Source: Bacteroidales bacterium (GTDB taxonomy: Bacteria; Bacteroidota; Bacteroidia; Bacteroidales; UBA3824). From it: a stretch of DNA of 64,000 nucleotides. A program made the translations under genes and the position numbers. This document shows positions 1 through 64,000 of this stretch, one piece after another. Within the stretch, counting starts at the first letter, position 1; the number at the start of each line of letters is the position of its first letter. The DNA is taken from the NCBI GenBank assembly GCA_017412115.1, contig JAFPYR010000069.1:1-64000 (forward strand). The letters run 5' to 3'. The notes below the pieces were generated by a model, which was not told the origin of the DNA, ran no database searches, and saw nothing but the letters and a program-made list of their open reading frames with translations.

Positions 1-1322
1 TCCACGTGTACAGTATGCGGAAACATATCCAAAGGCTGAACTTTTTCCAAAACAAAACCGTTTTCTATTAAAAATTTTATATCCCTTCCAAGTGTTTTCG
101 GATTGCAGGAAACGTAAACGAAATTTTTCGGTTTTATTTTAACAATTGACCTCAAAAGTGTTTCCTCGCAACCCTTACGCGGTGGGTCTACGATTACAAC
201 ATCGGCTTTAATATTTTGATTTTCAATGATTTCAGGAATTACCTCTTCAGCTTTTCCGCAAAGAAATTCCGCATTAGAGATATTATTGATTTCAGCGTTT
301 TGTTTTGCATCTTCAATGGCTTGCGGGATGATTTCAACGCCATAAACTTTCTTGGATTTTTTCGCCAAAAACAGCGAAATCGTTCCGACACCGCAATAAA
401 CGTCAAAGACCGTTTCATTTCCCGTTAATTGTGCAAATTCCAAAACTTTATCATATAAAACCTTGATTTGCAATGTGTTAATCTGATAAAACGAAAGCGG
501 AGAAATCTTGAATTTAACATCGCCGATAAAATCCGTTATGTAACCTGAGCCAAAAATTGTACGATAATTTTCACCTTTTATAACATTGGTATTCTGCATA
601 TTAGGATTAATGCAAATTGTTTTTAACCCCTTAACACCGTTTTTAAGCGATTCTACAAGCTGATTTTCAAACGGCAATTCTTCGGCATTAATAATAAGTG
701 AAACCATAATTTCACCCGTAAAAAATGCTTTTCGGATTAAAACGTGGCGCAAAACTCCGCTCAAAGTTTTTTCGTTATATGGTTTTATGCCGTATTTTTT
801 CAGATGCGAAATTATGATTTTTATGACGGTTTCATTTTCCTTGACACCGAGTTTACAATCCTTATAATCAACTATTTCGTGAGAATTTTTAGCATAAATT
901 CCCGCCACGATTTTCATATTTTCGTCCAATGCAAAAGGTATTAACGCCTTATTTCTGTAACGAAAAATATTTTCAGAACCGATAGTATTAAAAACCTCAA
1001 AATCAGGAATTTGCAAGTTTTTCCTCACAATTTGACGTTTCAGTTCCAATTGAGAAAAATAATTCATCTGCTGGATTTGACAACCGCCGCAAATACCGCA
1101 AACTTGACATTCAGGTTTTACTCTTTCGGGTGAAAACTCCAAAATTTTCAAAATTTTTGCTTTCGCATACGTTTTGAAACTCTCCGTAACCAAAGATAAG
1201 ACTTTATCACCGGGAATTGCGCCCGAAATATAAACTCTGAAATTATTTTTTTCAAAAGCTATGCCGTCGCCGTTCTCGCCTAATTCTGAGACAGTTAATG
1301 TCAATTGTGAACCTTTTTTCAT
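1..1322 (-). CDS. rlmD: 23S rRNA (uracil-C5)-methyltransferase RlmD, 3' end cut by the window
   Basis: RumA/TrmA-family SAM-dependent methyltransferase that makes m5U in 23S rRNA. Translating from the ATG at 1322 gives about 440 residues, and the frame is still open at base 1. An N-terminal TRAM-like region is followed by the iron-sulfur ligands C72, C75, C78 and C81 (spacing C-x2-C-x2-C-x2-C with GGC). The Rossmann motif DVYCGVGTIS, then DPPRKGC and the catalytic loop VSCNP, follow in the expected order. The last visible residues, FPHTVHV, match the family's HVE end, so only a few residues are missing. The four cysteines favour RlmD over TrmA, which lacks the cluster. It is transcribed away from tRNA-Glu. 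Confidence 0.93.
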   Translation of the reverse strand, partial: MKKGSQLTLTVSELGENGDGIAFEKNNFRVYISGAIPGDKVLSLVTESFKTYAKAKILKILEFSPERVKPECQVCGICGGCQIQQMNYFSQLELKRQIVRKNLQIPDFEVFNTIGSENIFRYRNKALIPFALDENMKIVAGIYAKNSHEIVDYKDCKLGVKENETVIKIIISHLKKYGIKPYNEKTLSGVLRHVLIRKAFFTGEIMVSLIINAEELPFENQLVESLKNGVKGLKTICINPNMQNTNVIKGENYRTIFGSGYITDFIGDVKFKISPLSFYQINTLQIKVLYDKVLEFAQLTGNETVFDVYCGVGTISLFLAKKSKKVYGVEIIPQAIEDAKQNAEINNISNAEFLCGKAEEVIPEIIENQNIKADVVIVDPPRKGCEETLLRSIVKIKPKNFVYVSCNPKTLGRDIKFLIENGFVLEKVQPLDMFPHTVHV

Positions 1323-1362
1323 AATCGCTAAAAAAAATTTTTGCAAAAATATGAAAAAAAAT

Positions 1363-1393
1363 TTGGATATTAAAAAAAACGTTTCTACCTTTG
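1363..1393 (+). promoter_or_regulatory. Bacteroidetes-type promoter of tRNA-Glu
   Basis: A TTG at 1363-1365, a 20-bp spacer and TACCTTTG at 1386-1393 fit the TTG-N19/20-TAnnTTTG consensus of the Bacteroidetes primary sigma factor. The -7 box ends 23 bp before the tRNA. Confidence 0.8.
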
Positions 1394-1416
1394 CACCCGC
1401 AAAGCAAAAACGAAAT

Positions 1417-1488
1417 GGTCCTTTCGTCTAGCGGCTAGGACGCAAGATTTTCATTCTTGTAACACGGGTTCGATTCCCGTAGGGACTA
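1417..1488 (+). tRNA. tRNA-Glu (anticodon TTC)
   Basis: A full cloverleaf can be folded. The acceptor arms are 1417-1423 and 1481-1487 with discriminator A1488. The anticodon stem CAAGA/TCTTG encloses a 7-nt loop with TTC at 1450-1452. The T arm contains GGGTTCGATTCCC. CCA is not fully encoded. The gene has its own promoter and a following hairpin terminator. Confidence 0.95.
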
Positions 1489-1489
1489 C

Positions 1490-1530
1490 AAACCGGTTGG
1501 TTTTCTTTGAGAAAATCAATCGGTTTTTTG
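1490..1530 (+). terminator. Rho-independent terminator of tRNA-Glu
   Basis: A 17-bp stem (1490-1506 with 1510-1526, a few G-U pairs) closes a 3-nt loop and runs into a T tract immediately after the tRNA. Confidence 0.8.
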
Positions 1531-1581
1531 TTTTCATATTTTTTTGTAACTTTGCCTTGGAAAATTTAATCATTAACAAAT

Positions 1582-2292
1582 ATGAAAAGAGTACTTTATA
1601 TTATCGTGTTATTGGCGTTAATAAAAGCAATTTCATGCAACATTTCTCATCAAGGCTCGGGAAATCTAATAACACAAACACGCAACATAAAAGATTACGA
1701 GGCAATAACGGTAAAAGGTATAGATGAATTAATTATCAATCAATCAGAAGATTATAATTTTAAAATTACTGCTGACGACAATGTTATCTCGCATATAAAA
1801 TCCAAAGTTATTAACGGCAGACTTATTATCGAACCCGACAAAAAATTTTCAAACACCGACATCAAAATCGAATTAGGAGTCATAAATCTCAGCAACGTAA
1901 TCCTCAGCGGCAGGGCTGAGGTTATTTTCAAAAACACGTTTTATGCTCACGATTTTGACATCGCAATCAACGGCTCGGGATCTCTGGAATTTGAAAAATT
2001 AATCTCTGATTCCAAAATTTTTACAGTTTGCAACGGCAGCGGAAATTTCACATTAAAAGGCAACGCCAAAAAACTCGTCGTTAAAACCAACGGTTCAGGA
2101 AATGTTTTCGCAGAGGATTTTCGTGCCGATACGATGAAAATTTTAATCAACGGTTCGGGCAGCGTTTTCGCTCACTCAGAAGGCATTCTCAACATTAATG
2201 TCAAAGGCAGCGGCAATGTCGTTTATGACGGCAAACCGAAAGAAATCTCAAAACGCATCTCCGGCTCGGGCAACATTAAAAGCAAAAATTAA
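1582..2292 (+). CDS. Head-GIN-domain (DUF2807) putative lipoprotein
   Basis: 236 residues. A hydrophobic N-terminus ends in AISC, a loose Bacteroidetes lipobox, so the protein is probably exported and lipid-anchored. The rest is the DUF2807 'head GIN' fold, a right-handed beta-solenoid built from GSG-centred repeats (NGSGSLEFEKL, NGSGNFTLKG, NGSGNVFAED, NGSGSVFAHS, KGSGNVVYDG, SGSGNIKS). The family is common in Bacteroidetes and its function is not established; the name 'auto-transporter adhesin' in databases is only suggestive. A TAACTTTG box at 1547-1554 may be its -7 element. It stands alone between tRNA-Glu and parE. Confidence 0.85.
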   Translation: MKRVLYIIVLLALIKAISCNISHQGSGNLITQTRNIKDYEAITVKGIDELIINQSEDYNFKITADDNVISHIKSKVINGRLIIEPDKKFSNTDIKIELGVINLSNVILSGRAEVIFKNTFYAHDFDIAINGSGSLEFEKLISDSKIFTVCNGSGNFTLKGNAKKLVVKTNGSGNVFAEDFRADTMKILINGSGSVFAHSEGILNINVKGSGNVVYDGKPKEISKRISGSGNIKSKN

Positions 2293-2315
2293 GTTGCCAC
2301 AAAGCCAAAAAAAAT

Positions 2316-2346
2316 TTGCATTTTCACTCAAAAAAAACTACTTTTG
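2316..2346 (+). promoter_or_regulatory. Promoter of parE
   Basis: TTG at 2316-2318, exactly 20 bp, then TACTTTTG at 2339-2346. It lies 28 bp before the ATG at 2374, which argues against the in-frame upstream TTG at 2344 as a start because that codon is inside the -7 box. Confidence 0.75.
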
Positions 2347-2373
2347 CGCAAGAAAAGAAAAAAGAAAAAGGAA

Positions 2374-4248
2374 ATGGATCAACCAGCACAATATACTGAT
2401 GATAAGATTGTTACCTTAGAGTGGCAAGAACATATACGCCGCCGTCCGGGTATGTACATCGGAAAACTTGGCGACGGACAAGCCGCCGACGACGGCATTT
2501 ACGTCCTCTTAAAAGAGGCAATTGACAACTCAATCGACGAATTTATGATGGGGTTCGGCAAAAAAATCGAAGTTACGATAAAAGATTCCCACGTTGTAAT
2601 CCGTGACTACGGCCGCGGTATTCCGCTCGGAAAAGTCGTTGATGTTGCCTCCAAAATGAATACCGGCGCAAAATACGACAGTAGCGTTTTCAAAAAATCC
2701 GTTGGTCTCAACGGTGTCGGTATCAAAGCCGTTAATGCACTTTCAACGGAATTTATGATTCGTTCTTTCAGGGACGGCGAATGTAAAAAAGCAGTTTTTT
2801 CAAAAGGTGTCTGCATTGAGGATGCCCCCGTTGAAAAAACAACAGAAAAAAACGGAACGGAAACCTCATTCACTCCCGATAGAGAACTGTTCTTAAATTA
2901 CAATTACTTAGACGATTACATTATCCCGATGTTAAAAAACTATACGTATCTTAACACCGGCCTTACCATCGTTTATAACGGCGAACAGTTTCAAAGCAAA
3001 AACGGACTTCTCGACCTCCTGACCGAAAACATGAGCAGCGAAGGCATTTATCCCATTATCCACCTCAAAGGCCCGGATATTGAAATCGCCATGACTCACA
3101 ACAACCATTATAGTGAGGAATATTATAGTTTTGTTAACGGTCAGCACACCACACAAGGCGGTACTCACATGGTCGCTTTCCGTGAAGCATTAATCAAAAC
3201 AATCAGAGATTTCTACAAAAAAGAATTCGATTACAGCGACATCAAAACCGCTATCGCAGCCGCTGTCAGCATAAAAGTCGAAGAACCGGTTTTTGAATCT
3301 CAAACCAAAACAAAACTCGGCAGCCGCAACATGAAACCCGATGGCGAAACCATCAGAAATTTCATGCTGAATTTTATCTGCAAAGAACTTGACAACTATC
3401 TTCACAAAAATCCCGATACGGCTCAAGCCCTTCTAAAGAAAATTCAAGACAACGAACGCGACCGCAAAGCTATTTCAGGTATTCAAAAAATAGCCCGCGA
3501 ACGCGCTAAAAAAGTCAGTCTTCACAACAGAAAACTCCGTGATTGCAACGTTCATTACAACACCAATGACGAGAGAAAAACCGAATCAACAATTTTTATA
3601 ACCGAGGGCGACTCCGCTTCAGGCAGCATAACCAAAAGCCGCGACGTGAATACCCAAGCCGTATTCTCTCTGCGCGGTAAACCTCTCAACTGCTTCGGAC
3701 TTACAAAAAAAGTCGTTTACGAAAACGAAGAGTTCAACCTCTTACAAGCTGCTCTCAACATCGAAGAAGGTATCGAAAATATTCGCTACAACAAAGTCGT
3801 TATCGCAACAGATGCCGATGTAGACGGTATGCACATCCGACTCCTTCTAATAACGTTTTTCCTTAACTTCTTCCCCGAAGTTATCAAAACAAAACATTTA
3901 TACATACTTCAGACCCCACTTTTCCGCGTCAGAAACAAGGTCAAAACGTTCTACTGCTACACCGAAGAAGAAAAACTCAACGCAATAGCAGCATGCGGTA
4001 AAAACCCCGAAATGACACGTTTCAAAGGTCTCGGCGAAATATCCCCCGACGAATTCAAACACTTCATCGGCCCCGAAATGAGAATAGAACCCGTCCTCAT
4101 TAAAAAAGAAGACCAAATCCATGAACTCATGGAATTCTATATGGGAAAAAATACCCCTGACCGACAAAACTTCATCATCGATAACCTCATAATCGAAGAA
4201 GACCGCCTCGAAAACGATGAAGAAACCGCTGAGGATATTAGAGAATAA
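2374..4248 (+). CDS. parE: DNA topoisomerase IV subunit B (GyrB/ParE family)
   Basis: ATP-driven subunit of a type IIA topoisomerase, 624 residues from the ATG at 2374. The GHKL ATPase motifs are complete: E48 and N52 in [17 protein letters not shown] at 78-84 and [13 protein letters not shown] at 111-123. The Toprim acidic residues are E411 (EGDSASGS) and D480/D482/D484 ([10 protein letters not shown]). The ParE-type C-terminus follows, including RFKGLGE and a [11 protein letters not shown] end. The length and the lack of a long Toprim insertion fit the Bacteroidetes ParE type rather than GyrB. No parC gene follows; the next gene is convergent. Confidence 0.92.
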
Positions 4249-4251
4249 TTG

Positions 4252-4456
4252 CACCGCCCTAAAGGACGGTGAGTGCCGCTCGCCGCGGGGGCGTTCTTTC
4301 TTGAAAGAAAGAACCAAAGAACTTTTAAGAGATATAAAAAAGGGAAAGCCTTTTGGGGCTTTCCCTTTTTTATATCTCCCAGAAGTTTTCCGGTTCCCTT
4401 TTTCAAAAGGGAACTGCCCCGCCGGCATGAGGCGCATCCACAGCCGTAAGGCTGTG
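4252..4456. repeat. Composite hairpin element (five stem-loops in about 205 bp)
   Basis: Five inverted repeats lie end to end. They are CACCG/CGGTG (4252-4271), a 10-bp stem with 2-nt loop (4293-4314), a perfect 22-bp stem with 6-nt loop (4329-4350 with 4357-4378), a 10-bp stem with 2-nt loop (4393-4414) and CACAGCC/GGCTGTG (4439-4456). The ends are clearly richer in G and C than the surrounding genes. The GTTCCC stem plus its flank recurs at 12842-12870 in the opposite orientation. The large central stem with T runs on both sides could end transcription from both convergent genes. The element overlaps the last codons of the phosphoesterase gene. Confidence 0.8.
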
Positions 4457-4984
4457 TAATATATTTTCCTCCATATCATACAGATTTATTTTCAAGTTTT
4501 CGTAAGTAGCGAAACCTTTAGGGGAGTTTTGTTTTGAAAATGTTGTAGAGCCGGGGTTACAAATCAGACGGTTTTTGGAGTCTAATTCGAGGTGTTGAAT
4601 ATGGGTATGACCGTAGAGAAACACGTTGAAAGCGGTTTCGGGCAATTGGGTTTGCGGTGAAAAAAGATGACCGTGAGTTGCAAAGATTTTGACACCGTTA
4701 TCTACAATGAGGGAATAATCATTCATTGTGGGGAATGTTAAAACCATTTGACAGACTTCGGCCTCGCAGTTTCCTCTACAGCTTATTATTTTGTCGGAAA
4801 GGGGATTTAGCATTTCGCAAACTCTTTTGTTGTCATAACCCTCTGGCAAAGGATTGCGCGGACCGTGATAGAGAATATCACCGAGACAGATAATCATGTC
4901 GCATTTCAAGGAGTAGAAATGCGACAATGCTTTTTCGAGAGCTGTTGCGCTCCCGTGAATGTCCGAGACGATAAAGTATTTCAT
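4403..4984 (-). CDS. YfcE/MJ0936-family metallophosphodiesterase
   Basis: 193 residues, a small cytoplasmic calcineurin-like phosphoesterase. Metal ligands are visible in the usual order: D8 and H10 (SDIHG), D36 (LGDILYHGPRN), GNCE, THGH and YGHTH. The YfcE family hydrolyses phosphodiesters in vitro; the physiological substrate is unknown. The last 15 or so residues (VDAPHAGGAVPF) are read from the composite hairpin element, so the original C-terminus was probably altered by that insertion. Its ATG overlaps the stop of the upstream inhibitor gene (ATGA), implying translational coupling. Confidence 0.88.
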   Translation of the reverse strand: MKYFIVSDIHGSATALEKALSHFYSLKCDMIICLGDILYHGPRNPLPEGYDNKRVCEMLNPLSDKIISCRGNCEAEVCQMVLTFPTMNDYSLIVDNGVKIFATHGHLFSPQTQLPETAFNVFLYGHTHIQHLELDSKNRLICNPGSTTFSKQNSPKGFATYENLKINLYDMEENILHSLTAVDAPHAGGAVPF

Positions 4985-5439
4985 TTTTGTTTTCCGGGTT
5001 TAACTTCGGCAGCCGTAGCGTTGAGTTGGTCGTCTACCATTATCATCATAAGTCTGACACCGGCTTTATTACCTTTTTTCCAGTGCTGAGCGTAATCAAA
5101 AGTTACGTAAGTCGTACCGCTTTTGAGTGCTTTGAAAACGAAAGTATGGTTTCCGCCAACACCTACCATTGAAGGTTTGCCGTCGCTTGTGGTTGCAGCA
5201 TCGGATTTGTATTCGTCGCTGACATACTGAACGATAGATTTGTCTTTAATTTTATATTCCCAAGAATAACCGGTAGTAGAGTTACCTTGTAAAACAGCAG
5301 TTACGGTTGAACCTTTGGAAGAAAATGTTAAAGGATTCTCTCCGTCAGGCGTCGTAGCCAATTGTTGCGGCTTGCAAGAAGAAACTACGGTAAAAACCGC
5401 TAAAACCGCCATAAGAAACGGCATGAAAATTTTTCTCAT
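4981..5439 (-). CDS. Chagasin-like cysteine protease inhibitor (I42 family) lipoprotein
   Basis: 152 residues. The signal peptide ends in the lipobox VSSC. The mature part has the three chagasin loops: NSTTGYSW (canonical NPTTG), GVGGNHTFVFKAL (GxGG) and YAQHW (RPW-like). Members of MEROPS I42 block papain-like C1 peptidases through these loops. The first loop has S for P and the third lacks the R-P pair, so potency cannot be judged. The location is periplasmic or surface, from the lipobox. It ends in a 4-bp overlap with the phosphoesterase gene and follows the TlpA-like gene by 18 bp. Confidence 0.8.
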   Translation of the reverse strand: MRKIFMPFLMAVLAVFTVVSSCKPQQLATTPDGENPLTFSSKGSTVTAVLQGNSTTGYSWEYKIKDKSIVQYVSDEYKSDAATTSDGKPSMVGVGGNHTFVFKALKSGTTYVTFDYAQHWKKGNKAGVRLMMIMVDDQLNATAAEVKPGKQK

Positions 5440-5457
5440 TTTGTTAATGTATTTTGG

Positions 5458-6576
5458 TTATTTTAAAAATTCAGCAATTTTTTTCTCAAGTTCTTGTCCC
5501 CGAAGATTTTTCGCAATGATTTTGCCGGTCGATGAATCAATCAAAAGCATTGAAGGAATACTTTGAATGTTATAATCTTGAGCGGCCTTTGACTGCCAGC
5601 CTTTAAGGTCGGAAACATGAATCCAATTGAGTGCATAACGTTGAATTGCCGACTGCCATGAAAGTTGGTTTTCGTCTAACGAGACACCGTAAATTTGCAA
5701 TCCTTTGGCATGATATGCAGCATAAATTTTTCTGACATTAGGCATTTCAGCAATACAAGGAGCGCACCACGACGCCCAAAAATCCACCAAAACAAGTTTT
5801 GATTCTTTTACGACGCTGCTCAAACGCTTCATGCTACCGTTAACATCAATCAATGCAATCTCTTTGAAGGGCTGACCGACAGCCGTTTCTGCCTCGAGTT
5901 TGAATTTATTTGCAAGGCTTTGATAATAGGGATCATTAGGAGATTTTTTCTTCATCTGATCCATAATTTTGTCCAAATCCTCTTTGCTCAACGACTGATA
6001 ATGAAGACCTAACAACATTCCGCTTATGCCTGAAGGAATATTATCGTAAATAGCTTTGGCGTAATGCGAATAAGTAGAAACGGTAATCGAATCAATCATT
6101 TGCTTAATCCTGACTCTCTCGTCAATAGACTTTGTAGAATCAGCAATTAAGGGCCAAAGTTTCTCAATTTTGGAGTTTTGGGATTGTTCAAACCGACTAA
6201 GATTTGTCCAAATATCATTAACTTTGGAATTAGGAATTTCAACGGGATTAGTTTCAGAATTATTGAAATTAATTACCAAATTAACACCGCTTTCCAAAAC
6301 GAAATCCGTAGCGGCAACGGGCATTGAATTTTCGATTATAAGGACAGCTCTGAGGGTTGTTGCACCGGGTCTGTCCTGCAAAGTGAACTTACCGTTTTTT
6401 ATAAGGGCAGTGTCAATGGGAATCAAACCTCCCCTACTCAATGACGCTAAAAAAACAGAATCTCCGTCCTTAGCATAATTGCACGTACCCGAAATTTTAG
6501 ATAAAGGCGGCTCTTTTTGAGCAAAAACAGTTAAGCAACATTGTAAAAATGTTAATAATAATATTAAGTGTTTCAT
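5458..6576 (-). CDS. TlpA-like thiol-disulfide oxidoreductase with DUF4369-like N-terminus
   Basis: 372 residues from the ATG at 6576, chosen because it begins a signal peptide (MKHLILLLTFLQ ... VFAQ); an open frame extends 13 codons upstream into the previous gene. Residues about 20-130 resemble the DUF4369 beta domain that often precedes Bacteroidetes thioredoxins. A helical linker follows, then an AhpC/TSA-type thioredoxin domain with the active site WASWCAPC. The protein likely acts in the periplasm in reducing disulfides, for example for cytochrome maturation. It starts inside the stop of the upstream gene (ATGA overlap). Confidence 0.88.
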   Translation of the reverse strand: MKHLILLLTFLQCCLTVFAQKEPPLSKISGTCNYAKDGDSVFLASLSRGGLIPIDTALIKNGKFTLQDRPGATTLRAVLIIENSMPVAATDFVLESGVNLVINFNNSETNPVEIPNSKVNDIWTNLSRFEQSQNSKIEKLWPLIADSTKSIDERVRIKQMIDSITVSTYSHYAKAIYDNIPSGISGMLLGLHYQSLSKEDLDKIMDQMKKKSPNDPYYQSLANKFKLEAETAVGQPFKEIALIDVNGSMKRLSSVVKESKLVLVDFWASWCAPCIAEMPNVRKIYAAYHAKGLQIYGVSLDENQLSWQSAIQRYALNWIHVSDLKGWQSKAAQDYNIQSIPSMLLIDSSTGKIIAKNLRGQELEKKIAEFLK

Positions 6577-6866
6577 ATATTGATATTGCTCCTTAGATAA
6601 TAGTTTTCGTACCAAAGTTTGAACATTTCGATAGTATGGGCATAATAGCCATTACTCACTAAAAAACGATTTAAGAGAATCGCTTTTAATGTCTTAGGAA
6701 CACCGTCCGAAGAGCTGAAACTATCAAGACCACATTCTGAATACTCTTTTAACGGATAATCACCGTTGAGAGCAAGCCATTTTTTTTCATAAAAATAAGC
6801 CACAGCATTCTGTTCAAAACCATCGGGATAGTATCTGCAATGTTGTGCCAAGTCGCTGTTAATCAT
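6573..6866 (-). CDS. Unknown 97-residue protein
   Basis: No family recognised. The protein is cytoplasmic-looking (no signal peptide or membrane helix), rich in Tyr and Leu, with helix-like stretches such as PKTLKAILLNRFLV and TIEMFKLWYENYY. Support for it being real comes from position: it sits 34 bp after one gene and overlaps the TlpA-like gene by ATGA on the same strand. It may encode a small partner of the 179-residue protein upstream. Confidence 0.6.
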   Translation of the reverse strand: MINSDLAQHCRYYPDGFEQNAVAYFYEKKWLALNGDYPLKEYSECGLDSFSSSDGVPKTLKAILLNRFLVSNGYYAHTIEMFKLWYENYYLRSNINI

Positions 6867-6900
6867 TAAATAGCAATTGTTTAGTTATTTTTTCTTTTAT

Positions 6901-7440
6901 TTAAGTGCTAACTTTTCTCTGTGATGAAAAAAACTTTAGCATCATAGTTTTGGTGTCAAATACTTTAACGCCGCACAAATCATTATCTTTCTGTAAATTA
7001 ACGCTAAAAATGATTTCCCCATCCTCAGTAACTTTAGCGGGAGAATCACCAATAAAAAATTGCGCTAATTCGATCCATTTGTCAGATTTTTCATCCAAAA
7101 CAAAGAACCGCCCGCCAATGCTGACATATAGTTTTTCGCCACGAAAATCAATGAGTTGCGGATATTCATAACTATAATAATCCTGCATTGAAATCGTATA
7201 ATCATCTTCAACCTCAGGAGAAGTTGCGATATCTTTAATCCTTAAAACAGCCCTTTGATAAATAACGTAAAGGTCTGATTTATAGAATTTAAGACCGCAA
7301 ACAAAATCCTTCGGCACCTTGTCCAAAGGCTTACCGTTGAAAAAAATAACGGATTCACCTTTTTCCTTGTCAGAAAAATCGGCATAGGCAACATTCTGAT
7401 TTACAGACTGATAACAATATCCTTTTAAGGAATTTTCCAT
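6901..7440 (-). CDS. Unknown 179-residue protein, beta-rich
   Basis: No family recognised. The sequence has regular short strands broken by aromatic and glycine turns (LYVIYQRAVLRI, KLYVSIGGRFFVLDEKSDKWIELAQFF), like part of a beta-propeller or WG/Kelch-type repeat, but no repeat could be aligned with confidence. There is no signal peptide. It is the first gene of a five-gene minus-strand operon; a TATTTTTG box lies on the minus strand at 7464-7457, with TTG 18 bp upstream. Confidence 0.6.
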   Translation of the reverse strand: MENSLKGYCYQSVNQNVAYADFSDKEKGESVIFFNGKPLDKVPKDFVCGLKFYKSDLYVIYQRAVLRIKDIATSPEVEDDYTISMQDYYSYEYPQLIDFRGEKLYVSIGGRFFVLDEKSDKWIELAQFFIGDSPAKVTEDGEIIFSVNLQKDNDLCGVKVFDTKTMMLKFFSSQRKVST

Positions 7441-7456
7441 TCACATATTATTTTGT

Positions 7457-7485
7457 CAAAAATAGAAATAAAAATCAGAAGTCAA
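7457..7485 (-). promoter_or_regulatory. Probable promoter of the 7440-4403 operon
   Basis: On the minus strand TTG (7485-7483), an 18-bp spacer and TATTTTTG (7464-7457). The spacer is slightly short of the usual 19-20. Confidence 0.5.
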
Positions 7486-7541
7486 AAGTTAAAATTATCT
7501 AATACTAAACAATTTTTTTATTATTTTCTTTTTTTTGTTTG

Positions 7542-8687
7542 TTAATAAGACATAATTCCTTGATTTTTTCTTTCCGCAACCGCCACGCACTCCATCTCAA
7601 TCAGCCACGTCGGACGGCAAACAGGAGCTAAGGTAATAACTTTCGGAATGTCAGGAAAACGCTCGTCAAATATCTTTTTAACTATCTGATAATCATTTAT
7701 ATCACGAAGATAAACTATAATCTGCGCAACATCGGAAAAACCGCTTTTCGCCTCTAACAAAAGCGCATTGACGTTCTCCAACATACGCAAAGTCTGTTTT
7801 TCGATGTCGCCGATATAAAGGACGTTACCTTTGTTGTCAATACTTGCCGTGCCGGAAATGTAAATTTCGGCTCTGTCCCCGTACTCAACACACGTGCCGC
7901 GCTCAAAAGTTACACCATATTCGTATGTAGGATTTAAATATTCAGGAGCATAGAGATATTTTATTTGCGATTTTTCCGCACCCGTCAAAGCGTATGTTCC
8001 AAGTTGAACAATCGAGCGGGTGTCAGCAGGTAATCCGCCGATACCTGTTGAAGCAATATAATGCGTTTTTTCGGTAAGTCCTTGTGTATAAAAATTTTCA
8101 CGACGGGCTTTCACCATGCCGGCATATTGAATATCAACGTCGCGGACAAAAAACCATGTACGAACACAATTCGCCTCCAAAGTTGCATTGAATTTTGACA
8201 AAACATCCTCATATTCAAGCAAAAGATTTTCCGTCTGAGCCGCACTATCGCCCTCGGTTTTTACCATGCCCATTTTGTAAATATGAGAATAACCGTTGTG
8301 TTGCAAAACGTTACAACCGTTAGCAATTTTCAATGTTCCACCTTTAACAATGTAAAGCCAAACCGCTATTTTACTGCCGTCTAACGGTGGCTGCTGAATT
8401 ATTGAAATACCAAAAGATTCTTCACTTGACATCAGCGGTGCCTGATTCGTTGCATCACTGACGAAATAACGTTTAAAAACAATATTAGCACCCTGAAATT
8501 CCGGCTGCTGCATTAAAAATTTTTCCGTTTTGCAAATCCTTGCATATTGCGAGGAAAACATCTCGCCACGCGGCTCAACATGAATCATCACGTGATATTC
8601 CGCAATTTTTCCCTCAGGTGCAAATGCTGAAATTTCAACATTCGCGTTAGTCTCTTCTAATTTTATAGTATAATTTTTCATGTCCAA
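7542..8687 (-). CDS. RidA/chorismatase-like (FkbO/Hyg5/XanB2-type) protein
   Basis: 381 residues (or 379 from the second ATG at 8681). The C-terminal half has RidA/YjgF-type features: ISGTASID, QTLRMLENVNALLLEAKSGFSDV, VYLRDINDY and the ending PVCRPTWLIEMECVAV. The N-terminal half and the WFFVRDVDIQYAGMVKARRENFY segment match the two-domain layout of chorismatase-type enzymes, which cleave chorismate. Whether this member is a chorismatase or a deaminase-type Rid protein cannot be told from sequence alone. It lies just downstream of ccsBA on the same strand, with a heptamer repeat between them. Confidence 0.6.
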   Translation of the reverse strand: MDMKNYTIKLEETNANVEISAFAPEGKIAEYHVMIHVEPRGEMFSSQYARICKTEKFLMQQPEFQGANIVFKRYFVSDATNQAPLMSSEESFGISIIQQPPLDGSKIAVWLYIVKGGTLKIANGCNVLQHNGYSHIYKMGMVKTEGDSAAQTENLLLEYEDVLSKFNATLEANCVRTWFFVRDVDIQYAGMVKARRENFYTQGLTEKTHYIASTGIGGLPADTRSIVQLGTYALTGAEKSQIKYLYAPEYLNPTYEYGVTFERGTCVEYGDRAEIYISGTASIDNKGNVLYIGDIEKQTLRMLENVNALLLEAKSGFSDVAQIIVYLRDINDYQIVKKIFDERFPDIPKVITLAPVCRPTWLIEMECVAVAERKNQGIMSY

Positions 8688-8699
8688 TTTTTTTTTAAA

Positions 8700-8730
8700 A
8701 TTATGAATTATGCATTATGAATTATGCATT
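8700..8730. repeat. ATTATGA/ATTATGC heptamer array
   Basis: About four heptamer units in alternating form (ATTATGA, ATTATGC, ATTATGA, ATTATGC). The ccsBA stop codon TAA at 8722-8724 and its last two codons lie inside the array. Confidence 0.85.
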
Positions 8731-10722
8731 AGCATAACTATGCATACCGCCTAAAAAATAATTTACACCGAAATATGTCATCAACACTGTCAAAAAAGCC
8801 AAAATAAAGAAGCGTTGAAGTTTTTTATCGTTGCTGACAAACTTTAAATCAGTCTTATGAAATGGCAAAGCGTAAACCATAAACGTTATCAGCGCCCATG
8901 TTTCTTTCGGGTCCCAAGCCCAATAACGCCCCCAAGAAATATTTGCCCAAACAGCACCTAAAAAGATGCCGATACCAAGCAGAATTTCAGCAGGATAGAG
9001 CATTATAAGGCTTAAAACCGAGAGTTGCGTAAGTTTGTCTTTGTCCTTTATGAAAAGCGAAAAAACACCGCTAAAAAACGTGAACGCCAACAGCGAATAC
9101 GCAATCATAATTGTTGAAACGTGTGCGCTTAGAATCGGTGAATTAAGTACCGGCATAAGCGGAGTTATCTGCGGATTTCGCTGCGAAAGCCACGCCACCA
9201 AAAGCGTAAACCCGGAAATCAAAAATCCAAATGGCGTAAGTATTTTAATTTTGCTACCGAAAATAATCGCTAACACCATTATTACCAACGACATAAACAA
9301 CATCGTTTCGTAACCGTTGCCCATCGGAATCCGTCCCGAAACATACCAACGCAAAACATATCCGCAAAAATCAACAATCATTGACATTATCAGCAGAATT
9401 CTTAACACGCTAAACAATTTCGGCGGAAAGTTTTTGGTAACAATCATCACGAAAAACGCCAAAAATCCAATCGTCAAATTTACCATAAAAAGTATTTTTG
9501 CGAAGTTGAAAGCGTTGAAAATAATTTCAGCTTTAACCTTTGATTTTGAGAGCCTTGCGGTGGAATTTTCGGGCAGTTGTTCAAACAGCGTTCCGTTTGT
9601 TAACATGATAATAAGTCCCACTTTTTCGTCGGTTTCTTTTATCGCTTTTGAGATTTTGGAATTTTCGGTAAGGTTATGCTTATTAATCAACGCATTAAGA
9701 CGATAATCTTCACCGTCAAAAAGGTCGGCAAACGATACGAATTTCCCTTGAGCACCAAGTTCACGGCGCAAATTTTCGTCCTTGATGAGAATCATTTTTT
9801 CGTCTTTCCAGGCATCAGGACGGTAAAGCCAACCGCAAACAACTTGCTCAGGCGTTAAAGTATAATAATTCGGTTTGCCGTAAATTTTCGACACAAAATC
9901 CCTTGCCATCGTATTGAAGGGAGCGACTCGTCCGTTATAAACAATCTGTTTTTCAGAGACTTGCGCAGACTCTTGATTGCTTATTGTCGGCACTTTGTGG
10001 TTTTGCGCATTTGCGTTAATACCGATAATAAAAATCAGTAAAAACATTCCGCCTTTTTTCAGAGCCGGATGTTTCAAAAGTTTCAAGAAATCAGCTTTTT
10101 TTGAAAACAAAATCCACAATCCCGAAACCGCAAAAATCAAATATCCCAAATAAGTCAGGAAAATTCCGACGGGATCGTAATTGACAGACAAATAAGTTCC
10201 TAAACCGTCAGGGTCGTAACTCGTCTGATAAAAACGAAAACCGTTTTTTTTGCAAATATTGTTCATCGAAACCTCGGCTTTTTCACCCGCAACAGTCAAA
10301 AAACTGACATAATCCATCGGCATTTGAGTCCCTTGGTAATTAACGACTTTAAAACTGTCAAGGCGCATTTCAAAACCGAGTTGCGACTTAGACATATTCT
10401 CTTTGCTAACATAAAAATCTGCTGTTTCGCCTTTACGCAAATGCAAGATTCCTTCTTTACCGGAAATTCTCGTTATCAGCGCGCCTAACAAAATTATTAT
10501 CAGCGAAATATGAAATAACAACACCGGCAGTTTTTTCATAAGTTTTTTTACGAAAACTGCTAACGAGAATACCGCCAAGATACCCCACAAAACACAAAAC
10601 CACACAGAGTTATAAATGTTTTTATCTGCGGTTTCCTGACTAAAAAACGTTGCCACCGCCATAGCAACAAGCACAGCGGAAAAAACGAATAATATAGTTA
10701 TTTTTAAGATTCTGGATTTCAT
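8722..10722 (-). CDS. ccsBA: Fused cytochrome c maturation protein CcsBA (ResB-ResC)
   Basis: 666 residues. System II haem exporter and ligase, which moves haem across the inner membrane and attaches it to CxxCH motifs outside. The N-terminal ResB/CcsB part (about 1-200) has several membrane helices and a periplasmic loop. A periplasmic section follows with VYNGRVAPFNTMARDFV, typical of the Bacteroidetes fusion. The CcsA part (about 390-666) carries GNGYETMLF and the haem-binding WWD motif starting at W597 (WGRYWAWDPKETWAL), with histidines nearby. It directly follows three haem-protein or related genes, so its clients may be their products. It has its own promoter in the 59-bp gap. Confidence 0.9.
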   Translation of the reverse strand: MKSRILKITILFVFSAVLVAMAVATFFSQETADKNIYNSVWFCVLWGILAVFSLAVFVKKLMKKLPVLLFHISLIIILLGALITRISGKEGILHLRKGETADFYVSKENMSKSQLGFEMRLDSFKVVNYQGTQMPMDYVSFLTVAGEKAEVSMNNICKKNGFRFYQTSYDPDGLGTYLSVNYDPVGIFLTYLGYLIFAVSGLWILFSKKADFLKLLKHPALKKGGMFLLIFIIGINANAQNHKVPTISNQESAQVSEKQIVYNGRVAPFNTMARDFVSKIYGKPNYYTLTPEQVVCGWLYRPDAWKDEKMILIKDENLRRELGAQGKFVSFADLFDGEDYRLNALINKHNLTENSKISKAIKETDEKVGLIIMLTNGTLFEQLPENSTARLSKSKVKAEIIFNAFNFAKILFMVNLTIGFLAFFVMIVTKNFPPKLFSVLRILLIMSMIVDFCGYVLRWYVSGRIPMGNGYETMLFMSLVIMVLAIIFGSKIKILTPFGFLISGFTLLVAWLSQRNPQITPLMPVLNSPILSAHVSTIMIAYSLLAFTFFSGVFSLFIKDKDKLTQLSVLSLIMLYPAEILLGIGIFLGAVWANISWGRYWAWDPKETWALITFMVYALPFHKTDLKFVSNDKKLQRFFILAFLTVLMTYFGVNYFLGGMHSYANA

Positions 10723-10744
10723 TAATTTTTTTTGTTTCTAATCG

Positions 10745-10775
10745 CAAAATTAGCAATTATTTCTGAAATTTTCAA
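10745..10775 (-). promoter_or_regulatory. Internal promoter of ccsBA
   Basis: On the minus strand TTG (10775-10773), exactly 20 bp, then TAATTTTG (10752-10745), in the gap after the cytochrome lipoprotein gene. ccsBA can therefore be expressed without the upstream iron genes. Confidence 0.7.
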
Positions 10776-10781
10776 CACACA

Positions 10782-11513
10782 CTAATCCGCTTTCGCACCA
10801 CTCAAAATCCATTGGTCGATCCAATCTTTATCTGATTCAAGATCAAGTTTATCGGTGTGATTATGTTTTACTTCAGGAAAATCACCGTGCAATATTTTAT
10901 GAATAGTGCTGCGGGCTGTATCTCCCGGGGTAACGATATTAAAATCAGAACGTTTGGTAGATTGTATTCCAACTATCGCACTGTAACTTTTACCTTCCGT
11001 TAAAAATAATCCCGCCGCTGCATGGTCTGCCGACAGACCATGACATTTGGAACATTTCGGCGTAAAATAATTGTCTTGAATGAATGAATACATCCCAGCT
11101 TTTACTTCTCCAGCGTCCCAACGGATGGTGTCGGTGTTGTTTTTGTCCTCATCAGTAAGTTTTTTCTGACTTATTGTTAAAACACGTTGTCGAATACGAT
11201 TCAAAACTGTAATCTCCAAATAATTGACAGTCTGAGAAATTCCGCCTAACGTGATATGAATTTTGCCGCCTCCGTCTGAAATTATCTGTTTTGAAATTTC
11301 CGAATATTCTGCAATATCGTCTTTCGGATTTGTTTCATTAACAAAACCCGAAAGCGTAACGGAATAACCTTCAGGCCAACTATTCAAGCCGGTAATTGTA
11401 GCATCAACAGCCACTTTCAATCCTTCTTGATGATAAGTATATTTTTCCTCAATATCGCCATCATCACAAGCGGCAAACAAAAACGGAATTACTATCAAAA
11501 ATAACTTCTTCAT
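10782..11513 (-). CDS. Mono-haem c-type cytochrome lipoprotein
   Basis: 243 residues. The signal peptide has a lipobox ending at C16 (LFAAC). Residues about 25-115 form a beta-rich domain without a recognised family. The C-terminal cytochrome c-like domain has one haem site, C154-SK-C157-H158 (TPKCSKCHGL), and a later WIDQWILSGA helix typical of cytochrome c domains in Bacteroidetes. It is likely an outer-membrane or periplasmic electron carrier. It is the fifth gene of the iron/haem operon and lies just before ccsBA. Confidence 0.85.
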   Translation of the reverse strand: MKKLFLIVIPFLFAACDDGDIEEKYTYHQEGLKVAVDATITGLNSWPEGYSVTLSGFVNETNPKDDIAEYSEISKQIISDGGGKIHITLGGISQTVNYLEITVLNRIRQRVLTISQKKLTDEDKNNTDTIRWDAGEVKAGMYSFIQDNYFTPKCSKCHGLSADHAAAGLFLTEGKSYSAIVGIQSTKRSDFNIVTPGDTARSTIHKILHGDFPEVKHNHTDKLDLESDKDWIDQWILSGAKAD

Positions 11514-11530
11514 AATTTTCTTTTTTTTTT

Positions 11531-11607
11531 AATTGACAATTGATAATTGACAATTGACAATTATCTGCATCGCCCAATTGTCAACTGTCAATTGTTAATT
11601 GTCAATT
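11531..11607. repeat. AATTGAC heptamer array folding into a long hairpin
   Basis: Left arm 11531-11562 and right arm 11576-11607 are complementary at about 29 of 32 positions, around a 13-base loop. The units are AATTGAC/GTCAATT. The array begins directly after the stop codon (11609-11611) of the porin gene on the minus strand. Confidence 0.88.
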
Positions 11608-11608
11608 A

Positions 11609-12823
11609 TTAAAACGCATATTGTAACATCACGGTTGCTGAATGAGTAGCAAGTCCGAGGTCATCGTTGTCACGGTCAAGCTGTGTAGCGTGTCCGGTAC
11701 GACCCATATTTTGATACATCACTTGAAGTTTCAAATTTGTATCTTTTATGAAATAGTTGAAACCAACTGCCGGCATATTGATTAAACCGTCTTTGTCAGT
11801 AGCATTTCTATCCATAACATCGTAACGTACAGCTACTTGCCATTGAGGTGCAACAAAATATCCGGCTTGAATATATGCTCCCCAATAGTTGAATGTATCA
11901 TCAATTTTCTGTCTATCGGTAAAACCGATATGCATCATATAAGCCTCGGCTGCAATATATAATTTGTTTTTCATGTAAGCAAACTCAAAACCGTAACGAG
12001 AATCGTTTGTAGATTCGCTTTGAGCCTCAACATTTACGTTGGCTGACAATGCAAACATAAGTTTTTCATCGTTAAGATTGTTAGGATTGCCCTGACTTGT
12101 AGGCATATAACCAAATGGCATTACGGCAATTCTTCCCGCATAAAACAATGACGGCAAGCCTTTGATGTCATCGCTCAAAGTTTTTGTAGCGGTATTAACA
12201 CCTGAGCCTGTCCCGTTGAAAATTCCGGCTTCGTAACTGAATTTTTGGTTGGCAACCAATCCGTGAGCCATTACTCCAAGGTCAAAACCTGTTCCTATTG
12301 TAGGATTTACTGCATTTAAAACATGAGGCATAATCACGTTAGAAGTAAGCGAAGTCGGAACTGACGGCAACAATGTTTCGCCCAATGTTGTAAGATATGC
12401 GTGGGTATACGGTGTCTTGAATTTTCCAACTCTAAAAGCGAGTGCATTGTTTGCCTTTACGTCAAACCATGCTTGTTGCAAAATTGCACCGCCCGATGCT
12501 GCTGCATTAATACAAAGGTTAAACGAAATTCTATCATAAACTTTTCCCGTAAAACCGAGAATTGCGTATGGTATTGCAAAACCTGAGTTCATTACATTAT
12601 CTTGATTATAAGCTTTGTCCAAACCCTCATCGTCGTACCAATTATATTTTCCTGCGGTCTGAATCAAGGTGTAAGGCTTGAAAACGAAATCGCCTTTTTG
12701 TGATTTTATCGAAAAACCCTCTCTTCCGGCAAGCGACACAACGCCGTTGTCGGTATCTTCTGTCTGCGCTGATACTGAAAGTGTTACAGCTGATAATATT
12801 GATGCTAAAATTAATTTTTTCAT
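11609..12823 (-). CDS. OprP/OprO-like outer-membrane porin
   Basis: 404 residues. The signal peptide ends VSVSAQ. The mature protein has alternating amphipathic strands and aromatic girdle residues, ending in the outer-membrane insertion signal VMLQYAF (terminal Phe). Segments such as ISFNLCINAA, AFRVGKFKTPYTHAYL and QVAVRYDVMDRNATD resemble phosphate-selective porins O/P. The substrate is unknown; the neighbours suggest iron or small-ligand passage. It sits between the di-haem oxidoreductase gene and the cytochrome lipoprotein gene, same strand. Confidence 0.82.
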   Translation of the reverse strand: MKKLILASILSAVTLSVSAQTEDTDNGVVSLAGREGFSIKSQKGDFVFKPYTLIQTAGKYNWYDDEGLDKAYNQDNVMNSGFAIPYAILGFTGKVYDRISFNLCINAAASGGAILQQAWFDVKANNALAFRVGKFKTPYTHAYLTTLGETLLPSVPTSLTSNVIMPHVLNAVNPTIGTGFDLGVMAHGLVANQKFSYEAGIFNGTGSGVNTATKTLSDDIKGLPSLFYAGRIAVMPFGYMPTSQGNPNNLNDEKLMFALSANVNVEAQSESTNDSRYGFEFAYMKNKLYIAAEAYMMHIGFTDRQKIDDTFNYWGAYIQAGYFVAPQWQVAVRYDVMDRNATDKDGLINMPAVGFNYFIKDTNLKLQVMYQNMGRTGHATQLDRDNDDLGLATHSATVMLQYAF

Positions 12824-12841
12824 GTTTCTTTGTTTTTTTTT

Positions 12842-12870
12842 GTTCCCTTTTATAAAAGGGAACCGGAAAA
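12842..12870. repeat. Second copy of the GTTCCC hairpin element
   Basis: A 10-bp stem (12842-12851 with 12854-12863) followed by CGGAAAA. It matches the reverse complement of 4386-4414 at 27 of 29 positions; the two differences are the loop bases. It lies between two genes of the iron operon. Confidence 0.8.
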
Positions 12871-12911
12871 TTTTTATATTCGGCTCACTCTCGTTCGCCG
12901 GATTTCAATTG

Positions 12912-14351
12912 TTATAATGATTCCAAAAATGTTATAAGTGCCTCTCTGTCTTCTTTATTCATCTTGGCGAAAAGATTTTTAGAGGCTTCTCCTTCGCCGC
13001 CGTGCCACATGATGGCCTCTACAAGGTTTCTTGCGCGTCCGTCATGGAGAAAATATGTATGGCCGTTAACAATTTTTTGAAGACCAATACCCCAAAGCGG
13101 AGTTGTACGCCACTCGTTTCCACGGGCTAAACCGCTGACATAATTATCGTTAAGACCAACACCCATAATCTCGCTGCCCATATCATGAAGCAAATAATCA
13201 GAATATGGATGAATAGTCTGACCACCAAGCCATGGCAATCGTGTACCGTTAAGAAGTACAGAACCTTGCGGCTGTGTATGAAGTGTTGTAACATGACACA
13301 AATGACAGCCCGCCTGATAAAACATCTGTTCTCCACGTTTTACTTTTGGGTCATTGACATTTCTACGAGCCGGAACTCCAAGACTTTGCATGTAAAGGTC
13401 AACGTCTTCCATTTGATCTGAAGTTACATCAAGTTGTTTATAAGTCAGTCCCATTTGACTTGAGGCTTGCTCCATTTGAGCTTGTCCTTCACAAATTTCT
13501 TCAGGGAAACGGCTGTTTGTAGAACCCATATCAGAAGAAAAACCAAGTTCCACGGTAAGGTCAGCATGTTGAGCCTTGTTGCCGGAGAGTCCGAGCTGAA
13601 GCACTCCACGCTCTTTTATATAGTTGGCACGTCCCGAAATTCCGTATTCAGGATAGTTGCTCTGTTTTGCCAATTGTTCAATTTCGTTGCGATCGATAGC
13701 CATCATTTGTCCCATTCCGACATGTCGAAGCGGAATTCTTACCGTACAAAATAGATCTTCGGGAGCAATTGAATCGGCATACCATTCGGTAATAGTGTAA
13801 TTGGGTTTAGCAAGTTCGTATTTTTCACCGTCGGGAAATTCAAAAGTCTGAAAATCATATTTTACTTTCAACTTACCTTCGGGTTTAACACCGATAATAG
13901 CATTGTCGTGAACCACACGACCGTAATCTTGAAAAAAAGCACCGTTTTTTCTTGTAATATAAATCAACAAGGATGAAAAACCAAAATCACCGCTACCGCC
14001 GTTTGACCAAAGTGTCGGCTCGGTGCGTCCGGCATTACGGTGGCAACTTCCGCAAGAATATCCGGCATAAACAGGTCCTAAACCACCTTGACTTTGAGAA
14101 GTGCCGAGCGGATCATCGTAAAGTTTGTCACCATTATTGAATCTTGAAGTATATTTTCCACTTACCCAACCAGCATCAGTATCAAAGGCGTATGACGATG
14201 ACAAAAATACCGTTGAGGTGCCCGCTGAAAGTGCGTAGCCCTCAGGTATTGTAATTTCGTCAACCTCAATACCGTCTTCGTTGTCGCATGCAGAAAACAT
14301 CAACATCCCGACACAATAGATAATAAAAAAGATTTGTTTGTTTAATTTCAT
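12912..14351 (-). CDS. Di-haem oxidoreductase/putative peroxidase (COG3488 'thiol oxidoreductase') lipoprotein
   Basis: 479 residues. Lipobox ends at C22 (FSAC). Two c-type haem sites are visible: C100-GS-C103-H104 and C349-HL-C352-H353. The family, distantly related to MauG and cytochrome c peroxidases, commonly accompanies imelysin genes in iron-uptake loci. The C-terminus (TPLWGIGLQ ... FLHDGRARNLVEAIMWHGGEG) is typical of COG3488. It probably oxidises or reduces an iron complex or an acceptor in the periplasm; that role is an inference from context. It needs haem attachment, for which ccsBA lies downstream. Confidence 0.87.
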   Translation of the reverse strand: MKLNKQIFFIIYCVGMLMFSACDNEDGIEVDEITIPEGYALSAGTSTVFLSSSYAFDTDAGWVSGKYTSRFNNGDKLYDDPLGTSQSQGGLGPVYAGYSCGSCHRNAGRTEPTLWSNGGSGDFGFSSLLIYITRKNGAFFQDYGRVVHDNAIIGVKPEGKLKVKYDFQTFEFPDGEKYELAKPNYTITEWYADSIAPEDLFCTVRIPLRHVGMGQMMAIDRNEIEQLAKQSNYPEYGISGRANYIKERGVLQLGLSGNKAQHADLTVELGFSSDMGSTNSRFPEEICEGQAQMEQASSQMGLTYKQLDVTSDQMEDVDLYMQSLGVPARRNVNDPKVKRGEQMFYQAGCHLCHVTTLHTQPQGSVLLNGTRLPWLGGQTIHPYSDYLLHDMGSEIMGVGLNDNYVSGLARGNEWRTTPLWGIGLQKIVNGHTYFLHDGRARNLVEAIMWHGGEGEASKNLFAKMNKEDREALITFLESL

Positions 14352-14439
14352 TTTTTCCTTTTACAATAAAACACGAAAAACGGAGAGAGCCTCTGCCCTC
14401 TTCCGTTAATTATTTTTCTTTAGGATTGACACTAAAATT

Positions 14440-15627
14440 TTAGTGAATAGTTCTTGCTTTTCCGTCTTTGAAAATCAAATATTCCAAAGTGTGGAAACCG
14501 CGAAGATTTTGTGCTGAGGCAATATCCTGAGCGTGTTTGGTACCGTCCTCACCTTCGGGAATTTCCTCATAATCGCCAGACCATTCAAGTTCACCCCAAG
14601 ACTGAGTATTGAAAATTGTTACAATACCGCTTAGGTCAAGAGGCCAAGAGTCCATGTTAGGATCAAGACCTTTGTCAGCAACAGGTCCGAAAAGGAACGC
14701 TTCTGAACTTTCCCAAGGAGTACGGGCTGCAACCCAAGCATCAGCACATTTTGAAAATCCATCATTTGACGGATTCTTTTCAAAGGCTACAACAGCATCA
14801 TAAAGATCGGTATTTCTGTCTTTCAAAGATTTGTATGTCGGCAATACTACATTATTAACATACTGAGAAAGAACTGCATCCCAATCATAATCAGCAAGAT
14901 TATCATCAATAAATGTCTTGAGTTCTTTATCTAAAACGTCACGCAAATCAGCGCATTTTACAATGGCTGTTTGAGCCTCTTTGCTTCCGAGATTGTTACG
15001 GAAAGGCTGCGGAATTGACATAATAGCATCTTGTGCATCTTTGATTGCAGCAATTACCTTAGCATCGAGTTCAGCATTTTTACCATTAATTACTTTTGAA
15101 ATAGAATTTGCGTTAATAGTACCGTCAAGCGAACCGTAATAAGCATTTTTTACAGAAGTGATGTTGTTAGTAAAGTCAACACGCGAATGCCATGAAAACC
15201 AAGATTCTACTTGAAGAACCGCATTAACAGGGTCAGTTGCAAAAAGTTCTACCGGGCTACCGATTTTTGTATCGCTGACCTCGTTAGCGATGTCAATGCA
15301 ACCGTCAATGATTTGTTCAACGCAATCTTTTGAAGATTTGAAACCTGCGCCCTCATGAGAAAGGAAACGTTTTGCATAACTCTCGCCGCCTTCGTAACTG
15401 TCATTCCAATAAGCGTAAAGATTATCGGAATCGGTTTTCAAAAGGGTCGCAACTGTACGCATATAGTTGCCCCATTGTTTTGCGTATGCTGAATTGTACT
15501 CTGTATCAATAGCTACTGAATCAGCCATTTCCACTAATTTGTCTTCTTCTTTGTCCTTGTCACAAGAAGTGAATGTTGCTGCTGAAAAGGCAATCAAGCC
15601 CGCAGCGATAAAAACTCTTTTCTTCAT
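14440..15627 (-). CDS. Imelysin-family (M75/IrpA-like) lipoprotein
   Basis: 395 residues. Lipobox FTSC, followed by an acidic linker. The imelysin hallmarks are present: the GxHxxE motif as GFHTLE (G377, H379, E382) and the upstream ARTPWESSEAFLFGP segment. Imelysin proteins (insulin-cleaving membrane protease ICMP, IrpA, Algp7-type EfeO) are linked to iron uptake; protease activity is doubtful for most members. It is encoded between an outer-membrane barrel gene and the di-haem oxidoreductase gene, a known gene partnership. The GxHxxE site is the likely metal-binding site. Confidence 0.88.
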   Translation of the reverse strand: MKKRVFIAAGLIAFSAATFTSCDKDKEEDKLVEMADSVAIDTEYNSAYAKQWGNYMRTVATLLKTDSDNLYAYWNDSYEGGESYAKRFLSHEGAGFKSSKDCVEQIIDGCIDIANEVSDTKIGSPVELFATDPVNAVLQVESWFSWHSRVDFTNNITSVKNAYYGSLDGTINANSISKVINGKNAELDAKVIAAIKDAQDAIMSIPQPFRNNLGSKEAQTAIVKCADLRDVLDKELKTFIDDNLADYDWDAVLSQYVNNVVLPTYKSLKDRNTDLYDAVVAFEKNPSNDGFSKCADAWVAARTPWESSEAFLFGPVADKGLDPNMDSWPLDLSGIVTIFNTQSWGELEWSGDYEEIPEGEDGTKHAQDIASAQNLRGFHTLEYLIFKDGKARTIH

Positions 15628-15648
15628 CGTTTTTTTTATGTTATTTTT

Positions 15649-15695
15649 AATTATGAATAACTAATTATGAATTATGCATTATGAATTATGCATTA
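15649..15695. repeat. ATTATGA/ATTATGC heptamer array
   Basis: About five heptamer units, with one broken by AACTA. The array touches the stop codon (15693-15695) of the upstream barrel gene and ends 22 bp before the imelysin start. Confidence 0.8.
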
Positions 15696-17009
15696 TTTTT
15701 GACAAAACCAACCGATATATCCGATTGAAATACAAAATTCGTTTTCGTTGTTGTAATTGGTTTTGGTGTTTTGGAACATCTCATTTGTACCGATTCTGCG
15801 ACAAGTGTAATCCGCTTTGATAACAAGATTCGGCAAAGCGAAATAGTTAAGACCGAAAGTCCAATAACTAACCTGACAACGGTCGTCCATAAGTTGCAGA
15901 TTTACACCTTTTTCCTGAGGATTGTAATACTCGTAATGAGCAAACGGATAAAGTACAGGGAATTTGTCGCCTCCGTGGAAAACGTTTTTCAAATTAACAC
16001 CGAGTTCAAAATTGTAGTTCAAAGCTTTTTCAGCAACATTAGTTGTACGACTATAACCCGATTTTGAACTATAAGTACGGATAACCTTGTCCACCGCCTC
16101 AACATCCGTCAAACCGCCCTGCAAAAAGTTTCCGCGAAATGTAATATAATCGTTTTTGTATTGTGCATCAAACGAATAGATAGAAATATTAATCGGGTCG
16201 TAAGTATCAAAAGTAGCCAAACGGTCAGAATTTTTGCCAGCATCATAACAATAATACATCGAATATCCAAGTCTTAAACCTTTAATTCCTTTGTAGTCGA
16301 GTCTGAAAGTATAGGCAGGTGAAGTAAAATTGTCAGCCTCAAAAAATCCTTGCTTGCCGCCTTTAATCCAATTATAACGGCTGAAACCGAGCGGATTTTG
16401 ACCGGCAACAACTTGCGCTTGATATTCAAATTTAGAAAAGTTGGAACCGAATTTACCGAAAAATTCCAAACCTGTTTCGTGCCAAGTACATGGCATTATG
16501 GTAGTTGCACCTTCGGGACGGAAAGTCGTAAAAAAGTTTATCGGTTCGTGATGAGTGTTTGTCAGACCAACGGGCAAAATAAGATGTCCGACTTTAACGT
16601 TAAACTCTTTTATGAATTTTCTTGTGATGTGAAATTGTTCGAGTGCAACCTCACCGCCTTTTTCGATTTCGGTTTCATACTCGCCGTTTTCGCTGCCCGA
16701 ACCGGCTTCAAGTTCCATTGCCATACCTGTACCGCCGGCTTCAAACTCGATTTCAGCACCGAGAATCCATTTGTCGGAAAACTTATAATCAAAAGCTAAA
16801 ATAAATCTCGGCAAAGAAATATCTGCGTGATTGATTTCAGAATTTCCGGTTGTAGAACCGCTCCAACGGTTAAGACCGTAATTTTTCCATGAAGCAAGCA
16901 TTTCGCCGTAGCCGCCAAAACGAAATTTTTGATAAGTAGTGTCGTCTTGTGCATTAACACTAACATTAACCATTAACAAAACTGATAATAATAACAAAAA
17001 ATGTTTCAT
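15693..17009 (-). CDS. Outer-membrane beta-barrel protein, first gene of the iron/haem operon
   Basis: 438 residues from the ATG at 17009, which begins a signal peptide (MKHFLLLLSV ... VNAQ); the open frame reaches 9 codons further. Many alternating strands (KFRFGGYGEMLASW, WILGAEIEFEAGG, NVKVGHLILPVGLTN, KGLRLGYSMYYCYD) point to a porin-like barrel. No closer family assigned. Possible substrates are iron chelates, given imelysin and the di-haem protein behind it. Its promoter region carries two dyads (17062-17083, 17096-17115) matching one upstream of pflB. Confidence 0.78.
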   Translation of the reverse strand: MKHFLLLLSVLLMVNVSVNAQDDTTYQKFRFGGYGEMLASWKNYGLNRWSGSTTGNSEINHADISLPRFILAFDYKFSDKWILGAEIEFEAGGTGMAMELEAGSGSENGEYETEIEKGGEVALEQFHITRKFIKEFNVKVGHLILPVGLTNTHHEPINFFTTFRPEGATTIMPCTWHETGLEFFGKFGSNFSKFEYQAQVVAGQNPLGFSRYNWIKGGKQGFFEADNFTSPAYTFRLDYKGIKGLRLGYSMYYCYDAGKNSDRLATFDTYDPINISIYSFDAQYKNDYITFRGNFLQGGLTDVEAVDKVIRTYSSKSGYSRTTNVAEKALNYNFELGVNLKNVFHGGDKFPVLYPFAHYEYYNPQEKGVNLQLMDDRCQVSYWTFGLNYFALPNLVIKADYTCRRIGTNEMFQNTKTNYNNENEFCISIGYIGWFCQK

Positions 17010-17033
17010 TTTCTCTCTATTTTTTTTTCGGCA

Positions 17034-17064
17034 CAAAATTAGAGAGGTCTTTTTTCATGGGAAA
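17034..17064 (-). promoter_or_regulatory. Promoter of the iron/haem operon with a poor -33 element
   Basis: On the minus strand TAATTTTG at 17041-17034 is a consensus -7 box. At the -33 position (17064-17062) there is TTT instead of TTG, which suggests that an activator is needed. The -33 position overlaps the edge of the dyad at 17062-17083. Confidence 0.65.
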
Positions 17065-17115
17065 TACCTAAAATTAGGTATTTTTTAGGTAAAAAAATAC
17101 TCAAATTTAAGTATT
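17062..17115 (-). promoter_or_regulatory. Tandem dyad operators AATACY-N8-RGTATT
   Basis: Dyad 1 is a perfect 22-bp palindrome at 17062-17083. Dyad 2 at 17096-17115 has AATACT and AGTATT arms around 8 bp. Their centres are 33 bp apart, about three helical turns, so a protein would bind on the same face. The centre of dyad 1 is 35 bp from the centre of the -7 box, near -42 if the -7 box is centred at -7. The same dyad and distance occur before pflB. Confidence 0.7.
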
Positions 17116-17219
17116 TTATGCAAAATTCCTTAACATTTTCTAACACATTTAACGCACTTTTTTAGTCTTAATAAGAACCTCAAAGAAAAAAACTTTTTTC
17201 CCGATAACATTTTTTTGTT

Positions 17220-17227
17220 TAATTTTG
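17220..17227 (+). promoter_or_regulatory. -7 box of the Nudix-trmH-aminotransferase operon
   Basis: TAATTTTG 27 bp before the ATG. The -33 position shows only TTT at 17197-17199 (20-bp spacer). Confidence 0.5.
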
Positions 17228-17253
17228 CAGTTGAACCACAACCGCAAAAAAAA

Positions 17254-17820
17254 ATGAAAACAGAAATTAATAAAGATCCTATGGAATGGGAAGTCTTGGA
17301 AAGCGAATATCTTTTCCAAAGACCGTGGCTGACAGCACGGCGCGACCACGTAAAACTGCCTACCGGCGCAGAAATCAACGAGTTTTATGTTTTGGAATAT
17401 CCTGAATTTTGTAATGTCATAGCAATTACTAAAGACGGGAAATACGTGCTTGAACGTCAATACCGTCACGCTCAAAAACTCACCGCTTATGAACTGCCAG
17501 CAGGCTGCGTTGAAAAAGGTGAAGACCCGATGGAAGGTGCAAAACGCGAACTCTATGAAGAAACAGGTTACGCCGGTGGAACTTGGTCGCATCTTATGAC
17601 TACAAGCCCTAACGCAGGAGCGTGCAACAATTACAGTCATACTTTTGTGGCTAAAGGCGTGGAAAAAGTCTCAACTCAACACCTTGAAGACACGGAGGAT
17701 ATAAAAATATTTTTAGCTGACGAACAAGATGTTATCAGAATGTTGAAAAACGATGAATTTCATCAGGCAATGATGGCGGCTCCTCTGTGGAAATACTTTG
17801 CAATCAACAAGTTAATATAA
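17254..17820 (+). CDS. Nudix hydrolase, ADP-ribose pyrophosphatase-like
   Basis: 188 residues from the ATG at 17254. The complete Nudix box is present: G-x5-E-x7-REL-x-EETGY, read as GCVEKGE then DPMEGAK then RELYEETGY, which binds the catalytic Mg2+. The upstream LERQYRHAQKLTAYELPAG is typical of the ADP-sugar pyrophosphatase branch (R-Q-Y-R before E-x-P-A-G). A likely reaction is hydrolysis of ADP-ribose or another nucleotide sugar; the exact substrate is inferred. It is first of three closely packed genes; trmH follows after 3 bp. Confidence 0.88.
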   Translation: MKTEINKDPMEWEVLESEYLFQRPWLTARRDHVKLPTGAEINEFYVLEYPEFCNVIAITKDGKYVLERQYRHAQKLTAYELPAGCVEKGEDPMEGAKRELYEETGYAGGTWSHLMTTSPNAGACNNYSHTFVAKGVEKVSTQHLEDTEDIKIFLADEQDVIRMLKNDEFHQAMMAAPLWKYFAINKLI

Positions 17821-17823
17821 AAA

Positions 17824-18495
17824 ATGTTAGAAAAACTTACGGAACATCTTTCGCAGTTTATGCTGCAAGAGCGTTATAATCAGATGATTAAAGTTTTGAG
17901 CGGGAGAACGGAATATGTAGTTCCCGTTTTGGAAAACATTTATCAACCGCAAAACGCAAATGCCGTTATCAGAACTGCAGAATGTCTTGGATTTCAAAGA
18001 CTTTGTGTCATCGAAAATACTCATAAATTTCAGGTTCACAGAGATATATGTATGGGTTCAACCAAGTGGTTGGACATCGAAAAATTCTCCGAAAAACCTT
18101 TTAACACCACGGATTGTATCGAAAAACTCAAAAAACAAGGTTACAGAATCGTTGCAACAACACCGCACGAAAAAGGGCAAATGTTAGACGATTTTGACAT
18201 CACAAAAGGCAAATGCGCCATACTCTTCGGAACTGAAAAATTCGGCTTAACAGACGAAGCTATCGCTATGAGCGACGAATTTTTAACTATTCCGATGTAC
18301 GGTTTTACTGAAAGTTTTAATATTTCGGTTTCGTGCGCATTAGTCCTCTACAAGTTAAGAGAAAAATTAATGCAATCCGATGTTAATTTTCATATCGACG
18401 ACCAAAGATTTTACGAAATATTGCTTGATTGGCAGAAAAAAAGCATCAGAGAATGTAACAAAATAATTGACAGATATTATCATGACAGAAACTAA
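17824..18495 (+). CDS. trmH: tRNA 2'-O-methyltransferase TrmH (SpoU/SPOUT family)
   Basis: 223 residues. SPOUT methyltransferase with the three motifs in order: N-x5-R in NANAVIRTAECLGF, ILFGTEKFGLTDEA, and IPMYGFTESFNISVSCAL, which form the trefoil-knot SAM site. The N-terminal helix and the RYYHDRN C-terminal tail match the Gm18 tRNA enzyme TrmH better than the 23S enzyme RlmB. Arg in motif 1 is the catalytic residue of the family. The end of the gene overlaps the next gene by 14 bp. Confidence 0.85.
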   Translation: MLEKLTEHLSQFMLQERYNQMIKVLSGRTEYVVPVLENIYQPQNANAVIRTAECLGFQRLCVIENTHKFQVHRDICMGSTKWLDIEKFSEKPFNTTDCIEKLKKQGYRIVATTPHEKGQMLDDFDITKGKCAILFGTEKFGLTDEAIAMSDEFLTIPMYGFTESFNISVSCALVLYKLREKLMQSDVNFHIDDQRFYEILLDWQKKSIRECNKIIDRYYHDRN

Positions 18496-19669
18496 CAGAC
18501 AAATGTTTATGCGCTGTGTCGCGCAAACCTCATACACGCCACTTTCGGCAGAAGTCGAACGGGCAGAAGGCGTTTTTATGTACCGCCCCGATGGCAGCAA
18601 AATTATTGACACCGTATCAGGTGTTTCGGTTGCTAACATCGGACACTGCAACCCCAAAGTCGTAGAAGCCGTTAAAAATCAAGCCGAAAAATATATGCAT
18701 TTAATGGTTTACGGTGAAATTATTCAATCGCCTCAAGTGCTTTTGGCTGAAAAACTCACAAACCTTTTACCGAAAAATATCGACAATATTTTCTTTGTTA
18801 ATTCGGGTTCGGAGGCAACGGACGGCTCTTTGAAACTCGCAAAACGTTACACCAAACGAAAAGAGATTATTTGCTTTAAAAACGCTTATCACGGCAGCAC
18901 AATCGGCGCAATGTCCGTTTGGGGTGCTGACAAATACAATCAAGCTTACAAACCGCTTTTACAAAACGTTAAACGCTTAAATTTCAACAAAATGGAAGAT
19001 TTAGCGAAGATAACGGAAAAAACGGCTTGTGTTATAACCGAAATTATTCAATCGGAAGGCGGACTCAATATTCCCGACCTTGAATGGGCAAAAGCTTTAA
19101 GACAAAGATGCACAGAAACGGGTGCGGTTTTAATTATTGACGAAGTTCAAATGGGTTTCGGCAGGACGGGCAAAATGTTCGGTTTTGAAAATTTCGGAAT
19201 CGAACCCGACATCGTAAATTTTGCAAAAGGTTTGGGCGGCGGTATGCCTATCGGAGCATTTGCCGCTAACAAAAAAATGATGGAATGTTTTTGCGACCCG
19301 CCGCTTGGACACATTACGACTTTCGGCGGACATCCGGTTTCGTGCGCTGCCGCATTAGCAAGCATTAACTACATAATAGATAACAAATTAGCGGAAACAG
19401 CAACCGAAAAAGGCGATTATTTCATTTCGCTTATAAAAGACCACAAAAAAGTAAAACGCACTTGGGGAATAGGCCTTTTCAGAGGTGTTGAAGTTGATAA
19501 AAAAATCAATATGGGCGAATTTTTACACAAAGCGTTGGACAACGGGGTTTTGACGGATTTATTCATTTTCCGCGACCATGCTTTCAGATTTGCTCCACCG
19601 CTAATAATCACAAAAGAGGAAATCCAATACGCCGTAAATTTAATCAAAAAGACATTGGACGAATTCTAA
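18482..19669 (+). CDS. Class III PLP-dependent aminotransferase
   Basis: 395 residues from the ATG at 18482, inside the end of trmH; an earlier in-frame start at 18467 is less likely. The fold-type I PLP motifs are present: NSGSEATDGSLKLAKRYT, the PLP aspartate in IIDEVQMGFGRTG, and the Schiff-base lysine in FAKGLGGGMPIGA. The family includes acetylornithine, GABA and 4-aminobutyrate transaminases; the substrate cannot be named. An arginine-route role is possible but the ArgE-like gene is 35 kb away. A terminator follows. Confidence 0.85.
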   Translation: MTETNRQMFMRCVAQTSYTPLSAEVERAEGVFMYRPDGSKIIDTVSGVSVANIGHCNPKVVEAVKNQAEKYMHLMVYGEIIQSPQVLLAEKLTNLLPKNIDNIFFVNSGSEATDGSLKLAKRYTKRKEIICFKNAYHGSTIGAMSVWGADKYNQAYKPLLQNVKRLNFNKMEDLAKITEKTACVITEIIQSEGGLNIPDLEWAKALRQRCTETGAVLIIDEVQMGFGRTGKMFGFENFGIEPDIVNFAKGLGGGMPIGAFAANKKMMECFCDPPLGHITTFGGHPVSCAAALASINYIIDNKLAETATEKGDYFISLIKDHKKVKRTWGIGLFRGVEVDKKINMGEFLHKALDNGVLTDLFIFRDHAFRFAPPLIITKEEIQYAVNLIKKTLDEF

Positions 19670-19680
19670 AATAAAAAAAA

Positions 19681-19730
19681 CAAACGGGCTGCAATTTTCC
19701 CTAAAAAAATCTTGCGACCCGTTTGTTTTT
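19681..19730. terminator. Bidirectional terminator between convergent genes
   Basis: CAAACGGG (19681-19688) pairs with CCCGTTTG (19718-19725) and A/T runs flank both sides, so it can work for the aminotransferase gene (+) and the gene at 19746 (-). The loop is long (29 bases). Confidence 0.7.
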
Positions 19731-19745
19731 TATATTAAAAAAATT

Positions 19746-20471
19746 CTAACAAAATCTATTAATCAACGTTGCAAAATGATTGATTATCAAGGCTTTGTCA
19801 GATGCGGCAATAGAATCAATTCCAAAAGTATAAAGTCCGTGTCTTGGAATATAAACATTAGTTTTTTTGCCTAATGCTTGCGATAACATAGCCTCAAAAT
19901 CCGAGTTTCCATCCTGCTCAATCACCGCAAAACTATTTTTAAAAGTCCACGTCTGATCAGGTGAAAAATCCGCTGCCATGTTCAAAAAACGTTTTGTGTC
20001 ATAACCGATTTTCCTCATCGCCGACTCCAATTCCGGCGGATAACTATGAATAAAACAAGCCGAAGAATATTTCGGGTCTGTCAGCAAATTATAAGCCTTG
20101 AGTACAGGTGATAATTCAATAGGAAATTTTATAAGATTATCCGCTATGATTTCAAACGCATTACAATTATCGTTGATACGGATAATACATGAAAAATCCA
20201 TCGGTGTTTTTGTATATTGTTCAATCGAACATTTCAAAGCCGTTGTATAAAAATATCTGCCTTTCAATCCGCTCAAAACCTCTTCCAAAGAATACTCGGG
20301 ACTAATAGCAACTTTACGTTGAGCATCTTCGGTCATAAACTCAGTTACGTCCAAAAACAAAGCCCCCGCACGTCCTAATGTCAAACCGTTAGAACTTATA
20401 CAACGAGCAGCATCTACAACGCGAGAAACCTTTTTCGCCAACAAATCGTTTTTATACAATATCGAAACCAT
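19746..20471 (-). CDS. Putative class II aldolase/adducin-like protein with a changed metal site
   Basis: 241 residues, no signal peptide. Three stretches resemble class II aldolases in the correct order: AARCISSNGLTLGRAGALF (like the sugar-phosphate loop), ACFIHSYPPELESAM (like the V-x-H-T-H-P metal motif) and IPRHGLYTFGIDSIAASDKA (like the HG-x-x-x-x-G motif). The second metal-binding His is Tyr here (HSY instead of HTH), and no clear catalytic Glu is seen in the middle. It may thus be a non-catalytic or divergent member. The assignment is by eye only. Confidence 0.45.
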   Translation of the reverse strand: MVSILYKNDLLAKKVSRVVDAARCISSNGLTLGRAGALFLDVTEFMTEDAQRKVAISPEYSLEEVLSGLKGRYFYTTALKCSIEQYTKTPMDFSCIIRINDNCNAFEIIADNLIKFPIELSPVLKAYNLLTDPKYSSACFIHSYPPELESAMRKIGYDTKRFLNMAADFSPDQTWTFKNSFAVIEQDGNSDFEAMLSQALGKKTNVYIPRHGLYTFGIDSIAASDKALIINHFATLINRFC

Positions 20472-20560
20472 ATACTAAAAACACTTTTCTTTTCAAGTGC
20501 ATTGCAAAATAAGCGATTCCCACAAACAAAACAAAATTTTTTTTGTTAAATTTTAATTAA

Positions 20561-20594
20561 AAACGCCGCAGCATAAAAAAATACTGCGGCGTTT
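20561..20594 (-). terminator. Terminator of the nuclease-receptor operon
   Basis: An 11-bp GC-rich stem (20561-20571 with 20584-20594), 12-base loop, T run on both strands. It lies 14 bp after the endonuclease stop on the minus strand. Confidence 0.85.
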
Positions 20595-20607
20595 TTTTAT
20601 ATTCCAC

Positions 20608-21498
20608 TTAAAACTCCCAATCGGAAACGGTAATTTGCCTTTCCTCCTCATCCTGAATTTGTGGGTCAAGATTGTAGTAAAAATCTATTCCGGTCAAATC
20701 CTCCAAATCGTCAATTGAAATTGCATATTGTTTTAAGTCCTTTTTCTCGCTTTCCGAATAAGAATTACGATGTTCTATCCAAAAGCCCATTGCTTTGTAT
20801 TTATCGTCTTTAACGCAAAGAACAGCCATAAAAAAGTATTTCGGAATTATCAGACCCGAATACCCGTGAGTGTAAAAGTCGAAAATTTGCGATTTATCGT
20901 CAATTGTTCCGCCTTTTACCACGTACAAAGTATCACGAAATTCGTTTCGGTTCCAATTTCTAACTTTAGCCTCCATATCGCCCCAAATTTCTGAATTAAG
21001 AATGTGGTATTGAGGGTGCATATTGGAATAGCAAAAAGTCTGACGATTCATGTTTTTGTTTTGTAAACGGTCGGCAGAAGGGCACATGTGCCCTCTGTCA
21101 AAACCGCTTGATTTATAATCTTCGGGAACGGAACGATATTCGTCCGGGATTGTCTCGTCTTCGTGCCAAGCATCATCGCCGCTACGCTCCACCGTTTTTA
21201 CAGAATTGTCTTTAAACATACGGTAAGCCGTCCAACGTTGAGCACGCTTGTCGCAGTCCCACTCCAAAAAATAATTAACACCATAATCATCATCGCTTTT
21301 AACGATAACTAAATTGTTGTCACCGCCTTTTGGTTTTGGACATTCAATACGTTTTACTACATCGGACTGAATAGTCGGTTTTTCAATATCCGTTTGAGAA
21401 TTGTTTTCAGAGAAAATCACATCCTCGTTTTCCGGCACTTTAGCACAAGAGCCGAAAAAAAACAATATCAAAACATATATCAATTTTCTATTCATCAT
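20608..21498 (-). CDS. Secreted DNA/RNA non-specific endonuclease (NUC1 family) lipoprotein
   Basis: 296 residues. Lipobox FFGSC, then a linker and a NUC1 domain. The catalytic DRGH motif is at 134-137 (GFDRGHMCPSADR) with general-base H137. The magnesium-binding region is NMHPQYHILNSEIWGDME (N159, N168, E176). Such enzymes cut DNA and RNA without sequence preference outside the cytoplasm. It is the last gene of a four-gene operon with a TonB-dependent receptor, which suggests that it provides nucleotides or oligonucleotides from external nucleic acid. Confidence 0.9.
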   Translation of the reverse strand: MMNRKLIYVLILFFFGSCAKVPENEDVIFSENNSQTDIEKPTIQSDVVKRIECPKPKGGDNNLVIVKSDDDYGVNYFLEWDCDKRAQRWTAYRMFKDNSVKTVERSGDDAWHEDETIPDEYRSVPEDYKSSGFDRGHMCPSADRLQNKNMNRQTFCYSNMHPQYHILNSEIWGDMEAKVRNWNRNEFRDTLYVVKGGTIDDKSQIFDFYTHGYSGLIIPKYFFMAVLCVKDDKYKAMGFWIEHRNSYSESEKKDLKQYAISIDDLEDLTGIDFYYNLDPQIQDEEERQITVSDWEF

Positions 21499-21517
21499 TG
21501 AAAATGCTTTTTAATGA

Positions 21518-24442
21518 TTAATTTGTGGGTTTGGTGCCGGCGGTAGAACCATTCAATTCTGTATATGAAAGAGTTGAAATACCTCCATCCGTGGAAAAAT
21601 AATTACCGTTTGTACCATACAATAAAACCTCTTTACCTATATTCCCTGTATTGTCTTTTATATTTAAAAGAGTTCTAATAGCACCTGTAGGTAATTTTAC
21701 AAAAACACATTCGCTAACCTCTGTTGCATTTTTATTGTCAGAAACAGCCAAATTAGAATTTACTGCATCAGTAGAATTAAACACCACATTCGTTGCAGAT
21801 TTTACGTAACCTACAATATAACATTTTACATATCCCTTAGTACCGGCAGCAAGGTTTTTCCATTCTTCACAAGTATACGGATCTTCGTAAGTTCCTTTTG
21901 TATTAGCATTATCTTTAACAGAAAAATTCACAATTTCATATTGACCAGCAAAATCTTCGGGACTTTGATACTTGAAAGCAATAGTAATTTTTTTACCCTT
22001 ATAATCTTTCAAATCAATATTATTGGCTTGTGTTCCGGAAGTTGCCTTAAACGAAATTGTTAATGCTGTTTTTGTCGCTTGAGAAATATCACTACCGTCA
22101 TAATTTTCCAAAATATATGCGGTATAATATGTTGAGGGAGTTGTAATATCTTTGTACCATGTGGTAAAAGACAAAAGCGGCTCTTGAACATTAGTTAAAT
22201 CAAATTTCGGTGAAATAAGCCAAGATTCTGCTTCAGCTGTTGATGATGACACTGCACCATTAGATGTTGCACTCCAAACATGAGAATCACTTGCGTCAAA
22301 TCTCTTAACATCATAAACAGAAAAATTACCTAATGAATTTTTCAATGTATTTGAATAAGGATATGAAGTAATAACAGTTTGTGTATTATTTGTTCCGTCA
22401 TAACCTGAAACAGGAGCAGCAGAAACTTCTGATACTTTAAAATCCTTAATTTGCCATGTTCCGGCTTTTTCCTCAGTTGAAGTATATTTGAACGCTACAC
22501 GAATCTTTTGACCCTTATAATCGGTTAAATCAACCGAATTATCAACAAAAGTTTTAACGGCAGTCGGCCATTCTGAAATCTCTAAATCCTTCCATGTAGC
22601 CGAAGTAGGATTACCGCTTGTATAATTTGTAGAAATCAATACACTGCATGAAGATTTAACATCTACTTCAAAATACTGACCCGATTGAGAGAACTTCAAA
22701 ACTGAATTTGCAGAAGAACCCAATTCAATTTCAGGAGAAATCAACCAAACTTCGGAATCAAAATTTGAACCGTTAATATACGCAGAACCCTTCATACAAG
22801 TATTTGTTGCATTATAATTCCAAATACTCGAAGTTGTAAGATTTCCGTTTTTAGAAACACAATAAGAAGTAAACTTACCTTGACTTGCAGTTAAATCTTC
22901 GTACGGCAAAGTAGTAATTTTTTCAGAAAGATTGTCTGTTCCTTCAATTTGGTCTTTGATAGGTTCTTTCGGTGCAGCCGTCGGATCGATTCCCGCCTCT
23001 TTATCTCCGATTTTAGCGTATTTAACTTCGGTAATTCCTCTTGTAAAACCATAATAACTGCCGATTTTAACATACATCAAAACTTCTTTTCCTAAATTAG
23101 TCGGAACTTTTGCAAGACTCAAAAGATTTTTCATTTCATCAGTAGAAAGTTTTACCGACGTAGAATTAAATGCAGTTTTTACGGTGTCAGCATCGGCTAT
23201 TGCAATATTGGTCGCTACTGCGCCCGTTGCCGAAAATGTAACTTTACCTGAACTCGGTATAAATCCTACAATTACACCCTTTACCCAAACATAATCAGTA
23301 GGAGTTTCATTTTCTTGAACGGCTGAAACATTGTACGGTTTTTCTTTCGTACCCTCACCGTCAGGTTTTGCAGCGTGTTCTTGTTTTACAATTACGGGTT
23401 CTGTTTCCTGCAATTTAACGTTTTTAAGCTCCCAAGTTCCGGCTTTTTCCGCCGTTGAAGTATATTTGAACGCTACACGAACCCTTGATTTTCCGGCATA
23501 TTTGCTCAAATCTATTATACCCGAATTAACAAAAGTATAACTCTTACCGTTTGACTCTTTAGGCCATGTTATTTCCAACGCCTCCCAATCAGTACTATCG
23601 TTTGAAGCCAAAACCTGACAAGCCTTATCAATAAGATTGTTATCAGCAAAATATGCCGCTGCATGGTCGAAAGTAAAATAAGCCGTTGTTTTTCCCGTCA
23701 AGTCTACGGGCGGCGAAATAAGCCAGCTCTCGGTCGCAAAATTCTTCTTGTTCTTGAAAGCCGTTGCAACCATACCGTAATTGGTAAAACTCCAAACATC
23801 AAAAGCAGAATCAGCACTGATAACATCTCTGAAACGGAAATTTCCCATAGTCTCGCTAAAAGGTTCGTCGATTTCCGTAACAACGGGTTGAGGCGATGTA
23901 TTGTCCGTAGGAGCAAGAATTGACGAAATTTCTTTGCCGTCAATTTTAGCATAAAAAGTATTTTTCAAACCTTTAACGCCGAAATATTTTGCCATGCAAC
24001 CGCCGATTACAACTTGTTTTCCGAAATTATCTTTATTATCTTTAAGATTCAACGCCGTGCGGATTTTACCCGTAGGAAGTTGAACGGGAACACATTTTGA
24101 AGATTCGGTAACATCAGCAGACTCGGCAATCAAAATGTTTGCAGTCTGAGAAACTGTATCGCTCGGAACAAAAACCGCACCCGAAGAAAGTTTAGTTCCG
24201 CAAACATATCCTACGATATAACCCGAAACGTATGCGGTATCGTTATTAGTCCCTAAATCCTTAATTGAGGAAATTTCGATAGGACTATCCGCCGTGCCGT
24301 AAGCAGATTTGTCGGACGAGGCCGCCTGACTGCTCTGAACGTTAGGATCTACATACGGCAAAGTATCATGCGTATCAACACATGAAGAAAGCAATGATAA
24401 TGCAGTTGCCGTTATAACAGAAAAATAAATTATTTTTTTCAT
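21518..24442 (-). CDS. Large surface lipoprotein with alternating DUF6359-like and choice-of-anchor-J-like domains
   Basis: 974 residues. Lipobox LSSC. The chain alternates two domain types. DUF6359-like modules (about residues 45-180, 365-480, 860-970) share GYIVGYV..., then N-x-A-x-x-D, then K-LPTG-x-IR-x-x-LN. Choice-of-anchor-J-like jelly rolls (three copies, about 190-350, 510-680, 700-850) share ESWLISP, F-x-F-x-x-x-A and VRVAFKYTST-EKAGTWEL-KN. They probably bind an external polymer at the cell surface. Two jelly-roll copies share a 46-bp DNA block at 44 of 46 positions (22458-22503, 23436-23481), a sign of recent internal duplication or conversion. Confidence 0.8.
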   Translation of the reverse strand: MKKIIYFSVITATALSLLSSCVDTHDTLPYVDPNVQSSQAASSDKSAYGTADSPIEISSIKDLGTNNDTAYVSGYIVGYVCGTKLSSGAVFVPSDTVSQTANILIAESADVTESSKCVPVQLPTGKIRTALNLKDNKDNFGKQVVIGGCMAKYFGVKGLKNTFYAKIDGKEISSILAPTDNTSPQPVVTEIDEPFSETMGNFRFRDVISADSAFDVWSFTNYGMVATAFKNKKNFATESWLISPPVDLTGKTTAYFTFDHAAAYFADNNLIDKACQVLASNDSTDWEALEITWPKESNGKSYTFVNSGIIDLSKYAGKSRVRVAFKYTSTAEKAGTWELKNVKLQETEPVIVKQEHAAKPDGEGTKEKPYNVSAVQENETPTDYVWVKGVIVGFIPSSGKVTFSATGAVATNIAIADADTVKTAFNSTSVKLSTDEMKNLLSLAKVPTNLGKEVLMYVKIGSYYGFTRGITEVKYAKIGDKEAGIDPTAAPKEPIKDQIEGTDNLSEKITTLPYEDLTASQGKFTSYCVSKNGNLTTSSIWNYNATNTCMKGSAYINGSNFDSEVWLISPEIELGSSANSVLKFSQSGQYFEVDVKSSCSVLISTNYTSGNPTSATWKDLEISEWPTAVKTFVDNSVDLTDYKGQKIRVAFKYTSTEEKAGTWQIKDFKVSEVSAAPVSGYDGTNNTQTVITSYPYSNTLKNSLGNFSVYDVKRFDASDSHVWSATSNGAVSSSTAEAESWLISPKFDLTNVQEPLLSFTTWYKDITTPSTYYTAYILENYDGSDISQATKTALTISFKATSGTQANNIDLKDYKGKKITIAFKYQSPEDFAGQYEIVNFSVKDNANTKGTYEDPYTCEEWKNLAAGTKGYVKCYIVGYVKSATNVVFNSTDAVNSNLAVSDNKNATEVSECVFVKLPTGAIRTLLNIKDNTGNIGKEVLLYGTNGNYFSTDGGISTLSYTELNGSTAGTKPTN

Positions 24443-24467
24443 TTTTTATAATATGTTTTTTATGTTT

Positions 24468-25307
24468 TTAATCTTCCAATAATTTTATGCATGCCCTTGT
24501 CGGTATCAAAAACTGCCAAGTATCTCTATAACGGGTAAGAACCACAGTTAAATCAACACTACCTTCAGGCATTATATCGTTAGCATATTTAGCATAATAA
24601 GCACTCGTTCTAATAACATAATTAGTAGGATATTCGTTTAAATAACGCTCCACATAACTACTGCCTTGATCGGGCGCAAAAACGGCCTTTCCATCAGCAC
24701 CGTGAAACGAAACGTTTTTCAGCGTAATCAAAGTTCCTAAATATTCGTCAGAAATTTCGGATTCAGAATTGATAATTTTAGGAACGACTCTTCCCTCTTC
24801 GGGGTCGGAAAGTATTCTGAAATGATCCTGCCAAACATACTTATTCATTCTTCCGATAGTATTGTTGTAAGGCGCACCGATTTGAGGCATTTCACCGTAA
24901 CCGCCGATATAAAGCCCTTTTAAATCCACAAGAATTTCCGCCGCAACGGGAAGATAACCGCAAATACCATTATCACTGATAGAAACCAAGATTCCGCCCG
25001 TTTCGTCTTCAAGCGCAACGGCATTCGATAATCCCGATTCGGAATCGTTAGCGGAAACCACGGCTTTTATCTTAATGTCGTCCTCTATCAAAGCACTCTG
25101 ACTTGATGAAATCACTGTCGAATATCTGTTTTTCAAATCCGCAATCGAGATAACATTCTCATCAACGAGAGTATTGTTGCCAAAAGGATAACCGTAAGGC
25201 AAATCGTTAGGATTTCTAAAATATCCTGGCACATCGTCCCAATCCTTTTCACCGCAGGAAACTAAAAAAGAGACTGCTAAAAATAATATTAAATTTTTAA
25301 GTTTCAT
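24468..25307 (-). CDS. DUF5689-domain lipoprotein
   Basis: 279 residues. Lipobox FLVSC. The body has a beta-rich OB-like pattern with IKAVVSANDSESGLSNAVALEDETGGILVSI and ILVDLKGLYIGGYGEMPQIG, typical of DUF5689 proteins, which usually occur beside TonB receptors and secreted nucleases in Bacteroidetes. Its binding partner is not known; a nucleic-acid binding role would fit the OB-like fold and the neighbours but is an inference. 13 bp separate it from the receptor gene and 25 bp from the 974-residue gene. Confidence 0.8.
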   Translation of the reverse strand: MKLKNLILFLAVSFLVSCGEKDWDDVPGYFRNPNDLPYGYPFGNNTLVDENVISIADLKNRYSTVISSSQSALIEDDIKIKAVVSANDSESGLSNAVALEDETGGILVSISDNGICGYLPVAAEILVDLKGLYIGGYGEMPQIGAPYNNTIGRMNKYVWQDHFRILSDPEEGRVVPKIINSESEISDEYLGTLITLKNVSFHGADGKAVFAPDQGSSYVERYLNEYPTNYVIRTSAYYAKYANDIMPEGSVDLTVVLTRYRDTWQFLIPTRACIKLLED

Positions 25308-25320
25308 AATTTTCTTTCAA

Positions 25321-27864
25321 TTAAAATCTGTAAACAATGTTAAACATACCGTTGATACCCCAAGCGTAATATTTTTTCGGATTTGCTGAAAATTTATACA
25401 CTTTGTCAGTAACCGCATCGGTAGAAGTATTGTAAGAATAATCGGTACGGCTCTGTTCGTAACCTCCCGTGCAAATATTACAATTGTTTAAAATATTAGT
25501 TAACATCAAACCGGCATAAAGACTGCCTTTTTTGAGTCTGAAATTTTTTCCGATTGAACAATCAAGCATAAAACCGCCTTTACCTTCGGTTTGAGCAGGA
25601 GCTTCGGCTAATTCCTGTTTTTTCAAAGTTGCAGCATATCTGCTAACAGGTGAAAACGAGAGATAAATTCTATCAAAATAATTTCCAGTTAATTCCAAAT
25701 ACCAACCTTTAAGATTGTAAGTAAAGCCCAAAGAGGCAAGTGTTAAAGGCGTTCCGTCCTCCCTCATGCCTTTTGAGAGAACAACGTCGTTTTTGTAAGC
25801 GGCTGAATTAGAAAGCATATAACTTGCATTGCAATCCGAGGTATATTTTGCCTCAGAAACTGCGCCCAAAGCCAAAAGTTCGAGTTTAGAGGTTAGTTTC
25901 AGCGAAACACCGAATTCAACGCCGTAATATTCTTTTTCGATGCCGGTCATTGAAACGTATGTAAACGAGTGATCGTCATCGCTGTAAAAACAAGTCCATT
26001 TCGTAGCATCGGTAATTTTGTTGTAATAACCTGTTAAAGTCGCCTTCACCATAGAGCCGGAATAAGCATAACTCAACTGTCCTGAAAGGATTTTTTCACA
26101 ATCCAAACCTACGACAAAATTATTGTTGATTTCAGGAGCGGAAAAAGCCGAACCCGCATCAGGAGCATCAGCCTGATAACCAAAACCTAAATCAATAGCA
26201 TGACCCATGCCTAAATTAAGTGTAGAACCGATTTTGCCGCCACCGTCCAAGAAATAAGCTTTTTTGGAGGGTCCGTAAGAATTGTTAGGCGCAAAACCGT
26301 TTTGCATTTTTCCCTCTCTGAACATATCCGTATAACCGATTTTGCCGCTAACGTATGCGTGCAACCCTCCCGCATCCAAAGAGTAAGAAGACCATAAATC
26401 GGCTTTATCAACGAAAATATTATAATCATAACCGAAAACATCGCCCTCTTGCAAAAGTTTATCAGGGTGCAACATATCGTATTGCACTCTGTAATCGCCT
26501 GAATCGTATGAACCTACGGCGTAAGAGTTAGTATTATGAAGGTATTTTGCCCCTAACATATCGTAAACGGTCTGATAATGATTAACTTTGTTTCTTGAGG
26601 CGGAAATACCTAAATTTAATCTCGAATTTGCTCCCAAGTTATAACGCAAAGCACTTGACAAACCTGCAGAAATTCTCTCAGTATGGATTTGCGGCATATA
26701 ATACAAGGCTTCACCGCCGTTTTTAGAAGCTGAAACGTTAGCAAAATAAAGTTTGTCAAAATTAATATAACGGCTATTAACCGAAGACGTCCAATAATCA
26801 TAAACGTAATTCCAATTTTGCAAATCGACGTCTCTGCGGTTTTCGGTATTGTTAGCGTCATAAACGTCATAAAAAGAAGACGGGAGGTTTTTGTAATAAT
26901 CGGGGGCGGGATTTGTTGAATTGTTGTAGGCTAATTTCGTGTTGGAATACATTGAATAAACCAAAAGTGCCGAAGTGGTGATTTTAAGATTATCATTAGC
27001 CGCAAAATCCCATGTTAAAACGGTTGTAGGCGCAAAATCTCTCACAACACGGGAATTTCTTACCTCTCCGTTATAATATCCCAAATACGGATTATAACTG
27101 TTGGAGCCCGCCAAGAAATACGCCTCATCGGTTGAAGCTCCTCTTGAACCCCTCATCGTAGGATTAGCAAAGGTGGAAAGTGATAACGTATGGGAAGAAT
27201 TGATGATTTTTTCAGCACCGAAATAATAAGACAAGGAATTATAAAAAGCACCTTCAACGTTTCTGAAACCGTTAATTGAGGCATATCGTGCCGTTATGTT
27301 TCCGGCAAAGGACCAGCCCGAAGGATTAACGCCCGAACCGTAAGAATACATCAGTCTTCCTGTATATGTTCTGTTAGCCAATGAAAGCGTAAGTTTGTTT
27401 CCCTGAGGCACTTGCGAGGCTCTGAAATCATAATTGACACTACCGGCAATTCCCGGCATACAATAAACGTTTTCCTCAAACGGTAAGGCATTGTCGGAAT
27501 TTCTGGAAATATTGTTAAGACCGCCTATTTGAGAAAACCTGAAATATCCGCGCTCTGGGTCATTGACAAGTACACCGTTGATATAAACTTCATTGTACTT
27601 GTTGTCGTATGCCCTGAACCGATAACCGGAGGCACCTAATTTCATTGAGACATTCGCCGTGAAAACGTTTGAGGCAGAACTCAAAACGGTAGAAGTCTTA
27701 CCGTCGTTGTCGTCTTCACCGAGCTGCGATTCGGTAAAAGTAAACGACGATTCGTCCAAAGATGGATTAGAATCGTCATTTTTTATAAGAGTGTCAGCCT
27801 CTTGCGCTTTCAACAAAGGTGTGGCGCAAAGAGCAGCCGACAATATTAATACTTTTTTGTACAT
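25321..27864 (-). CDS. TonB-dependent outer-membrane receptor
   Basis: 847 residues. The signal peptide ends LKAQ. A plug-like region contains the FTANVSMKLGASGYRFRAYDNKYNEVYINGVLVNDPERGYFRF stretch, and a long barrel with many outward strands follows, ending in an aromatic residue (FNIVYRF). Unlike SusC proteins there is no carboxypeptidase-like N-terminal domain and no SusD gene beside it. It is the first gene of an operon with two surface lipoproteins and a secreted nuclease, so the probable import substrate is a nucleic-acid fragment. Confidence 0.87.
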   Translation of the reverse strand: MYKKVLILSAALCATPLLKAQEADTLIKNDDSNPSLDESSFTFTESQLGEDDNDGKTSTVLSSASNVFTANVSMKLGASGYRFRAYDNKYNEVYINGVLVNDPERGYFRFSQIGGLNNISRNSDNALPFEENVYCMPGIAGSVNYDFRASQVPQGNKLTLSLANRTYTGRLMYSYGSGVNPSGWSFAGNITARYASINGFRNVEGAFYNSLSYYFGAEKIINSSHTLSLSTFANPTMRGSRGASTDEAYFLAGSNSYNPYLGYYNGEVRNSRVVRDFAPTTVLTWDFAANDNLKITTSALLVYSMYSNTKLAYNNSTNPAPDYYKNLPSSFYDVYDANNTENRRDVDLQNWNYVYDYWTSSVNSRYINFDKLYFANVSASKNGGEALYYMPQIHTERISAGLSSALRYNLGANSRLNLGISASRNKVNHYQTVYDMLGAKYLHNTNSYAVGSYDSGDYRVQYDMLHPDKLLQEGDVFGYDYNIFVDKADLWSSYSLDAGGLHAYVSGKIGYTDMFREGKMQNGFAPNNSYGPSKKAYFLDGGGKIGSTLNLGMGHAIDLGFGYQADAPDAGSAFSAPEINNNFVVGLDCEKILSGQLSYAYSGSMVKATLTGYYNKITDATKWTCFYSDDDHSFTYVSMTGIEKEYYGVEFGVSLKLTSKLELLALGAVSEAKYTSDCNASYMLSNSAAYKNDVVLSKGMREDGTPLTLASLGFTYNLKGWYLELTGNYFDRIYLSFSPVSRYAATLKKQELAEAPAQTEGKGGFMLDCSIGKNFRLKKGSLYAGLMLTNILNNCNICTGGYEQSRTDYSYNTSTDAVTDKVYKFSANPKKYYAWGINGMFNIVYRF

Positions 27865-27902
27865 TATGAAATTTAATAGAGATAAACACTAAATTTTAAG
27901 CG

Positions 27903-27910
27903 CAAAATTA
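27903..27910 (-). promoter_or_regulatory. -7 box of the receptor operon
   Basis: TAATTTTG on the minus strand in the 75-bp gap between the divergent receptor and EEP nuclease genes. No TTG lies at the usual spacing. Confidence 0.45.
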
Positions 27911-27939
27911 AGTTAAACATAAAAAACAATTCTGATAAA

Positions 27940-28992
27940 ATGAAAAAAATATTTTTGTTTGTAATTTTAATTACATTTTTCTGCGGCGGAGTATCCGCCC
28001 AACAAAAAAAATTCAACCTTTATGCGATAGGTTTTTATAATCTGGAAAATCTTTTCGATACTATCCACGATGAAGGCAAAAACGATTATGAATATCTCCC
28101 CGAGGGAACTAACAAGTGGAACGCCGTTAAATACGAAAACAAACTCGACAATATGTCAAAAACCCTTGCCGATATGGGCACTGATATGTTACCGAATGTA
28201 GGTTGCGCTTTGATAGGAGTTTCGGAAGTTGAAAACTCTCACGCCCTTGATGATTTGATTGCACGCAAACCTCTGAAAGACCGCGGCATAAAATACGTTC
28301 ATGTGGAAGGTCCTGACAAACGCGGCGTGGATTGTGCCATGCTTTACAATCCTAACCTTTTTACGGTAGAAAACGTAAAACTTGTTCCGTACGTTTATGA
28401 TTTGGACGAGGACATAAAAAAAGACAAACAAACCAGAGGTTTTTTAACCGTTTCGGGAACGCTTGACAAAGAACACGTAACGGTAATTGTCTGCCACTTA
28501 CCTTCAAGATTTTCTGACAGTTATTACAGAGAATTAGGCGGCAAACAAATCAAAGCCGTAAAAGATTCACTTCAAAAGGAAGATCCTAAAGTTAAAATTT
28601 TAATCATGGGCGATATGAACGACGACCCTTTCAACAAGTCGATGTCAGAGGCTTTGGGCGCAAGACGTGAGATTCAAAAAGTGGAACTTTTCGGACTTTA
28701 CAATCCGTTTTGGAACACGATAAAAGAAGGCACCGGAACGCTAATGTACAAAGGCGCATGGAATCTTTTTGACCAAATCATTATGAGCGAAAATCTTTTG
28801 GACAAAAAGCAAAAAAGAAATTTTGAAAATCTGACGTTTTACAAACACGCAATTTTCCGCCGTGATTATTTGATTCAGCAGGAAGGCAAATACAAAGGCG
28901 CACCAAAACGTACTACAGCCGGTGGTGTTTGGCTCAACGGTTATTCCGACCACTTACCGGTTTTGGTTTATCTGATAAAAGAAAAGAAATAA
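27940..28992 (+). CDS. Secreted endonuclease/exonuclease/phosphatase-family protein
   Basis: 350 residues. The signal peptide ends VSAQ. The EEP fold motifs are present: NLENLFD, the catalytic Glu in GVSEVEN, VIVCHLPSRF, the Asp-Asn pair in IMGDMNDDP, and the terminal SDHLPVLV with catalytic Asp-His. The family includes DNase I, exonuclease III and phosphoesterases, all of which cleave phosphodiesters with Mg2+. It is exported, and it is divergently transcribed from the TonB receptor with its own promoter region in the same 75-bp gap, so the two are probably co-regulated. Confidence 0.87.
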   Translation: MKKIFLFVILITFFCGGVSAQQKKFNLYAIGFYNLENLFDTIHDEGKNDYEYLPEGTNKWNAVKYENKLDNMSKTLADMGTDMLPNVGCALIGVSEVENSHALDDLIARKPLKDRGIKYVHVEGPDKRGVDCAMLYNPNLFTVENVKLVPYVYDLDEDIKKDKQTRGFLTVSGTLDKEHVTVIVCHLPSRFSDSYYRELGGKQIKAVKDSLQKEDPKVKILIMGDMNDDPFNKSMSEALGARREIQKVELFGLYNPFWNTIKEGTGTLMYKGAWNLFDQIIMSENLLDKKQKRNFENLTFYKHAIFRRDYLIQQEGKYKGAPKRTTAGGVWLNGYSDHLPVLVYLIKEKK

Positions 28993-28993
28993 A

Positions 28994-29022
28994 AAAAGGC
29001 GGGAAAAATAACCCGCCTTTTT
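28994..29022. terminator. Bidirectional terminator
   Basis: AAAGGCGGG pairs with CCCGCCTTT around an 8-base loop; A and T runs on both sides serve the EEP nuclease gene (+) and the esterase gene (-). Confidence 0.85.
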
Positions 29023-29044
29023 CTTTCAATTATTGTTTCAATTA

Positions 29045-30985
<1,941 letters not shown>

Positions 30986-31004
30986 TTAAGTAAAAAATCT
31001 GCAA

Positions 31005-31012
31005 CAAAATTA
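31005..31012 (-). promoter_or_regulatory. -7 box of the esterase gene
   Basis: TAATTTTG on the minus strand, 28 bp before the ATG; no TTG at the expected distance. A short palindrome AGCAAAAATTTGCT lies upstream at 31046-31059 and may be a regulator site. Confidence 0.45.
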
Positions 31013-31140
31013 TTACATTTTCGTTAATTCGAGTTATATCTATGTAGCAAAAATTTGCTTTTTGGTATAAAATACAAAACGCAAAACAAAAAAAATAGCA
31101 AAATAAATATCAGAAAATCAACGAAATACAAACAAAACAA

Positions 31141-31178
31141 AAACGGGCTGTCAGAAAATAGATTCTAACAGCCCGTTT
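31141..31178 (-). terminator. Terminator of pflB
   Basis: A strong stem (31141-31155 with 31163-31178, one bulge) and T runs at both flanks, 30 bp after the pflB stop. Confidence 0.85.
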
Positions 31179-31209
31179 TTTCTTGTTTTTTTATTTGTAT
31201 ACTATTTCT

Positions 31210-33450
31210 TTACAACGTTTTATTAATTGTTCTGCTCAAAACGTCTAATTGTTGTTCTCTTGTGAGTTTTACAAAGTTGACAGCGTAACCCGAAACGCGG
31301 ATTGTAAGTTGCGGATATTTTTCGGGATGTTCCATTGCATCGACTAAAAGTTCACGGTCAAAAACATTGACATTCAAATGATGACCTCCGTCCGGCGTGA
31401 AATATCCGTCCATGAGATTAACAAGGTTTGAAATCTTTGTGTTGTCATCTTTGCCTAACGTACCCGGCGAAATCGCAAAAGTATACGAAATTCCGTCGTG
31501 AGAATGTTGGAACGGAAGTTTTGCAACCGAAGACAAAGCAGCAACAGCACCTTTAACATCACGACCGTTCATAGGATTTGCACCCGGAGCAAACGGAACG
31601 CCTTTTGCTCTGCCGTCAGGAGTTGCGCCGGTGTTTTTACCGTAAACAACGTTTGAAGTAATTGTCAAAAGCGACTGCGTAGGCGTTGCATGACGGTATG
31701 TTTCATGCTGACGAAGATACTCCATAAATTTCTCGGTAATCATAAGAGCGAGTTTGTCGGTTTCTTCGTTGTTGTTGCCGAAAGCCTCTGGAGCGTTGCC
31801 CTCTTGTTTGAAGTCAACAGCAAGACCTTTTTCGTCTCTTATAACACGAACTTTTCCATATTTAATTGCTGCTAATGAATCCGTTACGATGCTAAGACCT
31901 GCAATACCTGTTGCTCTTGTGCGGTAAACATCACCGTCGATAAGCGACATTTGATAAGCCTCATAATCGTATTTGTCGTGCATGTAGTGAATGATTTTCA
32001 GAGCGTTAACGTATGTTTTAGCAAGCCAACGCATCATGTTTTCAAACTTGTACATCACGGTATCGTAATCCAAATAATCGCTTGTTATCGGTGCGAAATC
32101 AGGGCCGATTTGTTCACCTGTCATCTCGTCTTTACCGCCGTTGATAGCGTAGAGAAGACATTTTGCGAGGTTGGCTCTTGCGCCGAAAAACTGCATTTGT
32201 TTTCCGATTTTCATCGGGCTAACGCAGCACGCAATGCCATAATCGTCGCCATAATCAGGACGCATAAGGTCGTCGTTTTCGTACTGAATAGCACTCGTTT
32301 TGATTGACATTTTAGCGCAATAACGTTTCCAATTTTCGGGAGCGTTGTTGAACCAAAGCACTGTCAAGTTTGGTTCGGGAGCAGGACCGAGATTCTCCAA
32401 CGTGTGAAGTATTCTGTAACTTGTTTTTGTCACCATACTTCTACCGTCAACACCCTGACCACCAATACTTTCGGTTACCCAAATCGGGTCGCCGGAGAAA
32501 AGGTCGTTGTATTCGGGAGTACGCAAAAATCTTACGATTCTAAGTTTGATAATCATCTGATCTATCAACTCTTGCGCTTCTTCTTCAGTGAGTTTTCCTT
32601 CTTTAATATCTTTTTCGATAAAAATATCCAAAAATGTGCTGACACGTCCGAGCGACATTGCAGCACCGTCTTGGTCTTTTACTGCGCCCAAATATCCGAA
32701 ATAAACGAACTGAACAGCCTCGCGTGCGTTTTGAGCGGGACGTGTTACGTCAAAACCGTAATTCTGACACATAACAACAAAATCCTTCAAAGCGGCAATC
32801 TGTTCGGAAGTTTCTTCGCGGCTCTGAATGCACTCTTCGGTCATTTCCTGAATGTCAAGACGGTTCAAGAAACGTTTTTTCTCTTCAATAAGGTTGTTGA
32901 CACCGTAGAGAGCGATTCTGCGGTAGTCGCCGATGATTCTTCCGCGTCCGTAAGCGTCGGGCAAACCCGTGATAATGTGAGCGTGACGTGCCGCACGAAT
33001 ATCGGGAGTATAAGCCGAGAATACGCCTTCGTTGTGAGTTTTACGATATTTGGTATAAATGGTTTTGGTATCAGGGTCAAGACTATAACCGTATGCTTTT
33101 AAAGCGTTTTCCACCATGCGGATACCGCCTTTTGGGAAAATACCGCGTTTCAAAGGTTTATCGGTTTGAAGTCCGACAATAACTTCGTTTTCCTTGTCAA
33201 TGTAACCTGCTTGATAGGTTGTAAGAGTTTGAGGCAGTTTGGTTTCAGCATCGTAAACGCCTTTTTCGCGTTCGATTTTAAACATTTCGGAAAGTTTTTC
33301 CCAAAGTTTTTTGGTTTTTTCGGTAGGACCGGTTAAAAAACTTTCATCGCCGTAATAAGGCGTGTAATTGTGCTGAATAAAATCTCTGACGTTAATTTCG
33401 CGCTTCCAAATGTAGCCGTCGAAACTGTCAATGCAATTCGTTAATTTCAT
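31210..33450 (-). CDS. pflB: Formate C-acetyltransferase (pyruvate formate-lyase)
   Basis: 746 residues, full length. Converts pyruvate and CoA to acetyl-CoA and formate in anaerobic fermentation through a glycyl radical. The catalytic cysteine pair is C408-C409 ([10 protein letters not shown]), and the glycyl radical residue is G721 in [12 protein letters not shown]. The activating enzyme gene (pflA) is not next to it, which is unusual, and must lie elsewhere. The upstream region carries a dyad shared with the iron/haem operon. It is monocistronic, with its own terminator. Confidence 0.96.
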
Positions 33451-33490
33451 AAAAAATCTATGTATATTTTCTAATTATTTTTTTTCGGTG

Positions 33491-33521
33491 CGAAATTACA
33501 ACTTCGGCGCGGCTTATACAA
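33491..33521 (-). promoter_or_regulatory. Promoter of pflB
   Basis: On the minus strand TTG (33521-33519), exactly 20 bp, then TAATTTCG (33498-33491), a one-base deviation from TAnnTTTG. Confidence 0.65.
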
Positions 33522-33539
33522 TACCTAATATGTGGTATT
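33520..33539 (-). promoter_or_regulatory. AATACC-N8-GGTATT dyad before pflB
   Basis: Same half-sites and 8-bp spacer as the dyads at 17063-17082 and 17096-17115. Its centre is 35 bp from the centre of the -7 box, exactly as for the iron/haem operon, and it overlaps the -33 element by two bases. Confidence 0.7.
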
Positions 33540-33609
33540 TTTGTTAAATTAACGCAAAGGAAAAAGAACTCCCGCATTTTTTTCAAAACATAAAAATTTA
33601 GATTTTTTT

Positions 33610-35343
33610 TTATTCTAACACCTCCAATTTCCACCCTCTGAAAACAATAACCGCCGTGTGTAAATCCCATTTGCGGTTGGTACATTTTTCTTGGATTCTG
33701 TGATCAGACAAATACCTTTCTAACTGCGCTTTTGCGTCTGCTTTTAATTTATTAACAACATCGTCAGAGGAGTTTTTGTTGCAGTATTTAAATTCAATCA
33801 TGTAAGCATGATGAATGTATCCTAGCGGTTCGAGATACATATCAGTAAAACCGTGGTCAGCCTCTAACTCTGTGTAAGCCAAGTAATTTGAATTTTTACA
33901 GAAATGCGACAAGAAAAATCCTTTGACGAAAAATTCGCCCTGAGCGTCAAAATCTCTAACCGACGAATTGTCTTTCATAACCGAAGCAATATAAGTTATG
34001 AACGGTTTGCAATCGCCGTTAAAGACAAGTTTTTCCCACAGATAATCCAACTTTGCGGAATCAGTCCGCCATCCGATTGTTTGATTGTAACAATCCGCCA
34101 TATAGCGGCAATATTGTTGACGGACGGTGTCGTTAGGAACAACAAAAATGCGGCGGCCTTCTTCGTCAATGCCGTAACTCAAAAGTCCCATATAATAAAG
34201 TAGACTTTTTAAGTTGCTCGGTTTTGAAAGTTCCGCAATGGCAAATTCGGGATTCAGGTCAAAAAATGTTTTGCCGGTGTTTATGATATTCAAAATTATT
34301 TCAGACTTTTCGCCGAAATCTTTTTCGATTTTCACCATCTTTTCCATTTTGAAAAAGTCGGTTGAAACATTCGAATCTACAAGTTTTTCAGGAATGCGCC
34401 CTTTAGCTGAATATTTGCTGACAAAATACAATACCATGTCCGAATTAAAAACCCTCTCATTTTCCACCATATCCGATGAAAAACAATAGTTATCGTAATG
34501 GGTTTTCATTATCGTAATTAGCTCATCAACAGAATGTTTGAAAACTCCAGTTTCTTCTCGGTAATATTCTAACATCGCTCTGACTTCACTTTCAGAAAAA
34601 CCCATTACTTCATTGAAGTTGCTTTCAATTGAAAGATTTGCCGCAATATTAAAACCGCTTGTAACGTCGCTCAACGTCAAAGGAGATACTCCCGTTATGA
34701 AAACTCTTTCGACTGCGGCATTGTTGTCGGTGGTCATACCTTTTAACACGTTGAAAAACAGACGGAAAAAGCCGTCGCCATGAGTGAGATTTTTGTAAGC
34801 ATCCTCGTCGGTGGAAAACAAAGTATTGGCAAAATTATCGTACTCATCTATCATAATATAGATTTTCTGCGGGGAATTTTGCATCAAAAATTCCAATGTT
34901 GTCAATGCCTCATCACATTTCCCGTTGGACTTTTTTATTTCCTCCTCTGCATTTTCCGGTAGAAATTTTTGATATTGTTTAACAAAGGCTAATATTGTAT
35001 TGTAAGTTTTGAGATTAAACGAAGTTTCAACGCTGCCTTTGCTGCTGTCAATTCCCGAAAAATTGAACTTCAAAATCATATACTGCCCTTGCTTGGGCGT
35101 AGGATTGTTGAAAATATCCAACCCTAAGAAATTCTGCTTGAAATCATCTTTTCTTAAAACGTCGTAATATGCCGCTAACGTATTTAAAAACAGACTTTTA
35201 CCGAACCGTCTGGGACGTAAAAACATAATATATTTGGCAGCGTTTTCAAAATATCTTATGTACGCCGTCTTATCAACATAATACGAATTTTCTTTTCGCA
35301 TCGTAACAAAATCCGTCTCACCGTATGGTATTCGTCTGAGCAT
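33610..35343 (-). CDS. AAA-ATPase-like protein with PD-(D/E)XK nuclease-like C-terminus
   Basis: 577 residues, one of the many Bacteroidetes 'ATP-binding protein' paralogues. Walker A-like RPRRFGKS lies at 43-50; MIDEYDNF (about 170) fits Walker B. The C-terminal region (E then A-Y-M-I-E-F-K-Y) fits a PD-(D/E)XK nuclease core (DUF1703-like). Its cellular role is unknown; related copies are usually scattered singly in genomes, as here. It lies 14 bp after mqnA on the same strand. Confidence 0.83.
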   Translation of the reverse strand: MLRRIPYGETDFVTMRKENSYYVDKTAYIRYFENAAKYIMFLRPRRFGKSLFLNTLAAYYDVLRKDDFKQNFLGLDIFNNPTPKQGQYMILKFNFSGIDSSKGSVETSFNLKTYNTILAFVKQYQKFLPENAEEEIKKSNGKCDEALTTLEFLMQNSPQKIYIMIDEYDNFANTLFSTDEDAYKNLTHGDGFFRLFFNVLKGMTTDNNAAVERVFITGVSPLTLSDVTSGFNIAANLSIESNFNEVMGFSESEVRAMLEYYREETGVFKHSVDELITIMKTHYDNYCFSSDMVENERVFNSDMVLYFVSKYSAKGRIPEKLVDSNVSTDFFKMEKMVKIEKDFGEKSEIILNIINTGKTFFDLNPEFAIAELSKPSNLKSLLYYMGLLSYGIDEEGRRIFVVPNDTVRQQYCRYMADCYNQTIGWRTDSAKLDYLWEKLVFNGDCKPFITYIASVMKDNSSVRDFDAQGEFFVKGFFLSHFCKNSNYLAYTELEADHGFTDMYLEPLGYIHHAYMIEFKYCNKNSSDDVVNKLKADAKAQLERYLSDHRIQEKCTNRKWDLHTAVIVFRGWKLEVLE

Positions 35344-35356
35344 AATTTCTTTTTAT

Positions 35357-36151
35357 TTATTTTTGAGCAAAAAGCTGACGTTTGAGAAGACTTTCTTCAC
35401 GGTTTTCTACACAAAGATATTTTATAAAAGTATTCATACCCTTGGATTTGTTTTCGTTAAGGTAATAACTGATATTTTTGTTATAATACTCCACCGCGTT
35501 AAAATTCTTCACAAAACGCTTTTTATAAGTCTGAATAACATCGCTGATATTATTAACACCGAACTCCAAAGCCTCGTTCAAAGCTACTTTCAACTCCGGT
35601 TTAACGGGTCTGACAGCAAGCCATGCCGCAAAAACAAACGGATACCCCGTAAATTTTATCCATTCTTCAGCCAAATCGTATTGATATTCAAAATTATCAT
35701 ATTCAAAACACCTGTCACCAATAATAAGTCCGGCGGTCGTACCTTTGATTTCTTTTTCGTATCCCGGTTTCGATTGTATAAATTCAGGCGAAATCTTCCA
35801 ATAATTTTTCGCCAAAAGTTTTACAAGCCTGACACTCGTAGCCGATTGATAATCAAGATAAACGTGCGTTATGTGTTCCATAGGAACTCTGCTTGCAAGA
35901 ATCACAGAACGAACCTTTCCTTCGGCTCCTATACAATATTTTGAAACGATATAACTGATTTTCAAGTTCGGAATAATGCCGACGGGTACCAAAGCCACAT
36001 CGCATTTTTTTTCATAAAGCAAATTGGCGCACTCCGAGGGATATTTCAATATAATTTCGCAGTTATTCTTTATGTATTCGGAATGTTCCAAACCATAAAG
36101 AAATGGTAGCGAATTATGATATGAAACCAAAACTATCTTTTGTTTTTCCAT
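35357..36151 (-). CDS. mqnA: Menaquinone biosynthesis protein MqnA (chorismate dehydratase)
   Basis: 264 residues from the ATG at 36151, five bases after the stop of the EI24 gene. Periplasmic-binding-protein-like fold with the MqnA/MqnD features LVSYHNSLPFLYGL, CDVALVPVGIIPNL, VYLDYQSATSVRLVKLL, GLIIGDRCFEY and GYPFVFAAWLAV. MqnA makes 3-enolpyruvylbenzoate from chorismate in the futalosine pathway. The motif order favours MqnA over MqnD. Menaquinone would feed the anaerobic electron chain that the c-type cytochromes here may use. Confidence 0.82.
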   Translation of the reverse strand: MEKQKIVLVSYHNSLPFLYGLEHSEYIKNNCEIILKYPSECANLLYEKKCDVALVPVGIIPNLKISYIVSKYCIGAEGKVRSVILASRVPMEHITHVYLDYQSATSVRLVKLLAKNYWKISPEFIQSKPGYEKEIKGTTAGLIIGDRCFEYDNFEYQYDLAEEWIKFTGYPFVFAAWLAVRPVKPELKVALNEALEFGVNNISDVIQTYKKRFVKNFNAVEYYNKNISYYLNENKSKGMNTFIKYLCVENREESLLKRQLFAQK

Positions 36152-36155
36152 TTTA

Positions 36156-36917
36156 CTAATTTTTTCTCTCAAGTTCTAATTGTGCAATAGTTGCAGCAAC
36201 TGTTGAAACACCGCCCAAAAATGCGGCGAAAAACGTTCCGCAAAACATATACAACGGCAAAGCATAAACCGCACCGTTAGTGATAGCAAGGTATCTGAGA
36301 TTGTATGTCAAGCGGTTACTTTCTTTAGCAGAATAACGCTGTCTTTCGTAAGTGTAATCCATAAATCCGTAACCGAAATAATACGCATTAATTATAAAAA
36401 TCAAAGCTACCGAAACCACACTACCTATTACAGGAATAAAATTCAAAAACAGACATAATATAGTGAGCAACAACTGTTTAATTGAATTTTTAAATGCTAT
36501 TACCAATGCCCTTCCGATGTCAGAAAAGGTTTGCTTTGTATTTGTTTCAAACGTTCTTCCGGTTAAATAAGTGTCGGTTTTTTCGCTCAAAACGGTGTAA
36601 ATCGGCGACATTAAAACGTTTACAATAGTTCCGCCGCCGAAAATAAACAGTATGAAAGAAACTATCGGAAGAACGATTTTAACGGCAACCATAGCCGCCT
36701 GAATCCAACCGTTCATGTTCTCGGTGTTAGTTTCTATTGTTGAACTCAGCCACCCTCCGAGACCGAAGCCCGCAAACATCAAAACGGCAACCAAAACTAT
36801 ATTTAAAATAACGGGCAAAACGAAATATTTACCCATTTTGTTGGCAGAAATCACCTTAAACGCTTGTGAATAAGATGATAACCCGGTGATAATCTGGTCT
36901 TTAGCACTAATCATCAT
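36156..36917 (-). CDS. EI24-domain (CysZ-like) inner-membrane protein
   Basis: 253 residues (or 252 from the second ATG). Four or so hydrophobic segments, among them VILNIVLVAVLMFAGFGLGG, IVLPIVSFILFIFGGGTIV and LLLTILCLFLNFIPVIGSVVSV, and the conserved NAYYFGYGFMDYTYERQRYS loop. The EI24/CysZ family includes sulfate permease CysZ, but the substrate of Bacteroidetes members is unproven. It is followed by mqnA after 4 bp. Confidence 0.82.
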   Translation of the reverse strand: MMISAKDQIITGLSSYSQAFKVISANKMGKYFVLPVILNIVLVAVLMFAGFGLGGWLSSTIETNTENMNGWIQAAMVAVKIVLPIVSFILFIFGGGTIVNVLMSPIYTVLSEKTDTYLTGRTFETNTKQTFSDIGRALVIAFKNSIKQLLLTILCLFLNFIPVIGSVVSVALIFIINAYYFGYGFMDYTYERQRYSAKESNRLTYNLRYLAITNGAVYALPLYMFCGTFFAAFLGGVSTVAATIAQLELERKN

Positions 36918-37025
36918 GTTCCAATTAAATTTTATGCGAAGTTAGAATTTTTTTTTTGATTTCAATAATTTTTTTGTAGAAATTTTATAAATATATTTGC
37001 AGCAATAATTTTAATTTTTATTTCG

Positions 37026-37325
37026 ATGAAAAAATGTAAAATCACGGTAATGAAAAAATGTTTTCATGCCGAACTTGCCTCAAAATACGAAAATCCTATT
37101 CAACACGCCTGCGATATGTTTTTAGGTCAGGAATTTATATCGGAAAACGCCGAAAAACCTCAAGGAATGTGCTCAAGCGCATGGCTATCACTTCAACCCT
37201 TTGTGATGGCCTTAGCCTGCGGAGGCGGTAATTTTTACGACGGCTGGATGAAAAATCCAAATTCTGCAATGATTTCATGCAACGACGGTTTCAGACCCGT
37301 GAGTTTTTATATCGAAGTAATTTAA
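37026..37325 (+). CDS. TIGR04076-family small cysteine-rich protein
   Basis: 99 residues. Pattern KCKITVMKKCFHAELASKYE, then MCSSAWLSLQPFVMALACGG-x-x-x-x-x-W, then CNDGFRPVSFYIE, matches the uncharacterised TIGR04076 proteins found in many anaerobes. Several conserved cysteines suggest metal binding. A TATATTTG box at 36992-36999 may be the -7 element. It stands alone, divergent from the EI24 gene. Confidence 0.75.
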   Translation: MKKCKITVMKKCFHAELASKYENPIQHACDMFLGQEFISENAEKPQGMCSSAWLSLQPFVMALACGGGNFYDGWMKNPNSAMISCNDGFRPVSFYIEVI

Positions 37326-37335
37326 CAAAAAAAAT

Positions 37336-37366
37336 TTGTTAAATTATAAAAAAAAATCTAAATTTG
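37336..37366 (+). promoter_or_regulatory. Promoter of the zinc metallopeptidase gene
   Basis: TTG at 37336-37338, 20-bp spacer, TAAATTTG at 37359-37366. It starts after the stop of the TIGR04076 gene and lies 43 bp before the ATG. Confidence 0.75.
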
Positions 37367-37408
37367 CAGCATAAAATTATATCTGTTAACCAAAAAACTA
37401 TAATAATT

Positions 37409-38317
37409 ATGAGATTAGACGGACGCAGAACAAGTTCTAACGTTGAAGACATCAGAGGCGGAGGTTTCGGCTCGGATTCCTCACCAAGAAGAATGACAAC
37501 CGGCAAAAAAAGCGGTTGCTTAAGCATTATTCTTTTGATAATAGGTGCAATATGGTATTTCAAAACGGGAGATGCAAGTATGCTCTCATCTTCGTTAGGC
37601 GGTGATAATCAAGTCATTGAACAGCAACAAACACGCGATACTAAAACTTCTAAAGCAAATGACGAGCTCGCAATATTTGCATCAAAGATTTTGGCTTCAA
37701 CGGAAGATGTTTGGTCTAATATTTTCAAACAAAACGGTTTGACATATCAACAGCCCAAAATGGTGATTTTCTCTGACGCCGTTAATACGGGTTGCGGTTC
37801 TGCAAGTTCTTCAACAGGACCTTTTTACTGCTCGGCTGATCAAAAACTTTATTTGGATTTGACATTTTTTCAAACGATGAAAACTCAACTCGGAGCAGAT
37901 GGTGATTTGGCTTACGCATACGTCATCGCGCACGAAGTAGGACATCATATTGAATATTTAACGGGTGTTTTATCAAAACTTCATAATGCAATGAACAATT
38001 GCAGAACTGAAGCCGAGGCAAATAAAATAAGTGTCAGAATAGAGCTTTTGGCGGATTTTTACGCCGGAATTTGGGGCTATTACGAAAACAAAACTTTCAA
38101 ATCCTTTGAAGACGGCGACATCGAAAAAGCTATTAACTGCGCTCATCAAATCGGTGATGATTATCTTCAAAAATCAGCAGGATACAAGAGAATCAATGCA
38201 GAGGCTTTTACTCACGGCACCTCAGCTCAACGCATGAAATGGTTGAAACTCGGTCTTACAACCGGCGATATGTCAAAGGCTAACACTATTTTAACCTGCG
38301 ACGAATCACAATTATAA
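37409..38317 (+). CDS. YpfJ-like neutral zinc metallopeptidase (PF04228)
   Basis: 302 residues from the ATG at 37409. A conserved N-terminal MRLDGRRTSSNVEDIRGGG is followed by one membrane helix (LSIILLIIGAIWYF). The peptidase part has YCSADQKLYLDLTF and the zinc motif HEVGHH (HExxH), then a downstream R-x-E-LLADFYAG with the likely third ligand Glu. The family is common, its substrate unknown. The helix probably anchors it in the inner membrane. Confidence 0.9.
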   Translation: MRLDGRRTSSNVEDIRGGGFGSDSSPRRMTTGKKSGCLSIILLIIGAIWYFKTGDASMLSSSLGGDNQVIEQQQTRDTKTSKANDELAIFASKILASTEDVWSNIFKQNGLTYQQPKMVIFSDAVNTGCGSASSSTGPFYCSADQKLYLDLTFFQTMKTQLGADGDLAYAYVIAHEVGHHIEYLTGVLSKLHNAMNNCRTEAEANKISVRIELLADFYAGIWGYYENKTFKSFEDGDIEKAINCAHQIGDDYLQKSAGYKRINAEAFTHGTSAQRMKWLKLGLTTGDMSKANTILTCDESQL

Positions 38318-38417
38318 AAAAAAATTGTGAAATTTTTGAAAAAACATAATCATAATTAATGTAAGAAGGGATAAAACCCGAAAATTAGTAATTAATTATT
38401 AATAAAATTAAAAAAAA

Positions 38418-39161
38418 ATGGCAGAAGAAAAAGAAAACCAGTTCAAAGAGAATTTCAATTGGCAAAAAATTACAATTGATGCTGTAAACACAATTATTGC
38501 AACAGCAATCGGTATTATCATCGGTCTTTTGGTGGATAAATGGAGAGAAAACATTTCCAACGAAGAGAACTATCAAAAAATTATCGTTGCAACGATCAAC
38601 AACTTGGAGAATTACGAAAAACAAATTTCTAACGTGCAGACCCAATGGATACAATACTGCGAAGAGGGATTTGAAAATATGGAATCTGAGGATTATGAAG
38701 AAACAGATTCGTCTTTCAATGAAATTGCTGAATTGTTTTTCTGGGAAGAATTCATGCAACAAGACCGTTGGATAGAAGAAAACTTCATCAATAACGGCGG
38801 TTTTATCGAAAATACAGATTTGCGTCTTAAAATCGGTAACGTATATTCTCTAATTGATTTATGCAAAAACAATATCATAAAACTCAGAAATTCAACAGAG
38901 AAAGCTTACGACAGATATTTGTATTACTATATCAACGAAAAACCTGAAAATGCATTCACCAAACTTTTCAACGATAAAGATCTTATAAATTATCGCGAAA
39001 CCGTTAGAGAAGTTTATTATAACCTTGAAGAATATATCGCAATAATCAAAAATCTTACCGCTGAGATTATAAAAAATTCTAATGCTGACGAAAAAGCCCT
39101 TAATGAACAGAGAGAATCCTCTAAAAAGATTCTTGAAATCATCAATAAAGAAAGACAATAA
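38418..39161 (+). CDS. DUF6090-like membrane-anchored protein, unknown function
   Basis: 247 residues. One N-terminal membrane helix (VNTIIATAIGIIIGLLVDKW) followed by a mostly helical acidic region. The sequence W..ITIDAVNTIIATAIGIIIGLLVDKWRENISNEENYQK is like uncharacterised Bacteroidetes DUF6090 proteins; this is a resemblance only. It lies 100 bp after the metallopeptidase and is followed by a terminator, with no other same-strand partner. Confidence 0.55.
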   Translation: MAEEKENQFKENFNWQKITIDAVNTIIATAIGIIIGLLVDKWRENISNEENYQKIIVATINNLENYEKQISNVQTQWIQYCEEGFENMESEDYEETDSSFNEIAELFFWEEFMQQDRWIEENFINNGGFIENTDLRLKIGNVYSLIDLCKNNIIKLRNSTEKAYDRYLYYYINEKPENAFTKLFNDKDLINYRETVREVYYNLEEYIAIIKNLTAEIIKNSNADEKALNEQRESSKKILEIINKERQ

Positions 39162-39194
39162 CCAAACTAAAAATAAAAAAAACGATTAGTGTAT

Positions 39195-39229
39195 TCCCGT
39201 CCGTCTTAAATTGGAAAAAACGGACGGGA
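39195..39229. terminator. Bidirectional terminator
   Basis: TCCCGTCCGT (39195-39204) pairs with ACGGACGGGA (39220-39229) around 15 bases, followed by a T run. It serves the DUF6090-like gene (+) and possibly the nucleotidyltransferase gene (-). Confidence 0.8.
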
Positions 39230-39235
39230 TTTTTT

Positions 39236-39961
39236 TTATTTTAACGCTAAAAATTCTTTTTCGGCTTTTTCTAATTTTTCTTTTGTACCTAAATCCGCCC
39301 AAAATCCCGAGTGCAAAAAGGCGCAAATTTTCTCCTCAGCGGCAAGTCGTAAATAAAGGTTGGTAATCGAAAATTTTCCTTGTTCAATGATTTTAGAAAA
39401 GATTTCACGACTAATAACCGAAACCCCGCTAAAAGCATATTCATTGGCAGTTTTAGGATTAAAAGTTTTTGAAATTTTTTCCTCACCGCTTGTGTAGTTT
39501 TTCCAACCGCAAAGTTCGTTATTATCGTTAAAAATTAGTTTTCGCGAGCTTTGACGGTCTTTAACGGCTAATGTTGCAAGGCAAGAATTTTTCTTATGAA
39601 AATCATAAAGCGCATTAAGGTCGATATCAGAGGCAATATCAACATTGTATAGGATAGTGTTTTCTTCGTTTTTGAGAAGGTCCTGTGCTTTGAGGATTCC
39701 GCCGCCGGTGTCCAACAAAAAATCCCGCTCGTCGGAAATCAAAATTTCGGCATTAAAATCATGCGTTTTGATAAATTCGCACATTTTGTCAGCAAAATGA
39801 TGAACGTTGATAATAAGACGGTTACAACCCGCAGCAACGAGTTTAGCGGCTGCGTTTTCTATCATCGTTTTGCCGAGGAAATTCACGAGGGCTTTTGGTT
39901 TGTTATCTGTCAGCGGGGCTAAACGTGTTCCGAGCCCCGCAGCAAAAATCATTGCCTGCAT
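39236..39961 (-). CDS. Sugar-phosphate nucleotidyltransferase (MurU/mannose-1-P guanylyltransferase type)
   Basis: 241 residues. N-terminal nucleotide-binding signature AAGLGTRLAPLT-x-x-x-PKALV, with GTRLAPLTDNKPKAL, then LLDTGGGILKAQDLL and VDIASDIDL. This set is typical of short nucleotidyltransferases such as MurNAc-1-P uridylyltransferase MurU. The nucleotide sugar is unassigned. It is just downstream of trmD, with a heptamer array between. Confidence 0.82.
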   Translation of the reverse strand: MQAMIFAAGLGTRLAPLTDNKPKALVNFLGKTMIENAAAKLVAAGCNRLIINVHHFADKMCEFIKTHDFNAEILISDERDFLLDTGGGILKAQDLLKNEENTILYNVDIASDIDLNALYDFHKKNSCLATLAVKDRQSSRKLIFNDNNELCGWKNYTSGEEKISKTFNPKTANEYAFSGVSVISREIFSKIIEQGKFSITNLYLRLAAEEKICAFLHSGFWADLGTKEKLEKAEKEFLALK

Positions 39962-40018
39962 TATAAATTACGAATTATGAATTATGAATTGTCAATTGTC
40001 AATTATGAATTGTCAATT
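39961..40018. repeat. Mixed ATTATGA and AATTGTC heptamer array
   Basis: Both heptamer types are joined in one array, which supports a common origin. The trmD stop and its final codons IDNS are read from the array. Confidence 0.82.
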
Positions 40019-40689
40019 TCCAACAAATCTGGTCTTAAAAGTTTAGTACGTTCCAAAGATTGTTGAAACTGCCATTTGTCGATTTCAGCATCGTTACCGG
40101 AAAGAAGTATTTCCGGGACTTTCCAACCTTTGTAATCGGCAGGACGGGTATAAATCGGAGGTGCTAACAAATTGTCTTGAAAAGAATCCGACAAAGCCGA
40201 TTCGTTGTCTGACATTGCACCCGGAATTAGCCTTACGACACTGTCGGTTATGACAGCAGCAGCGAGTTCGCCACCCGTTAAAACATAATCACCGATAGAA
40301 ATTTCCTTTGTAATAAGGTGTTCGCGGATTCTGTGATCAATGCCTTTGTAATGACCGCAAAGAATTATAATGTTTTCAAGCGTTGAAATATGATTTGCCA
40401 TCGGCTGTGATAATTTTTCACCGTCAGGCGAGGTATAAATGACCTCATCGTAATTTCTTTGTGATTTCAAATAGGAAATCGCTTTGTCTACGGGTTCAAT
40501 CATCATCACCATTCCGGCATCGCCGCCGTATTGATAATCATCAACGGTACGGCGTTTATCAGTAGTAAAATCCCTAAGATTTATGATGTTGATTTGAGCC
40601 AAACCCTTGTTTACGGCACGTTTTATAATAGAATGTGAAAGCGGACTTTCCAAAAGTTCCGGCAAAACGGTAATTATATCGATTCTCAT
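40003..40689 (-). CDS. trmD: tRNA (guanine-N1)-methyltransferase TrmD
   Basis: 228 residues. SPOUT methyltransferase that makes m1G37 in tRNAs. Markers are [21 protein letters not shown], the [17 protein letters not shown] loop, [42 protein letters not shown] (SAM knot) and [17 protein letters not shown]. The C-terminal residues come from a repeat array; the core is complete. Usual trmD partners (rpsP, rimM, rplS) are absent here. Confidence 0.95.
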
Positions 40690-40780
40690 TTTTCGTTTTA
40701 AAAAAAATTTCGCACAAAATTAAGAAAATAAAACATACATTGCAATCGGTTATAAACGTTTTTTTTAGAAATAGGTTTCA

Positions 40781-40819
40781 AAAAAAGTGTACTTTCTTTG
40801 AAAAAAAGTAAACTTTTTT
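40781..40819. repeat. Inverted repeat before the FGE-like gene
   Basis: A 15-bp arm (40781-40795) is complementary to 40805-40819 with one mismatch. It ends next to the TTG at 40820 and could be an operator or a terminator for transcripts coming from the other side. Confidence 0.6.
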
Positions 40820-40850
40820 TTGTTTTTTAATTTTTTTTAGCATAATTTTG
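40820..40850 (+). promoter_or_regulatory. Promoter of the FGE-like gene
   Basis: TTG at 40820-40822, 20-bp spacer, TAATTTTG at 40843-40850, 32 bp before the ATG. Confidence 0.75.
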
Positions 40851-40882
40851 TCTCAATCTAAAAAAATGAAAGTACTAAGAAA

Positions 40883-41956
40883 ATGAAAAGACTTTATACA
40901 ACATTAATCACATTTCTTGCCTTGACATCGATGGTATCGGAAAGTTTTGCGACGGATTTGGCAAGATATAAATTTTTTTATGAAGAAGGGCTTAAACGCT
41001 TTTACAAAGGCGAATATAAACAAGCTTACAACAATTTCAGAGCAGCTTCCATTTGCGAAGACGCTCAACCACCGGCTAAAGTAATGATGAAAACCTGCAA
41101 TTATTGTCAATGTCATTACGACACGGCTGAGTATTATTACGACGAAGCAAAATATCTTTTAGCATTAGACCATTATTCCATAGTCGCTCAAAACAACAGC
41201 CGCGACATGAATTGCCGCAGCAAAATGACTCTCTGTATAAAAAAAGGAAATGATTTCAAGAAAGATATGGTTTTTGTAAAGGGAGGAAATTTTTCGATGG
41301 GCAGAAACGACGGACCCTTCAACGAAAGCCCCGCACACAATGTTGTGGTAGATGATTTTTATATGGACAAAACAGAGGTCAGCAATTCGCAATTCGTTAA
41401 TTTTCTGAATATTAGCGGAATATATTCCAACGAAGGTATTTTAAGAATCAACATAGAAAACCTCGAATGTAAAATCCGTGAAAGCGGTGGTTGGTATTAC
41501 GTTGAAAACGGTTTTGAAAACTATCCCGTAGTTGCCGTAAGTTGGTATGGTGCAAGCGATTACGCTAAATGGGCTGACAAAAGTTTACCGACAGAGGCTC
41601 AATGGGAATACGCTTTTGCCGATACCAAAGACAAAACCGAAAAAAAATCACTTCATGCGGTGAATTTAGGTCAAGCCAACAAATTCGGACTTTTGAACAT
41701 GAACGGCAACGTTTGGGAATGGTGTCAGGACTGGTACGCTGAAACCTCGTATCATTCTATAGGACAAATAAATCCCGTTACAACCGACGCCGATGCCGAA
41801 TACAAAACGATGAGAGGCGGTGCTTACACCTCAGAATCAGGCATTTCCATCAGAACTTTCAGAGATTATAATTTACCTTACGAATGTAAGAAAAATGTGG
41901 GATTCAGATGCGTTAAAAACTGTCCGAATTACCGCCCTAACAATACTACGTACTGA
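40883..41956 (+). CDS. Formylglycine-generating-enzyme-like (SUMF1/PvdO) protein with N-terminal TPR-like region
   Basis: 357 residues. The signal peptide ends SESFAT. Residues 30-130 contain a TPR-like region (FYEEGLKRFYKGEYKQAYNNFR, then KYLLALDHYSIVAQ) with several cysteines. The SUMF1 fold then has VKGGNFSMGRNDGPFNESPAH, YMDKTEVSNSQFVNFL, YPVVAVSWYGASDYAKW, PTEAQWEYAF and the hallmark NGNVWEWCQDWY, ending GFRCVK. The copper-binding cysteines of true FGE cannot be confirmed, so it is more likely a structural or ligand-binding homologue. Confidence 0.82.
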   Translation: MKRLYTTLITFLALTSMVSESFATDLARYKFFYEEGLKRFYKGEYKQAYNNFRAASICEDAQPPAKVMMKTCNYCQCHYDTAEYYYDEAKYLLALDHYSIVAQNNSRDMNCRSKMTLCIKKGNDFKKDMVFVKGGNFSMGRNDGPFNESPAHNVVVDDFYMDKTEVSNSQFVNFLNISGIYSNEGILRINIENLECKIRESGGWYYVENGFENYPVVAVSWYGASDYAKWADKSLPTEAQWEYAFADTKDKTEKKSLHAVNLGQANKFGLLNMNGNVWEWCQDWYAETSYHSIGQINPVTTDADAEYKTMRGGAYTSESGISIRTFRDYNLPYECKKNVGFRCVKNCPNYRPNNTTY

Positions 41957-42004
41957 TAGTAACAATTTTTAGATTTAAGATAAAATTCATTTTGTTAGTT
42001 TAGG

Positions 42005-42046
42005 AAGCCGGAAATACGTTTTTTTAACAAAAACTTTCTCCGGCTT
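42005..42046 (+). terminator. Terminator of the FGE-like gene
   Basis: AAGCCGGA (42005-42012) pairs with TCCGGCTT (42039-42046) across a T-rich loop, 48 bp after the stop codon; a T run lies after it. Confidence 0.65.
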
Positions 42047-42186
42047 TGCTATTTTTTATATTCAAAGGTAATAAAAAATTAATGTTAATTTTTTATATTT
42101 TACCTTTCTTTTAACTACCTTAGTACAAAAATTTCGCAAAAAAAATGCTATCATCATCTTAACTGATAAAAAACTGATATAAAACT

Positions 42187-44412
42187 ATGGTTAGAATAAT
42201 GACAGTTAATGACATTAAATACAGAGAGGATTTGTTCAGGATATTTTATTCTGCACTTCCTCAAAGTTTTAAGCCGACTGAAACCTATACGCAGATTCGT
42301 TCTGCGTATGATTTAGCGTTTACGGCTCATCACGGAGTACGACGCAAAGGTGGAAATCATGAACCTTATATCACTCACCCAATTTCGGTAGCATTAATTG
42401 TAGCCAATGAAATAGGTTTGGGCGTAAGTTCCGTTATAGCAGCACTTTTGCATGATGTCATTGAAGATACCGAGTTTACAAAAGAAGACATTGCAGAAAA
42501 ATTCGGCAACAATATCGCCAATATCGTTGAAGGCCTTACTAAAATCACTAACGTATACGACGCGAAAAAAAACGCACAATCAGAGACATTCAAAAAAATG
42601 TTGCTCTCCATTCCTCACGACCCGAGAGTCGCATTCATAAAAATAGCCGACAGGCTTCATAACATGCGCACAATGGAGGATATGCCGGACGGCACACGAC
42701 AAATCAAAGCTGCTGAAAACCTTTTCGTATACGTTCCGATTGCCGATCAATTAGGTCTTTTCGATATAAAAAACGAATTAGAAGATACAAGTTTTAAATA
42801 TTCACATCCCGGAACATACATTTATTTGAAAACCGAAATGGAAAAACTTTCAGAAAAAAGAAAAAAAACTTTTGAAAGTTTTAAACTCGCATTGATGAAA
42901 ATAATGGTCGGTACCCAATGGGTCTGTAAATTTTCGGTGATTGAAAAATCTTGTTTCCAGATTTGGAAAATGATGCAGGAAGCGGGAATCAGTTTTTCAG
43001 AAGTAGAAAACAGCCTATCTTTAAGAGTTATTTTTGATGCAGGGGATATATACGACGCTCAAGATATTGTTAATGCCCATTATAATATTTACTCTTCTAT
43101 AATTGCTAATTTTGCCGAGCGTGAAGGTTTCAAACGTGATTATGTCGTAAGACCCAAATCCAACGGGTTCAAAGCTTTGGTTTTTATGGTCATGTTCGAG
43201 GGTAATTGGATTGAAATTCAAATCCTTACCAACGAAAATGATATGGTGGCTCACTGCGGTTACTCAAAATCACGACCAAACAGAATCGGACTTGACACAC
43301 TTCAGGAAAATATCAAAAGTTTCAACGACTCAGAAAGCGCAATCGAATTAATCAACCGTTTCAGAACCCTCTCCAACTTAGAAAAAATATTTGTTTTCAC
43401 ACCAAAAGGCAACATTATAGAACTTCCCAAAAACGCTACCGTTTTGGATTTTGCATACGCTATACATTCAAGAATTGGTAACCACTGTACGGGCGCAATT
43501 ATCGGCGGCGAACACGTCCAAATAAATTACGTATTAAAATCCACAGACCAAGTAAACGTAACTTTTTCCCCGAGCGTAAGACCTTCTAAAAATTGGTACT
43601 CCTTCATAAAAAGCGATCACACAAAAAATTGTTTGGACAAATATTTCAAAAACAATCCCCAAAACGATAATTCTGAAATCATAAAAGGCAGACAAATCAT
43701 CAACAATCTGCTTTGCGACAAACACGTGATACCCTCTGCACATTTAATCGGAAGAATACTATCACATTACGAACTGCCTAACACAGAGGAACTTTACCGT
43801 TGCATTGCAAAACACGAAATTTCCGAAAACGATATTTGGTCTACAATTAAAGGCATTAAAACCATTATCGAAGGCAAAAATACTATTAAAACCAAAGATA
43901 TTGAAAAACCAAAACCGATAAAAGTAACCGACTTAGTAGAAATTGATTACCGCAAACCGCTGTTAATCAATCAAGATTTGCCTTACGTTCTCTCGCCCTG
44001 CTGCCGGCCTATTTCGGGCGATGATGCGGTTGTATGCCGCGACGAAGACGGCGTTTTGTATATTCATAAACGCGAATGCGAAACGGCAAAACAAATCGGC
44101 GCAACCGACGGAAAACATACAACTACCGTCAGATGGGGAAAAATTAACCCCGCTCTTGCCGCCCTTAATCTCGAAGGCGTTGACAGAGAATGTATGATTG
44201 CCGATATTTCCAGCAAACTGTCAAAAGAGTTGAAACTAAAAATAAAATCAATTGAATTCAGAGAAGAAGGCGGACTTTTCAAAGGCAAAATCGTTGTCTA
44301 CGTAGACGACACTTTACAATTGGAAAAAATACAAGAAGAACTACTGAAAATCAACGGACTTGTAAAAATTAACAGAATAAATCAACAGAAGAGACAAATT
44401 ATAATAAACTAA
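42187..44412 (+). CDS. RelA/SpoT homologue with intact (p)ppGpp hydrolase and eroded synthetase
   Basis: 741 residues. The HD hydrolase motifs are intact: H48 (AHHGVRRKGGNHEPYITHP), HD at 89-90 with ED at 93-94 (LLHDVIEDT), and D155 (IKIADRLHNMR). The synthetase domain is degraded: the G-R-E-K-x-x-x-SI-x-K motif is VIEKSCFQIWKM without the Arg; the Asp before FRVI is Asn; GYQSLHT is GFKALVF. Only the Glu of EVQIRT remains (EIQILT). TGS (IFVFTPKGNIIELPKNATVLDFAYAIH), a CCRP cysteine domain and ACT follow. It probably degrades (p)ppGpp. The sigma-factor gene starts six bases later. Confidence 0.88.
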   Translation: MVRIMTVNDIKYREDLFRIFYSALPQSFKPTETYTQIRSAYDLAFTAHHGVRRKGGNHEPYITHPISVALIVANEIGLGVSSVIAALLHDVIEDTEFTKEDIAEKFGNNIANIVEGLTKITNVYDAKKNAQSETFKKMLLSIPHDPRVAFIKIADRLHNMRTMEDMPDGTRQIKAAENLFVYVPIADQLGLFDIKNELEDTSFKYSHPGTYIYLKTEMEKLSEKRKKTFESFKLALMKIMVGTQWVCKFSVIEKSCFQIWKMMQEAGISFSEVENSLSLRVIFDAGDIYDAQDIVNAHYNIYSSIIANFAEREGFKRDYVVRPKSNGFKALVFMVMFEGNWIEIQILTNENDMVAHCGYSKSRPNRIGLDTLQENIKSFNDSESAIELINRFRTLSNLEKIFVFTPKGNIIELPKNATVLDFAYAIHSRIGNHCTGAIIGGEHVQINYVLKSTDQVNVTFSPSVRPSKNWYSFIKSDHTKNCLDKYFKNNPQNDNSEIIKGRQIINNLLCDKHVIPSAHLIGRILSHYELPNTEELYRCIAKHEISENDIWSTIKGIKTIIEGKNTIKTKDIEKPKPIKVTDLVEIDYRKPLLINQDLPYVLSPCCRPISGDDAVVCRDEDGVLYIHKRECETAKQIGATDGKHTTTVRWGKINPALAALNLEGVDRECMIADISSKLSKELKLKIKSIEFREEGGLFKGKIVVYVDDTLQLEKIQEELLKINGLVKINRINQQKRQIIIN

Positions 44413-44418
44413 AAAAAA

Positions 44419-45033
44419 ATGAACGAACTCTTAGACAATAAGACTGATACTGAACTTGCTATGTTGTACCGAAAGACGGGAGAAGGAGTTTATCTCGGTT
44501 CGCTTTACAAACGGTACACAAAATTGGTTTATGTGGTTTGCTTCAAATATCTCAAGGACAGAGAAGTCGCCGAAGAGGCAGTCCAACAGATTTTTGAAGC
44601 GCTTATCGTATCACTCCGCAAGTACGAAGTTTCAAATTTTAAAAGCTGGCTGACCACCGTAAGCCGTAATCATTGTATCATTATGTTAAAAAATAATAAA
44701 AACATAGTGGAATATTGTGATTTTTTTGAAAAAAACGTTGAAGAAATTGTGGAATTTGAGGATATTTTTAATCAAGAAGATAGACAACAGAAAGATAAAA
44801 TGATTGACAAACTTTCTTCAGCTGTTGAGGCTTTGCCTAAAGAGCAAAAAATTTGTATTGAACTTTTTTATCTCAAAGGCAAATCCTATGCGGAAATTAC
44901 AGAATTGACGGATTACGACTTTAAAAAGATAAAATCATATCTTCAGAACGGAAAACGCAATTTAAGAAATTTTTTAACAAAGGAAGCAATGTTGATGATT
45001 TTATTATTTTATTCTGTTATGCTGAATTTTTAA
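44419..45033 (+). CDS. ECF-type RNA polymerase sigma factor
   Basis: 204 residues. Region 2 lies at about 25-95 (FKYLKDREVAEEAVQQIFEALIVSLRKYE, NFKSWLTTVSRNHCI) and region 4 at about 130-195 (LPKEQKICIELFYLKGKSYAEITELTDYDFKKIKSYLQNGKRNLRNFL). It probably directs transcription of an unknown regulon. The end ILLFYSVMLNF is hydrophobic, which is unusual. It starts 6 bp after the RelA/SpoT gene, so the two are in one operon, and the next gene encodes its likely anti-sigma factor. Confidence 0.88.
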   Translation: MNELLDNKTDTELAMLYRKTGEGVYLGSLYKRYTKLVYVVCFKYLKDREVAEEAVQQIFEALIVSLRKYEVSNFKSWLTTVSRNHCIIMLKNNKNIVEYCDFFEKNVEEIVEFEDIFNQEDRQQKDKMIDKLSSAVEALPKEQKICIELFYLKGKSYAEITELTDYDFKKIKSYLQNGKRNLRNFLTKEAMLMILLFYSVMLNF

Positions 45034-45084
45034 AATTCTAAAAACAAAATCGTCAAACTTTAAAAAAAAAAAAACGACAAAACG

Positions 45085-45963
45085 ATGAATATAAATATGA
45101 ATATATTAACTTGTCCTGACTTCGAGGACATTGAAAAACTGCTCAGGGGAGAATTATCTCAAAAAAAGAGAATCGAAGTTTTAGAACACATTGAGAAATG
45201 CTCCGACTGCAAAGAAATATATGAAACTCTCAAAGAGCTTGGCGTAGAACAAGTTCAAGAGGCTTCTGAGCGCATTAATCAAAAAATTGATAAACGCGCC
45301 CAAAGTATTTCACACAAAAAGAAAAACACCAAAGTTTTTTCGTTTTTTAAATATGCGGCTGCAGCTGCGGTTGTAGGCTTAGCATATTTCGGAATCAAAA
45401 ATCTTAAAAGCGACCCCGAAACTACATTCAGCGGAACGGTTGCCGTAAACGACGACGAGCCTAACACCTCCCCTGCTCAAGAAATTTTGTCAGAAGAGGA
45501 ATCGAAGACTCCTCAAATTAATGAAGAGGAAGTTATAACTTCGTCGCCTTCAAAAGAAAACTCTATCGAAAAAAAGGAAACAAAAGAGAAGGTAATTCCT
45601 GTAAAAACCAGAACGCAAGAGCCCACTCCTGAAAAAGAGGAACTCACACGCGGTGGCAAAATCATACCCGTAACACGCACACTCCAAGAGGGCAATGTTG
45701 ATACGGCAAAAATCAATTCCAAAATGGCAAAAGCCATAAAATTGATGCAGCAGGAAGAATATTTCGATGCTAAAGAATATTTGGAAGATATTATAAATCT
45801 CATTCCTCAAGACCACAAAGCATTGAAAAATTTAGCAATATGTAATTTCAAATTGAAATATTACAGACAAGCGGTTTCTATTTTCAAGAAATTGAAACCC
45901 AAAAACGAAGAAGAAAAGTTAGAAATCGAAAAATATATCGAAGAATGTACACAAAATCTATAA
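45085..45963 (+). CDS. Zinc-finger anti-sigma factor with a membrane helix and C-terminal TPR
   Basis: 292 residues. N-terminal zinc-binding ZAS motif H-x3-C-x2-C in HIEKCSDC. One membrane helix, about YAAAAAVVGLAYFGI (90-105), separates the cytoplasmic part from an acidic Ser/Glu/Lys-rich linker. The last 100 or so residues are TPR-like (AIKLMQQEEYFDAKEYLEDIINLIPQDHKALKNLAICNFKLKYYRQAVSIFKKL). It follows the sigma gene by 51 bp and probably controls it. The TPR part may sense an envelope protein; that is inference. Confidence 0.82.
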   Translation: MNINMNILTCPDFEDIEKLLRGELSQKKRIEVLEHIEKCSDCKEIYETLKELGVEQVQEASERINQKIDKRAQSISHKKKNTKVFSFFKYAAAAAVVGLAYFGIKNLKSDPETTFSGTVAVNDDEPNTSPAQEILSEEESKTPQINEEEVITSSPSKENSIEKKETKEKVIPVKTRTQEPTPEKEELTRGGKIIPVTRTLQEGNVDTAKINSKMAKAIKLMQQEEYFDAKEYLEDIINLIPQDHKALKNLAICNFKLKYYRQAVSIFKKLKPKNEEEKLEIEKYIEECTQNL

Positions 45964-46445
45964 CTAAAAAAAAAATTGAGGAAAACTCAAAAGTTCTTTT
46001 TGTCTGTCTCGGCAACATTTGCAGAAGCCCTGCTGCCGAGGCAGTTTTAAAAAAGATTTCTAATGATTTGGATTTCAAACTCGAGATTTCTTCAGCCGGT
46101 TTGATTTCGTATCATCAAGGCGAATTGCCCGATATGCGGATGATGACAACGGCTCAAAAAAGAGGTTACACTTTGAAACATAGAGCAAGAAAAATTTCCG
46201 AAAGAGATTTTGAATATTACGATTACATAATCGGCATGGACAACGAAAACATTCACAAACTCAATCAGTTGTGTCCCGTGCAATATCAAAACAAAATCAT
46301 CTTGATTGCGGATTATTTTTCACCGGAAATAATTCATGAAAGCGTTCCCGACCCATATTACGGCGGATTAGGAGATTTTGACACTGTAATAACGCTCCTT
46401 GAAAATGCTTGCAAAAACATGTTGAAAATCGAAAAAAATAAATGA
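45945..46445 (+). CDS. Low-molecular-weight protein tyrosine phosphatase
   Basis: 166 residues. The P loop with catalytic Cys and Arg is VCLGNICRSP (C-x5-R-S), and the general acid Asp lies in VPDPYYGG. This family removes phosphate from tyrosine kinases that control polysaccharide export, or from other substrates. It overlaps the anti-sigma gene by 19 bp and the esterase gene by ATGA. No tyrosine kinase gene lies near; the WbpM-like gene is 2 kb downstream. Confidence 0.93.
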   Translation: MYTKSITKKKIEENSKVLFVCLGNICRSPAAEAVLKKISNDLDFKLEISSAGLISYHQGELPDMRMMTTAQKRGYTLKHRARKISERDFEYYDYIIGMDNENIHKLNQLCPVQYQNKIILIADYFSPEIIHESVPDPYYGGLGDFDTVITLLENACKNMLKIEKNK

Positions 46446-47353
46446 AAAAACTGTCTTTAATTTTAATTTTAGTATTTGCTGCGTTTTCTTTTTTGAAAGC
46501 ACAGCAAACTTTTTTATATGCCGAAAAAGGCGGACAAAAATTATATTTAGACGTCTACAAATCACAAAACACCGATATTAAAAAACCTCTGCTGATTTAT
46601 GTTTTCGGCGGCGGATTTATCATGGGAGAAAGATACGACAAAGCGTTTTTACCGTTCATAAAAGGTTTCAACGACCAAGGTTTTGACATCGTATGCATAG
46701 ATTACAGATTAGGATTGAAAAATTCAGGAAAACCCGGAGTTTTTTCTTTTTCTCCGCTGCTAAAATCTATCGACATGGCGGTTGAAGATTTGTTTTCAGC
46801 GACGGATTTTCTGCTGAAAAACCCCAATTTAACTGGTGTTAATGCTGAAAATACTGTTATAATGGGCTCTTCTGCGGGTGCAATTACCGTTTTGCAAGCC
46901 GATTATTCTATATGCAACGGCCTTGTAAAAAAAGGTCTTATAAGAGATGATTTCCGTTACAAAGGTGTTGTAGCTTTTGCGGGTGCAATTTTCTCTTCAA
47001 AAGGCAGAATACGTTACAGAAAGGCCGCCCCCGCTCCTACTATGATGTTTCACGGCACATCCGACAAAGTAGTAACTTACAAGCAAATCAATCTCTTGAA
47101 ATGGCATTTTACCGGTACGAAAAAACTTTCAAAAAAGTTTGAAAAACACAATTATCCACATTTTACTTACCGTTACGAAGGTTTAGGACACGAGGTTAAT
47201 TTCTTTGTAGAAAGGAACTTAGAAGATGTTTGCAAGTTTATTGACGAATACGTTATCCAAGGCAAAAAAATCAAAAAAGATATAACCGTAAAAGATCCGT
47301 CTATCAAGGTCAAAAGCGTTGCAAACTCAAAAGAATTATACAAAAACAATTGA
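46442..47353 (+). CDS. Secreted alpha/beta-hydrolase esterase
   Basis: 303 residues. Signal peptide ends LKAQ. The oxyanion-type motif is YVFGGGFIMGE, the nucleophile is in MGSSAGA (G-x-S-x-G), and a histidine is in GLGHEV. This is an esterase of the carboxylesterase type (COG0657/COG1506); the substrate is unknown. The C-terminal KNN stop is created by the first AATTGAC repeat unit. Confidence 0.85.
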   Translation: MKKLSLILILVFAAFSFLKAQQTFLYAEKGGQKLYLDVYKSQNTDIKKPLLIYVFGGGFIMGERYDKAFLPFIKGFNDQGFDIVCIDYRLGLKNSGKPGVFSFSPLLKSIDMAVEDLFSATDFLLKNPNLTGVNAENTVIMGSSAGAITVLQADYSICNGLVKKGLIRDDFRYKGVVAFAGAIFSSKGRIRYRKAAPAPTMMFHGTSDKVVTYKQINLLKWHFTGTKKLSKKFEKHNYPHFTYRYEGLGHEVNFFVERNLEDVCKFIDEYVIQGKKIKKDITVKDPSIKVKSVANSKELYKNN

Positions 47354-47491
47354 CAATTGACAATTGACAATTGACAATTAAAAATTGAAAATGAAAATTG
47401 AAAAATGAAAAATTGACAAAAAAAATAATTGACAATTGACATAACTCTCTTCATTGTCAATTATCAATTATCAATTGTCAATTGTCAATTA
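47348..47491. repeat. Converging AATTGAC heptamer arrays between convergent genes
   Basis: Left array 47348-47380 (AATTGAC units), an AT-rich middle, and right array 47455-47491 (GTCAATT units). They are mutually complementary and could fold into a long hairpin. TGA of the left gene and TAA of the right gene are part of, or touch, the units. Confidence 0.85.
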
Positions 47492-47932
47492 TTTAACGAC
47501 ATTTCCGTTAAGACGAAGCTCAAAGACATCGTTAGGAGTCTCAAGACTCGTGTAAACAGTCACGGTTTTGTTGAAAGTTCCTAATTCTTTAGCATCAAAA
47601 ACAGTTGAAATTTTACCTGTTTTTCCGGGCAAAATAGGAGATTTCTCGTATTCAAGTTTCGTGCAACCGCATGAAGCCTCCGCATTTGTTATAAAAACCG
47701 GTTTGTCGCCCGTGTTAGTAAAAGTATACTCAATTTTTTTAGGAACGTTTTGCTTAATATCGCCGAAATTATATTCCGTTACGTCCCATTTAATACTTGC
47801 ACTTTTATTAGAAGAAAGTTCGGTTTTGCCTGTATTGCCGTTTGAAGAAAATAAATCCGTCCATTGCGCAGAAGCATTATGAGCGAAAAATACAAAAACA
47901 AGCAATGTTAAAGTAAATAATAATTTTTTCAT
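47489..47932 (-). CDS. DUF1573-domain secreted protein
   Basis: 147 residues. Signal peptide ends ASAQ. The body is an immunoglobulin-like DUF1573 domain: FGDIKQNVPKKIEYTFTNTGDKPVFITNAEASCGCTK and PILPGKTGKISTVFDAK, the usual SCGCT signature. This family is widespread in Bacteroidetes and its role is unknown. It may bind a partner at the outer membrane or in the periplasm. Unlinked to same-strand genes. Confidence 0.9.
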   Translation of the reverse strand: MKKLLFTLTLLVFVFFAHNASAQWTDLFSSNGNTGKTELSSNKSASIKWDVTEYNFGDIKQNVPKKIEYTFTNTGDKPVFITNAEASCGCTKLEYEKSPILPGKTGKISTVFDAKELGTFNKTVTVYTSLETPNDVFELRLNGNVVK

Positions 47933-48146
47933 GTCAGTTCTTTTTTAGAATATTTGATTAAACAATACACTTTTATAGACGATATTTTTCGGCGAATTGT
48001 TGTATTTTTTTTTATAAAAATTGTTAATTCAAAAATACTGAAACCCAAATTAAAAAGGTTTAATCACCCAAAAACAATTAACCCAAAATTAACAATTCTA
48101 AAGTTTTATTTTACACTAACTAAACCGTCGTATAAAATAAAACAAG

Positions 48147-48154
48147 TATTTTTG
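48147..48154 (+). promoter_or_regulatory. -7 box of the WbpM-like gene
   Basis: TATTTTTG 54 bp before the ATG. The 275-bp gap upstream is very A/T-rich and shows no other site; a TTG at the proper spacing is absent. Confidence 0.4.
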
Positions 48155-48208
48155 CGTTGTTTTAAAAAGACAAAAAAAACATTAACTAAATAAACAGCAT
48201 AACAAAAT

Positions 48209-50239
48209 ATGTTTAAATTATTGATAACCAAAATGCACACTCCACGCTGGGTAGTCTTTATCATTGACATGATGATTGTAACTATTTCTATTGCAGCAAG
48301 TTATCTATTAAGATTTAATTTCGATTGGAGTGAGATCCTTAAACAAAATTTGGCGTTGGCAATAGCGATAATCCTTCCTGTAAGGGTTTTGTCGTTTGTA
48401 ATTTTCAGAACCTACGCCGGTCTGGTGCGCTACACAAGCACTAACGATGCTATGAGAATTTTACTGACCGTTATCTCGGGCAGTATAGTTGCCTTTTTCG
48501 GCTCTCTCCTTGTAAACCTCTACACGAATTTGAATTTTCAAATTCCGTTATCTATCGCTATCTTGGATTGCATTATCGCCACAACGATAATGATAATTTC
48601 AAGATTTTTAGTAAAACTCCTCTACCTTGAACATCACGTTCAAGACCCCGCCGTAGAAAATGTCATCATCTACGGTGCTAACGAATCGGCTTTAACAACG
48701 AAAAAAACCCTTGACAGAGATGCCGGCAGCAATTACAAAGTTGTGGCATTCATCGATTCAGACCAAAGATTAAGAGGCAAAAGTATTGATGCCGTAAAAA
48801 TCTATCCGCCTGAAATGTTGGACGAAATCGTAAAAAAATACGATGTTACAAATCTTATTTTTGCAGGCAACACACCGAGCAAATCCAAGAGAAAAGATAT
48901 TATTGATTGGTGCCTTTCCAACAACGTAAGAGTGATGTCTACTCCTACCGTCAACAATTGGATTAACGGCGAACTCAGTTTCAAACAAATCAAAAACATC
49001 AGAATCGAAGACCTCTTGGAACGCGATCCGATACATTTGGAAGAGGATAAAATCAGAAAAGATATTTTGAACAAAACCGTTCTCGTAACGGGTGCGGCAG
49101 GCAGTATCGGTAGCGAAATTGTCCGTCAGCTCACACGTTTCAACCCTCACAAAATTATCGTTTTCGACCAAGCAGAATCACCGCTTTATGATTTGGAATT
49201 GGAATTAAGGGAAAAACTCAATTTCGATAATTTTGAAATCGTAATCGGCAGCATTTGCGACAAAACACGTCTTACGTGGACTTTTGAAACTTTCCGCCCC
49301 TCAATCGTTTATCATGCAGCAGCATACAAACACGTCCCGATGATGGAAAACAATCCCTCTCAGGCAGTTGCTAACAACGTAAGAGGAACAAAATTTTTAG
49401 CGGATTTTTCGGTAAAATACGGCGTTAAAAAATTCGTTATGATTTCAACCGACAAGGCGGTAAATCCGACAAACGTGATGGGTTGTTCAAAAAGAATTTG
49501 TGAAATTTATACTCAATCACTCAATTCGATGTTTCCCACGCAGTTTATCACAACAAGATTCGGAAACGTTTTGGGCAGCAACGGCAGCGTAATTCCCCGT
49601 TTCAAAGCTCAAATCGAAAAAGGCGGTCCCGTAACGGTTACGCACCCTGAAATTACGAGATTTTTCATGACTATTCCTGAGGCTTGTCAATTGGTTTTGC
49701 AAGCGGGAACACTTGGCAACGGTGGCGAAATTTTCGTTTTTGACATGGGTAAATCCGTTAAAATCATTGATTTAGCAAAGAAAATGATAAAACTCTCCGG
49801 CCTTACTTTAGGCAGAGACATTCAGATTCATTACACGGGACTCAGACCGGGCGAAAAACTTTACGAAGAGGTACTCAACGACAAAGAAAAAACTCTTCCG
49901 ACCAATCACTCTCAAATCATGGTCGCAAAGGTTCGCGAATACGATTTCCCGAAAGTCTCGGAACAAGTAAACGAACTTATCGCCATGACCGAAAGCAAAG
50001 ACAACATGAAAATCGTTGCCATGATGAAGAGAATCGTTCCCGAATTTAAGAGCGAAAATTCAATTTACGAAGAGTTGGATACTCTTAATACGATTACTGA
50101 CAATCAAGCTGAAATTAAGTCAGAAAACAAGACTAAAAACGAATCCAATAAGTACGAAAACGCCATGCGCAAAAACCAAATTGTTTATTCTAACAAAAAG
50201 GTATTTCCGATAGGTAAAAAGTTTTCACTTATACATTAA
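48209..50239 (+). CDS. WbpM/CapD-like nucleotide-sugar 4,6-dehydratase
   Basis: 676 residues, membrane-bound. Four helices in about 13-150 are followed by a CoA-binding-like region (155-270, VIIYGANESAL) and a C-terminal short-chain dehydrogenase with NAD loop VTGAAGSIGSEI near 291, AAYKHVPMMENNP, STDKAVNPTNVMGCSKR and RFGNVLGSNGSVIPRF. The Met in place of the usual Tyr is characteristic of WbpM-type UDP-GlcNAc 4,6-dehydratases. It supplies a deoxy or amino sugar for surface polysaccharide. A lone gene here. Confidence 0.9.
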   Translation: MFKLLITKMHTPRWVVFIIDMMIVTISIAASYLLRFNFDWSEILKQNLALAIAIILPVRVLSFVIFRTYAGLVRYTSTNDAMRILLTVISGSIVAFFGSLLVNLYTNLNFQIPLSIAILDCIIATTIMIISRFLVKLLYLEHHVQDPAVENVIIYGANESALTTKKTLDRDAGSNYKVVAFIDSDQRLRGKSIDAVKIYPPEMLDEIVKKYDVTNLIFAGNTPSKSKRKDIIDWCLSNNVRVMSTPTVNNWINGELSFKQIKNIRIEDLLERDPIHLEEDKIRKDILNKTVLVTGAAGSIGSEIVRQLTRFNPHKIIVFDQAESPLYDLELELREKLNFDNFEIVIGSICDKTRLTWTFETFRPSIVYHAAAYKHVPMMENNPSQAVANNVRGTKFLADFSVKYGVKKFVMISTDKAVNPTNVMGCSKRICEIYTQSLNSMFPTQFITTRFGNVLGSNGSVIPRFKAQIEKGGPVTVTHPEITRFFMTIPEACQLVLQAGTLGNGGEIFVFDMGKSVKIIDLAKKMIKLSGLTLGRDIQIHYTGLRPGEKLYEEVLNDKEKTLPTNHSQIMVAKVREYDFPKVSEQVNELIAMTESKDNMKIVAMMKRIVPEFKSENSIYEELDTLNTITDNQAEIKSENKTKNESNKYENAMRKNQIVYSNKKVFPIGKKFSLIH

Positions 50240-50254
50240 AAAATATTCTTAAAG

Positions 50255-50294
50255 AAAAAGAGGTTGCCAGAAAAAAAAACGTCAACCTCTTTTT
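50255..50294. terminator. Bidirectional terminator
   Basis: A 12-bp stem (50255-50266 with 50283-50294), followed by T runs; serves the dehydratase gene (+) and the gene ending at 50295 (-). Confidence 0.8.
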
Positions 50295-51284
50295 TTATTT
50301 CTTAAAAAGTCTGCAAAATCTGTAAACAAACTCATAAAAATTTCTACGGAAATTCAATTTTGAAAAAAATGCCGGTTTTTTGCTGTTTTCGTCGCAAAAC
50401 TCCGCGTATGCCTTTACAATATAAAGCCACGCATCAGAAAACCGTCTATTCCTAAAAAAAGAGATTCCAGCGTTATAATAACTTAGCCATTGCTGCAAGG
50501 TAGCCGAGAGTTTGTGTTCACTGCCCAATTTTAAGGCGTTTAAGGCATATTGAAACGACAAGTCATAATTTCCTATTTTTTCGTAAGAGGCTGCCAAAAT
50601 TCCCAAAGAAAGCTGCTTTGAACAGTATTTTTTCATCGAATCGCCTTCCATGCAAAGCGTCAAACAATTTAAAGCGTCAATTATTGCCTCTTTGTATTTT
50701 TTCATCGAATAAAGCAGCGAGGCTCTTTCGGCTAAACAACAGCACAAATCATCGTCCTTGCCGTCAATTTCTTTTTGCATTTCAACCGCTAATGCAGAAT
50801 ATTTGAAAGCCTGATAAACGGCTTTTTTGCGTTTATAATAATTAGAAAGATTTCTCGCTAAAACTGCAATTTGTTTTGTCGGTCTTAAAATATTATCAAG
50901 GATATTAACAGCGACCTGCTCCTGATTTTTAAGAACCTCAGCGGGGATTTTTTCGATGTTATTATACCGTGAAAAAAAGTTAGTAACGTTTTTCGCCAAC
51001 CGCCTGAAATAATGAAAATCTGGAAGACGAAAAGAATAAAGCAACTTTTTTTTGACTCCGTTGAGTTGATAATTGCCTTTTGAAAAATTCAACCAGCCCT
51101 TTGCCGTTAAACCGTGCAAAGTATCAAAAAATTCAACGCCCTCTTTAGAATCGTGATTCATACCGAAAACATTGAAGATATAATTAGCGGAATACATTCT
51201 CTCAGGTAGCAATGAAATCGTGTACAAAATAGCTTTTTCACCGCTACTAAGAAACTGATAATTAGGCTGTAATAAATTTCCCAT
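50295..51284 (-). CDS. Unknown protein with TPR-like helical repeats
   Basis: 329 residues from the ATG at 51284; the upstream 23 codons of the open frame are low-complexity Lys/Phe. The first 90 residues look like a winged-helix pattern (LSSGEKAILYTISLLPERMYSANYIFNVFG, HGLTAKGWLNFSKGNYQL). The rest is helical, with TPR-like pairs (AFKYSALAVEMQKEID; KKYKEAIIDALNCLTLC; NYDLSFQYALNALKLG; RRFSDAWLYIVKAYAEF). The combination suggests a sensor/regulatory ATPase remnant or a TPR scaffold. No known family was recognised. Confidence 0.6.
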   Translation of the reverse strand: MGNLLQPNYQFLSSGEKAILYTISLLPERMYSANYIFNVFGMNHDSKEGVEFFDTLHGLTAKGWLNFSKGNYQLNGVKKKLLYSFRLPDFHYFRRLAKNVTNFFSRYNNIEKIPAEVLKNQEQVAVNILDNILRPTKQIAVLARNLSNYYKRKKAVYQAFKYSALAVEMQKEIDGKDDDLCCCLAERASLLYSMKKYKEAIIDALNCLTLCMEGDSMKKYCSKQLSLGILAASYEKIGNYDLSFQYALNALKLGSEHKLSATLQQWLSYYNAGISFFRNRRFSDAWLYIVKAYAEFCDENSKKPAFFSKLNFRRNFYEFVYRFCRLFKK

Positions 51285-51337
51285 GTTTTTTTTGTTTTTT
51301 TTCTTAAAATTTGCTTTCAAAATTAAAAAAAAGTTTT

Positions 51338-51345
51338 TAAATTTG
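51338..51345 (+). promoter_or_regulatory. -7 box of tRNA-Leu
   Basis: TAAATTTG 36 bp before the tRNA; the -33 position (51315-51317) has TTT. Confidence 0.5.
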
Positions 51346-51381
51346 CAGCGCAAAAATCAAAAAAATTGTATTTTTTTATCC

Positions 51382-51466
51382 GCCCGGATGGCGAAATTGG
51401 TAGACGCGCTAGTTTCAGGTTCTAGTGCCGCGAGGTTTGCAGGTTCGAGTCCTGTTCCGGGTACCA
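51382..51466 (+). tRNA. tRNA-Leu (anticodon CAG)
   Basis: An 85-base class II tRNA with encoded CCA (51464-51466). Acceptor GCCCGGA (51382-51388) pairs with TCCGGGT (51456-51462). CAG lies at 51416-51418, the variable arm is long, as in Leu tRNAs, and the T arm has GGTTCGAGTCC. Confidence 0.95.
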
Positions 51467-51471
51467 AATAA

Positions 51472-51511
51472 AAAAAATCGGTTGACTTTTTTTCTTGTCA
51501 ACCGATTTTTT
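51472..51511 (+). terminator. Terminator of tRNA-Leu (bidirectional)
   Basis: A perfect 15-bp stem (51472-51486 with 51497-51511), 10-base loop, T run. It can also end pepT transcripts from the minus strand. Confidence 0.88.
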
Positions 51512-51521
51512 TGTTTTCCAA

Positions 51522-52748
51522 TTATTTCGCTTTTACGATATTAACAATCACCTCAGCCGCCTTTTCCATTTGTTCAAGCGAACACCATTCCGTGCGTGAA
51601 TGATAATTATGTCCGCCCGTAAAAATATTCGGCGTAGGAATGCCGCTTTGCGTTAAACGCGAACCGTCCGTACCGCCGCGAATCGGAACAATTCTCGGAG
51701 CAACACCCGCCTCTTTGCAAGCATTAATCAAATCTATCACGACTTTCGGATTTTTGTCCATTTCAGATTTCATGTTAGCGTATTGAAAAACATGTTTAAC
51801 TTCAACTTTTCCGCCGAAATTAAGCGCAGTAACATTAGCTAAAGCCTCAATCTGACGTTTCTTCAACTCCATTCCGCTGTCCGTAAAATCTCTCAACAAA
51901 ACAGTAATTTCGGCTTTTTCCATAGAGCCTTCAACGCCCATCGGCGCAAAAAATCCCTCGTAACCGTCAGTTGTTTCGGGAGCCTCATGACGGGGAAGAT
52001 TGCTCAAAAAACTGCCCGCCATCGTTACAGCATTAACAAGTTTTCCGCGTCCCAAACCCGTATGAACGGCATTTCCGAAAAATGTTATCAAAGATTTATA
52101 AGCGTTGAAACATTCAATTTCGATTTCGCCGATATGACCGCCGTCCACCGTATAAGCCGATTTCGAGGAAATCATATCCAAAGGAACATTATCCATGGAG
52201 TGTCCCGTTTCTTCGTCAGGAGAGAAAACAACCTCGATTTTTCCGTGTTTAATTTCGGGATGCGATTGCAAATAATCAGAGGCCGTCATTATAGCAGCAA
52301 TTCCCGCTTTATCGTCAGCACCGAGCAAAGTCTCGCCGTTTGAAGTGATTATCGTTTCATGATTTTCGATTGCCGACTTCAACTCCGCCCCCGAAATAAA
52401 ATGCCCCGAAGGCAAAATTATCTTGTCATCAACAAACTCCTTCCAAACTATCGGCTCAACATCCTTGCCTGAAACATCTTCCGAGGTATCAAGATGCGAG
52501 AGAAACATTACGGAAGGCTTGTTCTCGTAACCTTCATCAGAGGGCAAAAAACCGTAAACAAAACATTTATCATTTACAGTAACACCCTGAAAACCAAGTT
52601 GTTTTAATTCTTTTTCAAGGATTCGCGCCAAATCGAATTGATTTGTGGTAGAAGGACATTTTCCTGAATCCGCTTGCAAAGAATCAGAGGTCGTCCAAAC
52701 TTTCACATACCTTAAAAATCTTTCTAAAAGTTCGTTTTTGTTTATCAT
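51522..52748 (-). CDS. pepT: Peptidase T (tripeptide aminopeptidase)
   Basis: 408 residues, cytoplasmic M20B zinc peptidase. Metal-site motifs: HLDTSEDVSG, LLGADDKAGIAAI, SPDEETGHSMDN and DGSRLTQSGIPTPNIFTGGHNYHSRTEW. The length matches PepT (about 408). It removes the N-terminal residue from tripeptides, releasing amino acids for anaerobic growth. Confidence 0.95.
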   Translation of the reverse strand: MINKNELLERFLRYVKVWTTSDSLQADSGKCPSTTNQFDLARILEKELKQLGFQGVTVNDKCFVYGFLPSDEGYENKPSVMFLSHLDTSEDVSGKDVEPIVWKEFVDDKIILPSGHFISGAELKSAIENHETIITSNGETLLGADDKAGIAAIMTASDYLQSHPEIKHGKIEVVFSPDEETGHSMDNVPLDMISSKSAYTVDGGHIGEIEIECFNAYKSLITFFGNAVHTGLGRGKLVNAVTMAGSFLSNLPRHEAPETTDGYEGFFAPMGVEGSMEKAEITVLLRDFTDSGMELKKRQIEALANVTALNFGGKVEVKHVFQYANMKSEMDKNPKVVIDLINACKEAGVAPRIVPIRGGTDGSRLTQSGIPTPNIFTGGHNYHSRTEWCSLEQMEKAAEVIVNIVKAK

Positions 52749-52787
52749 TTTTTATCAAAATTAATCCGATGCAAAATTACAAAAAAA

Positions 52788-52828
52788 ACTGCATTACGTT
52801 TTTAATACCCGAAAAAACGCAATGCAGT
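52788..52828 (-). terminator. Terminator of the SulP gene
   Basis: A 16-bp stem with one mismatch (52788-52803 with 52813-52828). On the minus strand it is followed by a T run at 52788-52781. Confidence 0.85.
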
Positions 52829-52852
52829 ACACAAAATATTAACCTTAAAATA

Positions 52853-54526
52853 CTATGAACTTTGATTATTAGTTTGCAATTCCAACTCGCTCAAAACGAC
52901 TTTCGCCCTCTCGGAAGCCAAATCGAAATTAGGACAAACATTTCTGCTGTTAAGTTTTTCGATAAGACCCGTTTTGTTGAGTTCCTTATAAACAGAATCG
53001 TTTACACCAGAGAGAATTACTTTTACGTTGATTTCTTTTAAATCGTCCAAAACCGCGCTGAAATTTCTTGCGCCGGTTGCGTCCATAAACGGAACGTGTC
53101 TCATTCTTATTACCAAAACTTTGGCCTCGTTTCCGAACTGACGAAGAGTTTCACGATATTTTTTAGCGGCACCGAAAAAGAAAGGTCCGCTGATTTCATA
53201 AACTTCAATACCTTTGGGCAAGTTTGAATAGTTTTCGAGCGGGTCGCCGGAATTTCTCTGAAGGCTGATAACCTCGCTCTGTGATGCCATTCTCTGCATA
53301 AAAAGCAATGCAGCCAAAACCATTCCGACCTCAATAGCAGCCGTCAAATCAACTATTACCGTAAGCAAAAACGTTACGACAAGAATTATCGTGTCATATT
53401 TAGAACCTTTGCAAATAGAAACGAAAGATCTCCATTCACTCATGTTGTAACTAACTACAATCAAAACGCCCGCCAAACAAGACATCGGGATAAGTGTCGC
53501 CCATTTTCCGAAAAACAACATTATCAAAAGCAACGTGATAGCATGAACAATGCCTGCAACGGGAGTACGTCCACCGTTTTTAACGTTAGTAGCCGTTCTT
53601 GCGATAGCACCCGTTGCCGGAATACCGCCTAAAATCGGAGATGCGATATTAGCAATACCTTGAGCGATAAGTTCGGTATTGCTTCTGTGATTACCGCCAA
53701 TCATACCGTCGGCAACAACAGCTGAAAGCAATGATTCAACAGCACCCAAAACGGCAATCGTTAAAGCCGGACCTACATAACTTGCGATATTAGAAAAGTC
53801 AAAACCCGGAAATTCAATGGAAAAAGTTGAAGGAATTTCGCCGAAAACCGTTCCGATTGTCGTAACGGGCATATCAAAAGCCGCTGCCAAAATCGTAACC
53901 ACGATTATCGCAACAAATGAACCCGGAACTTTCGGAGTAATTTTAACAAAAAATACCGAAATCAAAATTGTAATTACCGTCAAACCAAGTGCGTAAACGT
54001 TTACGGAAGATAAGTTAGAGAGCATTACAGCCCATTTTCCGACAAAATCAGCAGGCATTTTGTCGGCAATTGCAAGACCTAAAGCATCTTTCACCTGAGT
54101 TGAAAAAATCGTCAAGGCAATACCAGAGGTGAAACCTACAACCAAAGGATGCGGAATAAATTTGATAACGCTGCCCATGTGCAAAAGTCCGAACAAGACG
54201 AGAAAAATACCCGCCAGCATCGTCGAAATCATCAATCCTGACAATCCGTAAGTATTAACGATACCTGCCACAACAACGATAAAAGCACCCGTAGGACCAC
54301 CGATTTGAACACGGCTACCGCCCAAAAACGAGATAATAAATCCGGCAACAATAGCCGTTATAAGTCCTTTTTCGGGACTGACACCGGAGGCAACAGCAAA
54401 AGCAATTGCAAGAGGTAAAGCCACAATACCCACAATCAGACCCGCCATGCAGTCTGCCTTAAACATCTGCTTGGTATAACCCTGTTTCAAAACAGAGAAA
54501 AATTTCGGTTTAAAAACGTTTTCCAC
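52853..54526 (-). CDS. SulP-family anion transporter with STAS domain
   Basis: 557 residues. About 10-12 membrane helices, including IVGIVALPLAIAFAVASGVSPEKGLITAIVAGFIISFLGGS, and the conserved PTGAFIV and PHPLVVGFTSGIALTI. The cytoplasmic STAS domain spans about 430-545 (LVIRMRHVPFMDATGARNF). Family members carry sulfate, bicarbonate or dicarboxylates; the substrate is not readable here. Transcribed alone. Confidence 0.92.
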   Translation of the reverse strand: MENVFKPKFFSVLKQGYTKQMFKADCMAGLIVGIVALPLAIAFAVASGVSPEKGLITAIVAGFIISFLGGSRVQIGGPTGAFIVVVAGIVNTYGLSGLMISTMLAGIFLVLFGLLHMGSVIKFIPHPLVVGFTSGIALTIFSTQVKDALGLAIADKMPADFVGKWAVMLSNLSSVNVYALGLTVITILISVFFVKITPKVPGSFVAIIVVTILAAAFDMPVTTIGTVFGEIPSTFSIEFPGFDFSNIASYVGPALTIAVLGAVESLLSAVVADGMIGGNHRSNTELIAQGIANIASPILGGIPATGAIARTATNVKNGGRTPVAGIVHAITLLLIMLFFGKWATLIPMSCLAGVLIVVSYNMSEWRSFVSICKGSKYDTIILVVTFLLTVIVDLTAAIEVGMVLAALLFMQRMASQSEVISLQRNSGDPLENYSNLPKGIEVYEISGPFFFGAAKKYRETLRQFGNEAKVLVIRMRHVPFMDATGARNFSAVLDDLKEINVKVILSGVNDSVYKELNKTGLIEKLNSRNVCPNFDLASERAKVVLSELELQTNNQSS

Positions 54527-54555
54527 AATTAATCTTTTTTTACATTTTCAGTGTG

Positions 54556-54563
54556 CAAAGATA
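54556..54563 (-). promoter_or_regulatory. -7 box of the SulP gene
   Basis: TATCTTTG on the minus strand, 29 bp before the ATG; no matching TTG. Confidence 0.45.
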
Positions 54564-54685
54564 GAGAAACAATATTTAACCTATTTTTAGAATTATTTAA
54601 GAAATTTTTAATTCCCCAAAAGGTTAATTAACAATTAATTTAAGACTAAAAAGACTGAAAAAGAGTTTTTTATTAAAAAAAATTC

Positions 54686-54693
54686 TAAATTTG
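54686..54693 (+). promoter_or_regulatory. -7 box of the M20 deacetylase gene
   Basis: TAAATTTG 25 bp before the ATG; no matching TTG at 19-20 bp. Confidence 0.45.
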
Positions 54694-54718
54694 CCGTAAG
54701 AAAAAATATGTTAGAATT

Positions 54719-55810
54719 ATGAAAGAAAAATCTTTAGCAGAAAAACTGACCTTAGAGGGCATCGAACTCTTGAAAAATCTTATCAAGACGCCTTCTGTGT
54801 CAAGAAACGAAGACAAAACGGCAGAATTAATTTTCAATTATCTAAAATCGCACGGTGTAGCTCAAGTAAACCGTCATCTCAACAACGTGTGGGCAGTCAG
54901 CAAAAATTTCGACCAAAACAAGCCCACGATACTTTTCAATTCGCATCATGACACTGTTTTGCCAGCCAAAACATACACACGCGACCCTTTCAGTCCCGAT
55001 GTTGAAAACGGAGTTTTGTACGGTTTGGGCAGCAACGATGCGGGCGGGGCAGCAATTAATCTCCTTTCGACGTTTCTTTATTTTTATAATCAAGAGCAAC
55101 TTCCTTACAATCTGATAGTTGCAATAACGGCTGAAGAAGAAAATTCCGGCGACAACGGCGTTCAAAGCATTTTGGGAAAACTTCCAGAAATAGAATTTGC
55201 GGTTGTAGGCGAGCCGACTTCCATGGAAATTTCGGTTGCTGAAAAAGGCATTTTAGTCCTCGATTGCATTGCAAAAGGTAAAACCGGACACGCAGCCCGC
55301 AACACCGGTATAAACGCGATTTACAAGGCGTTAGAAGATATTAATTGGCTTAAAAACTATAAATTTGAAAAGTCCTCTCCTTGGCTCGGCGACGTTAAAT
55401 GTACCGTTACGGGAATTAATGCCGGAACGCTTCACAACGTAATTCCTGCAGAATGTAGTTTTATGGTTGATATCAGAATCACGGAAAAATATACACATCA
55501 GGAGGTTTTGGACATTATTAAGGCTAACATACCGAACAAAGATACTGAAGTAAAACCCCGTTCTTTCAAATTGAAATCTTCACACATCGACGAAAATCAC
55601 CCACTGATAAAACTTGCTAAGGCTAAAGGTTTCAAACTTTTCGGTTCACCGACGACTTCAGACCGTGCCGTAATGCCTTACGCAAGTCTTAAAATGGGAC
55701 CGGGCGACAGCAACCGTTCGCACACCGCCGATGAATACATTTTGCTTTCAGAGATAAGCGAAGGCATCGAAAAAACAATCAATCTTTTTGAAGATTTTTT
55801 TGCAAAATAA
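54719..55810 (+). CDS. M20 N-acyl amino acid deacetylase, probable N-acetylcitrulline deacetylase (ArgE-like)
   Basis: 363 residues. M20A metallopeptidase motifs: SHHDTVLP (H-x-D), LGSNDAGGAAI, the catalytic Glu pair in TAEEENSGDNG, VGEPTSMEI and the C-terminal SHTADEYI His. Bacteroidetes usually make arginine through acetylated citrulline, and this length and sequence fit the deacetylase in that route. A general ArgE or DapE role cannot be excluded. The gene has a -7 box and a terminator. Confidence 0.8.
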   Translation: MKEKSLAEKLTLEGIELLKNLIKTPSVSRNEDKTAELIFNYLKSHGVAQVNRHLNNVWAVSKNFDQNKPTILFNSHHDTVLPAKTYTRDPFSPDVENGVLYGLGSNDAGGAAINLLSTFLYFYNQEQLPYNLIVAITAEEENSGDNGVQSILGKLPEIEFAVVGEPTSMEISVAEKGILVLDCIAKGKTGHAARNTGINAIYKALEDINWLKNYKFEKSSPWLGDVKCTVTGINAGTLHNVIPAECSFMVDIRITEKYTHQEVLDIIKANIPNKDTEVKPRSFKLKSSHIDENHPLIKLAKAKGFKLFGSPTTSDRAVMPYASLKMGPGDSNRSHTADEYILLSEISEGIEKTINLFEDFFAK

Positions 55811-55826
55811 TTACCTGATAAAAAAC

Positions 55827-55859
55827 AAAAAAGGTTGCTTTTTTTAAGCAACCTTTTTT
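55827..55859. terminator. Bidirectional terminator
   Basis: A 14-bp perfect stem (55827-55840 with 55846-55859) and a 5-base loop with A/T runs on both sides, between convergent genes. Confidence 0.88.
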
Positions 55860-55863
55860 TGTT

Positions 55864-56445
55864 TTAATTGTTCTGTTCTTTCAAAATCATATCGATAACG
55901 ACAGCGGTAGAAAGAACTGCGATACGTTGATTTTCCTCGGTAAGTGAATCGGAAATATTAACGACGTACTTGTCGGAATCGGTGAAGACTTCTTTCAAAA
56001 GTCCGCCCCATTTCTTTGAAACCGTTCCGATTTCCCCTCCGTTAGAATCGGTAATGTGAAAATCCCATGCGAACCAATCTCCCGCAATAGTAGCGATTTT
56101 ATTGCCCTGCATATCGGTAATTTCAAACTTAGGTTTTAACGAAAATTTTTGAGCAATTTTCGCAATCTCTACTCCCTTAGAGTTTTTAACCGTGATTTTC
56201 GCCATGAAAAATGTTATGCCCTTTGTAATCGAAGCGATAACGTTTTTCGATTCATCAAGAATATTTAATTCAAAGGGAAGCATTTTCTTAGAAACAATAA
56301 ATTGTAAAATATTTCTTCCCAATGAAGATTTTTCCTGAATATAACCGATTTCTTTGCCCTCAGCATCAAGCACTTGATACTGATTGTTAAGAACGGTAAA
56401 TTTTTGGTTTACAACCAAAGTGTTTTTTGCAAATAAGTTTTCCAT
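55864..56445 (-). CDS. LURP-one-related/phospholipid-scramblase-like protein
   Basis: 193 residues, no signal peptide. Twelve or so beta strands with the scramblase-like pattern TVLNNQYQVLDAEGKEIGYIQEK, then a hydrophobic stretch ILQFIVSKKMLPFEL, then FEITDMQGNKIATIAGDWFAWDFHITDSNGGEIGTVSKKW. Similar to YxjI/LURP-one folds in which a tubby-like barrel binds lipid. Biological role unknown. It lies 15 bp after the OmpA gene on the same strand, so it is probably the second gene of that operon. Confidence 0.75.
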   Translation of the reverse strand: MENLFAKNTLVVNQKFTVLNNQYQVLDAEGKEIGYIQEKSSLGRNILQFIVSKKMLPFELNILDESKNVIASITKGITFFMAKITVKNSKGVEIAKIAQKFSLKPKFEITDMQGNKIATIAGDWFAWDFHITDSNGGEIGTVSKKWGGLLKEVFTDSDKYVVNISDSLTEENQRIAVLSTAVVIDMILKEQNN

Positions 56446-56460
56446 TTGTGTTTTAAATCG

Positions 56461-58098
56461 TTATTGTGTTATTATTATTTCTATACGACGGTTTTTAGCT
56501 CTGTTAGCCTCGGAAGTATTCGGAACCAAAGGTTTTCTCAAACCCATTGATTCACAAACAATTCTATCAGGACTAACACCTCGTTTTACAAGTAAATCTT
56601 TAGCCGATTCGGCACGTTTCAAGCCCAAAGCATCATTTTGTTCTGCCGTACCGATGTCGCAAGTATGACCCACGATTTTAATCTTAGCCTCAGGATATTC
56701 CTTTGCAATCTCGGCAATATCGTCAAACATCTTATTGTATGCGAGTTTTGTCTTAATGTCCGCTCTGTTGAAGTCGAAATTAACGGCAACAAATGTCCGC
56801 TCCTTGAACTCTTCCTTCGGTTCGTCTTCAACCTTAGGCTCATCGTCCTCTTTCTTAGGCTCGTCCTCAACCTTAGGCTGTTCATCCTCTTTCTTAGGCT
56901 CGTCCTCAACCTTAGGCTCATCGTCCTCTTTCTTAGGCTCGTCCTCAACCTTAGGCTGCTCTTCCTCTTTCTTAGGCTCGTCCTCAACCTTAGGCTCATC
57001 GTTTTTCTTCGGATTCTCCTCACGTTTTGGAACCAAACTGCCGTCATCATCATCGTCATCGTCAATAATAATAGGCGGAACTTTATCCGTAGAATCAATC
57101 TCAGGTTTGTTATCAGGTTTGTCCTTTTCGTCCTTTCCTGGCTTATTCTTTTTGTCTTTCTTCTCTTTCTCGGTTTTTTCTTTCTTCGGCTTCTCTTCAC
57201 CCGGAATTTTGTTCTTCGGCGAGCTGACAAGACGGTATCTCAAACCCGCCATCAAACCCACTGAAAACGGATGAATTTTATCAACAACATTAGATGCCAA
57301 AACACCGTTGTAAATAGAATTTTGATAAGCATCAGGCGACATACAATCCGGGTCGAATTGATAATTATTGTATGTATCTTTCTGATTATTAAAGCCATAA
57401 GTCGAATAGAATCCTAAATTCAAATCCAATCTCGGATTCAAGACATACATCAAGTCAAACTCCAAAAAAGCACCAAACGAGGGCTTATAATTGTAATGAC
57501 CCGAAAAATCGTAATCCTTATAAAAATAATGCTGCGGCATATCAAAAAGTTCAAGACGGTATTGCTCATAATAACCTCTGGTCTCAATATAATTTGCCCT
57601 TGTTTTGAACTTATCAAATGCGACAAACTGTGTTAAAGCACCTACGCCGCCGCCGATTTTCAATTTTTTCTCTAATTTATGATGATAATACACACCGATA
57701 GGAATACCTACCATGGTCTGTCTTTGTCTTTCTTTCAAATAATAGTAATATGTTCTGTGCTCATAAACTTCGTTATCAGTATCAATAGCACCTTCAATTG
57801 CGTTTGTATAATTGAATTCACCGTTAGAACCGTATGATCTGAAGTTCAAATCGATACCGAAACCGAAACCGTTTTCCAAAAAATAACGATAACCCACTCT
57901 GAAAAGCCCTCCGAAACCGGGAGTTTTACGCCCGTAACCATCAAGAGAGTAATTCATAGTATGCAAACCGCCGCCTAAATCGCAAAGTACATAACTTCCC
58001 GGACGGCAAATATTCAGAGTATCTTTTTTCTTGCGTTGTGCGCTTGCCGAGGCAAAGACAAACAAAGCCAAGAAAAACAATAATAATACTTTTTTCAT
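56461..58098 (-). CDS. OmpA-family outer-membrane protein with acidic Pro/Lys/Glu repeat
   Basis: 545 residues. Signal peptide ends ASAQ. A beta-barrel domain (about 30-285) is followed by a Lys-rich linker, DDDDDDD, and five 13-residue units P-K-V-E-D-E-P-K-K-E-x-x-x (about 369-433). The last 100 residues are an OmpA-like peptidoglycan-binding domain (FNRADIK, VGHTCDIGTAEQND, LGLKRAESAKDLLV, NRAKNRRIEIIIT). It links the outer membrane to the wall; the spacer would be extended and flexible. The repeat suggests length variation between strains. Confidence 0.88.
   Translation of the reverse strand: MKKVLLLFFLALFVFASASAQRKKKDTLNICRPGSYVLCDLGGGLHTMNYSLDGYGRKTPGFGGLFRVGYRYFLENGFGFGIDLNFRSYGSNGEFNYTNAIEGAIDTDNEVYEHRTYYYYLKERQRQTMVGIPIGVYYHHKLEKKLKIGGGVGALTQFVAFDKFKTRANYIETRGYYEQYRLELFDMPQHYFYKDYDFSGHYNYKPSFGAFLEFDLMYVLNPRLDLNLGFYSTYGFNNQKDTYNNYQFDPDCMSPDAYQNSIYNGVLASNVVDKIHPFSVGLMAGLRYRLVSSPKNKIPGEEKPKKEKTEKEKKDKKNKPGKDEKDKPDNKPEIDSTDKVPPIIIDDDDDDDGSLVPKREENPKKNDEPKVEDEPKKEEEQPKVEDEPKKEDDEPKVEDEPKKEDEQPKVEDEPKKEDDEPKVEDEPKEEFKERTFVAVNFDFNRADIKTKLAYNKMFDDIAEIAKEYPEAKIKIVGHTCDIGTAEQNDALGLKRAESAKDLLVKRGVSPDRIVCESMGLRKPLVPNTSEANRAKNRRIEIIITQ
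56800..56994 (-). repeat. Five 39-bp tandem repeats inside the OmpA gene
   Basis: Exactly 5 x 39 bp, in frame (13 residues each). The third and fourth residues from each unit end alternate (EEEQ, EDDE, EDEQ, EDDE), giving a 78-bp higher-order period; the last unit has diverged (KEEFKE). Confidence 0.9.
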
Positions 58099-58103
58099 AA
58101 TCT

Positions 58104-61100
58104 CTAATTTCTGACAATTAACTTAAAAGTAAGCCTAACATTACCAAGAAAAACAACTCCCGTGTAATTTCCTTTGGGAAGATTAAGATAATTTATGTCA
58201 ATTGCATTTGTAATTTTATCAACTAAAGTACCCAAAGAATTGTACACATATATTACAGGCTTCAAGGCCTCTAAGTTTGGCACCCCGACAAGTTCCACGG
58301 TAACCGACTCCATAACCCGAGCAGGATTTGGATAAACATTCACTATGGAAGTTGCTTTAGACTTTGAAATTTCAGAGCGCTTATCATAAAAGACAGGGCA
58401 AACCCAAACTTTTTTTCCGTCAATCATCGTAATTTCAGCACTATAGCTTCCATAAAGACACGGCAAATCATTGAAAAATTGTTTGGTTTCACCTTCCAAA
58501 ATTTCACCGTTCTTATACCATTGGTAATTATAGAATTGCCCTTCATAATTATTAATCGCCACGACGTCGTTGAATTTAGAAAGCATAACGCTTCCAGAAT
58601 AATTCAAAACGAATTTAAATTTTCCGCTCTTGGATTTTCCGTACGCATCGTACAAGGTGATTTCACATTCAAACTCGTTGGCCGAAACACCCTCGGGCAC
58701 AGGGAATTGAACAGACATCGGTCCAAAAACATCGGGCAGTTTTTCTTCTACAATATCCGTAAAACCAATATCCTTTGCCTGCTCAGGAAACAAAATCGAA
58801 TATGTCAATGGCATACCGCTGATAACGTCAAAGGTTACAGTAACTAATTCATTTTCACAATATCCGTTTGCCGTAACACCCAAAGATATAAAATCGATAT
58901 CGGGTGTAGTAATTACACCATCGGTATAAACAATATTATCAGGCGGATAATATTTACTCTGCCAATCACCGCCGTAAGTTTCAAAGACTACGGTTATAGT
59001 TTTGCCCGAGGCAATATCAGGCGAGTCGTATGTCTGAGTTTGAGTTCTCACAAACACATCATCATCACCGACACGATTTATAAAAGTACTATTTGAACCG
59101 GTCAATTTTACAGAAGAGGTTCCGTCATAATATTTCACATGAGAAATTTCCGGTTCGGAGGGAATAAGTTTCAACTTATCCACATAGATTTTTATCTCCT
59201 CGCTCTTAACAAGGATACCGAACTGTGTGAGACGAACCGTAACAAGTCTTGGATCAGTACTCGGAGTCAACATATCCCCCGTCTTATTGATATCACTTAT
59301 CCAATACTCGATAGCTTGATTTTTGTCAAGAGGATTTATAACTTGTATATCTTCACCCAAGACTGAATTTCCGTAGACTAATTGATAGACTCCCTGTTCG
59401 TCGGGTTGTATATTGTATTTAAACTCGAATATCGTAATTTTAGAATCAGCATAAAGCGTTATGCTCTTCGCTCCATTTTCATCTAACTGATAATTATTAA
59501 CGTTAGAACCGGTGATTTTGTATCCGACAGGAATATTTTTATAAAGTTGAGCCTCAGCTGAAGGATATTCCGGCGTTGAAGTACGACTAAGTACTACAGT
59601 TTCACCCTCAAGAACACCAGACAATATAGGATCCGCTATTTGTTCTTTCAATATTGTTGTTGTTCCGTCATAAACTTTATCTGCAATTACTAAATCACTT
59701 AAAGTCAATGTTTTAGGAGTAACTTTAACATGATGTTGTGTTTCAGCTAAATTTCCTTGAGCCTGTGCAAAATTTTTAGCCTCAGCACCGGTAAATTCTA
59801 CTTCCACCTTTATATCATATTCTCCAACACCAATCATCTCATTACCTTGCCACCAAGCAGAAGGATCATTCGTACGATAGCTAAATACGTAATTCTCGAG
59901 CTGATATTCTGTATTCTGTATGATAACCGGTTCAAGGGTTGCACAAATATCTTTGTTTACAACAGACTCACCATACTCTTTCACATAATCCTGAAACTTA
60001 ACTTTAACAGGACACTTTGTTATTATTCCGTCATAATACTTAACACCATTTTCAAAAATTGCCTTATCAGTAACTATTTGATAATTAGCCATGAGTTCAT
60101 CATCGGCAGTGCACTCTGCTTTTATCAACATCACATAACTACTACCTGCATCAGAAACTTCTTCATCATTTTGATAATAATTACCATAAGTGCTAATAGA
60201 AATTTTGCTCTCGTCCTTAGGCAAAATTCCATTAAAGCTAACACCTTCTTCGATTATAACATCAGATGTTCCGTCATAAGGTTTAGAATTTTTTAATGTA
60301 GGCTCTTTTATCGTAATATTTCTCGGAGTAACTGACAAAGCCATTTCAGACGGAGTTACTTTAACACCAGAAAAAACATTACTTTTATCAACAACTTCAC
60401 ATTTCAAAGAATAATTTCCTACGTATGGAATATTATCTTCACCGTTTATATCAATTTTTTTATATTCCGTTTCGCCATCCTTCTTAATATAATATGTACA
60501 CTCCAAATCAGCATCCGTTTCTGAAATATCTATACGTGGTTTACACTTAATTCCACCATCCACGCCAATTACTACATCACCATACATTCCTGAATTTCCC
60601 GAAGGATACCACATATTCAACACATTTGGAACCCTAAAATTCAATTCGCTCTCTATCGTTTCAAAATTTCGGTTAGTAGGTGTACAAACAACGTTCAATG
60701 TATAGGAACCAACCTCCAAAACCTTATTAGTAATATCCACAGAATTTCCATTACAAGTATAACTATAAGTATAGTCATTATCAAAATTATTGTTAGATAC
60801 GATTGTAGCACCGAGAGCACTTTCAATTGTCATGCCGTATGCAGAAAGTTCATAAGGACTATTACCACTTTGAGTAATTTTAGCATTCGTTATCTTATCT
60901 GTCCAAGTTACAGATTCTTGTATCGGATTAATCTTACCACCATTATCAACAATAGTCAATTCAGAAGTTCCATTTCCGGTTACTTGCAAATCAGGATCGG
61001 TAGTTGCATAATTCAAAATGTAATTTTTTTCATCTACTGTATTTCCGAGTTCAACAGAAATAGTTATAGGATTATTTTCAACATTACCATTAGCATCGCG

Positions 61101-62003
61101 CAAAACTTTTGCATCAGAATACTGATATGATGCAGTTGGTATAATATTTTCATCACCGAGAGCTAAACCCGATAAATCAACATAATTCGTATTCTCTGCA
61201 CCTTTTACTGTTGCATCATTGTTATAGACCTTTTCTTTTTCATAATTAGCCAATATAGGAGATACTTTTTTTTGCGTAATCTTACCAACTTTATATGTTA
61301 CTGTTTTATTGACATCAAGACAACCATAATTATTTTTATCAGTACCTTCAACTAAGAAATCTCCATATTCAACTTCCACTTCTTTTTCACTACTGATTGT
61401 TCCGTCAGTATTAAACTCAACATCTTTGGTTTTATATTTTATATTTTTGATTTCGATATAAACTTCATCGCCATTAACAACTGCCGTTTTATTTGCATCA
61501 ATAGTTCCGTTAACATCAGTACAATAACTAAAATTAACTTTTTTATATTTCTTACCATCTTCAGTTATTTTATCATAGGACAAAACGACATCCGTATTTC
61601 CGTCATATTCTTTTTCGATTGTAAAACCGGGGGCTGTAGGATTAACTTTTATAAGGCGGGGAGAGAGAGTAATTCCAAAATTAAAAGAGATAGAACTGCC
61701 ATTATTGGTCTTTCCTGCCACACTATAACCATTTCCTCCTAATTTTATATGTGTACTAGTAATAAGAGTTTGACCTTTTGAAACACCAGTAAGTTCTTCT
61801 CGTGTATTATCAGGATATGTAATAGTAACCGCCCCTGCATACAAAGCTGTGAGAATTAAATCGTCAGAAAGCGTATTTCCATATACAACGCTATAAGGAG
61901 ATTGAGTTCCTCCTAACTTTGATTCTATAGAAACTTGTCCCCACCCTTTCAGACTAAGAACAAAAGAGAGAATTATGGTAAATAAAATATATTTCGTTTT
62001 CAT
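58104..62003 (-). CDS. Large surface protein with YDG/MBG repeats and T9SS type A C-terminal domain
   Basis: 1299 residues from the ATG at 62003 (signal peptide MKTKYILFTIILSFVL ... WGQ); the open frame extends upstream into the GSCFA gene. At least five repeats contain the MBG/YDG signature (EKEYDGNTDVVL, EKVYNNDATV, SKPYDGTSDVII, DKVYDGTTTI, VKYYDGTSSVKL), each followed by beta strands ending in DG-x-I. The C-terminal 75 residues (VYPNPARVMESVTVELVG ... LPKGNYTGVVFLGN ... LIVRN) are a type A T9SS sorting signal. It is thus secreted by T9SS and attached to the surface. It could be an adhesin; the ligand is unknown. Confidence 0.88.
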   Translation of the reverse strand: MKTKYILFTIILSFVLSLKGWGQVSIESKLGGTQSPYSVVYGNTLSDDLILTALYAGAVTITYPDNTREELTGVSKGQTLITSTHIKLGGNGYSVAGKTNNGSSISFNFGITLSPRLIKVNPTAPGFTIEKEYDGNTDVVLSYDKITEDGKKYKKVNFSYCTDVNGTIDANKTAVVNGDEVYIEIKNIKYKTKDVEFNTDGTISSEKEVEVEYGDFLVEGTDKNNYGCLDVNKTVTYKVGKITQKKVSPILANYEKEKVYNNDATVKGAENTNYVDLSGLALGDENIIPTASYQYSDAKVLRDANGNVENNPITISVELGNTVDEKNYILNYATTDPDLQVTGNGTSELTIVDNGGKINPIQESVTWTDKITNAKITQSGNSPYELSAYGMTIESALGATIVSNNNFDNDYTYSYTCNGNSVDITNKVLEVGSYTLNVVCTPTNRNFETIESELNFRVPNVLNMWYPSGNSGMYGDVVIGVDGGIKCKPRIDISETDADLECTYYIKKDGETEYKKIDINGEDNIPYVGNYSLKCEVVDKSNVFSGVKVTPSEMALSVTPRNITIKEPTLKNSKPYDGTSDVIIEEGVSFNGILPKDESKISISTYGNYYQNDEEVSDAGSSYVMLIKAECTADDELMANYQIVTDKAIFENGVKYYDGIITKCPVKVKFQDYVKEYGESVVNKDICATLEPVIIQNTEYQLENYVFSYRTNDPSAWWQGNEMIGVGEYDIKVEVEFTGAEAKNFAQAQGNLAETQHHVKVTPKTLTLSDLVIADKVYDGTTTILKEQIADPILSGVLEGETVVLSRTSTPEYPSAEAQLYKNIPVGYKITGSNVNNYQLDENGAKSITLYADSKITIFEFKYNIQPDEQGVYQLVYGNSVLGEDIQVINPLDKNQAIEYWISDINKTGDMLTPSTDPRLVTVRLTQFGILVKSEEIKIYVDKLKLIPSEPEISHVKYYDGTSSVKLTGSNSTFINRVGDDDVFVRTQTQTYDSPDIASGKTITVVFETYGGDWQSKYYPPDNIVYTDGVITTPDIDFISLGVTANGYCENELVTVTFDVISGMPLTYSILFPEQAKDIGFTDIVEEKLPDVFGPMSVQFPVPEGVSANEFECEITLYDAYGKSKSGKFKFVLNYSGSVMLSKFNDVVAINNYEGQFYNYQWYKNGEILEGETKQFFNDLPCLYGSYSAEITMIDGKKVWVCPVFYDKRSEISKSKATSIVNVYPNPARVMESVTVELVGVPNLEALKPVIYVYNSLGTLVDKITNAIDINYLNLPKGNYTGVVFLGNVRLTFKLIVRN

Positions 62004-62026
62004 ACTTTTTCTACTTTTTGGTTGAA

Positions 62027-62057
62027 CAAAGTTAATACTTTCATTTTGAATTTTCAA
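62027..62057 (-). promoter_or_regulatory. Promoter of the YDG/T9SS protein gene
   Basis: On the minus strand TTG (62057-62055), exactly 20 bp, then TAACTTTG (62034-62027). It overlaps the end of the GSCFA gene and supports the ATG at 62003. Confidence 0.75.
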
Positions 62058-63040
62058 CAAAATTCCAAAAAATATTTTTTTTCTTTTTCGAGGTTAAGAC
62101 CCTGAATTTCAGACTCTAAACTCTCCGCTAAAAAAATATTTTTCTCACAAAAGTTTTTTGAGCCAATAGAAAACGGATTTTCTATCTTGTGATTGACCGA
62201 TTTCATGAACTTTTCAACACGTTCAATTTGTAAAGATACTTTGTCAGAAAAATAAGTTTGCTTTATTTTTTGCCAAATATACTCTCTGGCAACTTCCGAC
62301 AAATGAATCATATCTTTTTCATAAAAACGGTAATCCCGAAGTTCGTCAATTACTATCTCAAAAGAGGGAAAATATTCAACAAACTCATAATTTTCCACAG
62401 CAAAAACTGTACCCAACTGCAACGTAGATTTCGACAAATTATTGTTGTGCGCACCGTCCCGAAAATGCCGCAAAGGACTCACCGTAAAAACTATCCGCGC
62501 CTTGGAATTAACTTTATGAATTGTTTCAACTATTTCATTAACAGCATCTTGCACCTCGTTCACTGTTATCAACCTTCTAAAAAAAACATTCGGATTCTGT
62601 TTATGACAATTAGCAACGGGCATAGAATTTTCTTTAAGAAAATACACAAAGGCAGAGCCAAGGGTTATAAAAAAAACGTCCGCTTCCCTGAAAAAAACGT
62701 ATGCCTTTTCAAAACTCTCATTCACTTGATTTACTGCCCTTAACAAATCTCCATGAGAAAACCTTCCGTGAAAATCATAACAATTATAAAGCTCTCCACT
62801 ATAAAAAAAATCATTTTCCCCGTAACGTTTTCCACTCAAAACATTTTTTACCATCGCTCTAATTGACAGCGGATTATAAAGAATGCCGGAAGGATTTTTC
62901 AAAACTTGAAATTTAGCATTTTCAAAATACGCGCTAATATCTTCCGCAAAACACGAACCGATAAATACAATTTTTGAATTGTAATCGATTTTGATTTCTG
63001 ATTTTCCGATTTCAACCTCTGTAAAAAAATTCATAATCAC
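62054..63040 (-). CDS. GSCFA-domain protein
   Basis: 328 residues (or 326 from the second ATG at 63034). The family-naming GSCFA motif occurs at VFIGSCFAEDIS, followed by NPSGILYNPLSI and later HLSEVAREYIWQKI. GSCFA proteins resemble SGNH hydrolases and are common in Bacteroidetes; a Ser in GSCFA could act as the nucleophile. Role unknown, and no signal peptide is visible. It overlaps the previous gene by ATGA, so the two are translationally coupled. Confidence 0.85.
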   Translation of the reverse strand: MIMNFFTEVEIGKSEIKIDYNSKIVFIGSCFAEDISAYFENAKFQVLKNPSGILYNPLSIRAMVKNVLSGKRYGENDFFYSGELYNCYDFHGRFSHGDLLRAVNQVNESFEKAYVFFREADVFFITLGSAFVYFLKENSMPVANCHKQNPNVFFRRLITVNEVQDAVNEIVETIHKVNSKARIVFTVSPLRHFRDGAHNNNLSKSTLQLGTVFAVENYEFVEYFPSFEIVIDELRDYRFYEKDMIHLSEVAREYIWQKIKQTYFSDKVSLQIERVEKFMKSVNHKIENPFSIGSKNFCEKNIFLAESLESEIQGLNLEKEKKYFLEFC

Positions 63041-63483
63041 AAACCACTTATTCCGAAAGTATTTTCTAAATATTGCGACAAAGTATTGTAATCCATAAGA
63101 TTACCGTTGCATTTAATGATTTCAAACTGACGTTTAGGCGGAAAAATCCCGATTTGCGGCAATTTTTCTCCATGAGTGATAGTTAAAATTTCTGCCAAAA
63201 CAGCATTTTCTGAAACATTCACCGCATAAAAATTCATATACGAAGAATATTTTGCTGCCACTTCATTAAAAATTTTTGCCTGTTTTTCGCAATTTACAAC
63301 ATAATCGTCATAAAAAAGACAAATATGCGGCTTCTCTCCTATCACTTTAAAATCTTTCGTTACGGTGTCAATACTGCAAATATTTTCATAAAAATACTCA
63401 GTATCAACAACTTGAACAAAATTATTAAAACTGATAGAACATGAAACACAAAACAAAATTATTAACGAAAATACTATCCTCAT
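63037..63483 (-). CDS. Thioredoxin-fold-like lipoprotein without CxxC
   Basis: 148 residues. Lipobox CVSC. The central part resembles a thioredoxin fold: HICLFYDDYVVNCEKQAKIFNEVAAKY, MNFYAVNVSENAVLAEILTITHGEKLPQIGIFPPK, with the cis-Pro region LPQIG. The usual CxxC is DYVVNC, with only the second Cys kept, so redox activity is doubtful. It is coupled to the GSCFA gene by ATGA. Confidence 0.6.
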   Translation of the reverse strand: MRIVFSLIILFCVSCSISFNNFVQVVDTEYFYENICSIDTVTKDFKVIGEKPHICLFYDDYVVNCEKQAKIFNEVAAKYSSYMNFYAVNVSENAVLAEILTITHGEKLPQIGIFPPKRQFEIIKCNGNLMDYNTLSQYLENTFGISGL

Positions 63484-63502
63484 TGTTTTTTTTCTTAAAA
63501 AA

Positions 63503-63524
63503 AAACGGGGGTCTCCCCCCGTTT
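63503..63524 (-). terminator. Terminator of the GH51 gene
   Basis: AAACGGGGG and CCCCCGTTT (9-bp stem, 4-base loop), followed by a T run on the minus strand; 8 bp after the stop codon. Confidence 0.88.
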
Positions 63525-63531
63525 GAAATTA

Positions 63532-64000
63532 TTATTTCTTAATTCTGTAAATTCTAAATGCCATGGCCGGAACATTATCTTCCAAAACGGCAACTTTCGC
63601 ACCAGAAACTTTCATAGAACCCTTTTGCGGAGTGATTCTGTTTGGATTTTCAAGTGAATTATCAGCATCCATATCAGAAGAGACAAGCGTTATGGTTTCA
63701 ACATCATGACTACCTTTCAAACCGTTCAAATTCAATTTGATAGCCTGTGAAGATTTACTCGTATTAACAACTTTCACGATAACAACGTTTTCTTTGCTGT
63801 CCAAAACCGCACTTGCAAAAAGTCCGTCTTGGTCTTTGTCGCCCGCAACAACTTTTTTGTTCATCAAAAGCGGCAAAACATTAGTGCCTTTATTCAAAGA
63901 ATACATCTGCTGAACGTAGTAAGACACTGTTTTAAAGGAATTTAAGTTATCAAACCAAACAGCATCGGGTCTCCACTGCCAACCCTCAACATGAGCAAAC
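63532..64000 (-). CDS. GH51 alpha-L-arabinofuranosidase, C-terminal part (5' end outside window)
   Basis: The frame is open through base 64000 and gives about 155 residues. The GH51 C-terminal signature FAHVEGWQWRPDAVWFDNLNSF then SYYVQQMYSLNKGTNVLPLL is followed by the beta-sandwich seen in the family (VIVKVVNTSKSSQAIKLNL). The ATG-lacking start near 63927 would be only an internal codon. The enzyme releases arabinose from arabinoxylan or arabinan. Catalytic glutamates lie outside the window. Confidence 0.88.
   Translation of the reverse strand, partial: FAHVEGWQWRPDAVWFDNLNSFKTVSYYVQQMYSLNKGTNVLPLLMNKKVVAGDKDQDGLFASAVLDSKENVVIVKVVNTSKSSQAIKLNLNGLKGSHDVETITLVSSDMDADNSLENPNRITPQKGSMKVSGAKVAVLEDNVPAMAFRIYRIKK

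Follow-up and report, generated by a model that had tools for sequence, protein, structure and literature searches.

A conserved 20-bp dyad at a fixed promoter position as the predicted operator of an iron-starvation activator in Bacteroidota

An activator that turns on iron-scavenging and iron-sparing genes under iron scarcity very probably docks at the 20-bp dyad AATACC-N8-GGTATT, which throughout Bacteroidota keeps a single, exact spacing to the transcription start. From its sequence context, the dyad is probably the operator of an iron-starvation activator of Bacteroidota, for which binding by a CdhR-type protein, with a hemerythrin partner or fused hemerythrin domain sensing iron availability, is the most likely prediction. 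We infer all three of the binding of CdhR to the dyad, the role of hemerythrin as sensor, and the validity of this scheme in the genome from which the analysed DNA comes. That DNA, here called the window, is a stretch of 64,000 nucleotides from a Bacteroidales bacterium (contig JAFPYR010000069.1), in which three dyads were confirmed at the positions originally reported for them. The features of the two promoters concerned are as follows.

17063..17082, minus strand: promoter-proximal dyad of the imelysin/di-haem (iron/haem) operon, AATACCTAAAATTAGGTATT / AATACCTAATTTTAGGTATT; proposed activator operator, centred at about -42
17096..17115, minus strand: second, upstream dyad of the iron/haem operon promoter, AATACTCAAATTTAAGTATT / AATACTTAAATTTGAGTATT; 33 bp from the first, start to start, or about three helical turns
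33520..33539, minus strand: dyad of the pflB promoter, AATACCTAATATGTGGTATT / AATACCACATATTAGGTATT
17034..17041, minus strand: -7 box of the iron/haem operon promoter, TAATTTTG
33491..33498, minus strand: -7 box of the pflB promoter, TAATTTCG
33519..33521, minus strand: TTG of the pflB -33 element, overlapping the dyad edge (GGTATTG)

The genes that follow these promoters are:

15693..17009, minus strand: first operon gene, an outer-membrane beta-barrel-like protein (OMP1) with no Pfam hit
14440..15627, minus strand: imelysin (Peptidase_M75)
12912..14351, minus strand: di-haem (thiol) oxidoreductase, DHOR
11609..12823, minus strand: Porin_O_P
10782..11513, minus strand: 243-aa lipoprotein-like protein
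8722..10722, minus strand: ResB/CcsA-type cytochrome c assembly protein
31210..33450, minus strand: pflB, pyruvate formate-lyase

In both promoters the -7 box was located exactly 21 bp downstream of the promoter-proximal dyad on the minus strand, so that the distance from dyad centre to box centre is 35 bp, as the first-pass annotation had held. Its remark that the iron/haem promoter lacks a TTG at -33 was also borne out (GGTATTTCCC), the pflB promoter having one, and the second dyad 33 bp upstream proved real, since 16 of 21 secondary dyads in relatives fall 31-33 bp upstream. Identical copies of the iron/haem operon dyad, AATACCTAATTTTAGGTATT, were found in the same genome at contig C30 and before feoAB at C116, while the pflB dyad, AATACCACATATTAGGTATT, had an exact copy in one relative (G014) and a variant in another (G004). 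A palindrome-like sequence, TTTGTTAAATTAACGCAAA, adjoins the pflB dyad at 33540-33559 and looks similar to the box of the NADH sensor Rex. Its inclusion in the pflB site was considered and dropped, as only the closest relative keeps the palindrome (present in G014, absent from G004).

When compared with reversed patterns, a control simpler than a full null model, the motif AATACY-N8-RGTATT gave 14 exact matches in the window's own genome against 3, AATACC-N8-GGTATT gave 8 against 0, and the dyad together with its -7 box, at no more than one mismatch, gave 11 against 0. The last combination was present in 40 of the 59 genomes searched. With up to three mismatches the motif search was near noise (70 against 48 in the control) and was not used to propose new targets. 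The scan of coding against upstream DNA, called for at the outset, showed that the motif is not equally common in both: nine of the 14 sites were promoter-proximal, 21 bp from a -7 box (imperfect in one case, TATAATTG), and three fell in coding DNA. The remaining two were the second dyad of the window promoter and an intergenic copy with no promoter. At C100 one promoter dyad is shared by two promoters that diverge from it, with 21 bp to either box.

The spacing was also assessed in a manner not conditioned on the spacing itself, by noting all TAnnTTYG occurrences up to 60 bp to each side of 46 distinct exact AATACC-N8-GGTATT dyads in loci of the genus. A -7 box was present at an offset of 21 bp for 33 of the 46 dyads, against at most three at any other offset between 0 and 60 bp. 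The consensus of 45 genus sites (promoter-anchored, at most one mismatch) was AATACCTAATTTTAGGTATTG-N20-TAATTTTGC, and the G completing the -33 TTG was present in 36 of these and absent from the other nine, the window operon being among such promoters. The fixed 21-bp spacing fits an activator centred near -42 (class II). The overlap of the dyad with the -33 element, and the iron-responsive nature of its targets, would also suit the operator of a Fur-, DtxR- or TetR-like repressor that is lifted at low iron. A repressor would not, however, need one exact distance, the -33 TTG that it would cover is missing from nine of the 45 genus promoters, and the dyad is unlike the Fur or DtxR consensus; repression of this kind was therefore judged very improbable.

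Besides the window operon and pflB, the sites in the window's own genome precede genes for FeoAB, for a TonB-dependent receptor from which a lipoprotein gene diverges, for an outer-membrane-like protein and for further lipoproteins. A site with one mismatch stands before a flavodoxin gene, and another site before the gene of a small protein, behind which lies a P-type ATPase-like gene. The feoAB genes recurred behind the motif in relatives from other families. In a public-genome scan with the strict dyad and promoter, all of the 80 records listed were titled Bacteroidota except for one Glaciecola and one Chlorobiota-labelled record. Directly downstream of 121 phylum-wide sites were seven homologues of OMP1, seven hemerythrin or hemerythrin-LuxR genes, six FeoAB, six TonB receptors and one flavodoxin. 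Twelve genomes reached via named loci, each chosen for having at least one site, together held 71 sites against one in the control, with targets that include PFL, flavodoxin, TetR, MMPL, methyltransferase, enolase and hemerythrin genes; in one Bacteroides genome (G311, locus L326) the motif lies upstream of pfl. Taken as a set, the dyad sites look like an iron-starvation regulon.

Several further occurrences were recorded. In the same G311 genome (Bacteroides caecigallinarum, L359) enolase is preceded by a site with an imperfect -7 box, and three Bacteroidales genomes (L142, L157, L164) carry the dyad and promoter ahead of genes that resemble cysteine synthase. In Flavobacteriales and relatives (L115, L140, L146, L158, L176, L383) lipoproteins whose start is rich in Lys, of the C-K-K-x-G-C-T-D type, recur behind the motif, followed in L140 by an imelysin-like match.

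Published expression data provide the link to iron. In Bacteroides thetaiotaomicron, BT2473-2482 (porin, thiol oxidoreductase, peptidase M75, CcsA and an HTH regulator) rise 69-324-fold in low iron and pflA/pflB (BT4735-38) 2.6-8.3-fold. The same three-species study reports low-iron induction of fldA, hmu, FeoB2, TetR/ABC/MMPL loci, PG1236-37 and BT0519-20 (PMC10434189). As the gene content of BT2473-2482 matches that of the window operon, both window promoters have iron-responsive counterparts in a laboratory species. The initial proposal had been that one activator-type site co-controls the operon and pflB with a link to iron, and this is supported, as is the class II position near -42. The signal had been left as oxygen, redox state or iron; the published induction of orthologous loci suggests that it is most likely iron limitation, with oxygen or redox state a possible second input only.

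The regulator had been suggested to belong to the Crp/Fnr family, and this reading was followed first. In it, an FNR-like protein encoded at C132 would occupy the dyad at -42 and turn the genes on without oxygen. The class II position suits such a protein, and the genome encodes no other clear Crp/Fnr HTH protein (most of the genus has one per genome). The C132 protein, aligned over 30 loci, resembles FNR in its C-x2-C-x6-C motif and central Cys; in E. coli, feo and pfl are likewise activated by FNR. The position near -42 is, however, a trait common to LuxR-type activators and hence not specific to Crp/Fnr proteins, and the dyad half-sites differ from TTGAT/TGTGA. Whereas the site is phylum-wide, the FNR-like protein has close relatives only within the genus and its near kin (identity 54% in G029, at most 41% elsewhere). 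Furthermore, genome G020 has a zero-mismatch site before feoAB and no Crp/Fnr relative at E≤1e-3, nor any Crp-type HTH beyond one weak 29-bit match inside a 717-aa frame. A Crp gene stood beside a site only as a possible target (L317). Given the restricted range of FNR-like relatives and the G020 site, together with the NarL/LuxR-like 7-2-7 layout of the dyad and its occurrence before hemerythrin-LuxR genes, the Crp/Fnr reading was dropped as improbable. The passages on HcpR and CrpPg that were consulted contained no matching motif. Two observations on this family stand apart: where a recognition-helix Arg is usual, the FNR-like protein (L043:1480-2169) has a His that the genus conserves, and the arrangement at L317, in Hoylesella nanceiensis, where the motif precedes a Crp/Fnr-family regulator gene, suggests a cascade.

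The best candidate for the activator, on sequence grounds, is a CdhR-type LuxR protein, usually accompanied by an iron-binding hemerythrin protein. CdhR of Porphyromonas gingivalis (PG1237, with hemerythrin partner PG1236) has been called an activator of hmu (hmuYR) (PMC10101095). No CdhR operator is given in the papers searched, and a CdhR box may have been published in the original descriptions (Wu 2009; Chawla 2010). The hemerythrin-LuxR module (Pfam Hemerythrin and GerE), as two genes or fused, is widespread in Bacteroidales. The motif precedes a hemerythrin-LuxR fusion in L114 and L127, lies just upstream of the module in G182, G271, G274, L366 and L381, and forms one apparent operon with hemerythrin, LuxR and FeoAB in G038. 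Among genus-mates, the fused form is present in G003, G005, G008, G016 and G017. In G003 it is found amid genes that match those of the window operon and adjoins a relative of the 243-aa lipoprotein-like gene; between the dyad before it and the nearest -7 box there are about 35 bp instead of 21. Profile and fold searches matched the hemerythrin part to ScdA/YtfE and the LuxR part to VraR/NarL, and the ligand-type residues H93, H137, E141, H171, H215 and E219 were invariant in nine sequences. It is because of these conserved residues that hemerythrin is proposed as the iron sensor.

In the window's own genome, a CdhR-like LuxR protein is encoded at C96 (203 aa, GerE 2.5e-19), with 44% identity to a Prevotella fusion over the HTH region. 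The hemerythrin gene, at C52, is unlinked to it; in several genus-mates, and in many Bacteroidales, the two lie side by side or are fused. No motif was present in the 100-160 bp of upstream sequence examined for either gene. Across 295 Bacteroidales genomes, with two mismatches allowed per site, hemerythrin-positive genomes averaged 1.65 sites (control 0.25) and hemerythrin-negative ones 0.75 (control 0.11), uncorrected for kinship. Carriage of at least three sites was likewise associated with hemerythrin (OR 4.4, p=2e-4, treating these related genomes as independent). Of 89 hemerythrin-negative genomes outside the genus, 43 had one site or more (against a control level of 11%) and 16 had at least two; 65 of 203 hemerythrin-positive genomes had none at this stringency. 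The co-occurrence of hemerythrin and site is thus an association with exceptions in both directions. The sites in hemerythrin-negative genomes, the unlinked LuxR and hemerythrin genes of the window's genome and the HTH regulator inside BT2473-2482 would be expected if a different activator, be it some other response regulator of the LuxR/NarL class or an HTH protein yet to be characterised such as BT_2482, were the iron-starvation regulator and CdhR only a target. This was considered unlikely, as the regulator in the equivalent neighbourhood of both L215 and G003 carries a hemerythrin domain (fused to a LuxR HTH in G003), the motif layout resembles the LuxR/NarL type, and there are few other LuxR-type HTH proteins in the genome.

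Under the preferred CdhR-type reading, a dimer of the activator, built as a receiver-like domain with a NarL/LuxR HTH or as an HTH fused to a hemerythrin domain, would bind the dyad at about -42 (class II), with the half nearer the promoter overlapping the -33 element, and would recruit RNA polymerase to the TAnnTTTG promoter. The partner or fused hemerythrin domain would sense iron availability, and possibly also oxygen. When iron is short, FeoAB ferrous-iron uptake, outer-membrane receptors and the imelysin/di-haem operon would be switched on, flavodoxin would replace ferredoxin, PFL would replace the iron-sulphur enzyme PFOR, and the activator would often turn on its own gene too.

The mechanisms controlling the Bacteroidetes iron response have been described as poorly known and the mode of CdhR as unclear in a 2023 transcriptome study of three Bacteroidetes, in which the iron-limitation genes overlap those induced in colitis (PMC10434189). 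The operator, the fixed promoter geometry and the target list make the proposal directly testable in B. thetaiotaomicron and would allow any genome of the phylum to be read for the regulon. More tentatively, it is quite possible that the iron-starvation regulon of Bacteroidota works throughout the phylum mainly by a positive switch and not by Fur-type derepression, with a hemerythrin-coupled LuxR activator acting at an invariant distance and its di-iron site serving as the iron gauge.

Among known systems, CdhR/PG1236 of P. gingivalis, BT_0519-0520 of B. thetaiotaomicron and the fused form in Prevotella intermedia share the same module of hemerythrin and LuxR HTH. In the CdhR system the module and the predicted targets are induced in low iron, and CdhR is a reported activator of hmuYR (PMC10434189, PMC10101095). 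The papers searched differ in describing for it neither an operator nor a fixed placement at -42 nor a regulon that spans the phylum. The operator consensus of NarL/NarP is TACYYMT-NN-AKRRGTA, a 7-2-7 palindrome. The dyad, TACCTAN-NN-NTAGGTA, has the same 7-2-7 geometry near -42, and its consensus TACCTAA-NN-TTAGGTA agrees with the NarL half-site TACYYMT at six of seven positions per half, the last base deviating. The candidate activator further resembles NarL/LuxR class II activators in its GerE HTH, with best sequence and structure matches to VraR, LiaR and NarL; in contrast, NarL is not known for such targets, for a TAnnTTTG promoter or for a hemerythrin link. FBXL5, an iron and oxygen sensor in animals, and YtfE/ScdA have the hemerythrin fold and conserved His/Glu ligand-type residues in common with the module, whereas here hemerythrin is coupled to a DNA-binding LuxR protein and the metal site is predicted from residues. 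Finally, Fur-controlled iron-starvation regulons comprise the same kinds of targets (feoAB, flavodoxin and TonB receptors), but the mode proposed here is activation at a fixed site instead of repression, through a motif that, by eye, is unlike a GATAATGATAATCATTATC-like Fur box.
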